A stretch of DNA of 37,337 bases. Source: Eubacteriales bacterium. Its GTDB lineage: Bacteria; Bacillota; Clostridia; Peptostreptococcales; Acidaminobacteraceae. The stretch spans positions 1-37,337 of the forward strand of contig DAOUQP010000006.1 of assembly GCA_030625575.1 (NCBI GenBank), given 5' to 3'. The notes beneath the pieces are model-generated. The model had not been told where the DNA came from, ran no database searches, and saw only the letters and a list, made by a program, of their open reading frames with translations. The position numbers and the translations under genes are program-made. Below are positions 1 to 37,337 of the stretch, piece by piece. Positions within the stretch are counted from its first letter, which is position 1, and every line of letters begins with the position of its first letter.

Positions 1-495
1 AATATAGTGTTTATCGGAATGATGGGAAGTGGAAAATCTACAATCGCTAAAGAAATATCAAAAAAACTTAATGTTGATTACTATGATACAGATCAAATGA
101 TTGAAAATAGAGAAGGTAAAACCATAACTGAAATTTTTGAACTATATGGTGAAAACTATTTTCGAAAATTAGAAGATGATTTAGTAAAAGAAGTTTCAAG
201 ATGTGAGAATTCAATAATTTCAACCGGTGGAGGAATTATTTTAAATCCAGAAAACATCTCCTTGTTAAAGGAGAATGGATTGATTATTTACTTAGAAAAT
301 TCAGTTGATGATTTAGTAAGCAGACTTAAAGAAGAATCCAGCAGTAGACCGTTGATAATAAAAAACGACTTACATACAAAAATTGACGAATTGTTGAAAC
401 AGCGTGAGAATTTGTATAAAAAAGATGCGGATATCATAATCGAGAATAAAAAAATTGATACTACAATAGAAAAGATATTTAACTTTTTATCTTAG
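1..495 (+). CDS. aroK: Shikimate kinase, 5' end cut off by the window
   Basis: Phosphorylates shikimate with ATP in the chorismate (aromatic amino acid) pathway, in the cytosol. The reading frame is open from base 1. The first codons read N-I-V-F-I-G, the usual second to seventh residues of the family, so the true start lies just outside the window and the GTG at 7 is only an internal valine codon. Visible motifs are the P-loop GMMGSGKST, the substrate-binding DTD, the arginine in YFRKLE, the glycine-rich STGGG and the lid segment SSRPL. The length fits a complete enzyme apart from a few residues. aroQ, the third step of the same pathway, follows after 14 bases and is probably co-transcribed. 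Confidence 0.93.
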   Translation, partial: NIVFIGMMGSGKSTIAKEISKKLNVDYYDTDQMIENREGKTITEIFELYGENYFRKLEDDLVKEVSRCENSIISTGGGIILNPENISLLKENGLIIYLENSVDDLVSRLKEESSSRPLIIKNDLHTKIDELLKQRENLYKKDADIIIENKKIDTTIEKIFNFLS

Positions 496-509
496 TAGGG
501 GGCAAATCG

Positions 510-938
510 GTGAAAATATTAATAATTAATGGCCCAAATTTGAATATGTTAGGGAAAAGAGAAGAAAATATTTATGGCAAAAACACATATGAAGATTTAT
601 GTAAGCAATTAAATGAATTTTCGTTTGAGAATAATATTGAAATTGAATTTTTCCAAAGTGCCATTGAAGGTGAAATCGTCAATAAAATTCATCAGTTTCA
701 AAATTACGATGGGTTGATTATTAACCCTGCTGCCTTCAGCCACTATTCAATAGCGATTTATGATGCTTTATTAATAGCTAAAATACCTAAAATCGAAGTT
801 CACATAAGTAATGTTCACAATAGAGACGATTTTAGGAAAAATTTAATAACTGCACAAGCTGTTGATGGAATTATTTCCGGGCTTGGTTTTAAAGGTTATG
901 AATTAGCTTTGGAATATATTATAGCCACAAATGTATAA
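510..938 (+). CDS. aroQ: Type II 3-dehydroquinate dehydratase
   Basis: Converts 3-dehydroquinate to 3-dehydroshikimate in the shikimate pathway; type II enzymes form dodecamers. The start is GTG, chosen because a strong GGGGG Shine-Dalgarno lies about 8 bases upstream and the protein then begins with the family N-terminus KILIINGPNLNMLGKRE. The catalytic tyrosine lies in the following IYG, the active-site asparagine/histidine stretch is NPAAFSHYSIAI, and the substrate-binding EVHISN is followed by R-D-D-F-R. The 142-residue length is normal. It follows aroK, so two shikimate steps sit together. Confidence 0.95.
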   Translation: MKILIINGPNLNMLGKREENIYGKNTYEDLCKQLNEFSFENNIEIEFFQSAIEGEIVNKIHQFQNYDGLIINPAAFSHYSIAIYDALLIAKIPKIEVHISNVHNRDDFRKNLITAQAVDGIISGLGFKGYELALEYIIATNV

Positions 939-993
939 TATGTGGTAGAATAATGAGTGTGATTTAAACAGAAAATTAGACGGAGGTAAATAT

Positions 994-1551
994 ATGATTT
1001 CAGCTGGTGATTTTAGAAAAGGTGTAACATTTCAAATTAACAATAGACCATGTGTCGTTGTTGATTTTCAACATGTTAAACCAGGCAAGGGTGCGGCTTT
1101 TGTTAGAACGAAATATAAAGATTTGATTACTGGAGCAATTCGTGAGGAAGCTTTCAATCCTTCGGAAAAATTTCCTAGGGCACATATAGAAACAAAAGCT
1201 ATGCAATATCTGTATAATGATAGTGAGCTTTATTATTTTATGGATAACGAGACATATGAACAAATTCCTGTTTCTTTTGATTTAGTTGAAGATGCAATTA
1301 AATTTCTAAAGGAAAATGATACTGCAACATTGAAATTTTATCAAGGAAGTTGTTTTGTTGTCGAACCGCCAACTTTTGTAGAATTACTTGTAACTGAAGC
1401 AGAGCCGAGTGTCAAAGGCGATACAGCGTCAAATGTTACAAAAAAAGTTAAGGTTGAAACAGGTGCAGAATTTAACGTACCTCTCTTCATTGAAGAAGGT
1501 ACTGTTATAAAAATTGATACACGAACAGGAGAATACTTGTCAAGAGTATAA
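994..1551 (+). CDS. efp: Translation elongation factor P
   Basis: EF-P binds between the P and E sites of the ribosome and relieves stalling on polyproline stretches. The ATG is preceded by CGGAGG at good spacing. The protein has the usual 185 residues and three beta-barrel domains. The loop that reaches into the peptidyl-transferase centre reads KPGKGAAF, so the tip residue is lysine (about residue 32), the type modified in many bacteria. The window holds no recognisable modification enzyme. The C-terminus has the family motif [17 protein letters not shown]. In many Firmicutes a proline peptidase gene lies just upstream; here aroQ does instead. Confidence 0.97.
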
Positions 1552-1566
1552 AAGGAGGAAATAATA

Positions 1567-1974
1567 ATGAGTTATTTAATGGAAAGAGTTTCATATCTTA
1601 AAGGTTTAACAGATGGTCTTGAAATTGACAATTCAACAAAAGAATCTAAGGTACTATTAGAAATGGTAAGCATTTTAGCAGATTTTGCTGAAGCGATTGA
1701 AGATTTAGATGATGAAGTAGGAGAATTGGATGAATATTTAGATGTCATCGACGAAGATTTAGATGATCTTGAAGATTTTATCTACGAAGAGGAAGAATTT
1801 GAGTATGATGAAGTAGAATGTCCTTACTGCGGCGAAATTTTGAATATCGATTCTGATTTCTTTAAAGATGGAGAATGTGAGAAAGAAATAGTTTGTCCAA
1901 AATGTAATGAAGAATTTATATTGGATAATGATGAGTGTGATGAAAGCGATGAAAGTGATGAAAGTGATGAATAA
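1567..1974 (+). CDS. Acidic zinc-ribbon protein (CD1247 N-terminal domain type)
   Basis: A 135-residue protein of unknown function that resembles the family NCBI names CD1247 N-terminal domain-containing protein; that family name is from memory. Residues 1-70 are predicted helical and very acidic (runs of E, D and L that suggest a coiled coil). A C-terminal zinc ribbon follows, with cysteine pairs C-P-Y-C and C-P-K-C about 25 residues apart, and the protein ends in a D-E-S repeat tail. The start has AAGGAGG directly upstream. It follows efp by 15 bases and ends in its own terminator, so it is probably the last gene of the aroK-aroQ-efp transcript. No enzymatic motif is visible. Confidence 0.75.
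   Translation: MSYLMERVSYLKGLTDGLEIDNSTKESKVLLEMVSILADFAEAIEDLDDEVGELDEYLDVIDEDLDDLEDFIYEEEEFEYDEVECPYCGEILNIDSDFFKDGECEKEIVCPKCNEEFILDNDECDESDESDESDE
1930..1971 (+). repeat. 9-bp in-frame tandem repeat (Asp-Glu-Ser/Cys tail)
   Basis: Nearly five tandem copies of a 9-base unit: GATGAGTGT, GATGAAAGC, GATGAAAGT, GATGAAAGT, then a partial GATGAA. They encode D-E-C, D-E-S, D-E-S, D-E-S, D-E at the very C-terminus of the zinc-ribbon protein. The unit is a multiple of three, so copy-number change would lengthen or shorten the tail without a frameshift. Confidence 0.85.
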
Positions 1975-1994
1975 CCCGTTTTACGGGTTATTTT
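1972..1994 (+). terminator. Rho-independent terminator after the zinc-ribbon gene
   Basis: An 8-bp stem TAACCCGT/ACGGGTTA with a three-base loop is followed by TTTT. The 5' arm contains the stop codon of the upstream gene. It closes the aroK-aroQ-efp group. Confidence 0.85.
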
Positions 1995-1995
1995 A

Positions 1996-2024
1996 TTGTG
2001 ATTTGCTCGATAATTTAGTATAAT
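1996..2024 (+). promoter_or_regulatory. Sigma-A type promoter for asp23 and the long downstream series
   Basis: A -35 box TTGTGA (1996-2001) and a consensus -10 box TATAAT (2019-2024) are separated by 17 bases. They lie directly after a terminator and 22 bases before the asp23 start. This is the only clear promoter before the OLE/dxs/recN series. Confidence 0.65.
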
Positions 2025-2046
2025 TTAATTAATTGGGGGCGATGTT

Positions 2047-2409
2047 ATGTCTGAAGAAAGCAAAAAAAATGTAAATGAACTTGGGCAAGTGAATATCTCA
2101 GATGAAGTTATTGAAATTATTGCCGATATTTCAGTAAAAGAGATTAAAGGGGTTAAAGGACTATATGGTAATATTACTAGTGATATAGCAGGTATTTTTT
2201 CGAAAAAAGGACACACTAAGGGTGTAACTGTAGAAATTATTGATGAAAAAGCAGTTTTAAACTTAAATATTATTGTAGATTTTGGTGTGAAAATTCCTGA
2301 AATTGCTTGGCAAGTTCAAGAAAATGTAAAATCAGCCATTGAAGCAATGACAGACATTAAAGTTGAAACAATTAATGTCAACATTGCAGGAATTAATTTT
2401 ATCAAATAA
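2047..2409 (+). CDS. Asp23/Gls24 family envelope stress protein
   Basis: Member of the alkaline-shock Asp23 family (DUF322). In staphylococci Asp23 is a membrane-associated protein tied to cell-envelope homeostasis. The 120-residue sequence shows the family pattern GQVNISDEVIEIIADISVKEIKGVKGL near the N-terminus and the alternating hydrophobic VLNLNIIVDFGVKIPEIAWQVQENVK in the middle. There is no signal peptide or transmembrane segment. The start follows GGGGG. It is first in the long series and lies next to nusB, a very common arrangement in Clostridia. The membrane anchor partner AmaP is not present here. Confidence 0.92.
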   Translation: MSEESKKNVNELGQVNISDEVIEIIADISVKEIKGVKGLYGNITSDIAGIFSKKGHTKGVTVEIIDEKAVLNLNIIVDFGVKIPEIAWQVQENVKSAIEAMTDIKVETINVNIAGINFIK

Positions 2410-2435
2410 AATCAACTTTCCGTAATAAGTTGATT
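2410..2435 (+). other. Intergenic hairpin between asp23 and nusB
   Basis: A perfect 9-bp stem AATCAACTT/AAGTTGATT with an 8-base loop starts at the asp23 stop codon. It is not followed by a T-run, so it is probably not a simple terminator. It may stabilise the asp23 mRNA end or lower read-through into nusB; this is inference. Confidence 0.5.
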
Positions 2436-2454
2436 AAGCTATATGAGGTGTAGA

Positions 2455-2859
2455 ATGAGTAGGATTAAAACAAGAGAATTAGTAATGATACAACTCTATC
2501 AGATGGATATTCATAACGATTATAAATTTTATCCATCTGTAGAGAAAACAATTGCAACAAAGATTCATGATGGCAGAGAAATAAAATATGCTATGCAGAT
2601 TTTTAAGGAATTTACACAGAACAAAGATATAATAGATAAATTAATTATCGATTTTAGTGAAAATTGGAATATAGATCGTATAGCCAAAGTAGATTTGGCA
2701 ATTATTAGATTATCGATAACAGAAATGCTCTTCTCGAAATCTGTACCTGAATCTATATCAATCAATGAAGCCATAAATTTATCTAAAAAATTCAGTGATG
2801 AGGATTCATATAAATTTATCAATGGTCTTTTAGGGAAAATTGTCAGGAGTCAACAATGA
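2455..2859 (+). CDS. nusB: Transcription antitermination factor NusB
   Basis: NusB binds boxA RNA together with ribosomal protein S10 and supports antitermination of rRNA transcription. The all-helical 134-residue protein opens with MSRIKTRELVMIQLYQMD, close to the family start, and has the C-terminal motif SINEAINLSKKFSDEDSYKFINGLLGKI. An in-frame ATG at 2443 would add four residues, but the AGGTG Shine-Dalgarno at 2446-2450 fits the ATG at 2455. The stop overlaps the next start in an ATGA junction, so the two genes are translationally coupled. Confidence 0.95.
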   Translation: MSRIKTRELVMIQLYQMDIHNDYKFYPSVEKTIATKIHDGREIKYAMQIFKEFTQNKDIIDKLIIDFSENWNIDRIAKVDLAIIRLSITEMLFSKSVPESISINEAINLSKKFSDEDSYKFINGLLGKIVRSQQ

Positions 2860-3758
2860 TAACTTTAGGTGTCGATACAAGCAATTATACGACATCTATT
2901 GCATTATCAAATGACTACAATGAAGTGATTTTAGATTTAAGAAGACCATTAAAAGTACCAAACGGCAGTATAGGCTTAAGGCAATCGGATGCGTATTATC
3001 AGCATATTCAAAATTTATCTCAAATGTTGGATGAAATCAGTAAATATGCTATGGACATTGAAAAGATAGTTATATCAACACAACCGAGAAATCTTGAAAA
3101 TTCCTATATGCCTGTATTTAATGCAGGTGTTTTTTTTGTAAAAGCGATGAATTTTAATAACCAATATGAAATCATAGAATTATCACATCAAGAAGGACAT
3201 ATTCTGTCTGGTTGGTGTGAATATTTCAGTAATGTCGACGAGTTTTTTTTGTTGCATATATCTGGAGGAACAACAGAATTATTAAAAGTTAAAAAAACAA
3301 ATGCAAGATTGAAATCTCAGATAGTTTACGAGAGCTTGGATATTAGTTTTGGCCAATTACTTGATCGCATTGGTAATTATATGAATTTGGATTTTCCTGC
3401 AGGCATGTATTTGGACAAGATTGCAGACAAATATATAAAAACAAATTTCAAGATATCTGCAAATGAAAAAGGTTTTAATCTCTCTGGAATGGAAAATAAA
3501 TTCAAAAATATTTATGATGAAACCAGTGATTCAAAATATGTTGCAAATTTAACTTTTTCATATATTGTTGAGATAATTGAATCAATCAATTACCGCTTTG
3601 TAAAGAGTCAACCTTTATTAATTGTTGGTGGTGTTGGGGAAAGCTGTTTTTTGAGAGATAATATCGCAAAAAGCAATATCATTTTCACAAAGAAGAATTT
3701 ATCGAGAGATAATGCTGTAGGACTTTCTCAATATCCGTTTATTCTGGAGGAAATATGA
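2856..3758 (+). CDS. TsaD/Kae1-like paralogue (peptidase M22 family)
   Basis: A 300-residue member of the Kae1/TsaD ASKHA-fold family. It begins with ITLGVDTSNYTTSIAL, the family's nucleotide-binding start. It has the metal-ligand region SHQEGH (H-x-x-x-H), a glycine-rich ISGGTTELL and a late LLIVGGVGESCFLR. True TsaD, which makes t6A in tRNA, is longer (about 340 residues), and this version is more divergent. In Clostridia a second TsaD-like gene of this kind often sits between nusB and xseA; its function is not established. It overlaps nusB by 4 bases and xseA by 4 bases. It may have lost threonylcarbamoyl transfer, but the metal site appears kept. Confidence 0.8.
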   Translation: MITLGVDTSNYTTSIALSNDYNEVILDLRRPLKVPNGSIGLRQSDAYYQHIQNLSQMLDEISKYAMDIEKIVISTQPRNLENSYMPVFNAGVFFVKAMNFNNQYEIIELSHQEGHILSGWCEYFSNVDEFFLLHISGGTTELLKVKKTNARLKSQIVYESLDISFGQLLDRIGNYMNLDFPAGMYLDKIADKYIKTNFKISANEKGFNLSGMENKFKNIYDETSDSKYVANLTFSYIVEIIESINYRFVKSQPLLIVGGVGESCFLRDNIAKSNIIFTKKNLSRDNAVGLSQYPFILEEI

Positions 3759-4966
3759 ATTTAAGAACATTAAGCGTTACTGAGTTAAATCAGTATATCA
3801 AAAGAATAATTAATTCTGATCCGATTTTGAATGCTATCAAGGTGGAGGGTGAAATTTCAAACTTTAAAAAGCATTCTAGTGGACATGCATATTTTTCAAT
3901 TAAAGATGATAATAGTCGAATTAATTGTGTGATGTTCAGCAATTATTTTGACTCTATTGATTTTATACCTAAAGATGGCCAGATGGTTGAAATATTTGGT
4001 CGTGTTTCGGTTTATGAAAAAAATGGAACATATCAACTTTATGTCAACCAAATGAAAAGCGCGGGAATTGGATACCTATACAAAAAATATACTGAATTGA
4101 AGGCGAAATTAGAAGAAGAAGGTTTATTTAATATTCTATATAAAAAGAATATTAAAAAGTATCCTAGAAAAATTGCAATAATAACTTCAAAAACAGGGGC
4201 GGCTATACATGATGTGATATCTGTTGTGAGAAGAAGGAATCCGTTGATAGAGATATTGATTCTTCCATCATCAGTACAGGGTGAAAACACTGTTGATGAA
4301 GTCACTAAAGCATTTGATGATTTAAAAAACAGAAAAGATATCGATACTGTTATTTTAACAAGAGGCGGCGGTTCTTATGATGAGCTTTTCAATTTCAATG
4401 ATGAAGTCATAGCAAGAAAAATTCACGAATGCGAAGTACCTGTCATTAGCGCTATCGGACATGAAGTCGATTTTACAATAGCAGATTTCGTTGCTGATTT
4501 AAGAGCACCGACACCATCGGTAGCTGGAGAATTGGTTACTGAGGATATATTTACAATTATCGAAGAACAGAAAAAATTACTAAATAATATGGAATATGTT
4601 ATCGAGGGTAATATCAAAAAATACGAAAAATCATTTAGTAAATATCATTATGATTATCTGCAATTTCCTATTATTAAGCAATTGACAGATAATGTTCATA
4701 TTTTAGATAATACAATGAATAATATAACCCATTTAGTCAACAATCAATTGGTTGATGTCGAGCATAAGTATCAACTGATTATGGAAAAAATAAATGGTAA
4801 TAATCCTCTCAATATGCTAGAAAAAGGTTATACTAGGTTAAGAGATAAAAATAACAATACAATTATTAAATCGATTGACGATGTAAAAGAAGATCAAATG
4901 ATTTGCAATGAATTAAAAGATGGTCAAGTGTTATCGAAAATCTTTAAAATCGAGGTGTCTAAGTGA
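3755..4966 (+). CDS. xseA: Exodeoxyribonuclease VII large subunit
   Basis: Catalytic subunit of exonuclease VII, which degrades single-stranded DNA in both directions and acts with several XseB subunits. Residues 1-100 form the OB-fold (LSVTELNQYIKRIINSDPILNAIKVEGEISNFKKHSSGHAYFSIKD). The catalytic domain carries KYPRKIAIITSKTGAAIHDV, TRGGGSYDELFNFND, ISAIGHEVDFTIADFVADLRAPTPSVAGE and the C-terminal LEKGYTRL. The 403-residue length is at the short end of normal. It overlaps both neighbours by 4 bases and is coupled to xseB, its partner. Confidence 0.97.
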   Translation: MNLRTLSVTELNQYIKRIINSDPILNAIKVEGEISNFKKHSSGHAYFSIKDDNSRINCVMFSNYFDSIDFIPKDGQMVEIFGRVSVYEKNGTYQLYVNQMKSAGIGYLYKKYTELKAKLEEEGLFNILYKKNIKKYPRKIAIITSKTGAAIHDVISVVRRRNPLIEILILPSSVQGENTVDEVTKAFDDLKNRKDIDTVILTRGGGSYDELFNFNDEVIARKIHECEVPVISAIGHEVDFTIADFVADLRAPTPSVAGELVTEDIFTIIEEQKKLLNNMEYVIEGNIKKYEKSFSKYHYDYLQFPIIKQLTDNVHILDNTMNNITHLVNNQLVDVEHKYQLIMEKINGNNPLNMLEKGYTRLRDKNNNTIIKSIDDVKEDQMICNELKDGQVLSKIFKIEVSK

Positions 4967-5184
4967 AAGAGATCAATTTAGAAAATAATTTAAAAGAGCT
5001 GGAAAAAATATTTGAGAAACTCGAAAACGAGAATATCCCACTAAGCGAATCGTTGAAGTTGTTTGAAATGGGTATAAATATATATAGAGAAAGTATTGAT
5101 GAAATTGAAAAAGTGAAAACACAAATTACTATTTTAGTTGACAATAAAGAGAAAAAAATTGATGTAGGGGATTTAAATGAATAA
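4963..5184 (+). CDS. xseB: Exodeoxyribonuclease VII small subunit
   Basis: The 73-residue helical-hairpin subunit that binds the extended helix of XseA. It starts at a GTG overlapping the xseA stop in GTGA. The family pattern is clear: NLKELEKIFEKLENENIPLSESLKLFEMGINIYRESIDEIEKVKTQI. The 3' end overlaps ispA by 8 bases. Confidence 0.95.
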   Translation: MKEINLENNLKELEKIFEKLENENIPLSESLKLFEMGINIYRESIDEIEKVKTQITILVDNKEKKIDVGDLNE

Positions 5185-6064
5185 CGATTATAGAAAAATC
5201 AAAACTCTTATAGAAGAACATTTAACGACTTACTTTAAAAATGAAAATAATAATCACGAAAAAAGATTTAATGAAATAATAAATTACTCTCTTTTGGCAG
5301 GAGGGAAAAGATTAAGACCTGTTTTATTGTATAAAACTACAGAATTATTGAATGGTAATCTTAAATACGCTTTAGAACTGGCATGTGCTTTAGAAATGAT
5401 TCATACTTATTCATTGATTCATGATGATTTGCCTGCTATGGATAATGATGATTATAGAAGAGGTAATTTGACATCTCATAAGGTTTATGGAGATGCAATG
5501 GCTGTTTTGGCAGGAGATGCTTTATTGAATAGGGCATATGAAATTATCATAAGCACAATTCTAGATAGCAATGGCGATAAAGGTGTAATAAAAGCTTCAG
5601 AGTTAATTGCGAATTCTGCTGGATTTAAAGGAATGATAATAGGACAGGTTGTAGATATTGATACTGAGAACAAAGATATCTCTAAAGATGTGCTTAATTA
5701 TATTATTGAAAACAAAACAGGCAAATTATTGATTGCGGCAATAGTGTCAGCGGGATATTTGAGTGATTTAAATGAATCGGAGATCGAATTGCTTAATAAG
5801 GCTGCTTACCATATTGGATATAGTTTTCAGCTGATAGATGATTATTTAGATGTTGCTGGTGATTCTGACCTCGTTGGAAAATCTATAGGCAAAGATAATA
5901 AACTTGGTAAGAATACATATGTAAAGTATAATGGTATTGAGAGAACTCGAAGTGATGCACAAAATCATTTAAACATCGCTAAGGATACTCTGGAGATGAT
6001 TGAAGGATATAAATTAGATTTTCTTTATGATATTATCGAGTATTTAAAAAATAGAGAAAAGTAG
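5177..6064 (+). CDS. ispA: Polyprenyl (farnesyl) diphosphate synthase
   Basis: Condenses isopentenyl diphosphate with allylic diphosphates to make farnesyl or geranyl diphosphate, precursors of undecaprenyl phosphate and quinones. The 295-residue protein has GGKRLRP, the first aspartate-rich motif HDDLPAMDNDDYRRG and the second motif LIDDYLD, all intact, plus the conserved lysine/threonine in ENKTGKL. The extended first motif (DDxxxxD) is typical of bacterial short-chain enzymes. The start codon lies inside the xseB end, so the gene is coupled to exonuclease VII. Together with dxs and ispH it gives three isoprenoid genes in the window. Confidence 0.94.
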   Translation: MNNDYRKIKTLIEEHLTTYFKNENNNHEKRFNEIINYSLLAGGKRLRPVLLYKTTELLNGNLKYALELACALEMIHTYSLIHDDLPAMDNDDYRRGNLTSHKVYGDAMAVLAGDALLNRAYEIIISTILDSNGDKGVIKASELIANSAGFKGMIIGQVVDIDTENKDISKDVLNYIIENKTGKLLIAAIVSAGYLSDLNESEIELLNKAAYHIGYSFQLIDDYLDVAGDSDLVGKSIGKDNKLGKNTYVKYNGIERTRSDAQNHLNIAKDTLEMIEGYKLDFLYDIIEYLKNREK

Positions 6065-6072
6065 GTAGAAAT

Positions 6073-6513
6073 ATGGTTGCTAAAGAAATATTTTTTAATC
6101 AATACTTTTATATTGCTTTTATAGCATGGCTAATTGCTCAACTAAGTAAAGTTGTAACGAATTTAGTGATTGAAAAAAGATTGAACTTATATCGTTTGGT
6201 TGGATCAGGCGGAATGCCGAGTTCTCACTCTTCTTTTGTTATGGGATTATCGACTTCCATAGGATTGGATAAAGGTTGGGATAGTGCTAGTTTTGCTATT
6301 GCTTTGGTATTTTCTTTGGTCATTATGTATGACGCATCCGGCGTTAGAAGAGCGGTTGGAAAACAGGCAATAATACTAAATACTATGCTTGATGATTTAT
6401 CTAAGCATAAACATATTGAGCAAGAAAAATTAAAAGAGCTTATTGGACATACACCTTATGAAGTTTTAGTTGGAGCAATATTAGGCATTGTAATTGCAAA
6501 TTTAATGTTATAG
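6073..6513 (+). CDS. Divergent PAP2 (DUF212/YuiD-type) membrane protein
   Basis: A 146-residue integral membrane protein of the divergent PAP2 family (YuiD-like). Hydrophobic segments lie at about residues 7-28, 50-65, 75-95 and 128-146. The family signature GSGGMPSSHSSFVMGL corresponds to the SGH/PSxH region of PAP2 phosphatases, and it is followed by YDASGVRRAVGKQA. PAP2 enzymes hydrolyse lipid or prenyl diphosphates. Its position between ispA and dxs suggests a prenyl-phosphate substrate, but activity is unproven for this branch. It follows ispA by 8 bases and ends 9 bases before the OLE-like RNA. Confidence 0.85.
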   Translation: MVAKEIFFNQYFYIAFIAWLIAQLSKVVTNLVIEKRLNLYRLVGSGGMPSSHSSFVMGLSTSIGLDKGWDSASFAIALVFSLVIMYDASGVRRAVGKQAIILNTMLDDLSKHKHIEQEKLKELIGHTPYEVLVGAILGIVIANLML

Positions 6514-6514
6514 T
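6488..6514 (+). promoter_or_regulatory. Possible promoter for the OLE-like RNA
   Basis: A -10-like TATAGT at 6509-6514 spans the stop codon of the preceding gene. It would place a transcript start near 6521-6523, exactly where the closing helix of the RNA begins. The best -35 candidate is TTGTAA at 6488-6493, but the spacer is only 15 bases, so support is weak. The RNA may instead be processed from the long operon transcript. Confidence 0.3.
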
Positions 6515-6522
6515 GAATATAT

Positions 6523-7069
6523 GGTGGTGCAGTATTCTAGTCAACAAATCCAATCCCCAAGGCGGGGCTAAAAATCCGTCAAAGGGCACATCGATGAAGT
6601 TCCTGGTTTTGGCTTGTGACGCCCAGTCATGGGCTTTTGCTGGGAGTAAGGAACTAGGGGCGTGCTACAATGGCATGTAGCATACGACCCTTATTCCGTG
6701 GAGACTTGCTATATGCAAGATGAAACCTATCTGTAGTGAAACTACAGATAGTGTAGCCTGCCTTGAGTGGCGCTTGGTAGACGGTAGTTAAATGTATCGC
6801 TATTGGCCAATAGCGATATATCATCGCTAATCTAAACCATCACTGCAAAAGAGGCTAAGGATTAGATGCGTTGTTGAGGAAAACTCCTAGACTGTTCGTA
6901 AGAAGTAGAACGGGGATTAAAGTGTGAGCTAAGTGGTAATTCAGTCTTATTACTGGTGACAGTGTAAATAACTACATAAAAGGAAACTGCTGATTTGGTG
7001 ACAAATCAGTGTAGTTATGGGAAACCCTACTGGACCTAAGCCGCAAAGTTTACTCGTTTTGCTACCACC
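6523..7069 (+). ncRNA. ole: OLE RNA (Ornate Large Extremophilic RNA)
   Basis: About 550 bases with no plausible reading frame, visibly more GC-rich than the surrounding genes. The ends can pair as a closing helix: GGTGGT at 6523-6528 with ACCACC at 7064-7069. Strong internal helices include CCCC/GGGG at 6555-6567, AGTTCCT 6598-6604 with AGGAACT 6649-6655, GCCCA/TGGGC at 6621-6634, GTGCTACA/TGTAGCAT at 6662-6683, CTTGC/GCAAG at 6705-6719, a 10-bp stem at 6727-6751, a perfect 10-bp stem at 6795-6818, and a two-part stem at 6968-7018. Known OLE RNAs are about 600 nt, sit between ispA and dxs in Firmicutes, and are followed at once by the membrane protein OapA; all three conditions hold. Known OLE localises to the cell membrane as a ribonucleoprotein and is linked to tolerance of stresses such as alcohol, cold and Mg2+. 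The class call rests on location, size, fold and partner, not on an alignment. Confidence 0.9.
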
Positions 7070-7093
7070 TTTATTAAAATTTGGAGATTGATT

Positions 7094-7648
7094 ATGAAAA
7101 TAAAAAAAGAAAACAAGTGGATAATTCATGTGTTTTTTATGACGTTTTTTTTGGCTGTAAGCATTAGTGTTCTGTCGGAAATTTCTATTAAAAATTTAAA
7201 TATAGTATATTCGATTATTATATTAATGATAATTGTTTTTACTGGAATTATATTCGATATTATCGGTATAGCTGTTACTGCAGCGAATCCAAAACCGTTT
7301 AACGCTATGGCGTCAAGAAAAATAAAAGGTGCGAAAAAAGCGGTTAATTTAGTGAAGAAAGCTGATAGAGTATCAAATTTCTGCAATGACGTTATCGGTG
7401 ATATCGCAGGAATTTTAAGTGGTGCCGCCATTGCCGGCATATCGATTAAAATGGCACGATATGATTATTCTATATTAAATATATCTCTTATTGCAGTTAT
7501 TCTTAGTGGTTTAACTGCTTCGTTTACTGTTGGAGGCAAAGCCTTCGGTAAACAAATCGCAATCAGAAAATGGGAAAAAATAGTATTTTATACAGCGCTG
7601 ATTCTTTATCTAATTGAAGATAAAGTTAAAATCAAAGTAATGAAATAA
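7094..7648 (+). CDS. oapA: OLE-associated membrane protein OapA
   Basis: A 184-residue membrane protein placed 24 bases after the OLE-like RNA. Hydrophobic segments lie at about residues 10-30, 37-60, 125-150 and 160-178. A polar, very basic central region runs IAVTAANPKPFNAMASRKIKGAKKAVNLVKKADRV and suits RNA contact. A glycine-rich segment GDIAGILSGAAIAGISIK follows. In the family OapA binds OLE RNA directly and anchors it to the membrane. An in-frame TTG at 7088 lies only one base after the GGAG box, so ATG 7094, seven bases from it, is preferred. dxs follows after 13 bases. The assignment rests on topology, the basic core and position. Confidence 0.87.
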   Translation: MKIKKENKWIIHVFFMTFFLAVSISVLSEISIKNLNIVYSIIILMIIVFTGIIFDIIGIAVTAANPKPFNAMASRKIKGAKKAVNLVKKADRVSNFCNDVIGDIAGILSGAAIAGISIKMARYDYSILNISLIAVILSGLTASFTVGGKAFGKQIAIRKWEKIVFYTALILYLIEDKVKIKVMK

Positions 7649-7661
7649 TGGAGTTGAAATT

Positions 7662-9494
7662 TTGAATATTTTAGATTCAATCAAAAAACCATCAGATATT
7701 AAAAAACTAAAAATAAATCAGTTGAATCAATTGTCAAATGAATTAAGAGAATTTATCCTTGAAAGCGTTAGTCAAACAGGGGGACATTTAGCTTCAAATC
7801 TAGGAACAGTTGAACTTACAATAGCATTGCATTATGTTTTTAACAGTCCTGAAGATAAATTGATATGGGATGTTGGACATCAAGCATATGCTCATAAGAT
7901 TTTATCAGGAAGAAAAGATGCATTTAGCACTCTTAGACAGCTAGATGGACTAAGTGGATTTTTAAAACGATCTGAAAGTGAACACGATATTTTGGAAGCA
8001 GGTCATAGCTCAACATCGATATCTGCCGCATTGGGTTTAGCGAAGGTAAATGAAAATCTTGGTAATAATGATAATTACGTACTGCCGATTATCGGGGATG
8101 GAGCCTTAACAAGTGGAATGGCATTTGAAGCGCTTAATTACGCCGGTCAATGCAAAAGCCAACTGATTATCATACTGAACGATAATGAAATGTCGATATC
8201 CAATAACGTCGGCAGCATTTCAAAATATCTGAATAAAATCAGAGGATTTAAACTGTATACATCCTTAAAGCGTTCTATGGTTAATAAGTTAACTAAATCA
8301 CAAATAGGTACAAAAACTTATCATGTGATTTCAAAAACAAAAAGTAGCTTTAAAGAATTATTTATTCCAGGAATGCTATTTGAACATTTTGGATTATCTT
8401 ATATTGGACCAGTAGACGGTCATAATATTAAAGAAATAATTGAAACATTGGAACTTGCAAAAAAATTGGATAAACCAGTTCTTTTTCATGTGAAAACTGT
8501 AAAAGGAAAAGGTTATTTGTCTGCTGAGAAAAATCCTGATTTATATCACGGTGTTGGAAAATTCGATTTAAAATATGGAATAACACCATCAGATAAATCA
8601 ACATATTCGAATGTTTTTGGAAACCATTTACTTGATATGGCAAAGAATGATAGTAGAGTCATTGTATTGACTGCTGCGATGTCGTCCGGTACTGGGTTGA
8701 ATAAATTTGCGGAAGAACTAAATAAACAGTTCATCGATGTCGGTATCGCCGAGCAAAATGCCGTTACAATGGCTGCAGGGTTGGCTATTGGAGGATTCAA
8801 ACCTTATGTAGCTGTGTATTCTACTTTTTTACAAAGAGCTTTTGATCAAATAATTCACGATGTCGCCTTACAAAATTTAAGTGTTGTTTTTTGTATAGAT
8901 AGATCGGGATTAGTTGGAAGTGATGGGGAAACTCATCATGGAATTTTCGACACATCTTATTTAAGTCTTATTCCAAATATAACTATCATGATGCCGAAGG
9001 ATAGTAATGAACTTATTAGAATGCTGGATTTCAGTAAAGACTTCAACGGACCTTTGGTAATAAAATATTTTAAAGGTGAGTCATACACAATCAACGATGA
9101 TGTAGATGATTTATTTGAACCTGAGCTTATAGTTAAAGGGGAAAATACTCTTATCATTACAACTGGTAGATTGGTAAAAGAAGCATACGATGCATCGGAA
9201 ATAAACAATTTCAGCTACGGTGTTTTAAATGTAAGAACACTAAAACCTTTAAATTATGAAAGCATTTATAATATAGCAAAAGATTATGATAAAGTATTTA
9301 TTATTGAAGAAAATATAAAAACAGGTAGTTTTACCATGCAAATGGAAAATCATTTTCTAAAAAATGGATTTACAAATGTTGAAACATTCAATTTGCCTGA
9401 TACATTCATAGAACATGGAAGCATCAATGAGTTGCTTGACAGGTACCAATTAGATGCCAAGGGAATAATTAACCATATAAATAAAGGAATGTGA
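7662..9494 (+). CDS. dxs: 1-deoxy-D-xylulose-5-phosphate synthase
   Basis: The thiamine-diphosphate enzyme that condenses pyruvate with glyceraldehyde 3-phosphate, first step of the MEP isoprenoid pathway. The 610-residue protein has the N-terminal QTGGHLASNLGTVELTIALHYVF, the TPP-binding GDGALTSGMAFEALN with NDNEMSIS, the transketolase glutamate region DVGIAEQNAVTMAAG, and DRSGLVGSDGETHHG. It uses a TTG start; the GGAG at 7650-7653 lies 8 bases upstream and no closer ATG fits. It is directly downstream of the OLE/OapA pair, the arrangement known from other OLE-bearing Firmicutes. Confidence 0.96.
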   Translation: MNILDSIKKPSDIKKLKINQLNQLSNELREFILESVSQTGGHLASNLGTVELTIALHYVFNSPEDKLIWDVGHQAYAHKILSGRKDAFSTLRQLDGLSGFLKRSESEHDILEAGHSSTSISAALGLAKVNENLGNNDNYVLPIIGDGALTSGMAFEALNYAGQCKSQLIIILNDNEMSISNNVGSISKYLNKIRGFKLYTSLKRSMVNKLTKSQIGTKTYHVISKTKSSFKELFIPGMLFEHFGLSYIGPVDGHNIKEIIETLELAKKLDKPVLFHVKTVKGKGYLSAEKNPDLYHGVGKFDLKYGITPSDKSTYSNVFGNHLLDMAKNDSRVIVLTAAMSSGTGLNKFAEELNKQFIDVGIAEQNAVTMAAGLAIGGFKPYVAVYSTFLQRAFDQIIHDVALQNLSVVFCIDRSGLVGSDGETHHGIFDTSYLSLIPNITIMMPKDSNELIRMLDFSKDFNGPLVIKYFKGESYTINDDVDDLFEPELIVKGENTLIITTGRLVKEAYDASEINNFSYGVLNVRTLKPLNYESIYNIAKDYDKVFIIEENIKTGSFTMQMENHFLKNGFTNVETFNLPDTFIEHGSINELLDRYQLDAKGIINHINKGM

Positions 9495-9498
9495 TTAC

Positions 9499-10299
9499 TT
9501 GAAAATTAGAATAGATCAATTGATGCACGACACCGGACTGACTGATTCTAGAGAAAAAGCAAAGCGATTGATTATGTCTGGAATTATCTATATAGATAAT
9601 TTAAGAGTAGATAAACCTGGAACTAAAGTTGATAGTGATTCAAATATTGAAATTCGGGGTAAGAAGTTGAAGTACGTCAGTAGAGGCGGGCTTAAGCTCG
9701 AAAAAGCGATTGAAAACTATAATATAAATTTAAAAGAAAAAGTTTGTATGGATATTGGTGCGTCTACAGGTGGGTTTACAGATTGTATGCTGCAAAATGG
9801 TGCTAAAAGAGTTTATTCAATCGATGTCGGATATGGCCAGCTTGACTGGAAGCTTAGAAATCACGAAGCGGTAATAAATTTAGAAAAGACAAATATGCGT
9901 TATATCACTTTTGATAAAATCGGTGAAAAAGTCGATTTTATCAGTATTGATGTTTCGTTTATTTCAATAAGTAAAATTGTTCCGGTTCTAGATCAATTTG
10001 CAAAGGATACAACAGAAGCGGTTATATTAATCAAGCCTCAATTCGAAGCAGGTAGAGAAAATGTTAAAAAAAATGGGGTAGTGAGAGAAAAGTCTATTCA
10101 TGAAGAAGTTTTGAATAAAACAATTCAAATGATTAATGATAATCATTGGGAAATAATTGAATTGACTTATTCGCCGGTTAAAGGACCTAAGGGAAATATT
10201 GAATTTCTTGCATACTGTAAACGCAATGAAAATGCAGATATTCTTTTTAATGAAGAATTGATTAAAAACATTGTTGCAGATGCACATAATAATTTATAA
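9499..10299 (+). CDS. tlyA: TlyA/YqxC family rRNA 2'-O-methyltransferase
   Basis: A 266-residue protein with an N-terminal S4 RNA-binding domain (about residues 1-62, MKIRIDQLMHDTGLTDSREKAKRLIMSGIIYID) and a FtsJ-type methyltransferase domain (MDIGASTGGFTDCMLQNGAKRVYSIDVGYGQLDWKLR, then DVSFISISKIVP). In mycobacteria TlyA makes 2'-O-methylcytidines in 16S and 23S rRNA and confers capreomycin sensitivity; in Firmicutes the gene is often called yqxC and annotated as haemolysin. The start is TTG, with AAGGA overlapping the end of dxs. It lies between dxs and argR, the usual Firmicute order. Confidence 0.92.
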   Translation: MKIRIDQLMHDTGLTDSREKAKRLIMSGIIYIDNLRVDKPGTKVDSDSNIEIRGKKLKYVSRGGLKLEKAIENYNINLKEKVCMDIGASTGGFTDCMLQNGAKRVYSIDVGYGQLDWKLRNHEAVINLEKTNMRYITFDKIGEKVDFISIDVSFISISKIVPVLDQFAKDTTEAVILIKPQFEAGRENVKKNGVVREKSIHEEVLNKTIQMINDNHWEIIELTYSPVKGPKGNIEFLAYCKRNENADILFNEELIKNIVADAHNNL

Positions 10300-10311
10300 T
10301 AGGAGGCATTT

Positions 10312-10761
10312 ATGAAGTATAATAGGCATTCTAAAATTTTGGATATCATTGAGCATAACGAAATTGAAACTCAAGAAGATTTGGCGGAAGAATTAAAAAA
10401 ACAAGGATTCAACGTTACTCAGGCTACAGTATCTAGAGATATTAAAGAACTTCGCCTGATAAAAGTGTTATCCAAAACTGGTCGGTATAAATATTCAATA
10501 ATTAATCAAAATGATGCGCCGATCTTAAAACGCTTCATAAATTTGTTTAAAGATTCTGTAATATCCCTAGACCATTCTGGCAATATTGTCGTTGTAAGAA
10601 CTTTAATAGGCTCGGCAAACGCTGCTGCCGCTGCTATAGATGCTTTAAGAATTGACGGAATTGTAGGTACAATAGCAGGCGATGATACGATATTTATTTT
10701 GCTTAGAACTGAAGAGGAAAGTCTTAGAGTTATTGATATTTTTAAAGAAATAATCGGGTAG
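10312..10761 (+). CDS. argR: Arginine repressor ArgR/AhrC
   Basis: Hexameric regulator of arginine metabolism that binds ARG boxes when arginine is bound. The 149-residue protein has the N-terminal winged helix (ETQEDLAEELKKQGFNVTQATVSRDIKELRLIKV) and the C-terminal oligomerisation/arginine-binding domain with GSANAAAAAIDAL and the aspartates of GTIAGDDTIFI. A full AGGAGG precedes the ATG. No arginine biosynthesis genes are in the window; the position before recN is a conserved Firmicute arrangement and does not itself suggest a local target. Confidence 0.96.
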   Translation: MKYNRHSKILDIIEHNEIETQEDLAEELKKQGFNVTQATVSRDIKELRLIKVLSKTGRYKYSIINQNDAPILKRFINLFKDSVISLDHSGNIVVVRTLIGSANAAAAAIDALRIDGIVGTIAGDDTIFILLRTEEESLRVIDIFKEIIG

Positions 10762-10772
10762 CAGGTGATGCA

Positions 10773-12437
10773 ATGCTTCTAGAATTAAATATTAAGAATT
10801 TCATTATAATTGATCAAATAAATGTTAAATTTGATAAACGGTTGAATATCATTACTGGTGAAACGGGAGCTGGAAAATCGATTATCATCGAAGCAATTAA
10901 TTTGGCATTAGGGAAAAAAATTAAAAATGCCACTCAAAAGATAAAAGGTGACAAGGCTATTATTGAATTGATTTTTGATGTTGACCCTAAAAAAATAAAT
11001 TTGTCTATTATTGATGAGGAATTAATTAATGATGGCATTTTTGTTATTACAAGAGAAATTTATACTAATGGAAAAAGCATTTCCAGGTTAAATGGAAAAA
11101 TAATTTCTCAAGGTAATCTACTGCAATTGACAAATCAGTTGATTGATGTTCACGGGCAACATAAACATCAATCATTATTGGATGAAAAAACTCATTTAAA
11201 AACAATCGATGCATTTGGATATAAGGAAATTGAATCTAATTTAAATGAAGTTAAAAAATTGAGCGACAGATATTTCGAAATTTTAGAGAATATTAATCTT
11301 ACTATCAATAATGAAACAAATTTTGATGTTGATTATTTGAAGTTTCAGTATAAAGAAATTGAGAGTGCGAATTTAAATATTGTAGAAGATAATGAAATAG
11401 AAGATAAATTTAATAGGTTAAGCCACTTGGAAGATATAATCAACAATCTACAAGAGAGTAGTTTATTGATTGACAATGAAAATGGAATATTAAATCAATT
11501 GGTTATGGCAAAAACCAATTTAAATAAAATATCAAATTATGATTCCAACATTTATGATATTTTGAATCGAATCGAAAGTTTGGTTATTGAATCTTCAGAT
11601 ATAAGCAGTGAAATCAATCATTTGTTAAGTGCTTATGATTTTGACGAGCATGAATTCGAGAAAATTGAAAACCGATTTTCGGAATTAAATCTCTTAATGA
11701 AAAAATATGGCAATTCATTAGAATCTATTATAGAGTATAAAGATACTATTCAGGAAAAAATTGATAAAGTAAATAGAAGAGAAATTATTTTAAAAGAATT
11801 GCAAGAAGAAATGGAAATCATTTATAAAGAATATTTTATAAAATCGAAAGACTTGTCTATTCAGAGAAAAGAAGTATTCAAAGTATTCAAAAACAAAATA
11901 AGAGCTGAAATAAGTGAATTAAATTTGAAAGATATAATTTTTGAAGCTGATTTTAAAGAAAAATTAAGTAACGACAATATAAAAGTGACTAAAACCGGAT
12001 ATGATGATTTGCAATTTTTATTAAGCGCCAACAAAGGAATGAAACCAATGCCGTTAAAAGAAACAGCATCAGGCGGAGAAATTTCCAGAATTATGCTTGG
12101 TATAAAAATTGTTCTATCAGAAATTGACGAGATTGATACAATGATTTTTGATGAAATAGATACAGGAATCAGTGGTGAAACTGCATTTAAAGTAGGTAAG
12201 AAAATGGTTGAACTTTCAAAAAGAAAACAAATCATAGCTATAACTCATTTACCTCAAATAGCAGCTGCAGCCGATAGACATTTTAAAATTGAAAAGCTAG
12301 AAGGATTATCTCAATTGATACCTCTTGACGAGAATGAAAAGATCAATGAAGTGGCACGTATTATTTCTGGCTCAACTGTAGATAAACACGCAATAAAAAA
12401 TAGTCAAAGTTTAATTGAACAAATAAAAAAAATATAA
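10773..12437 (+). CDS. recN: DNA repair protein RecN
   Basis: SMC-like ATPase that acts early in double-strand break repair. The 554-residue protein has the Walker A motif TGETGAGKSIIIEAINLALG near residue 30, a long central coiled-coil region rich in E, K, I and N, the ABC signature TASGGEISRIMLGIKIVLS, and Walker B with D-loop TMIFDEIDTGISGETAFKVG, then the switch ITHLPQIAAAAD. AGGTG five bases before the ATG supports the start. In spore formers spoIVB and spo0A normally follow recN; here a xerD-type gene follows after 18 bases. Confidence 0.96.
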   Translation: MLLELNIKNFIIIDQINVKFDKRLNIITGETGAGKSIIIEAINLALGKKIKNATQKIKGDKAIIELIFDVDPKKINLSIIDEELINDGIFVITREIYTNGKSISRLNGKIISQGNLLQLTNQLIDVHGQHKHQSLLDEKTHLKTIDAFGYKEIESNLNEVKKLSDRYFEILENINLTINNETNFDVDYLKFQYKEIESANLNIVEDNEIEDKFNRLSHLEDIINNLQESSLLIDNENGILNQLVMAKTNLNKISNYDSNIYDILNRIESLVIESSDISSEINHLLSAYDFDEHEFEKIENRFSELNLLMKKYGNSLESIIEYKDTIQEKIDKVNRREIILKELQEEMEIIYKEYFIKSKDLSIQRKEVFKVFKNKIRAEISELNLKDIIFEADFKEKLSNDNIKVTKTGYDDLQFLLSANKGMKPMPLKETASGGEISRIMLGIKIVLSEIDEIDTMIFDEIDTGISGETAFKVGKKMVELSKRKQIIAITHLPQIAAAADRHFKIEKLEGLSQLIPLDENEKINEVARIISGSTVDKHAIKNSQSLIEQIKKI

Positions 12438-12455
12438 TACCATCGGAGTGAAATA

Positions 12456-13301
12456 ATGAAAGTAAGAGTAGAAAGTTTTATTAAATATTTACATAGTAAT
12501 AAGTTATCTCATAATACTATAATATCGTATGAGAGAGATATAAGAGAATTTAGTAAATTTCTTAGTTCAAAAAATATTATTGATTATCAAGAAATTGAAC
12601 AAGTTCATATTAGTGATTTTGTTGATCAAATGACACTTAAAGGAGTAAGCAATTCGACAATATATCGCAAATCAACGACAATCAAAAAATTCTTTTCGTT
12701 TTTGTTGAAAGATGACTTGATTACTCATAATCCTACTTTAGAAATTAAAAGACCGAAAGTTAAAAGAGACCTGCCGGATTGTATTTCCAGAGAAGAATTT
12801 GATTTAATAGTGAATGAAATCGATAAAACCTCATTAGTAGGAAAAAGAGACTATTTAATATTTGAGTCGTTGTTTGGAACAGGAATTAAAGTTTCTGAAC
12901 TTATCAATGTAAATGTTGATGACGTTAATATGAATACAAATGAATTAATGATTAATAACAACAACGTAAGAAATATTCCTTTGAAGACAGAACTCTTGGA
13001 AATAGTCAGTGATTACTTCATCAATACAAGAAGTAACTTCATTAAATATCCTACAGATGCTTTATTCTTAAATTACAAAGGTGATAGAATTTCAAGACAG
13101 GGAATCTGGAAAATCATTAAAAAATACTCTCATCAATCACCGATTGATAAGGAGATAAATCCTCATACTTTAAGGAACTCTTATGCAGTTCATTTATTCA
13201 ACAATGGTGAAAAACCTGAACATGTAAGAAAAATTATGGGATATAACCATATTATATCTTCGAAATATTTTTCTTGTTGTACAAAGGAAGGAGTAGAATA
13301 A
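12456..13301 (+). CDS. XerD-like tyrosine recombinase with substituted catalytic residues
   Basis: A 281-residue protein at the normal xerD position just before deoB. Residues 1-85 form the SAM-like core-binding domain (SHNTIISYERDIREFSKFL, STIYRKSTTIKKFFSFLLKDDLITHNP). The catalytic domain follows but its residues are altered. By alignment with XerD, the first arginine of G-[LI]-R-V-S-E-L is K145; the beta-hairpin lysine region reads N-N-N-N-V-R-N with no lysine; H237 and R240 of HTLR are kept; the histidine of L-G-H is Y263; and the nucleophilic tyrosine position is F272, with a tyrosine one residue earlier (Y271). The protein then ends after only nine more residues. The frame is clean, so this looks like a maintained pseudo-recombinase or a very divergent enzyme. 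Spacing between the substituted positions is as in E. coli XerD. Confidence 0.85.
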   Translation: MKVRVESFIKYLHSNKLSHNTIISYERDIREFSKFLSSKNIIDYQEIEQVHISDFVDQMTLKGVSNSTIYRKSTTIKKFFSFLLKDDLITHNPTLEIKRPKVKRDLPDCISREEFDLIVNEIDKTSLVGKRDYLIFESLFGTGIKVSELINVNVDDVNMNTNELMINNNNVRNIPLKTELLEIVSDYFINTRSNFIKYPTDALFLNYKGDRISRQGIWKIIKKYSHQSPIDKEINPHTLRNSYAVHLFNNGEKPEHVRKIMGYNHIISSKYFSCCTKEGVE

Positions 13302-14473
13302 TGTCGAGAATTATTTTAGTAATTATTGATAGTGTTGGTATAGGCGCAATGCCAGATGCAGAGAAATTTGGTGATTTTGGCGTTGATACCTTTGGTAATA
13401 TTTATAAAACATTTCCTGATATGAAGATTGACAATCTAAAACAATTAGGAGTTAGCAAAATCGATGGCGTTGATTATATTGATTATAATGGTCAAATTAT
13501 TGGTTCATATGGAAAAATGAAAGAACTTTCTAACGGTAAAGATACAACTACAGGTCATTGGGAAATTGCTGGTTTGCATATAGAGCAACCTTTCAAGACC
13601 TATCCAGATGGTTTTCCAGATCGAATAATAAAATTATTTGAAGAAAAAACAGGTAGAGAAGTATTATGTAACAAGCCTGCTTCTGGAACTGTAATAATTG
13701 AAGAATTTGGTGAAGAGCATTTAAAAACCGGGAAACCGATTGTTTATACATCGGCAGATAGTGTTTTTCAAATTGCAGCTCATGAAGATATAATTCCATT
13801 GGACGAATTATATTCTATGTGTCAAATAGCAAGAGATATTCTAATGGGTGAAGATCAAGTAGCTAGAATAATCGCAAGACCTTTCATTGGTGAAAAAGGT
13901 AAATTTGAAAGAACTCCCAATAGAAGAGATTTTTCACTTAGTCCGTTTGGCAAGACTATTTTAGATGAATTGAAAGAAAATAATTTCGATGTCATTGCAG
14001 TTGGAAAAATTGCCGATATTTTCAATAATCAAGGTATAACAGAAGATGTACATATTGTAAGCAATATGGATGGCGTCGATCACACGATACGCTATATCAA
14101 AGAAAATAACAATGGCCTCATCTTCACAAATTTAGTGGATTTTGATGCTAAATTTGGTCATAGAAGAGATGTTGAAGGATATAAAAACGCCATTGAAGAA
14201 TTTGATTTAAGAGTTCCAGAAATGATAGAAGCCATGAATAAAGATGATATATTGATTATTTCAGCAGATCATGGTAATGACCCAACTTATAAAGGAACTG
14301 ACCATACGAGAGAGATGGTACCTCTTCTTGTATATGGTGAAAACATAAAAAGAAATGCTAATTTAGGAATACGAAATTCTTTTTCAGATATAGCAGCGAC
14401 TATCGCTGATTATTTCAAAGTGAATAATATCGGAAACGGCGTAAGCTTCCTAGATGAAATACTGGAGGATTAG
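13301..14473 (+). CDS. deoB: Phosphopentomutase
   Basis: Interconverts (deoxy)ribose 1-phosphate and 5-phosphate, linking nucleoside phosphorolysis to central metabolism. The 390-residue alkaline-phosphatase-fold enzyme starts MSRIILVIIDSVGIGAMPDAEKFGD and has the metal-ligand motifs KDTTTGHWEIAG and ISADHGNDPTYKGTDHTREMVP. AAGGAAGGAG lies 7 bases before ATG 13301; the frame is open further upstream, but that part lies inside the preceding gene. It overlaps the upstream stop by one base (TAATG). Three nucleoside phosphorylase genes follow. Confidence 0.96.
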   Translation: MSRIILVIIDSVGIGAMPDAEKFGDFGVDTFGNIYKTFPDMKIDNLKQLGVSKIDGVDYIDYNGQIIGSYGKMKELSNGKDTTTGHWEIAGLHIEQPFKTYPDGFPDRIIKLFEEKTGREVLCNKPASGTVIIEEFGEEHLKTGKPIVYTSADSVFQIAAHEDIIPLDELYSMCQIARDILMGEDQVARIIARPFIGEKGKFERTPNRRDFSLSPFGKTILDELKENNFDVIAVGKIADIFNNQGITEDVHIVSNMDGVDHTIRYIKENNNGLIFTNLVDFDAKFGHRRDVEGYKNAIEEFDLRVPEMIEAMNKDDILIISADHGNDPTYKGTDHTREMVPLLVYGENIKRNANLGIRNSFSDIAATIADYFKVNNIGNGVSFLDEILED

Positions 14474-14475
14474 AA

Positions 14476-15309
14476 ATGGATTATAAAAGAAAAATCGAGC
14501 TTTCGACTGAATATATTCTAAAAGAGTTGAAAGGTATTGAAAATATTGAAGTAGCTCTGATTCTAGGATCGGGTTTAGGTGTTTTAGCAGATGAAATTTC
14601 AAATCCTATTATTATTTCATATGACGATATACCATATTTTCCAGTATCGACTGTTGAAGGGCATAAAGGTCAATTTGTAATCGGAAATTTATCCGGCAAG
14701 ACTGTTATTGCAATGCAAGGCAGATTTCATTATTATGAAGGTTATGATATGAAAAAAGTAACTTTCCCAATTAGAATTTTCAGTGCATTGGGAATCAAGA
14801 AAATGATTGTAACAAATGCTTCTGGTGGGGTTAATCTAGATTATGTTGCTGGTGATTTGATGATTATTGAAGATCATATCAATTTTGCTTTTGATAATCC
14901 GCTAATCGGGAAAAATTGTTCAGAAATGGGACCTAGATTTCCTGACACTTCGAGAATTTATAAAGAATATTTAATGGATATCGCACAAGATTCCGCCAAA
15001 GAATTAAATATTGAAATAAAAAAAGGAGTTTATTTATTCAATACAGGTCCAACGTATGAAACACCTGCTGAAGTAAAAATGGCACGTGTTTTAGGAGCGG
15101 ATGCTGTGGGTATGTCGACTGTGCCTGAAGGCATTGTTGCTGCTCATGAAGGTATAGATGTATTGGGAATCTCTTTAATAACAAATATGGCTTCGGGAAT
15201 TTTAGATCAACCTTTAAGTCATAGTGAAGTTGTAGAAACGGCAGATAGAGTGAAAAATGATTTTATCAAATTAGTTAAAAAAATACTTGAAAAAATAGAG
15301 GTGAAATAA
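14476..15309 (+). CDS. Purine nucleoside phosphorylase (first of tandem pair)
   Basis: Trimeric class I PNP, which splits inosine and guanosine with phosphate. The 277-residue protein shows GSGLGVLADEI, the phosphate-site histidine in VEGHKGQ, QGRFHYYEGY, TNASGG, the purine-binding NTGPTYETPAE and GMSTVPE, and TNMASG. The asparagine of TNMA corresponds to human PNP N243, which favours 6-oxopurines, so classic inosine/guanosine specificity is likely. It starts 2 bases after deoB. A paralogue follows directly, overlapping by one base. Confidence 0.93.
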   Translation: MDYKRKIELSTEYILKELKGIENIEVALILGSGLGVLADEISNPIIISYDDIPYFPVSTVEGHKGQFVIGNLSGKTVIAMQGRFHYYEGYDMKKVTFPIRIFSALGIKKMIVTNASGGVNLDYVAGDLMIIEDHINFAFDNPLIGKNCSEMGPRFPDTSRIYKEYLMDIAQDSAKELNIEIKKGVYLFNTGPTYETPAEVKMARVLGADAVGMSTVPEGIVAAHEGIDVLGISLITNMASGILDQPLSHSEVVETADRVKNDFIKLVKKILEKIEVK

Positions 15310-16124
15310 TGCAACAGAAAATTAGTGAATCAGTAAACTATATCGAATCGAAGATAAATGTAGAACCTAAAATAGGTTTGATATTAGGCTCTGGACTAGG
15401 AGATTTAGCAGATGAAATAATCAACCCGATTGTAATCGAGTATAAAGATATACCACATTTTCCAGTTTCGACTGTAGAAGGACATAAAGGACAGTTGGTA
15501 ATAGGAGAATTAATGGGGAAAAATGTTGTTGCTATGCAAGGAAGACTACATTACTACGAAGGGTACAGTATGCAAGATATTACTTATCCTGTACGTGTAA
15601 TGAAAAAATTAGGTGTTGAAACACTTCTAGTGACAAATGCATGTGGAGGAATGAACCCGAAACTATATCCAGGAGCATTGATGCTTATTACAGATCATAT
15701 AAATATGATGGGCGACAATCCTCTTATGGGTAAAAATCTTGACGATTTTGGACCTAGATTCCCTGATATGTCAGCAGCATACAATCCTGAATTGATCAAC
15801 GTCGGTAGAAAAGTAGCAAAAGATTTAGATATCGATGTACAAGAAGGTGTTTATACAGCAATTAGTGGACCTTATTATTTGTCAAAAGCTGAATTAAAGA
15901 TGCTTAGAACAATAGGGGGAGATACAGTTGGAATGTCAACTATTCCAGAAACCATTGTTGCAAATCATTCTGGAATTAAAGTCCTCGGAATATCTTGTGT
16001 TACAGATATGGCTATAGCTGAAACTTTAGAGCCTCTAGAACACGAAAAAGTAATGGAAATTGCAAATATGACAAAACCTAAATTTTCCGCTTATGTAAAA
16101 GGCATTATAAAAGAGGTCGAATAA
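15309..16124 (+). CDS. Purine nucleoside phosphorylase paralogue with N-to-D change
   Basis: A second 271-residue class I PNP, clearly related to its upstream neighbour through GSGLGDLADEI, VEGHKGQ, QGRLHYYEGY, TNACGG and GMSTIPE. The base-binding region differs: the first copy has NTGPTYETPAE, this one has AISGPYYLSKAE, and TNMA has become TDMA. In human PNP the equivalent asparagine-to-aspartate change is known to permit adenosine, so this copy may accept 6-aminopurine nucleosides or be specialised in another way. Assignment as a phosphorylase is firm; the specificity is inference. Confidence 0.9.
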   Translation: MQQKISESVNYIESKINVEPKIGLILGSGLGDLADEIINPIVIEYKDIPHFPVSTVEGHKGQLVIGELMGKNVVAMQGRLHYYEGYSMQDITYPVRVMKKLGVETLLVTNACGGMNPKLYPGALMLITDHINMMGDNPLMGKNLDDFGPRFPDMSAAYNPELINVGRKVAKDLDIDVQEGVYTAISGPYYLSKAELKMLRTIGGDTVGMSTIPETIVANHSGIKVLGISCVTDMAIAETLEPLEHEKVMEIANMTKPKFSAYVKGIIKEVE

Positions 16125-16125
16125 T

Positions 16126-17454
16126 ATGAGAATTTACGACATAATTATGAAAAAAAGAGATAATGAGGAATTGTCAAAAGAAGAAATCAAATTTTTTATT
16201 GATGGATATACAGATGACAGTATTCATGATTATCACGCTTCAGCATTATTAATGGCGATATTTTTAAATAAAATGAACGAAAGAGAAACAATTGACCTTA
16301 CTGAAGCTATAATGCATTCTGGAGAGACGATTGATTTATCTAATATTGAAGGAATAAAGGTTGATAAGCATTCAACTGGTGGTGTAGGTGATACCACTAC
16401 TTTAATACTTGCTCCATTGGTTGCTTCTTTAGGAATCAAATTTGCAAAAATGTCAGGTAGGGGACTCGGACATACCGGCGGAACAATAGATAAACTAGAA
16501 TCGATAAAAGGATTTCATACAAGCTTATCTACTGAAGATTTTATAAAGAATGTCAATGATATCAATGTCGCTGTTATCGGTCAAACGAAAAACATAGCAC
16601 CGGCAGACAAAAAATTATATTCGCTTAGAGATGTCACTGCAACGGTCGACAATATAAGTTTGATAGCAAGTAGCATTATGAGTAAAAAATTAGCAGCAGG
16701 ATCTGATGCTATAGTTCTAGATGTAAAAGTAGGTTCAGGTGCTTTTGTTAAAAATTATGAAGATGCTGTAGAATTGGCAACTTTAATGGTTAAAATCGGC
16801 GAAGGTATGGGAAGAAGAACAATGGCTGTTATTTCTGAAATGGCTCAACCTCTTGGAAATGCAATTGGAAATGCAATTGAAGTTATTGAAGCTGTCGATA
16901 TACTCAAAAATGAAGGACCAGATGATTTAAGAGAGCTTTGTTTGACTTTAGGTGCAAATTTAGTGGTAATGGCTAAAAAAGCTGATACTTTTGAAGATGC
17001 TTATAATCTACTAGAGGAGCAGCTAAGCAATGGTGAGGCTTTGAAATATTTTGAAAATTTGATTGATGCTCAAGGCGGAGAAACAAACTTTATCAATAAT
17101 TATGACTCTTTACCTAAGGCTAAATTTATCGAAGAAGTATTTCCTCTAAAAGAAGGATACATTAAGACGATTGAATCTGACGATGTCGGTATTGCTTCTC
17201 TTATTTTGGGAGCAGGTAGAGAAAACTTAGAGGATGAAATCGATCATGCTGCAGGTATATACATTCTTAAGAAAATAGGCGACTATGTTACAACTGATGA
17301 ACCTATGGCAATATTCTACACTAATAAAGAAAGTTCAATCAAAGATGCCAAGAAAAGATTTCATTCTGCATTTGAATACAGCGATGAATCTATCGAACAT
17401 CCTAAATTGATCAAGGCGATAGTATCAAAAGATGGTGTGACTAAATTCAAATAA
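16126..17454 (+). CDS. pdp: Pyrimidine nucleoside phosphorylase
   Basis: Phosphorolyses uridine and thymidine (and deoxyuridine) to the base and (deoxy)ribose 1-phosphate. The 442-residue protein has the family signature VDKHSTGGVGDTTTLILAPLVASLG, then KMSGRGLGHTGGTIDKLESI, DVTATVDNISLIASSIMSKKLAAG, and VLDVKVGSGAFVK. It closes the deoB-PNP-PNP-pdp salvage group, starting 1 base after the upstream stop. A terminator follows. The symbol could also be deoA or pyn; the Firmicute-type sequence suggests the broad-specificity enzyme. Confidence 0.95.
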   Translation: MRIYDIIMKKRDNEELSKEEIKFFIDGYTDDSIHDYHASALLMAIFLNKMNERETIDLTEAIMHSGETIDLSNIEGIKVDKHSTGGVGDTTTLILAPLVASLGIKFAKMSGRGLGHTGGTIDKLESIKGFHTSLSTEDFIKNVNDINVAVIGQTKNIAPADKKLYSLRDVTATVDNISLIASSIMSKKLAAGSDAIVLDVKVGSGAFVKNYEDAVELATLMVKIGEGMGRRTMAVISEMAQPLGNAIGNAIEVIEAVDILKNEGPDDLRELCLTLGANLVVMAKKADTFEDAYNLLEEQLSNGEALKYFENLIDAQGGETNFINNYDSLPKAKFIEEVFPLKEGYIKTIESDDVGIASLILGAGRENLEDEIDHAAGIYILKKIGDYVTTDEPMAIFYTNKESSIKDAKKRFHSAFEYSDESIEHPKLIKAIVSKDGVTKFK

Positions 17455-17459
17455 AATAT

Positions 17460-17503
17460 AAAATGGCATAAAAGCTGTATTCAGTTTGATTGCCATTTTA
17501 ATT
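17460..17503 (+). terminator. Rho-independent terminator after the nucleoside salvage genes
   Basis: Outer stem AAAATGGCA (17460-17468) pairs with TGCCATTTT (17491-17499), and an inner AAGCTG/CAGTTT stem continues inside the loop. A T-rich tail follows. It ends the long series that starts at asp23. Confidence 0.8.
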
Positions 17504-17515
17504 TTGGAGTAAATT

Positions 17516-18352
17516 ATGAATATAAAATTAAATGAGAGTTTACAATTGAATATTGAAAACGTGCTATTTGAATTTACTGAAGAATTTTATATAGTTGGTG
17601 GCTATATAAGAGATTTAGCTCTTGATATCGAGTCGAAGGATATCGATATAGTAATACCGGTGGATTTTATTGTAATGAAGAATATTTTTGATCATATTAA
17701 AAAATGTTTTCCGCTTGATTTTATTGATTATGTTGATGAATACTATAATATTCAGTGGCAACACTTGGGATATAAAATTGACATTGTTCCCATGAGAAAA
17801 GAAATTTATTCATGTGAAAGCCATAAACCAAAGATTATAAAAGGAACATTCATTGATGATTTAATACGTAGAGATTTTACGATAAACTCATTATATGTAA
17901 AGATCTCTAGAGGGAAATCCAATAAAGTGATTGACCCGTTGAATGGTTTGAAAGCTATAAATGAAAGAAATATCATTATTAATTATACCAATAGCTTCAA
18001 AGATGATCCTACAAGGTATTTTAGGCTTTTTATTTATAAAAATCGATTGAATTTCAATGTCGATGATTCCATTCTCGACATTATTTCTAAAGATGATCTT
18101 AATAAGTTGTCAAATTTCAATTTGGTCAATGAACTTGTAAAAATACTTCATGAGGAAAAGGCATATGAGATCTTAACGGATTTATTTGATTATGGTATGC
18201 TTGAACGTTTGCATATTGGCGTAATACCAGTAATGGATGCAAGCGATTCAACCAATGAAAAATTATTAAAGTTACTAAAATCTAATAATGCTACTGTAAA
18301 TCTATTTAAAGAAATGAACATTTATAGTAAACTAATAAAGAGGATACAATAA
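17516..18352 (+). CDS. Short tRNA nucleotidyltransferase/poly(A) polymerase family protein
   Basis: Class II nucleotidyltransferase of the CCA-adding/PcnB type. Visible motifs are GGYIRDLALDIESKDIDIVI (motif A with catalytic DID), RRDFTINSLY (motif B), DPLNG (motif C) and DDPTRYFRLF, which aligns with the nucleotide-recognition motif EDxxR. In it the glutamate is aspartate, but the second acidic residue and arginine are kept. Head and neck are therefore present. The protein ends at 278 residues, whereas full CCA enzymes are about 400 residues, so the body/tail that hold the tRNA seem absent. There is no internal stop or frameshift sign. GGAG precedes the ATG. scpA follows after 11 bases. It may be the genome's CCA-adding enzyme in a minimal form or a different nucleotidyltransferase. 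Confidence 0.75.
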   Translation: MNIKLNESLQLNIENVLFEFTEEFYIVGGYIRDLALDIESKDIDIVIPVDFIVMKNIFDHIKKCFPLDFIDYVDEYYNIQWQHLGYKIDIVPMRKEIYSCESHKPKIIKGTFIDDLIRRDFTINSLYVKISRGKSNKVIDPLNGLKAINERNIIINYTNSFKDDPTRYFRLFIYKNRLNFNVDDSILDIISKDDLNKLSNFNLVNELVKILHEEKAYEILTDLFDYGMLERLHIGVIPVMDASDSTNEKLLKLLKSNNATVNLFKEMNIYSKLIKRIQ

Positions 18353-18363
18353 AAGGTGATGCT

Positions 18364-19104
18364 ATGACTTTGCAACTAAAAATAAATGAATTTGAAGGTC
18401 CTTTCGATGTTCTTTTACATCTCATCGAAAGAGATGAAATGGATATATATAATATTCAAATTCATAAAATTACATCTGGATATATTTCGTATATAGAAAA
18501 CATGAAAGAAATTGATATGGAAATTGCAGCGGAATTTATTGTTATGGCTTCAATTTTGATAGAAATCAAGTCTAAGATGTTATTACCTGATCAGAAACTT
18601 GAACCTCTTGATTTTGAAAATGAAGAAGATCCTAGATATGAATTGATAACAAAATTAATGGAATATAAAAAATATAAAGAATTGAGTAAAAAAATCAGCA
18701 ATAAGAAAATAGACGACTCAATTGTTTTTATTGATGAAACAAATGTTTATCAAGATACAAGCTATCTAGAAGAAGATTATAAAAATATGTCATATGATAT
18801 TGATTTGTTGCGAGAGGCGTTTGAAAAAATGCTTTCAAATTTAAAAAGATTTGATGAAGATAAATTGAATTATTTCAAGAAAATCAAAAGGGAAAGATTT
18901 ACATTGGAATCAAAGGTGTTTGAAATAAAAGAGTTGTTCAAGAGAGAAAAAGAGATTACTTTTATGTCGCTGTTTAGTACTTCTGGAATACTTGAAGAGT
19001 TTATTACAACATTTCTTGCAATACTGGAAATCATAAAAAGTGAAAATATAAAAGTTGTTCAAAAGAAACAATTTAGCGAGATTATATTAATAAGTGGTGA
19101 GTAA
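18364..19104 (+). CDS. scpA: Segregation and condensation protein A
   Basis: Kleisin subunit of the SMC-ScpAB condensin, which compacts and separates chromosomes. The 246-residue protein starts with the family N-terminus LQLKINEFEGPFDVLLHLIERDEMDIYNIQIHKIT, then has IDMEIAAEFIVMASILIEIKSKMLLP and a C-terminal winged helix (FMSLFSTSGILEEFITTFLAILEIIKSENIKVVQ). AAGGTGA precedes the ATG. scpB starts with no gap after the stop codon. Confidence 0.96.
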   Translation: MTLQLKINEFEGPFDVLLHLIERDEMDIYNIQIHKITSGYISYIENMKEIDMEIAAEFIVMASILIEIKSKMLLPDQKLEPLDFENEEDPRYELITKLMEYKKYKELSKKISNKKIDDSIVFIDETNVYQDTSYLEEDYKNMSYDIDLLREAFEKMLSNLKRFDEDKLNYFKKIKRERFTLESKVFEIKELFKREKEITFMSLFSTSGILEEFITTFLAILEIIKSENIKVVQKKQFSEIILISGE

Positions 19105-19629
19105 ATGAATAAAAAAGAATATTTAAATATTATAGAAGCATTATTGTTCTCAAGCGTTGAACCTGTAAGTATAAAAAAAATTAGTCAAGTTATCGAATTG
19201 ACTGAAATTGAAACAAGAACATTTATAAATGAATTGGAAAATGAGTATAAAGACAACGAAAGAGGAATTCAACTTTATTATTTTAAAGATAAAGTACAGA
19301 TTGGTACGAATTCTAAATATATCGAGCATATCAAAAAAATGATAAAAACTTCACGCAATAAAGGATTATCCGATGCTGCAATGGAGGTATTATCCATTGT
19401 TGCATATAAACAACCGATTACTAAAAGTGAAATTGAGTATATTAGAGGAATAAATTCAGATCGAATGATTAATCAATTGATCGAGAGATATCTAGTTGAA
19501 GAGAAGGGAAGACTTGAAAAAATAGGAAGACCCAAACTCTATGGAACTACAGATATATTTTTAAGAAATTTTAATATTTATTCGTTGAAAAATTTACCAA
19601 AAATTGATTATGATAATATTGAGGAATAG
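19105..19629 (+). CDS. scpB: Segregation and condensation protein B
   Basis: Dimeric winged-helix partner of ScpA in condensin. The 174-residue sequence contains NIIEALLFSSVEPVSIKKISQVIEL, DAAMEVLSIVAYKQPITKSEIEYIRGINSD and GRPKLYGTTDIFLRNFNI, all typical. Its ATG follows the scpA stop directly. rluB follows after 2 bases; in many spore formers the spmA-spmB pair lies close to this junction, but here it is absent. Confidence 0.96.
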   Translation: MNKKEYLNIIEALLFSSVEPVSIKKISQVIELTEIETRTFINELENEYKDNERGIQLYYFKDKVQIGTNSKYIEHIKKMIKTSRNKGLSDAAMEVLSIVAYKQPITKSEIEYIRGINSDRMINQLIERYLVEEKGRLEKIGRPKLYGTTDIFLRNFNIYSLKNLPKIDYDNIEE

Positions 19630-19631
19630 TT

Positions 19632-20336
19632 ATGAGATTACAAAAGTATATTGCAAAATGTGGAGTAGCCTCAAGGCGAAAAGCTGAAGAAATGATTAAA
19701 AGCGGACTTATTTCTGTTAATGGTAAAATTGTTTCTGAAATGGGAATTAAAATCGATGTAGAAAAAGACATTGTAAAATTCAAAAATCAAATTATTCATC
19801 TTGAAAATAAAACCATGGTAATTTTGATTAATAAACCAGAAGGTTACGTTTCGACAACAGATGATCAATTCGGCAGAAAAACAGTACTAGACATAATACC
19901 GAATATAACTGAAAGATTGTATCCTATTGGCAGGCTAGACTACAATTCATGTGGTCTTTTATTATTGACCAATGACGGTGAATTGACATATCGATTAACT
20001 CATCCTAAACATCATATATCAAAAGTGTATCGAGTACATTTGGATAAGACTTTTAAGATTGAAGACAAAATGAAATTTGAAAAGGGTCTTATTATCGATG
20101 AGTATTTGACAAAACCTTCAAAGTTAATAATTGAAGATGAAAAAATATTGAAAATAACTTTATACGAGGGAAGAAATCGTCAAATTAGAAAAATGCTTGA
20201 ACAATTAGGGTATGATATTCTCAAATTAGAGAGGATTCAAATCGGAGACATATTTGATAATGATTTAAGCCCTGGAAAACATCGTTATTTATCTGAGAAT
20301 GAAGTGATGGAATTAAGGAGGGAATTCAATGATTGA
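19632..20336 (+). CDS. rluB: rRNA large-subunit pseudouridine synthase B type
   Basis: Pseudouridylates 23S rRNA in the peptidyl-transferase region. The 234-residue protein has an N-terminal S4 domain (MRLQKYIAKCGVASRRKAEEMIKSGLISVNG) and the RsuA/RluB catalytic domain with GRLDYNSCGLLLLTNDGELTYRLTHPKHHISKVYRV, where the aspartate is the nucleophile, and the late EGRNRQIRKMLEQLGY. RluB and RsuA types are hard to separate; the scpAB-linked Firmicute copy is usually called RluB. It overlaps the next gene by 8 bases. Confidence 0.93.
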   Translation: MRLQKYIAKCGVASRRKAEEMIKSGLISVNGKIVSEMGIKIDVEKDIVKFKNQIIHLENKTMVILINKPEGYVSTTDDQFGRKTVLDIIPNITERLYPIGRLDYNSCGLLLLTNDGELTYRLTHPKHHISKVYRVHLDKTFKIEDKMKFEKGLIIDEYLTKPSKLIIEDEKILKITLYEGRNRQIRKMLEQLGYDILKLERIQIGDIFDNDLSPGKHRYLSENEVMELRREFND

Positions 20337-20688
20337 ATTAAAATTGGCAGAAAAACCATTTGTTTTTAATGATACTTCTTATACTAACTACTATGAATAT
20401 TTTATATGCGTGATTAATCATGAGACTGTAGGATGGCTTCAATTTGAAATTGATACACCCTCATTGACTGATATTCAATTTATTGAAAAACATGATACAT
20501 TCGTTAATAAAGATTCACTGATAAGAGCATCGCTAAATTATATGTTGGTGCACGGTTATTACGTATGTATGTTGAATTCAGAGCAATTTAAATTCTTTAT
20601 CGATAAATACGCAGATAAAAATGTATTCGATAATGATTTCATTGATTTAGAGAAATTTTTCTCGCTGGGATGTAGCACTGATGTTTAA
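20329..20688 (+). CDS. Small protein of unknown function
   Basis: I do not recognise this 119-residue protein. It has alternating beta-rich stretches (YEYFICVINHETVGWLQFEID, LTDIQFIEKHDTF) and a helix (KDSLIRASLNYMLVHGYYVCML). The layout is loosely reminiscent of a reduced GNAT-type acetyltransferase fold, but no acetyl-CoA motif is visible. It has no signal peptide and no transmembrane segment. The start follows AAGGAGGGAATTC inside the rluB end, and it overlaps mnmM by 8 bases, so it is translated as part of the group. Coding potential is supported by the tight overlaps on both sides. Confidence 0.7.
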   Translation: MIELKLAEKPFVFNDTSYTNYYEYFICVINHETVGWLQFEIDTPSLTDIQFIEKHDTFVNKDSLIRASLNYMLVHGYYVCMLNSEQFKFFIDKYADKNVFDNDFIDLEKFFSLGCSTDV

Positions 20689-21229
20689 TCATGTCGATGA
20701 TTATTTAGATAAAATAATTAATGATCTATCAAATATTAAAACCATTGTCGATGCAACAGCAGGTAATGGTTTTGATACGTTGAAGCTTGCCAGAAAATTT
20801 CCTCTGTCTAAAATATATGCTTTCGATATTCAATCTATAGCGATTGATGCTACTAGAGAATTATTAAACAACGAAAATGTTTCCAATGTTGAATTAATTA
20901 ACGATACCTATGAAAATATAAATAAATATGTGAATACCACTATAGATTTAGCAATTTTCAATTTAGGTTATTTACCTAAAAGCAATAAAAATATTCATAC
21001 TCATTCAAAATCTACCATTAAGGCCATTGAATGCGTTTGTTCAACGTTGACGAAATATGGGTATGTTTTCATAACATCTTATCCTGGTTCGATAAGGGGG
21101 AAAGTAGAGGACATATCTCTTAATGATCATCTTAGGCTACTTGACCAAAATATGTTTAACGTAACACAAATCAATTTTGTTAATCAAAAAAATATACCAC
21201 CAATTCTATATATGATCTATAAAAAATAG
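20681..21229 (+). CDS. mnmM: tRNA methyltransferase MnmM (YtqB family)
   Basis: A class I SAM-dependent methyltransferase of 182 residues. SAM-binding motif I is DATAGNGFDTLKLA, followed by the acidic strand end YAFDIQSIAI, and the family motif NLGYLPKSNK takes the place of the usual N-P-P-[YF]. YtqB-family members methylate the wobble modification nm5s2U to mnm5s2U in tRNA in Firmicutes; this is from recent literature as I recall it. It is the last gene before a terminator and is coupled to the upstream small protein by an 8-base overlap. Confidence 0.85.
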   Translation: MFNHVDDYLDKIINDLSNIKTIVDATAGNGFDTLKLARKFPLSKIYAFDIQSIAIDATRELLNNENVSNVELINDTYENINKYVNTTIDLAIFNLGYLPKSNKNIHTHSKSTIKAIECVCSTLTKYGYVFITSYPGSIRGKVEDISLNDHLRLLDQNMFNVTQINFVNQKNIPPILYMIYKK

Positions 21230-21246
21230 TATACATTTATTCACGT

Positions 21247-21276
21247 AATATTGCATTCAAAATGCAATATTTTTTT
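21247..21276 (+). terminator. Rho-independent terminator after mnmM
   Basis: An 11-bp stem AATATTGCATT/AATGCAATATT with a 3-base loop leads into a run of seven T. It separates the scpAB-mnmM group from korDABC. Confidence 0.9.
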
Positions 21277-21311
21277 CATTTTAAATATATATTCGAAATT
21301 TGAAATATCTA

Positions 21312-21340
21312 TTGCATTTTCGTTGCTACCTTGGTACTAT
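21312..21340 (+). promoter_or_regulatory. Candidate promoter for korDABC
   Basis: TTGCAT (21312-21317) and TACTAT (21335-21340) are separated by 17 bases and lie between a terminator and the korD ribosome binding site. Both boxes are imperfect. An overlapping TATATT at 21338 is an alternative -10. Confidence 0.4.
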
Positions 21341-21371
21341 ATTCACAGAGTTTAATAAGGAGGGTTTTAAG

Positions 21372-21584
21372 TTGAATACTAAAGACCAATTAGATTTAAA
21401 AATCAATAAAGAATGGTGTAAAGGTTGTAATATTTGTGTTTCATTTTGTCCCACAAATGTATTAGCTTTGGATCATAATGAAAAAATTGAAATTGTTAAT
21501 ATCGATGCTTGTACTAAATGTGGACTATGTGAATTAAGATGCCCAGATTTTGCAATATGGTTAGGAGGAAAAGATAATGAGTAA
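21372..21584 (+). CDS. korD: 2-oxoacid:ferredoxin oxidoreductase delta subunit (4Fe-4S ferredoxin)
   Basis: A 70-residue ferredoxin-like subunit that shuttles electrons inside the oxidoreductase. It carries two 4Fe-4S motifs: C-K-G-C-N-I-C-V-S-F-C-P near residue 14 and C-T-K-C-G-L-C-E-L-R-C-P near residue 45. The start is TTG at 21372, preceded by AAGGAGGG; the frame is open further upstream to 21300, but that part has no ribosome binding site and holds the likely promoter. Its 3' end overlaps korA by 8 bases. Confidence 0.9.
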   Translation: MNTKDQLDLKINKEWCKGCNICVSFCPTNVLALDHNEKIEIVNIDACTKCGLCELRCPDFAIWLGGKDNE

Positions 21585-22710
21585 AAAAATCAAATTGATG
21601 CAAGGTAATGAAGCTTGTGTTGAAGCCGCATTAATGGCTGGTATGAGATTTTATGCTGGTTACCCAATTACTCCATCAACTGAATTAGCAGAGTTATCTG
21701 CTTTACATCTACCATACTATGGTGGGAAATTCATTCAAATGGAAGATGAAATTGCTGGTATTGCAGCTGCTATAGGTGGTTCGTTGGCAGGTTTGAAATC
21801 TATGACTGCAACTAGTGGACCTGGATTCAGTTTAAAACAAGAGAATATTGGATATGCTGCTATTGCTGAAATTCCACTTGTAATTGTAAATGTACAAAGG
21901 GGTGGTCCTTCAACTGGATTACCGACATCTCCTGCTCAAGGCGATGTTATGCAAGCGAAGTGGGGAACTCATGGAGATCATCCAGTTATCGCTTTATCTC
22001 CAGACTCAGTAACTGAAACTTTTAATTTAACAATAAGAGCATTTAATTTAGCAGAAAAATATAGAACTCCTGTAATACTATTAACTGATGAAGTTGTAGG
22101 ACACATGAGAGAAAAAATTGAAATTCCTGCTCAAGAAGATATTGAAATATATGATCGTGTAAAACCTAAAGAAAATGAAGAGTATGTTCCTTTTAAAACT
22201 GAAGAAGGAGAAATTGTTCCTAGAATGGCAAACTTCGGTGAAGGTCATAGATATCATGTAACAGGTTTGTTCCATGATGAATCTGGTTTTCCTAGCAATT
22301 CAAGTGAAAATGCAGAAGTTATGCTAGACCATTTGATGAATAAAATCGATAATAATTTAGATGATATTATTGACTATGAAGAATATATGATGGATGATGC
22401 AGAATTCCTGATTGTTTCTTACGGATCTACTGCAAGAACAGTAAGGAGTGCGATTAAAGCATTAAGAGCTGAAGGAATAAAAGCAGGTATGTTCAGAGCT
22501 ATAACTCTTTGGCCGTCACCTGAGGAAAAACTAGCTGAAATTTCTAAGAAATTCGATAAAATTTTAGTTGCTGAAATGAATTTAGGGCAATATGTTCAAG
22601 AAGTACAACGTATTGTTAAATCAAATTCTGAAGTTTATCATATTGGTAGAGCAAATGGTGAAGTAACAACACCTTCTGAAATTGTCAATAAAGTTAAGGA
22701 GGTATTATAA
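21577..22710 (+). CDS. korA: 2-oxoacid:ferredoxin oxidoreductase alpha subunit
   Basis: Alpha subunit of a 2-oxoacid (probably 2-oxoglutarate) ferredoxin oxidoreductase, which makes acyl-CoA, CO2 and reduced ferredoxin. The 377-residue protein has QGNEACVEAALMAGMRFYAGYPITPSTE, TATSGPGFSLKQENIGYA, NVQRGGPSTGLPTSPAQGD and the C-terminal EMNLGQYVQEV. These are typical of KorA; VorB (branched-chain oxoacids) is the main alternative. The order delta-alpha-beta-gamma is common in Clostridia and related anaerobes. Confidence 0.9.
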   Translation: MSKKIKLMQGNEACVEAALMAGMRFYAGYPITPSTELAELSALHLPYYGGKFIQMEDEIAGIAAAIGGSLAGLKSMTATSGPGFSLKQENIGYAAIAEIPLVIVNVQRGGPSTGLPTSPAQGDVMQAKWGTHGDHPVIALSPDSVTETFNLTIRAFNLAEKYRTPVILLTDEVVGHMREKIEIPAQEDIEIYDRVKPKENEEYVPFKTEEGEIVPRMANFGEGHRYHVTGLFHDESGFPSNSSENAEVMLDHLMNKIDNNLDDIIDYEEYMMDDAEFLIVSYGSTARTVRSAIKALRAEGIKAGMFRAITLWPSPEEKLAEISKKFDKILVAEMNLGQYVQEVQRIVKSNSEVYHIGRANGEVTTPSEIVNKVKEVL

Positions 22711-23534
22711 TGAGTAGTAATTTAATTAATGAGTATTTTAGAGAGTCAAAGTTACCTCATATTTGGTGTCCTGGCTGTAGCCATGGTATCGTTACAAGAG
22801 CAATAGCCAAGGCTATTGATGAATTAGGACTTGATAAAGACAAAGTTACAATAGTTTCTGGTATTGGTTGTTCTTCAAGAGCACCTGGATATATGGATTT
22901 TAATACACTTCATACGACTCACGGTCGCGCTTTGGCATTTGCTACTGGTGTGAAATTGGCAAATCCTGAATTAGATGTTATTGTAATCACTGGTGATGGT
23001 GATGCATCTGCAATAGGTGGTAATCACTTGATTCATGCTGCAAGAAGAAACATCGATATTACAACAATCGTTTTTAATAATAATATTTACGGTATGACTG
23101 GTGGACAATATTCACCGACAACGCCTACAGGTGCACTTGGAACTACTGCTCCACATGGAAATATCGATAAACCATTTGATATTGCTCAATTAGCTGCTGC
23201 TGCTGGTGCAACATACGCTGCAAGATCAACTGCTTATCATACTACTCAATTAATAAAATATATTAAAAAAGGTATTCAAAATAAAGGATTCTCATTAGTT
23301 GAAGCAGCTAGCATTTGTCCAACTTACTATGGTAGAAAAAACAAATCTGGTTCTCCTGTTAAAATGATGGAACACCTTAAAAATAATTTTGTTGATGTAA
23401 AAATAATTGATAAATTACCTGAAGAGAAAAAAGCAGGAAAAGAATTAATGGGTGAATTTAAAGACATTACTGCACCTGAATATACTGCTGAATATTTGAA
23501 ATTAATCGATCGTTTGAAAGGAGCTGCAAAATAA
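22710..23534 (+). CDS. korB: 2-oxoacid:ferredoxin oxidoreductase beta subunit
   Basis: The thiamine-diphosphate-binding subunit. The 274-residue protein contains WCPGCSHGIVTRAI and SGIGCSSRAPGY (cluster cysteines), HGRALAFATGVKLANPELDVIVITGDGDASAIGGNHLIHAARRN with the TPP/Mg site GDGDA, and NNNIYGMTGGQYSPTTP. The start overlaps the korA stop by one base in TAATG, and korC starts the same way, so all four subunits are translationally linked. Confidence 0.92.
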   Translation: MSSNLINEYFRESKLPHIWCPGCSHGIVTRAIAKAIDELGLDKDKVTIVSGIGCSSRAPGYMDFNTLHTTHGRALAFATGVKLANPELDVIVITGDGDASAIGGNHLIHAARRNIDITTIVFNNNIYGMTGGQYSPTTPTGALGTTAPHGNIDKPFDIAQLAAAAGATYAARSTAYHTTQLIKYIKKGIQNKGFSLVEAASICPTYYGRKNKSGSPVKMMEHLKNNFVDVKIIDKLPEEKKAGKELMGEFKDITAPEYTAEYLKLIDRLKGAAK

Positions 23535-24076
23535 TGAATAACCATGCTGAAATAAGACTATCTGGATCAGGTGGTCAAGGTTTATTACTTGCAGGTGTTA
23601 TCTTGGCGGAAGCTGCAATCATGGATGATAAAATTGCTATTCAAACACAAAGTTATGGTCCTGAGGCAAGAGGGGGAGCAAGTAAAGCAGAAGTAATCAT
23701 TGCTAATGATGTTATTGATTTCCCGAAAGTTACTAGCCCGGATTTAGTTTTAGCATTAACACAAGTAGCTAGTGATAAATATTCTAAATCAGTTAATGAC
23801 AAAGGCATTCTAGTTATTGATGATGAAGTTGTATTAGATGATAAATATGAATACGGAAAAATTGTAAAAGTTCCAATTATCAATACTGCTGTTGAAAAAG
23901 TAGGAAAGAGCATTGTTGCAAATATAGTTGCAATAGGTGTCATTGTTGAACTTACAAAATTAGTTTCTAGAGAAAGTGTTGAAAAAGCTGTTTTAGCACG
24001 TGTCCCTAAAGGAACTGAAGATCTTAATAAAAAAGCATTGGCGGAAGGTTATTTATTAGCACAATCTGTTATATAG
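23534..24076 (+). CDS. korC: 2-oxoacid:ferredoxin oxidoreductase gamma subunit
   Basis: The 180-residue gamma subunit; the family motif IRLSGSGGQGLLLAGVILAEAAI opens the protein, followed by TQSYGPEARGGASKAEVIIANDVIDFPKV. With korDAB it completes a four-subunit enzyme. In an anaerobe this would feed succinyl-CoA/glutamate metabolism or run in reverse for carbon assimilation; the direction cannot be read from sequence. Confidence 0.92.
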   Translation: MNNHAEIRLSGSGGQGLLLAGVILAEAAIMDDKIAIQTQSYGPEARGGASKAEVIIANDVIDFPKVTSPDLVLALTQVASDKYSKSVNDKGILVIDDEVVLDDKYEYGKIVKVPIINTAVEKVGKSIVANIVAIGVIVELTKLVSRESVEKAVLARVPKGTEDLNKKALAEGYLLAQSVI

Positions 24077-24086
24077 TGGTGATTAA

Positions 24087-24938
24087 ATGAAAAGAGAAGA
24101 TACTCTAAAAGATATTAATTCAAAATATTCTAATTTGAGCAAAGGTCATAAAAAATTAGCTGATTATGTAATAGCAAATTATGATAAAGTTATTTTTATG
24201 ACAGTGCATGAATTTTCACAAAAAGTTGGCGTAAGCGAATCAACTGTTGTTCGTTTTGCCCACTCGTTAGGTTATTCTGGTTATCCATCTTTTCAAAAAA
24301 ATCTTCAAGAATCAATAAAAAATCGTTTGACTACTTTACAAAGATTTGAGCATATAAGTGAATTCGAAGGCGAAAAAAATGTTATTAAAGATATCATGGT
24401 TCAAGATATAAACAATATTCAAAAAACTATAAATAATTTAAATGTTGAAAAGTTGAAAGAAATTGCCAAAAAAATAAAAACTGCTGAAACTGTATATGTA
24501 TTAGGTTTTAGAAGTTCAAAAGTATTAGCTGAATATTTAACATTTTATCTCAAATTTATTCATAGTAATGTAAAAATAATTCCAGCTGGAGCAAATGATA
24601 TCTACGATGAGATTATTAATACAACCACACGTGATTTAGTAATAGCTATAAGTTTTCCGAGATATTCACGGCAAACCATTGAAATAGTTAAACTGCTTAG
24701 AGATAAAAAAATTGCTGTTTTAGGGTTGACTGATAGTTATAACTCACCTTTAGCTGAGAATGTATCAGAAGTTTTAACTGTGAATTATAACATTGAAACT
24801 TTTGTAGATTCATTGACAGCGCCAATGAGTTTGATAAATGCACTAATCATTGCACTTAGCTTGGATAATAAAAAAGCTCTGGAAAACAAACTTAATGGGC
24901 TTGAAAGTATTTGGGAAAAACAAAATATATATTTATAA
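24087..24938 (+). CDS. MurR/RpiR family transcriptional regulator
   Basis: A 283-residue regulator with an N-terminal HTH_6 domain (MTVHEFSQKVGVSESTVVRFAHSLGYSGYPSFQKNL) and a C-terminal SIS sugar-phosphate-binding domain (TVYVLGFRSSKVLAEYLTFYLKFI, then VIAISFPRYSRQTIEIVKLLRDKKIAVLGLTDS). RpiR-type proteins sense phosphosugars and control sugar or amino-sugar genes. No sugar genes are nearby; it follows korC by 10 bases without a terminator, so it is co-transcribed with the oxidoreductase and may control it. The ligand is unknown. Confidence 0.9.
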   Translation: MKREDTLKDINSKYSNLSKGHKKLADYVIANYDKVIFMTVHEFSQKVGVSESTVVRFAHSLGYSGYPSFQKNLQESIKNRLTTLQRFEHISEFEGEKNVIKDIMVQDINNIQKTINNLNVEKLKEIAKKIKTAETVYVLGFRSSKVLAEYLTFYLKFIHSNVKIIPAGANDIYDEIINTTTRDLVIAISFPRYSRQTIEIVKLLRDKKIAVLGLTDSYNSPLAENVSEVLTVNYNIETFVDSLTAPMSLINALIIALSLDNKKALENKLNGLESIWEKQNIYL

Positions 24939-24960
24939 AGCTGACGAAAGTCAGCTTTTT
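24938..24960 (+). terminator. Rho-independent terminator after the RpiR gene
   Basis: An 8-bp stem AAGCTGAC/GTCAGCTT with a GAAA tetraloop is followed by a T-run, starting at the last base of the stop codon. Confidence 0.92.
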
Positions 24961-24963
24961 CAT

Positions 24964-24992
24964 TTGACTATAATCTCATATATAGTTATTAT
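24964..24992 (+). promoter_or_regulatory. Sigma-A type promoter for cmk-plsC-ispH
   Basis: TTGACT (24964-24969) and TATTAT (24987-24992), each one mismatch from consensus, have an ideal 17-base spacer. They lie just after a terminator and about 28 bases before the cmk start. Confidence 0.75.
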
Positions 24993-25019
24993 TATTCTAG
25001 TAGAGTGAGGGTGAAATTA

Positions 25020-25664
25020 ATGAAAATAGCTATTGATGGACCTGCAGGTTCAGGGAAAAGCACTATTGCAAAACAAATTGCAAATAATTTAAATATAACT
25101 TACATTGATACTGGTGCAATGTATAGAGCAATTACATTATACTGTTTAAATAATCAAATATCAGAAGACAATTTAGAAATGATTAAAAATGCTTTACATG
25201 AAATTAATTTAGAATTCATCAATAACATAATATTTATGAATGATTTGGATGTGTCTTTAGAAATCAGGTCACCTTTAGTAACTAACAATGTCTCTAATTA
25301 TGCTAAAATAAGTATCATCAGAGAGTTTTTACAAGAAAAGCAAAAAATGATTGCTGAAGAACAGTCTGTGATAATGGATGGTAGAGATATTGGTACTGTT
25401 GTATTAAAAGATGCAGATATTAAAATTTTCTTAACCGCAACAGTAGAAGAACGTGCGAGAAGAAGACTTAAAGATTTAAGTGGTGACGGATATGAAATGG
25501 ATATTAATATCCTTATAGAGGAAATAAGAAGGAGAGATGAAATCGATTCTACGAGATTACATTCTCCTTTAATGAAAGCTGAAGATGCAATTGAAATCGA
25601 TACTTCTAAGATGACTATTGAAGAAGTTGTTGAAACTATTGAAGATTTAATTAGGAGAGGTTGA
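25020..25664 (+). CDS. cmk: Cytidylate kinase
   Basis: Phosphorylates CMP and dCMP to the diphosphates. The 214-residue protein has the P-loop MKIAIDGPAGSGKSTIAKQIA, YIDTGAMYRAITLYCL, IMDGRDIGTVVL and the lid RARRRLKDLSGDGYEM. ATG 25020 is preceded by AGGGTG at 6 bases; an in-frame GTG at 25005 would add five residues that do not fit the family start. plsC follows after 2 bases. Confidence 0.95.
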   Translation: MKIAIDGPAGSGKSTIAKQIANNLNITYIDTGAMYRAITLYCLNNQISEDNLEMIKNALHEINLEFINNIIFMNDLDVSLEIRSPLVTNNVSNYAKISIIREFLQEKQKMIAEEQSVIMDGRDIGTVVLKDADIKIFLTATVEERARRRLKDLSGDGYEMDINILIEEIRRRDEIDSTRLHSPLMKAEDAIEIDTSKMTIEEVVETIEDLIRRG

Positions 25665-25666
25665 CT

Positions 25667-26257
25667 ATGTATCATGTTTATAAAAACATTGTAAAAATAT
25701 TTTTTAGAATATTTTATAGAGTCCATATATACGGCTTGGAAAACTTGCCTAGAAATGAAGCTGTAATAATTACACCAAATCATTTTAGTAATTATGATCC
25801 TCTTGTTGTTGGTTCATTTTGCCCAATTAAATTAAATACTATGGCGAAAAAAGAATTGTTTAATAATAAGATTTTAGCTAAAATTATAAAAACCATGGGA
25901 GTATTTCCTGTTGATAGAGATGGTAATGATATCGGTGCAATTAAAACATCTTTAAAATTATTAAAAAACAACAAACCGTTATTACTATTCCCGGAAGGTA
26001 CAAGAAATACAATAAACCCCAAAATTCATCTTGAAGGAAAACCTGGTGTTTCGTTGATGGCGATACGTTCAAAAGTTAAAATTGTACCGGTTACAATTGA
26101 TTCAAATTATAGGTTGTTCGGCAGAATCAATATTTTCTATCATAAACCTATAGAACTCGATAAATACTATGGACAAAAACTATCAACTGATGAGTACACA
26201 AATATAGTCAATGAAATTTTAGATATAATATATGAGAAAGTGGAGCTAAAAAAATGA
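25667..26257 (+). CDS. plsC: 1-acyl-sn-glycerol-3-phosphate acyltransferase
   Basis: Adds the second acyl chain in phosphatidic acid synthesis, at the membrane. The 196-residue protein has the catalytic NHFSNYDP (H-x4-D), the substrate-binding FPEGTRN, and [28 protein letters not shown] precedes ATG 25667 by 6 bases; a TTG six bases earlier overlaps the ribosome binding site region and is less likely. The cmk-plsC-ispH order is standard in Clostridia. The stop overlaps the next start (ATGA). Confidence 0.9.
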
Positions 26258-28161
26258 AAATTTATATTGCCAAAGAATCGGGATTTTGTTTTGGAGTAAG
26301 TAAAGCTATTGATATGGCCTATTGTGAGAAGCAAAAAATAGATATGCCATTATATACTTTTGGGCCTTTAATTCATAATAATCAGGTTATAAATAAATTA
26401 TCGAAGAGTGAAATTATACCAATAGATGATTTAAAAGGATTAAACTCCGGAGATACTGTTCTCATTAGAAGTCATGGTGTTGCGAAAGATGTTTATGAAT
26501 ATGCAAAATCATTAAATTTAAAAGTTGTCGACGCAACATGTCCATATGTTAAAAAAGTCCATAACATTGTGAAAAAACATTGTAAGGAAGGAAATCTAAT
26601 TATAATAGTAGGTGATGAAAACCATCCAGAAATTATTGGTGTAAAAGGATGGTGTTTGGATTATTCAACTATTATTAATCACCCGGATGATATTGATAAT
26701 ATTCAATTTGATGGAAAAATTATTGTAGTTGCTCAAACAACTTTGAAATATGATCTTTACAAATCAATACTAAGTAAAATTAATGATAGATTTGAAGACG
26801 TTTTAGTGTATAATACTATATGTAGTGCAACTTCAGAACGGCAAAATTCTACTGCTGAATTATCAGAAAATGTTGAATATATGATAATAATTGGCGGTAA
26901 ACACAGTTCGAACACAAAAAAGTTATTTGAAATAAGTAAAATTAATTGTCCGAATTCTGTTCATATTGAAACTAAAGATGATTTGGTAATGAAAGAAGTC
27001 AGAAAATATGATAAAATAGGAATAACGGCTGGTGCATCAACGCCAGACTGGATAATAAATGAAGTTGTAGATAAATTGATAAATGAAGGTGAGGGAATAC
27101 TAATGCATGATAATTCTGCTATGAGCGAATTAATGGAACAATTTGACGAATCGTATAATGTTCCAAGGAATGGAAAGGTTGTAAAAGGGAAAATTGTGAT
27201 GATAACAAAAGACGAATTGATCGTTAATATTGGCTACAAGGCTGATGGAATAATTCCTAGAAAGGAAATTACATCGGATGAGTCTTTTGATTTAAATAAA
27301 GAGTTTGCTGTTGATCAAGAAATTGATGCTGTTGTTATTAAAAAAGATAATGGAGAAGGCAATGTCTTGTTATCTGTTTTGCGTATTCAAGCTAAGAAAG
27401 ATTGGGAAAATATTGAAAATGCGTATAATAACAAAGAAATTATTACTGTAAAAATCGATCAAGTGGTAAAGGGCGGTTTAACTGCTTTTTATGAGCAAAT
27501 TAAAGGTTTTATACCTGCTTCTCATATTAATATTAGATTTGTAGATAATTTAAAATCATATGAGGGAAAAAGTGTTGAAGTTGAAATAATTGAATTTAAT
27601 AGAAAGAAAAATAAAATTGTTTTTTCTAGAAAAAATTTATTGAAAAAACAACATGAAGAAAACATGAATGAAGCATGGTCTAAAATTGAAATTGGTAAAG
27701 TAATGGCTGGTGTTGTAAGAAGATTCACTGATTTCGGTGCATTTATCGATTTAGGTGGCATTGATGGTTTGCTTCATGTTTCTGAAATTTCATGGGGAAA
27801 AGTTAATAAACCTCAAGATGCTTTAAAGAAAAATCAAGAAATCGAAGTTAAAGTTTTAGATTTTAAACGCGAAGAAAATAAAGTGTCTTTAAGTATGAAA
27901 CAAATTACTACAAATCCTTGGGAAACTGTAGAAGAGAAATATTTACCTGAAGAAGAATACGATGGTAAAATTACTAGTTTAACTGATTTTGGTGCTTTTG
28001 TTGAATTAGAGCCAGGTCTAGAAGGATTAATACATGTTTCTCAAATTTCAAACGAAAGAGTTGAAAAACCGTCAGATGTATTAAAAGTAGGCGAATCTGT
28101 TAAAGTCAAAGTAATTGAAATAAACAAAGAAGAAAACAGAATAAAATTATCAATGAAGTAA
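26254..28161 (+). CDS. ispH: IspH (HMBPP reductase) fused to ribosomal S1-type domains
   Basis: Residues 1 to about 280 are 4-hydroxy-3-methylbut-2-enyl diphosphate reductase, the last MEP-pathway step, with the three iron-sulfur cysteines in GFCFGV (C12), DATCPYV and [11 protein letters not shown], and the IRSHG and GASTPDWII motifs. Residues from about 305 to the end form four S1 RNA-binding repeats, starting near 308, 397, 480 and 568; the last two are the best conserved ([51 protein letters not shown]). This IspH-S1 fusion is characteristic of Clostridia and allies. It may link isoprenoid synthesis to translation, but the S1 half could act simply as an S1-like protein. A terminator follows. 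Confidence 0.95.
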
Positions 28162-28170
28162 ATTAATAAA

Positions 28171-28199
28171 AAAAACTATGGTTTAGGCCATAGTTTTTT
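28171..28199 (+). terminator. Rho-independent terminator after ispH-S1
   Basis: An 11-bp stem AAAAACTATGG/CCATAGTTTTT with a 6-base loop and T-rich 3' arm. The A-run on the 5' side means it could also act on the opposite strand. Confidence 0.88.
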
Positions 28200-28216
28200 A
28201 TTTGCTAAATTTTCAT

Positions 28217-28245
28217 AAAAAAAGGATTGCTTTTTAGCAGTCCTT
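28217..28245 (-). terminator. Terminator-like hairpin reading on the minus strand
   Basis: AAGGATTGCT/AGCAGTCCTT with a TTTT loop forms a 10-bp stem with one mismatch that pairs as G-T. It lacks a T-run on the + strand but is preceded by seven A, so on the minus strand it is followed by a T-run. No minus-strand gene lies upstream of it. Confidence 0.5.
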
Positions 28246-28340
28246 AAATAATCTTATTTCTTCAAGGATATTACTGTAATCTTTTTGAAGGAATGTCCAT
28301 CGTTAAAATATACTACAAAATTATAATATATATAATTCAA

Positions 28341-28390
28341 ATGAATCTCCCACCACTTAAATCTTTCAGATTTTGAAGTGTGGATGTTCT
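28341..28390 (+). mobile_element. Possible IS200/IS605-type right-end hairpin (remnant)
   Basis: The gap between ispH-S1 and miaB (28162-28468) has no gene. Within it, GAATCTCCCACC at 28343-28354 is followed by an imperfect hairpin (CACTTAAATC, loop TTTCA, GATTTTGAAGTG, then TGG) and ATGTTC. This layout resembles the subterminal right-end/omega-RNA hairpin that follows tnpB in IS200/IS605 elements of Clostridia. No tnpA or tnpB is present, so if correct it is a scar or a non-autonomous fragment. It lies just upstream of the miaB ribosome binding site. Recognition is from memory of such ends, not from an alignment. Confidence 0.4.
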
Positions 28391-28468
28391 TCTAGATTTT
28401 TAGATAAAAACTCTTTTAAAATATTCAAAGTTATATATAATATAGAAAGGGAATATAGGAGGCAAGTT

Positions 28469-29911
28469 ATGCAAAATCAAATTAGATTAAATATCAATAA
28501 TGATGAAGTATTGGAAAATCAATATTATATTAATGAAATAAGAAGAACGAATGACGATTTCTTTTTGTCATTTAACGAGAAAAAGAAATTTCACATTATA
28601 ACATATGGTTGTCAAATGAACGAACACGATTCAGAGAAATTAACTGCTATGCTAAAAAACATGGGTTATGAAGAAACCGACTCATATGAAACAGCAGATA
28701 TTATAATATTCAACACATGTGCTGTAAGAGAAAATGCTGAACTTAGAGTCTATGGAAATCTTGGTCATATAAAACACATTAAAAAGACTAAAAAAGATTT
28801 GATTCTAGCTGTCAGTGGTTGTATGATGCAACAACCTCACATAGTCGAAGAAATCAAGAAAAAATATAAATATGTGGATTTAGTATTTGGGACCCATAAT
28901 GTTCATAATTTCCCCAAATTATTAAGTTCTGTTTATGAAGAAAAAAAACAAATCATTGAAGTTTGGAATTCAGAAGGTAGAATTCTTGAAGGAATGCCTT
29001 ATGAAAGAAAACTAGGGTTGAAGGCATATGTAAATATCATGTACGGTTGTAATAATTTCTGTACTTATTGTATTGTTCCATATACTAGAGGCAGAGAAAG
29101 AAGTAGAGAAAAAGAAAATATTATTGATGAAGTCAATAAATTGGTTCAAGACGGTGTGAAGGAAATCACTCTATTAGGACAAAATGTCAACTCATACGGA
29201 ACAACTTTCGAAGAGCTATATGATTTTGCAGATCTTCTAGAAGATGTATCTAAAATAGACGGTATTGAGAGAATTCGCTTTATGACTTCACATCCAAAGG
29301 ATTTAAGCGATAAACTTATATATATCATTAAAGATAATCCTAAAGTTTGTGAATATGTACATTTGCCGATACAATCTGGAAGCAATGCTATTTTAAAAAG
29401 TATGAATAGAAAATATACTAGAGAAGATTATCTTGAAATAGTAAGAAAATTAAAAGAAAATATTCCTAACGTTTCACTTAGTACTGATATTATAATTGGT
29501 TTTCCAGGAGAAACGGAAGAAGATGTCGATGCCACTATAGAACTCATTGAAGAAGTTGGTTATGATTCCGCTTTTACATTCATTTACTCCAAGCGAGAAG
29601 GTACACCGGCAGCACGTTTTGAACAACATATTCCAAACGATGTTCAGCATAAGCGCTTTGAAAAAATGTTGAGTGTATTGAACAAAACTGTCATTGCAAG
29701 GAATAAAACCAGAATGGGAGAAGTGTATGAGGTTTTAGTAGAAGACAGAGCGAAAAAAGATACTGATTTTTTAATTGGACGATCTAGAGAAAATTATTTA
29801 ATCACATTCAAAGGTTCAAATGATTTAATTGGAAAGTTGGTTGATGTTAAAATTACAAACCCAAAAAACTTTTCAATGGAAGGTGAAATTATTAATACCC
29901 CTGTATTATAA
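28469..29911 (+). CDS. miaB: tRNA-2-methylthio-N6-dimethylallyladenosine synthase
   Basis: Radical-SAM methylthiotransferase that adds the methylthio group to i6A37 in tRNA. The 480-residue protein has an extra N-terminal stretch of about 40 residues before FHIITYGCQMNEHDSEK, typical of clostridial MiaB. The first cluster cysteines lie in YGCQMN, NTCAVREN and SGCMMQQ, the radical-SAM CxxxCxxC in YGCNNFCTYCIVPYTRGRERSR, and a TRAM domain ends the protein. The frame is open 32 codons further upstream, but AGGAGG directly before ATG 28469 fixes the start. miaA, which makes the i6A substrate, is 4 genes downstream. The 3' end carries a terminator. Confidence 0.95.
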   Translation: MQNQIRLNINNDEVLENQYYINEIRRTNDDFFLSFNEKKKFHIITYGCQMNEHDSEKLTAMLKNMGYEETDSYETADIIIFNTCAVRENAELRVYGNLGHIKHIKKTKKDLILAVSGCMMQQPHIVEEIKKKYKYVDLVFGTHNVHNFPKLLSSVYEEKKQIIEVWNSEGRILEGMPYERKLGLKAYVNIMYGCNNFCTYCIVPYTRGRERSREKENIIDEVNKLVQDGVKEITLLGQNVNSYGTTFEELYDFADLLEDVSKIDGIERIRFMTSHPKDLSDKLIYIIKDNPKVCEYVHLPIQSGSNAILKSMNRKYTREDYLEIVRKLKENIPNVSLSTDIIIGFPGETEEDVDATIELIEEVGYDSAFTFIYSKREGTPAARFEQHIPNDVQHKRFEKMLSVLNKTVIARNKTRMGEVYEVLVEDRAKKDTDFLIGRSRENYLITFKGSNDLIGKLVDVKITNPKNFSMEGEIINTPVL

Positions 29912-29922
29912 GGGGTATTTTT
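29894..29922 (+). terminator. Rho-independent terminator overlapping the miaB end
   Basis: Stem AATACCCCT (29894-29902) pairs with AGGGGTATT (29911-29919), followed by a T-run. The 5' arm codes for the last MiaB residues and the stop codon lies in the loop/3' arm. Confidence 0.85.
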
Positions 29923-29959
29923 GTTATAATTTTAAAAGATGGCAAAGAGGTGACTAAAA

Positions 29960-32563
29960 GTGGATTATACTCAATTAACACCAATGATGAAACAATATTT
30001 TGAAATTAAAAATAAATATAATGATTATTTATTATTTTATCGTCTCGGTGATTTTTACGAGATGTTTTTTGATGATGCTGTCACAGCTTCAAGAGAATTG
30101 GAATTAACTTTGACAGGTCGAAATGCCGGTCTTGAAGAAAAAGCGCCATTATGCGGAGTTCCATATCATTCTGTAGATACATATATTTCGAAGCTTATTG
30201 ATAAAGGTTATAAGGTAGCTATCTGTGAACAAACAGAAGATCCTAAATTGTCTAAAGGCTTGGTAAAAAGAGAAGTCGTCAAGATTATAACTCCAGGAAC
30301 CATTACCAATCCGTCGATGCTTAAAGAACAGGACAATAGTTATATTACTTCTCTGATAATCAATAAAGATAATGCCGCTATAGTCTATGGCGATATTTCG
30401 ACTTTTCAAATTTATGGATTATCATTATTTGGTGATTATCAAACAGAAAAAATAATCGATGAGATTAAAAAAATAAACCCGAAGGAAATATTGATAAAAA
30501 GTGATGATAAAAATGATATAACCATTGAAAAACTGACTAAAGAAGGTTTTACCTTCACTTGTTTGGATAATCATTATTTTTCATTTGAAAAAGGAAACAA
30601 CAAAATAAAAGAAACATTTAAAAGAAGCAGTATACAATCCTTAGGGATTGATGAATATAGCAATTTGGTTGAACCTTTAGGCGCGTTGATAGAATATATC
30701 AAAGAAACACAAAAAATTACAGTTGAACACTTTGGCGAATTGACAGTACTACATGGCGATGAGTATCTAGCACTAGATCAATCTACAATAACTAATTTAG
30801 AAATATTCAGCACCATGAGAAATCATGAAAAAAAAGGTTCGCTAACATGGGTTCTGGATCAAACTAGAACTGCAATGGGCTCGAGGACTTTAAAGAAATG
30901 GTTGTCGAAGCCTCTTAGAAGCATCGATAAAATAACGTACAGACAAAATATCATTGAAACGTTTATCGATCAAGATATGCTAAGGGACGATATAGATAAT
31001 AATTTGAAAAAAATCTACGATCTTGAAAGATTGGTATCGAAGCTCGTCTATGGAAACATAAACCCAAGAGATTTGATATCAATTAAATTGACTCTTTCAA
31101 AACTACCCGATATTAAAAAAACATTAGGAATGTTCAATGATTCTTATATTGATCAATTGAATGAAAAAATCGATATATGCCAAGATATCTTTGAATTAAT
31201 CGACAAATCAATAATTGACGACCCACCTATTTTAACAAGAGAAGGTGGTTATATCAAAGATAATTATACTGATGACCTATTTGAACTAAAAGATATCATG
31301 AAAAACGGGAAGAAATTGATTCTTGATATCGAGACTAAAGAAAAAAATGCTACAGGAATTAAAAATCTAAAAATAAAATATAATAGAATTTTTGGATATT
31401 ATATCGAAATAACCAAATCTAATTTTAATCTGGTTCCAGATGATTATATTAGAAAACAAACCTTGGCAAATTCAGAAAGGTATATTACAGAAGAATTAAA
31501 AATTATTGAAGAGAAAATTCTAAATGCACATGACAAAGTCATAAAAATAGAAAATGAAATTTTATCTCAAGTTATTGATAAAATACGACATGAATCTGAA
31601 AGACTTCTGGTAACAAGTCGTAACATAAGCGAACTGGATGTTCTTATAAGCTTGGCAAAAGTAGCTATTACCAACAGCTACATAAGACCTTCTTTCAATG
31701 ATAGTGGAATTATCGACATCAAGGAGGGCAGACATCCAGTTATCGAGAAAATAGTCAAAAAAGAAAATTTTATAAATAATGAAACTTATCTAGATAAAAG
31801 CGATAATCAATTTTATATTATAACAGGCCCTAACATGGCCGGAAAATCGACATTTTTAAGACAAGTCGCATTAATTTCATTAATGGCTCAAATCGGATCT
31901 TTTGTACCGGCATCCAATGCAGATTTACCTATATTGGATAGAATTTTTACACGCGTTGGAGCATCGGATGATTTATCTCAAGGGCAAAGTACATTTATGG
32001 TTGAAATGAGTGAACTTGCAAATATCTTAAAATATGCGACTGATGATTCATTAGTCTTATTAGATGAAATTGGAAGAGGAACAAGTACTTTTGATGGGTT
32101 GAGTATTGCATGGGCTGTTGTCGAATTTTTAACTGATGAACTCAATCCAAATCCCAAGACTTTATTTGCCACACATTATCATGAACTAACAGAGCTCGAA
32201 GGGCAAATCAGTGGAGTTAAGAATTATAATATTACAGTTAAAGAATATAAAGACGATATTATATTTTTAAGGAAAATCGTGGAGGGAAGCGCCAATCAAA
32301 GTTATGGTATTCAAGTTGCCCAATTGGCAGGTGTTCCTAGTATCGTTATAAAAAAAGCAAAAAGGATACTAAGAGATTTGGAAAATACAGATATTGCGAA
32401 AATTCCTAAAATTCCTGAAGAAAGTTATCAAATGGATTTTTTTAGAGAACATGATATCGATATTATAAAAGAAATCAAGAAGATTGATATCAACCAATTG
32501 ACGCCAATCGAATCTTTGAACGAATTAAACAAACTAATTGAATTAGTAAAGAAGAAGGAATAA
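29960..32563 (+). CDS. mutS: DNA mismatch repair protein MutS
   Basis: Recognises base mismatches and small loops and recruits MutL. The 867-residue protein has the N-terminal mismatch-binding motif YRLGDFYEMFFDDA (phenylalanine-x-glutamate), the lever/clamp region, and the ATPase with Walker A TGPNMAGKSTFLRQVALI near residue 621, the DDLSQGQSTFMVEM signature and Walker B LVLLDEIGRGTSTFDG. The start is GTG, with AGAGGTGA about 8 bases upstream. mutL follows after 2 bases, so the pair is co-expressed. Confidence 0.97.
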   Translation: MDYTQLTPMMKQYFEIKNKYNDYLLFYRLGDFYEMFFDDAVTASRELELTLTGRNAGLEEKAPLCGVPYHSVDTYISKLIDKGYKVAICEQTEDPKLSKGLVKREVVKIITPGTITNPSMLKEQDNSYITSLIINKDNAAIVYGDISTFQIYGLSLFGDYQTEKIIDEIKKINPKEILIKSDDKNDITIEKLTKEGFTFTCLDNHYFSFEKGNNKIKETFKRSSIQSLGIDEYSNLVEPLGALIEYIKETQKITVEHFGELTVLHGDEYLALDQSTITNLEIFSTMRNHEKKGSLTWVLDQTRTAMGSRTLKKWLSKPLRSIDKITYRQNIIETFIDQDMLRDDIDNNLKKIYDLERLVSKLVYGNINPRDLISIKLTLSKLPDIKKTLGMFNDSYIDQLNEKIDICQDIFELIDKSIIDDPPILTREGGYIKDNYTDDLFELKDIMKNGKKLILDIETKEKNATGIKNLKIKYNRIFGYYIEITKSNFNLVPDDYIRKQTLANSERYITEELKIIEEKILNAHDKVIKIENEILSQVIDKIRHESERLLVTSRNISELDVLISLAKVAITNSYIRPSFNDSGIIDIKEGRHPVIEKIVKKENFINNETYLDKSDNQFYIITGPNMAGKSTFLRQVALISLMAQIGSFVPASNADLPILDRIFTRVGASDDLSQGQSTFMVEMSELANILKYATDDSLVLLDEIGRGTSTFDGLSIAWAVVEFLTDELNPNPKTLFATHYHELTELEGQISGVKNYNITVKEYKDDIIFLRKIVEGSANQSYGIQVAQLAGVPSIVIKKAKRILRDLENTDIAKIPKIPEESYQMDFFREHDIDIIKEIKKIDINQLTPIESLNELNKLIELVKKKE

Positions 32564-32565
32564 AT

Positions 32566-34341
32566 ATGAAAAGAATTTATAAAATGTCATCTCACTTAAG
32601 CAATAAAATCGCTGCAGGTGAGGTAATAGAGAGCCCCGCATCAGTTGTTAAAGAATTAGTTGAAAATTCAATTGATGCTAAAGCTGATGAAATAAGCATC
32701 AGTGTTGGAAATGCTGGGAAAGAATTTATTAAAATCGTAGATAACGGCAATGGCATTCATGAAGATGACATTCCATTGATTTTCGAGCGTCATGCGACAA
32801 GTAAAATTATCGAAGATGAAGATATCAACCATATCAGATCATTGGGTTTTAGAGGAGAAGCTTTAGCAAGTATAGCTGCTGTTTCTAAAGTGGAGATGAT
32901 TTCGAAACAAAAGGAATCTCAACTTGGATTTAAGATAAATGTTATAAAAGGTAATTTATTTAGTCATGAGAAAGTAACATCAACTCCAGGAACTACAATT
33001 TCAATTGGAGATTTGTTCTTCAATGTTCCTGCAAGAAAGAAATTCCTTAAAAGCAATTCTACAGAAATAAAAAACATCAATCATATTGTTTACAATTTGG
33101 CTATAGCAAATCCAAGCCTTAAATTCAATTACACTGTTGATAATAAACTGGTATTCCATACAAAAGGAAATGGAAATGTCATAGATGTCGTTTATAGTAT
33201 TTACGGTAGAGAAATGATCAATCATTTGCTGGAATTCAAATTATCATATGAAAATGTCGATATATATGGATTGACGACAGATTTAAACTATTACAGAGGA
33301 AACAAACAGTTGCAAAGCATCTTTGTGAATGATAGATATGTACAAAACAATGCTTTGATCGATGGAATTAATGAAGCCTATAAAGCACTTATACCTATAC
33401 ATAAGTTTCCAGTTTTTTTTGTGAAAATCGATATTGATATAGAACGTGTAGATGTCAATATACATCCAACTAAATTGATAGTAAAAATTGAAAACGAAAA
33501 CAATATAGCTTTTTCTCTGCAGAAAAACTTAAGAGAGAAACTATATAAAAAAGATATCAATACTCAATATGAAGTAAAGAAAGAAGCTCCACCGCTAGAA
33601 GTCAATAAAGTTCAGAAGATGGAAGAAGAAGTTATTCAGCCGAGTATATTTGATAATTTCAATAAAAAAGCAAAAGAAGATACTATAAAAGAACATATAG
33701 AGAGCTATCATAATCAAATTATTGAAAAAAGCGTTGAAATTCCCAGTAGAAAATATGAAATTTACGAAAACTTACATTACATCGGACAATTATTGAAAAC
33801 ATATCTGATATTTGAAAAGGAAAATGATATGTACTTAATTGATCAACATGCAGGACATGAAAAGATTCTTTACGAAAAATATATGGAAAAATATAATTCT
33901 CATAAATTAGATTCGCAAATTCTTTTAGTTCCTGATATTATTCAAGTATCAAAAGAAGATATCAAAGCTATTGAAATCAATCAAAACAGGTATGAAAATT
34001 TTGGATATGATTTAGAGGTATTTGGTGATAACGAAATTATTATCAGAAGTATTCCTTCAATATTCACTTTAAGTCAAGCCAAAAAAATGATTTTGACATT
34101 AATTGATTTGTATCATTCAAAGGAATTTTTACTCAATAGTTTAACTGAAAGCGATATTATTCAGCAATCATGTAAACATGCCATTAAAGCACATGACGAA
34201 CTGCTTAACATTGAAGCAAAGCATTTAATCGAACAATTGAAAGTCTTGAAAGATCCATTGACTTGTCCTCATGGCAGGCCGATAATCATTAAAGTATCAA
34301 ATAGAGAATTAGAAAAAATGTTTTATAGAATTCAGGTGTAA
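32566..34341 (+). CDS. mutL: DNA mismatch repair protein MutL
   Basis: GHKL ATPase that couples MutS to strand incision. The N-terminal domain has LSNKIAAGEVIESPASVVKELVENSIDA, DNGNGI, RHATSKI and LGFRGEALASI. The C-terminal domain keeps the metal-dependent endonuclease motif DQHAGHEKILYE (DQHA-x2-E-x4-E), SCKHAIKAHD and CPHGRP, so this is an incising MutL and the organism should not need MutH. The linker (about residues 335-400) is low-complexity and K/E rich. The 591-residue length is normal. Confidence 0.97.
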   Translation: MKRIYKMSSHLSNKIAAGEVIESPASVVKELVENSIDAKADEISISVGNAGKEFIKIVDNGNGIHEDDIPLIFERHATSKIIEDEDINHIRSLGFRGEALASIAAVSKVEMISKQKESQLGFKINVIKGNLFSHEKVTSTPGTTISIGDLFFNVPARKKFLKSNSTEIKNINHIVYNLAIANPSLKFNYTVDNKLVFHTKGNGNVIDVVYSIYGREMINHLLEFKLSYENVDIYGLTTDLNYYRGNKQLQSIFVNDRYVQNNALIDGINEAYKALIPIHKFPVFFVKIDIDIERVDVNIHPTKLIVKIENENNIAFSLQKNLREKLYKKDINTQYEVKKEAPPLEVNKVQKMEEEVIQPSIFDNFNKKAKEDTIKEHIESYHNQIIEKSVEIPSRKYEIYENLHYIGQLLKTYLIFEKENDMYLIDQHAGHEKILYEKYMEKYNSHKLDSQILLVPDIIQVSKEDIKAIEINQNRYENFGYDLEVFGDNEIIIRSIPSIFTLSQAKKMILTLIDLYHSKEFLLNSLTESDIIQQSCKHAIKAHDELLNIEAKHLIEQLKVLKDPLTCPHGRPIIIKVSNRELEKMFYRIQV

Positions 34342-34343
34342 AT

Positions 34344-35264
34344 ATGAAAGTGATTGCAATAGTCGGGCCGACTGCAGTTGGAAAAACCGATATATCGATA
34401 AAACTGGCAAAAAAATTGAATGGAGAGATTATCAATCTTGATTCTGTTCAAATTTATAAGGAGCTGAATATCGGTTCTGCAAAACCTAGTAGTGAAGAGT
34501 TGGAAGAAATACCTCATCACTTGATAGATTGCATTGAACCAAATGAAAGCTTTACAGTTTCGGATTATAAAAGGTTGGCAGAAATCAAAATAAAGGAAAT
34601 ATCAGCAAAAGGAAAGGTTCCCATTTTAGTTGGTGGAACGGGTCTTTATTTGAATTCGCTATATTATGAGATGGATTTTAATAAGGCCAATCAAGATCTT
34701 GAATATAGAAATGAATTAGAAGCTTTAGCCCAGAGCGAGGGGAAAGAAGCTGTTTATGAAATTCTAAAAAAAGTAGATCCAAATAGTGCTGATAAAATAC
34801 ATCCAAATAATCTTAAGCGCGTAATAAGAGCCTTGGAAATAAATAAAATTTCCGGCAGTAATAAAAAAGATTACAAGACAAATTTGAAGTTGAATAATGA
34901 ATATGAGTTTGTTTTGATCGGTCTTAATATGAATCGTAGGAAACTCTATGCAAGAATAAACAAAAGAGTCGACTTGATGATTGAAAACGGGTTGATTGAT
35001 GAAGTAATAAAACTAAAAAAAATGGGTTTAGATGATAGTTTTAACTCAATGAAGGGTATAGGATATAAAGAGGTATTAGCTTATTTAGATAATATGTATA
35101 ATCATGAGACAATGATAAAAGTAATAAAACAGAATTCTAGACATTATGCTAAAAGACAATTGACATGGTTTAAACAATATGACACAATGAATTGGTTTAT
35201 TTTAGATGATTATTCAGATATTAAAGATATTATTATAGATATAGAAAGCTATATACTTAGCTAG
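34344..35264 (+). CDS. miaA: tRNA dimethylallyltransferase
   Basis: Transfers the dimethylallyl group from dimethylallyl diphosphate to A37 of tRNAs that read U-starting codons, using the product of the isoprenoid genes in this window. The 306-residue protein has the P-loop [65 protein letters not shown] and [13 protein letters not shown]. It follows mutL by 2 bases and is followed by hfq, an arrangement conserved in Firmicutes and Proteobacteria. Confidence 0.97.
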
Positions 35265-35289
35265 CAAATTTATTAGAGGGGGAATCCAT

Positions 35290-35544
35290 ATGAAACAAGT
35301 TATTAATCTACAAGATATTATTTTGAATCAGGTTCGAAAAGAGCGCATTATGATTACAATTTTTTTAATCAGCGGATATCAAATTAGAGGTTTGGTTAAA
35401 GGATTTGATAATTATACAATCATCATGGATAGTGATGGCAAGCAACAGATGATATATAAACATGCTATTTCTACTATGATACCTGCTAGAGAGATAAATT
35501 TCATGAAAAAAGAAACTGAAGAAGAGCAAATAACTAAGGCGTAG
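35290..35544 (+). CDS. hfq: RNA chaperone Hfq
   Basis: Hexameric Sm-like protein that binds small RNAs and A/U-rich mRNA tails. The 84-residue protein has Sm1 ([40 protein letters not shown]) and Sm2 with the signature YKHAIST, preceded by [10 protein letters not shown] strong GAGGGGGA ribosome binding site precedes the ATG. The C-terminal tail is short and charged. The last codons form the 5' arm of the terminator. Confidence 0.96.
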
Positions 35545-35558
35545 CCTTAGTTATTTTT
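35528..35558 (+). terminator. Rho-independent terminator overlapping the hfq end
   Basis: A 13-bp perfect stem (35528-35540 with 35544-35556) and a 3-base GTA loop, ending in a T-run. The stop codon TAG lies across the loop. Such a strong U-tailed hairpin on the hfq mRNA is also the type of 3' end Hfq binds. Confidence 0.92.
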
Positions 35559-35568
35559 GGGAGGATAT

Positions 35569-36825
35569 ATGTACAAAATTTTTGGAATTTCTGAAGACCT
35601 GATTAAACTAAAAGATGAAATTGAATTTGAATTGCAAGACCAATTTCAAAAATTAGATAAGATTAATGAATTCAATCAATTGAAAGTTTTAAAAGCCATG
35701 CAAAACGCCAGGCTTTCTGATCAGCATTTCAACTGGACTACAGGATATGGTTATAATGATATAGGAAGAGAAAAAACAGAAGAAATATATGCAGATATAT
35801 TCAACACTGAAGATGCTCTTGTGAGACCTCAGATTGTATCTGGAACCCATGCGTTATCATTAGCATTATGGGGCGTGTTAAGACCTAATGATTTAATGTT
35901 GTCCATTTCAGGTAAGCCATACGATACTTTAGAAGAAGTAATTGGCTTAAATGGACATAATGGCTCATCGCTTATTGAATTTGGCATTGAATACGATCAA
36001 ATCGATTTGAATGAATCAGGAAATTTCAATTATACTGAAGTAGAAAACTATCTACAAACAAAAAAAGTTAAAATGATTTATATTCAGCGCTCTGGGGGTT
36101 ATAGTTTTAGGCCTTCTTTGACTATTGAGTCTATTGAAAAAGCGACTAAATTAATTAAATCAATCGATGAATCAATAATCATTATGGTTGATAACTGCTA
36201 TGGTGAATTTATTGATATAAAAGAACCTACCGATGTAGGAGTAGATCTGATGGCGGGTTCGCTCATTAAAAATCCTGGTGGTGGTTTAGCATTGACAGGT
36301 GGTTATATAGTAGGCAAAAATAATCTTATTACTCAGGTAAGTTATCGATTGACTTCTCCTGGAATAGGAAAAGAAACCGGTTTGACTTTTGGACAAACAA
36401 GACAAGTACTTCAAGGATTGTTTATGGCTCCTAAAGTTGTTAGCGGTGCTTTAAAGGGTGCAATTCTATGTGGAGCAATGAGTGAAAAACTCGGTTATGA
36501 AATTTCACCAAAGGTAAATGAAAATAGAAGTGACATCATACAAGCTATTAAACTAGAAAATCCAGAGAAAGTCATAAAATTCTGTAAGGGAATCCAAGCT
36601 GCTGCGCCTGTTGATTCATATGTAACACCAGAACCATGGGCTATGCCAGGATACCATTCTCCTGTTATAATGGCTGCAGGAGCATTTGTTCAAGGCTCAT
36701 CCATAGAACTGAGTGCCGATGCCCCGATTGAAGAACCATACGTTGTCTATTTTCAAGGTGGCTTGACTTATGAGCATTCGAAATTTGGTGTTTTGATGGG
36801 ATTACAGCATATGCTATACAAATAG
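35569..36825 (+). CDS. YnbB-type PLP enzyme (methionine gamma-lyase family protein)
   Basis: A 418-residue PLP-dependent fold-type I enzyme of the family annotated as methionine gamma-lyase family or aluminium resistance protein (YnbB). Motifs are QNARLSDQHFNWTTGYGYNDIGRE, the cofactor-stacking region RPQIVSGTHALSLALWGVLRPND, the aspartate in VDNCYGEFID and the PLP lysine in MAGSLIKNPGGGLALTGGYIVG. The substrate is not established. GGGAGGA sits 4 bases before ATG 35569; an in-frame TTG at 35557 lies in the hfq terminator. In Bacillus hflX sits between hfq and ynbB; here it is missing. A terminator follows. Confidence 0.88.
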   Translation: MYKIFGISEDLIKLKDEIEFELQDQFQKLDKINEFNQLKVLKAMQNARLSDQHFNWTTGYGYNDIGREKTEEIYADIFNTEDALVRPQIVSGTHALSLALWGVLRPNDLMLSISGKPYDTLEEVIGLNGHNGSSLIEFGIEYDQIDLNESGNFNYTEVENYLQTKKVKMIYIQRSGGYSFRPSLTIESIEKATKLIKSIDESIIIMVDNCYGEFIDIKEPTDVGVDLMAGSLIKNPGGGLALTGGYIVGKNNLITQVSYRLTSPGIGKETGLTFGQTRQVLQGLFMAPKVVSGALKGAILCGAMSEKLGYEISPKVNENRSDIIQAIKLENPEKVIKFCKGIQAAAPVDSYVTPEPWAMPGYHSPVIMAAGAFVQGSSIELSADAPIEEPYVVYFQGGLTYEHSKFGVLMGLQHMLYK

Positions 36826-36838
36826 GAGTATAGTAAAG

Positions 36839-36866
36839 CCCATATCTTTTATCGATATGGGTTTTC
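36839..36866 (+). terminator. Rho-independent terminator after the YnbB-type gene
   Basis: Perfect 8-bp stem CCCATATC/GATATGGG with a 7-base loop, then TTTTC. Between here and 37108 there is no gene. A weaker AAATCGA/TCGATTT pair (36957-37003) ending in a T-run and a TATAAT box at 37061-37066 are all I can see there. Confidence 0.85.
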
Positions 36867-37108
36867 GTTATATAAATCTTAATACACCTTAAATAGCTGC
36901 TTGAATTATGCTTTGTCACGATATATTTAAAAGAAAATATTCACCAGACTTAAGATAAATCGAAGGAATAGGGAAGATTAGATATTTAATAACGCCTCGA
37001 TTTTTTAATAATTTCTTTTTTCATTATCTACAAATATGACGATGTTGTTGTATTTTTCACTATAATCCGATAAAATAATAATATTATAATTTAAAAAGGA
37101 GAGTTGTT

Positions 37109-37337
37109 ATGAATAAACCAATATTATCCGCTCATTTTGAGTCTAGAATCCCTTCATCTGTGAGATTAGCACAAATGAAATATGATGATCGAAAAGTTAA
37201 ACCTGAAGCTGTAATCAATGTAGGAATTGGTAATGTTTCTCTTCCTACAAATCCTGCTATGATAAAAAGAATGTTTTCATTAGATGCACCAGATAGCCCT
37301 TTTAAAGATGGTGTCATCAGATATTCAAGCACAGTAG
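37109..37337 (+). CDS. Class I/II PLP-dependent aminotransferase, cut by the window end
   Basis: The first 76 codons of a gene that runs off the window. AAAGGAGAG precedes the ATG. The sequence SSVRLAQMKYDDRKVKP...VINVGIGNVSLPTNPAMIKRMF...DSPFKDGVIRYSSTV resembles the N-terminus of a class I/II fold aminotransferase, in which IGNVSLPTNPAM takes the place of the usual G-x-P-D-F-x-T-P. A -10-like TATAAT lies at 37061-37066, but I see no good -35. The substrate cannot be inferred from this piece. Confidence 0.7.
   Translation, partial: MNKPILSAHFESRIPSSVRLAQMKYDDRKVKPEAVINVGIGNVSLPTNPAMIKRMFSLDAPDSPFKDGVIRYSSTV

What the first reader, a model, noticed from the sequence alone, without database searches (positions are those of the whole stretch)
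6523..7648. OLE RNA with its membrane partner OapA in the ispA-dxs interval
About 550 bases without a gene fold into many strong helices, and its two ends pair (GGTGGT with ACCACC). It sits between isoprenoid genes and directly upstream of a small basic-cored multi-pass membrane protein. Size, closing helix, position and partner match the OLE RNA/OapA ribonucleoprotein, an elaborate membrane-bound RNA whose full function is still unresolved. The host here looks like a non-sporulating clostridial anaerobe rather than the best-studied alkaliphilic Bacillus, so it would be a useful comparison.
Basis: partly seen in the sequence, partly recalled or inferred. Interest (0 to 1): 0.92.

Follow-up and report, generated by a model that had tools for sequence, protein, structure and literature searches.

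The report
Ordinary OLE RNA with partner OapA
This stretch holds a complete copy of OLE, a known large membrane-bound bacterial RNA, next to the gene of its usual protein partner OapA, in a bacterium that seems unable to form spores; it is a clear but ordinary member of a known kind.

Summary
The Rfam OLE model (RF01071) matches window 6508-7084 + over its whole length at 489.4 bits (cut-off 50), the only copy in the host assembly. The 184-residue protein at 7094-7648 is OapA: membrane helices and a basic central loop, the DxxxD motif, a sub-threshold CNNM match, a CNNM-like predicted fold, and orthologues directly downstream of OLE in all 32 OLE-bearing genomes among 61 examined. Conversely, all 80 OapA loci kept from a named-genome scan carry OLE upstream. 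OapB, a YbxF/OapC candidate and bS21 are present in the host. Covariation is strong. OLE from a clostridium already has a cryo-EM structure, so this is a new member of a known kind. One modest addition: 0 of 37 genomes of the host's family reach the SpoIVA cut-off and 7 of 37 have Spo0A_C, yet 18 of 37 carry OLE, so in this family OLE does not seem to depend on sporulation.

The parts
6508..7084 (+). OLE RNA gene, full Rfam model span (577 nt; outer ends follow the model, true transcript ends not measured)
   Evidence: RF01071, 489.4 bits, model 1-616 of 616; only copy in the host assembly
6523..6528 (+). 5' strand of the terminal closing helix (GGUGGU)
   Evidence: helix 1, 4 of 6 pairs with changes on both sides across 30 sequences
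7064..7069 (+). 3' strand of the terminal closing helix (ACCACC)
6561..6580 (+). P4a hairpin, the region of one published OapA site (helix name assigned by me from the order of helices in the Rfam model)
   Evidence: site from PMC12265935 section 6
6588..6650 (+). J4a/5 and P5 region (approximate ends), including the conserved J4a/5 sequence used in the OapC-induced k-turn
   Evidence: k-turn model from PMC9723947 section 5
6650..6697 (+). P6 hairpin (approximate ends; bS21-binding region in H. halodurans); conserved GGGG/ACCC core kept, CCUCCU anti-Shine-Dalgarno mimic absent
6705..6719 (+). P7, reduced to 5 bp and a 5-nt loop (much shorter than the Rfam consensus)
6727..6751 (+). P8 hairpin, 11 bp
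6990..7009 (+). P13 hairpin with GGUGAC loop (OapB-binding region in H. halodurans)
   Evidence: site from PMC12265935 and PMC12054373
7094..7648 (+). oapA, 184 aa, membrane protein with DVIGD (DxxxD) at residues 99-103
6073..6513 (+). DUF212 (divergent PAP2) gene ending 9 nt before the OLE core; neighbour, not part of the RNP
5177..6064 (+). ispA-type farnesyl diphosphate synthase gene, neighbour
7662..9494 (+). dxs, neighbour

Best explanation
Identity (shown by sequence and covariation): a complete OLE RNA gene followed directly by oapA, in an ispA-DUF212-ole-oapA-dxs-tlyA-argR-recN cluster, with oapB, a ybxF/oapC candidate and rpsU (bS21) elsewhere in the same genome. Mechanism (inferred from published work on H. 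halodurans and C. acetobutylicum; nothing functional was tested here): the RNA is probably transcribed with its operon, processed, dimerises, and is held at the membrane by OapA, a small protein with a CNNM-like transmembrane fold. OapB clamps P12.2/P13; OapC and bS21 switch P5/P6 into a kink-turn. Most likely the particle acts as a stress-responsive controller of divalent metal ion (Mg2+) movement through OapA, with the RNA standing in for the cytosolic regulatory domains that MpfA-type transporters carry. My confidence is about 0.98 for the identity and about 0.5 for this working model; the figure below is for the identity as an OLE/OapA locus of the usual kind.
For: RF01071 at 489.4 bits over the full model. 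77 of 152 predicted pairs have compensatory changes in 30 sequences, against a mean of 54.4 in shuffles and 23-35 in slid controls; 96.7% of cells paired against 37-45% when slid. OapA: hydropathy peaks that I read as four membrane segments, loop 63-98 with 9 K/R and 1 D/E, D99 and D103 invariant in 14 and in 26 aligned sequences, CNNM hit 20.2 bits against a cut-off of 28.4, AlphaFold2 pLDDT 85.9, best PDB matches MtCorB and a bacterial CNNM/CorC (weak E-values). OapA present in 32 of 32 OLE-bearing genomes of 61, in each within about 200 nt downstream; the single OapA without a full OLE (G052) sits at a contig end that still holds the last 120 nt of OLE, 78.5 bits. 80 of 80 OapA loci have OLE within 470 nt upstream. 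OapB: the only PDB hit at E 0.001 is OLE-associated protein B, E 2.6e-9, next to infA; YbxF hit E 2.1e-12; bS21.
Against: No transcript, binding or phenotype data for this host. P7 is much shorter than the Rfam consensus and the CCUCCU mimic of H. halodurans P6 is missing. Neither Pfam nor NCBIfam returned a model that names OapA, so that assignment rests on motif, fold and linkage; Foldseek E-values to CNNM structures are only 0.008-0.7. The host also has two CNNM-domain proteins in tandem, so OapA may not be its only such transporter. OapB is not specific to OLE carriers (57 of 61 genomes).
Confidence: 0.95

Rival explanations
1. A cis-acting leader (riboswitch-like element) of oapA rather than a stand-alone RNA: it would control oapA translation or transcription only.
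For: It ends 9 nt before the oapA start and lies directly upstream of OapA in all 32 OLE-bearing genomes of 61.
Against: Size, full match to OLE and conserved protein-binding regions; published OLE is processed at its 3' end (PMC11332333) and is an abundant, membrane-localised RNA acting in a particle (PMC12265935).
Confidence: 0.02
2. A decaying OLE locus: the RNA is a relic in a lineage losing it.
For: OLE is patchy in the host family (18 of 37 genomes), P7 is short, and the host has other CNNM proteins.
Against: 489.4 bits, most conserved positions intact, oapA open and 73% identical to that of the nearest relative aligned, OapB and an OapC candidate retained.
Confidence: 0.03
3. A different large structured RNA family or chance folding of an AT-rich gap.
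For: Large gaps can fold by chance; nothing specific.
Against: E 8.9e-141 to OLE and no other Rfam family at gathering score in the window; covariation against shuffled and slid controls.
Confidence: 0.002

Closest known systems
OLE RNA (Rfam RF01071), full-length type, Bacillota
   Same: Whole model matched; terminal helix, P4a, P5, P6, P8, P9 and P13 present; upstream of oapA in an isoprenoid cluster.
   Different: P7 cut down to 5 bp; no CCUCCU in P6; 577 nt against a median of 612 in the 80 named loci.
OapA (with MpfA/CorB/CorC CNNM transporters as distant relatives)
   Same: Membrane helices, basic loop, DxxxD, CNNM-like predicted fold, directly downstream of OLE.
   Different: Lacks the CBS and CorC_HlyC domains of MpfA; below the CNNM cut-off.
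C. acetobutylicum OLE (cryo-EM dimer; PMC12286853, passages)
   Same: Same RNA class and the same stated length (577 nt), from a clostridial anaerobe.
   Different: The host family here shows no SpoIVA match at cut-off. No direct sequence comparison with the C. acetobutylicum RNA was made.
Variant 1 and variant 2 OLE RNAs (PMC11332333, section 4 part 1)
   Same: Shortened P7, as in variant 1.
   Different: P8, P9 and the P13 loop are present and OapB exists, so neither variant fits. The published variant models themselves (a figure) were not seen.

Membership tests
OLE RNA (RF01071) | Covariance-model score above the gathering threshold over the full model | tested here: met
   489.4 against 50 bits, positions 1-616
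OLE RNA (RF01071) | Conserved secondary structure with covariation | tested here: met
   77 of 152 pairs double-changed, controls 54.4 (shuffled) and 23-35 (slid); the structure was predicted from the same alignment
OLE RNA (RF01071) | oapA gene in the same genome, usually directly downstream | tested here: met
   32 of 32 OLE-bearing genomes
OLE RNA (RF01071) | Discrete ~550-600-nt, abundant, membrane-localised RNA | not testable with these tools
   no RNA data
OLE RNP | OapB (KOW-type, binds P13) present, P13 loop kept | tested here: met
   E 2.6e-9 to 7k9b; GGUGAC loop
OLE RNP | OapC/YbxF present, k-turn strands kept | tested here: inconclusive
   protein candidate present (E 2.1e-12 to YbxF); J4a/5 conserved, but k-turn formation not modelled
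OLE RNP | bS21 present with SD/ASD mimic in P6 | tested here: inconclusive
   bS21 present; CCUCCU mimic absent in the window and in 103 of all 104 P6 stretches examined
OapA | Small four-helix membrane protein with DxxxD motif | tested here: met
   definition from PMC11332333 section 9. The count of four helices is my reading of overlapping hydropathy peaks
OapA | CNNM-like fold without CBS or CorC_HlyC domains | tested here: met
   fold match probability 0.98-1.00 but E 0.008-0.7
OLE variant 1 or 2 | Variant 1: short P7, P8 and P9 and often lost OapB site; variant 2: no P7 and P8 | tested here: not met
   P7 short only; P8, P9 and P13 present

The most novel reading that the evidence does not exclude
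In this clostridial family the complete OLE particle (full-length RNA, OapA, OapB, a likely OapC) has been kept after the spore-formation programme was lost, in the host alongside other CNNM-type proteins, so its stress or ion-handling role is separable from sporulation, with which OLE correlates across Bacillota.
Probability: 0.5. Interest if true: 0.35.

Novelty: new member of a known kind. Interest (0 to 1): 0.2.

Why it matters
OLE is one of the largest conserved bacterial RNAs without a known biochemical function. Published profiling links it to sporulation genes (PMC11332333); a family in which OLE persists without a SpoIVA match, and mostly without Spo0A, offers a natural control for that link. 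Otherwise this adds one more, typical, member.

Tried and rejected
Other RNA families: none reached gathering score in the window. A different identity for the downstream protein: NCBIfam gave nothing, Pfam only a sub-threshold CNNM, a PDB sequence search nothing at E 1; motif, fold and linkage settled OapA. An apparent OapA without OLE (G052) was a contig-end artefact; the second extra hit, G055 (E 8.7e-4, 436-aa frame), overlaps a CNNM gene found over its cut-off and was taken as a CNNM-type transporter. OLE variant 1 or 2: rejected because P8, P9 and P13 are present. A sporulation link inside the host family: not found (Spo0A in 5 of 18 with OLE, 2 of 19 without, Fisher p 0.23), although over all 61 genomes a positive association is visible (17 of 33 against 4 of 28, p 0.003), as published. 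CNNM anticorrelation: two or more CNNM genes in 3 of 32 OLE-bearing and 14 of 20 OLE-lacking genomes of 90% completeness or more (p 9e-6); for one or more CNNM genes over all 61 genomes it is not significant (19 of 33 against 22 of 28, p 0.1). One search used stricter filters that can lose weak OLE matches. A literature search joining OLE RNA with sporulation and non-sporulating listed 20 of 764 papers, none of the 20 with OLE RNA, so I make no claim about what is unpublished.

Full report
OBSERVATION. The stretch has the features described. Rfam OLE (RF01071) matches 6508-7084 on the + strand over its full model at 489.4 bits, E 8.9e-141, and is the only Rfam family at gathering score in the window. 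The host assembly (2.29 Mb, 215 contigs, 73.6% complete) holds one copy. As single-stranded RNA, 6523-7069 folds far better than shuffles (z -6.9; 0 of 100 shuffles as good).

STRUCTURE. I aligned the window OLE with 29 of the 31 other OLE sequences found among 60 relatives (one search gives 32 of 61 genomes, host included; the two lowest-scoring, from G004 and G007, were given no loci and are not in the alignment). RNAalifold predicts 152 pairs, of which 77 have at least one compensatory double change. The count control gives 96.7% of cells paired and a covariation score of 0.420, against 0.181 for shuffles and 0.064-0.098 for slid versions. The structure was derived from the same alignment, which by itself favours it over the slid versions. 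P7 is cut to 5 bp; P8 (11 bp), P9 and the P13 hairpin are present. Four members of the host family (L027, L029, L033, L036) lack the distal part of P9, which the window keeps, so size change in this region is normal variation. Helix names were assigned by me from the order of helices in the Rfam model and the text of the papers.

PROTEIN PARTNERS. The gene at 7094-7648 encodes 184 residues with hydropathy peaks that I read as four membrane segments, and a basic loop. D99 and D103 (DVIGD) are invariant among 14 sequences from the window and relatives and 26 from the window and named genomes; DxxxD is described as distinctive of OapA (PMC11332333, section 9). Pfam CNNM matches below its cut-off (20.2 against 28.4 bits), in line with that paper, where OapA is the next-closest group to the CNNM model after MpfA. 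An AlphaFold2 model (pLDDT 85.9) has as its four best PDB matches CNNM-family chains (MtCorB, and a bacterial CNNM/CorC), with Foldseek probability 0.98-1.00 but E-values of only 0.008-0.7. In 61 genomes, OapA occurs in every one of the 32 OLE-bearing genomes, within about 200 nt downstream of OLE, and in one more (G052) where the contig ends inside OLE; one further weak hit (G055) coincides with a CNNM gene. My own ORF rule found the downstream gene in 28 of 30 loci; in the other two (L032, L035) it was visible in the printed frame. Because the best 80 were chosen by closeness to this OapA, they say nothing about remoter homologues. OapB lies directly before infA (the gene before it looks like map, by eye) and its only PDB hit at E 0.001 is the OLE-associated protein B crystal structure. 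A YbxF-type protein sits between genes that read as rpoC and rpsL (by eye) and is the OapC candidate; the other L7Ae-type gene of the host follows genes that read as nusA and ylxR and is probably YlxQ (names recalled, not tested). bS21 is present. OapB is far more widespread than OLE among these genomes (57 of 61) and was not found in one OLE-bearing genome, G032; the paper also reports OapB outside OLE carriers.

HOST. In G013, of the same family, Spo0A directly follows a recN-like gene; in the window a tyrosine recombinase follows recN, and in G003 one follows a gene of recN size and position. Spo0A_C is found in 7 of 37 genomes of the host family and not in the host; SpoIVA reaches its cut-off in 0 of 37, of which 29 are 90% complete or more. 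Two genomes (G007, G025) gave sub-threshold SpoIVA scraps. The host being 73.6% complete, absence there alone would be weak, but the syntenic gap and the family-wide result agree. Divergent SpoIVA genes could have been missed. OLE is nevertheless in 18 of 37. So a role for OLE that needs sporulation is unlikely to be its only one here. Over all 61 genomes OLE and Spo0A are still positively associated (p 0.003), in line with the published correlation.

MECHANISM. Nothing functional was measured. From published work: OLE dimerises (PMC12286853, passages), OapA localises it to the membrane and resembles MpfA-type Mg2+ transporters (PMC11332333, abstract, section 4 parts 1-2 and section 9; PMC12265935, abstract, section 3 part 1 and section 6), OapC and bS21 switch P5/P6 to a k-turn (PMC9723947, abstract and section 5; PMC12054373, passages and section 6), and the particle is needed under cold, alcohol, Mg2+ and carbon-source stress. 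The best-supported reading here is the same device, with divalent-ion control through OapA as the most likely core task. The host also has a tandem pair of CNNM proteins, one with CBS and CorC_HlyC (415 aa) and one with CBS only (345 aa), so only one has the full MpfA architecture; [quoted passage not shown]

SIDE RESULT. The CCUCCU anti-Shine-Dalgarno mimic described for H. halodurans P6 is absent from all 30 sequences of the window and its relatives, and present in 1 of 74 named OLE sequences that could be examined (L091, Halalkalibacter wakoensis); 6 of 80 were skipped because the P6 loop motif was not found (a simple pattern search). The paper itself reports that constructs with a changed mimic but kept pairing still bound bS21, and that conserved G-C pairs matter.

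VERDICT. Identity confirmed; ordinary member; modest comparative value.

Noticed in passing
window 12456-13301: A XerD-like tyrosine recombinase follows recN, where G013 of the same family has Spo0A after its recN-like gene; consistent with loss of spo0A from the cluster.
   Followed up: partly
window 14476-16124: Two adjacent purine-nucleoside phosphorylase genes, followed by a pyrimidine-nucleoside phosphorylase and preceded by phosphopentomutase: a nucleoside salvage cluster with a duplicated enzyme.
   Followed up: no
window 2856-3758: A 300-aa TsaD-like protein between nusB and xseA, below the NCBIfam TsaD cut-offs: a divergent paralogue of unclear role.
   Followed up: no
L005 430-2727 (host contig C67): Tandem CNNM proteins, one with CBS and CorC_HlyC and one with CBS only; similar neighbouring pairs in G017 and G029.
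   Followed up: partly
L101 2234-2822: An OLE from a water-deer rectum Clostridia MAG scoring only 264.4 bits over the full model, the weakest of the 80: possibly a divergent variant.
   Followed up: no
   Followed up: partly
OLE P6 region, window 6683-6697 and 103 other loci: The CCUCCU anti-Shine-Dalgarno mimic is found in only 1 of 104 P6 stretches examined.
   Followed up: partly
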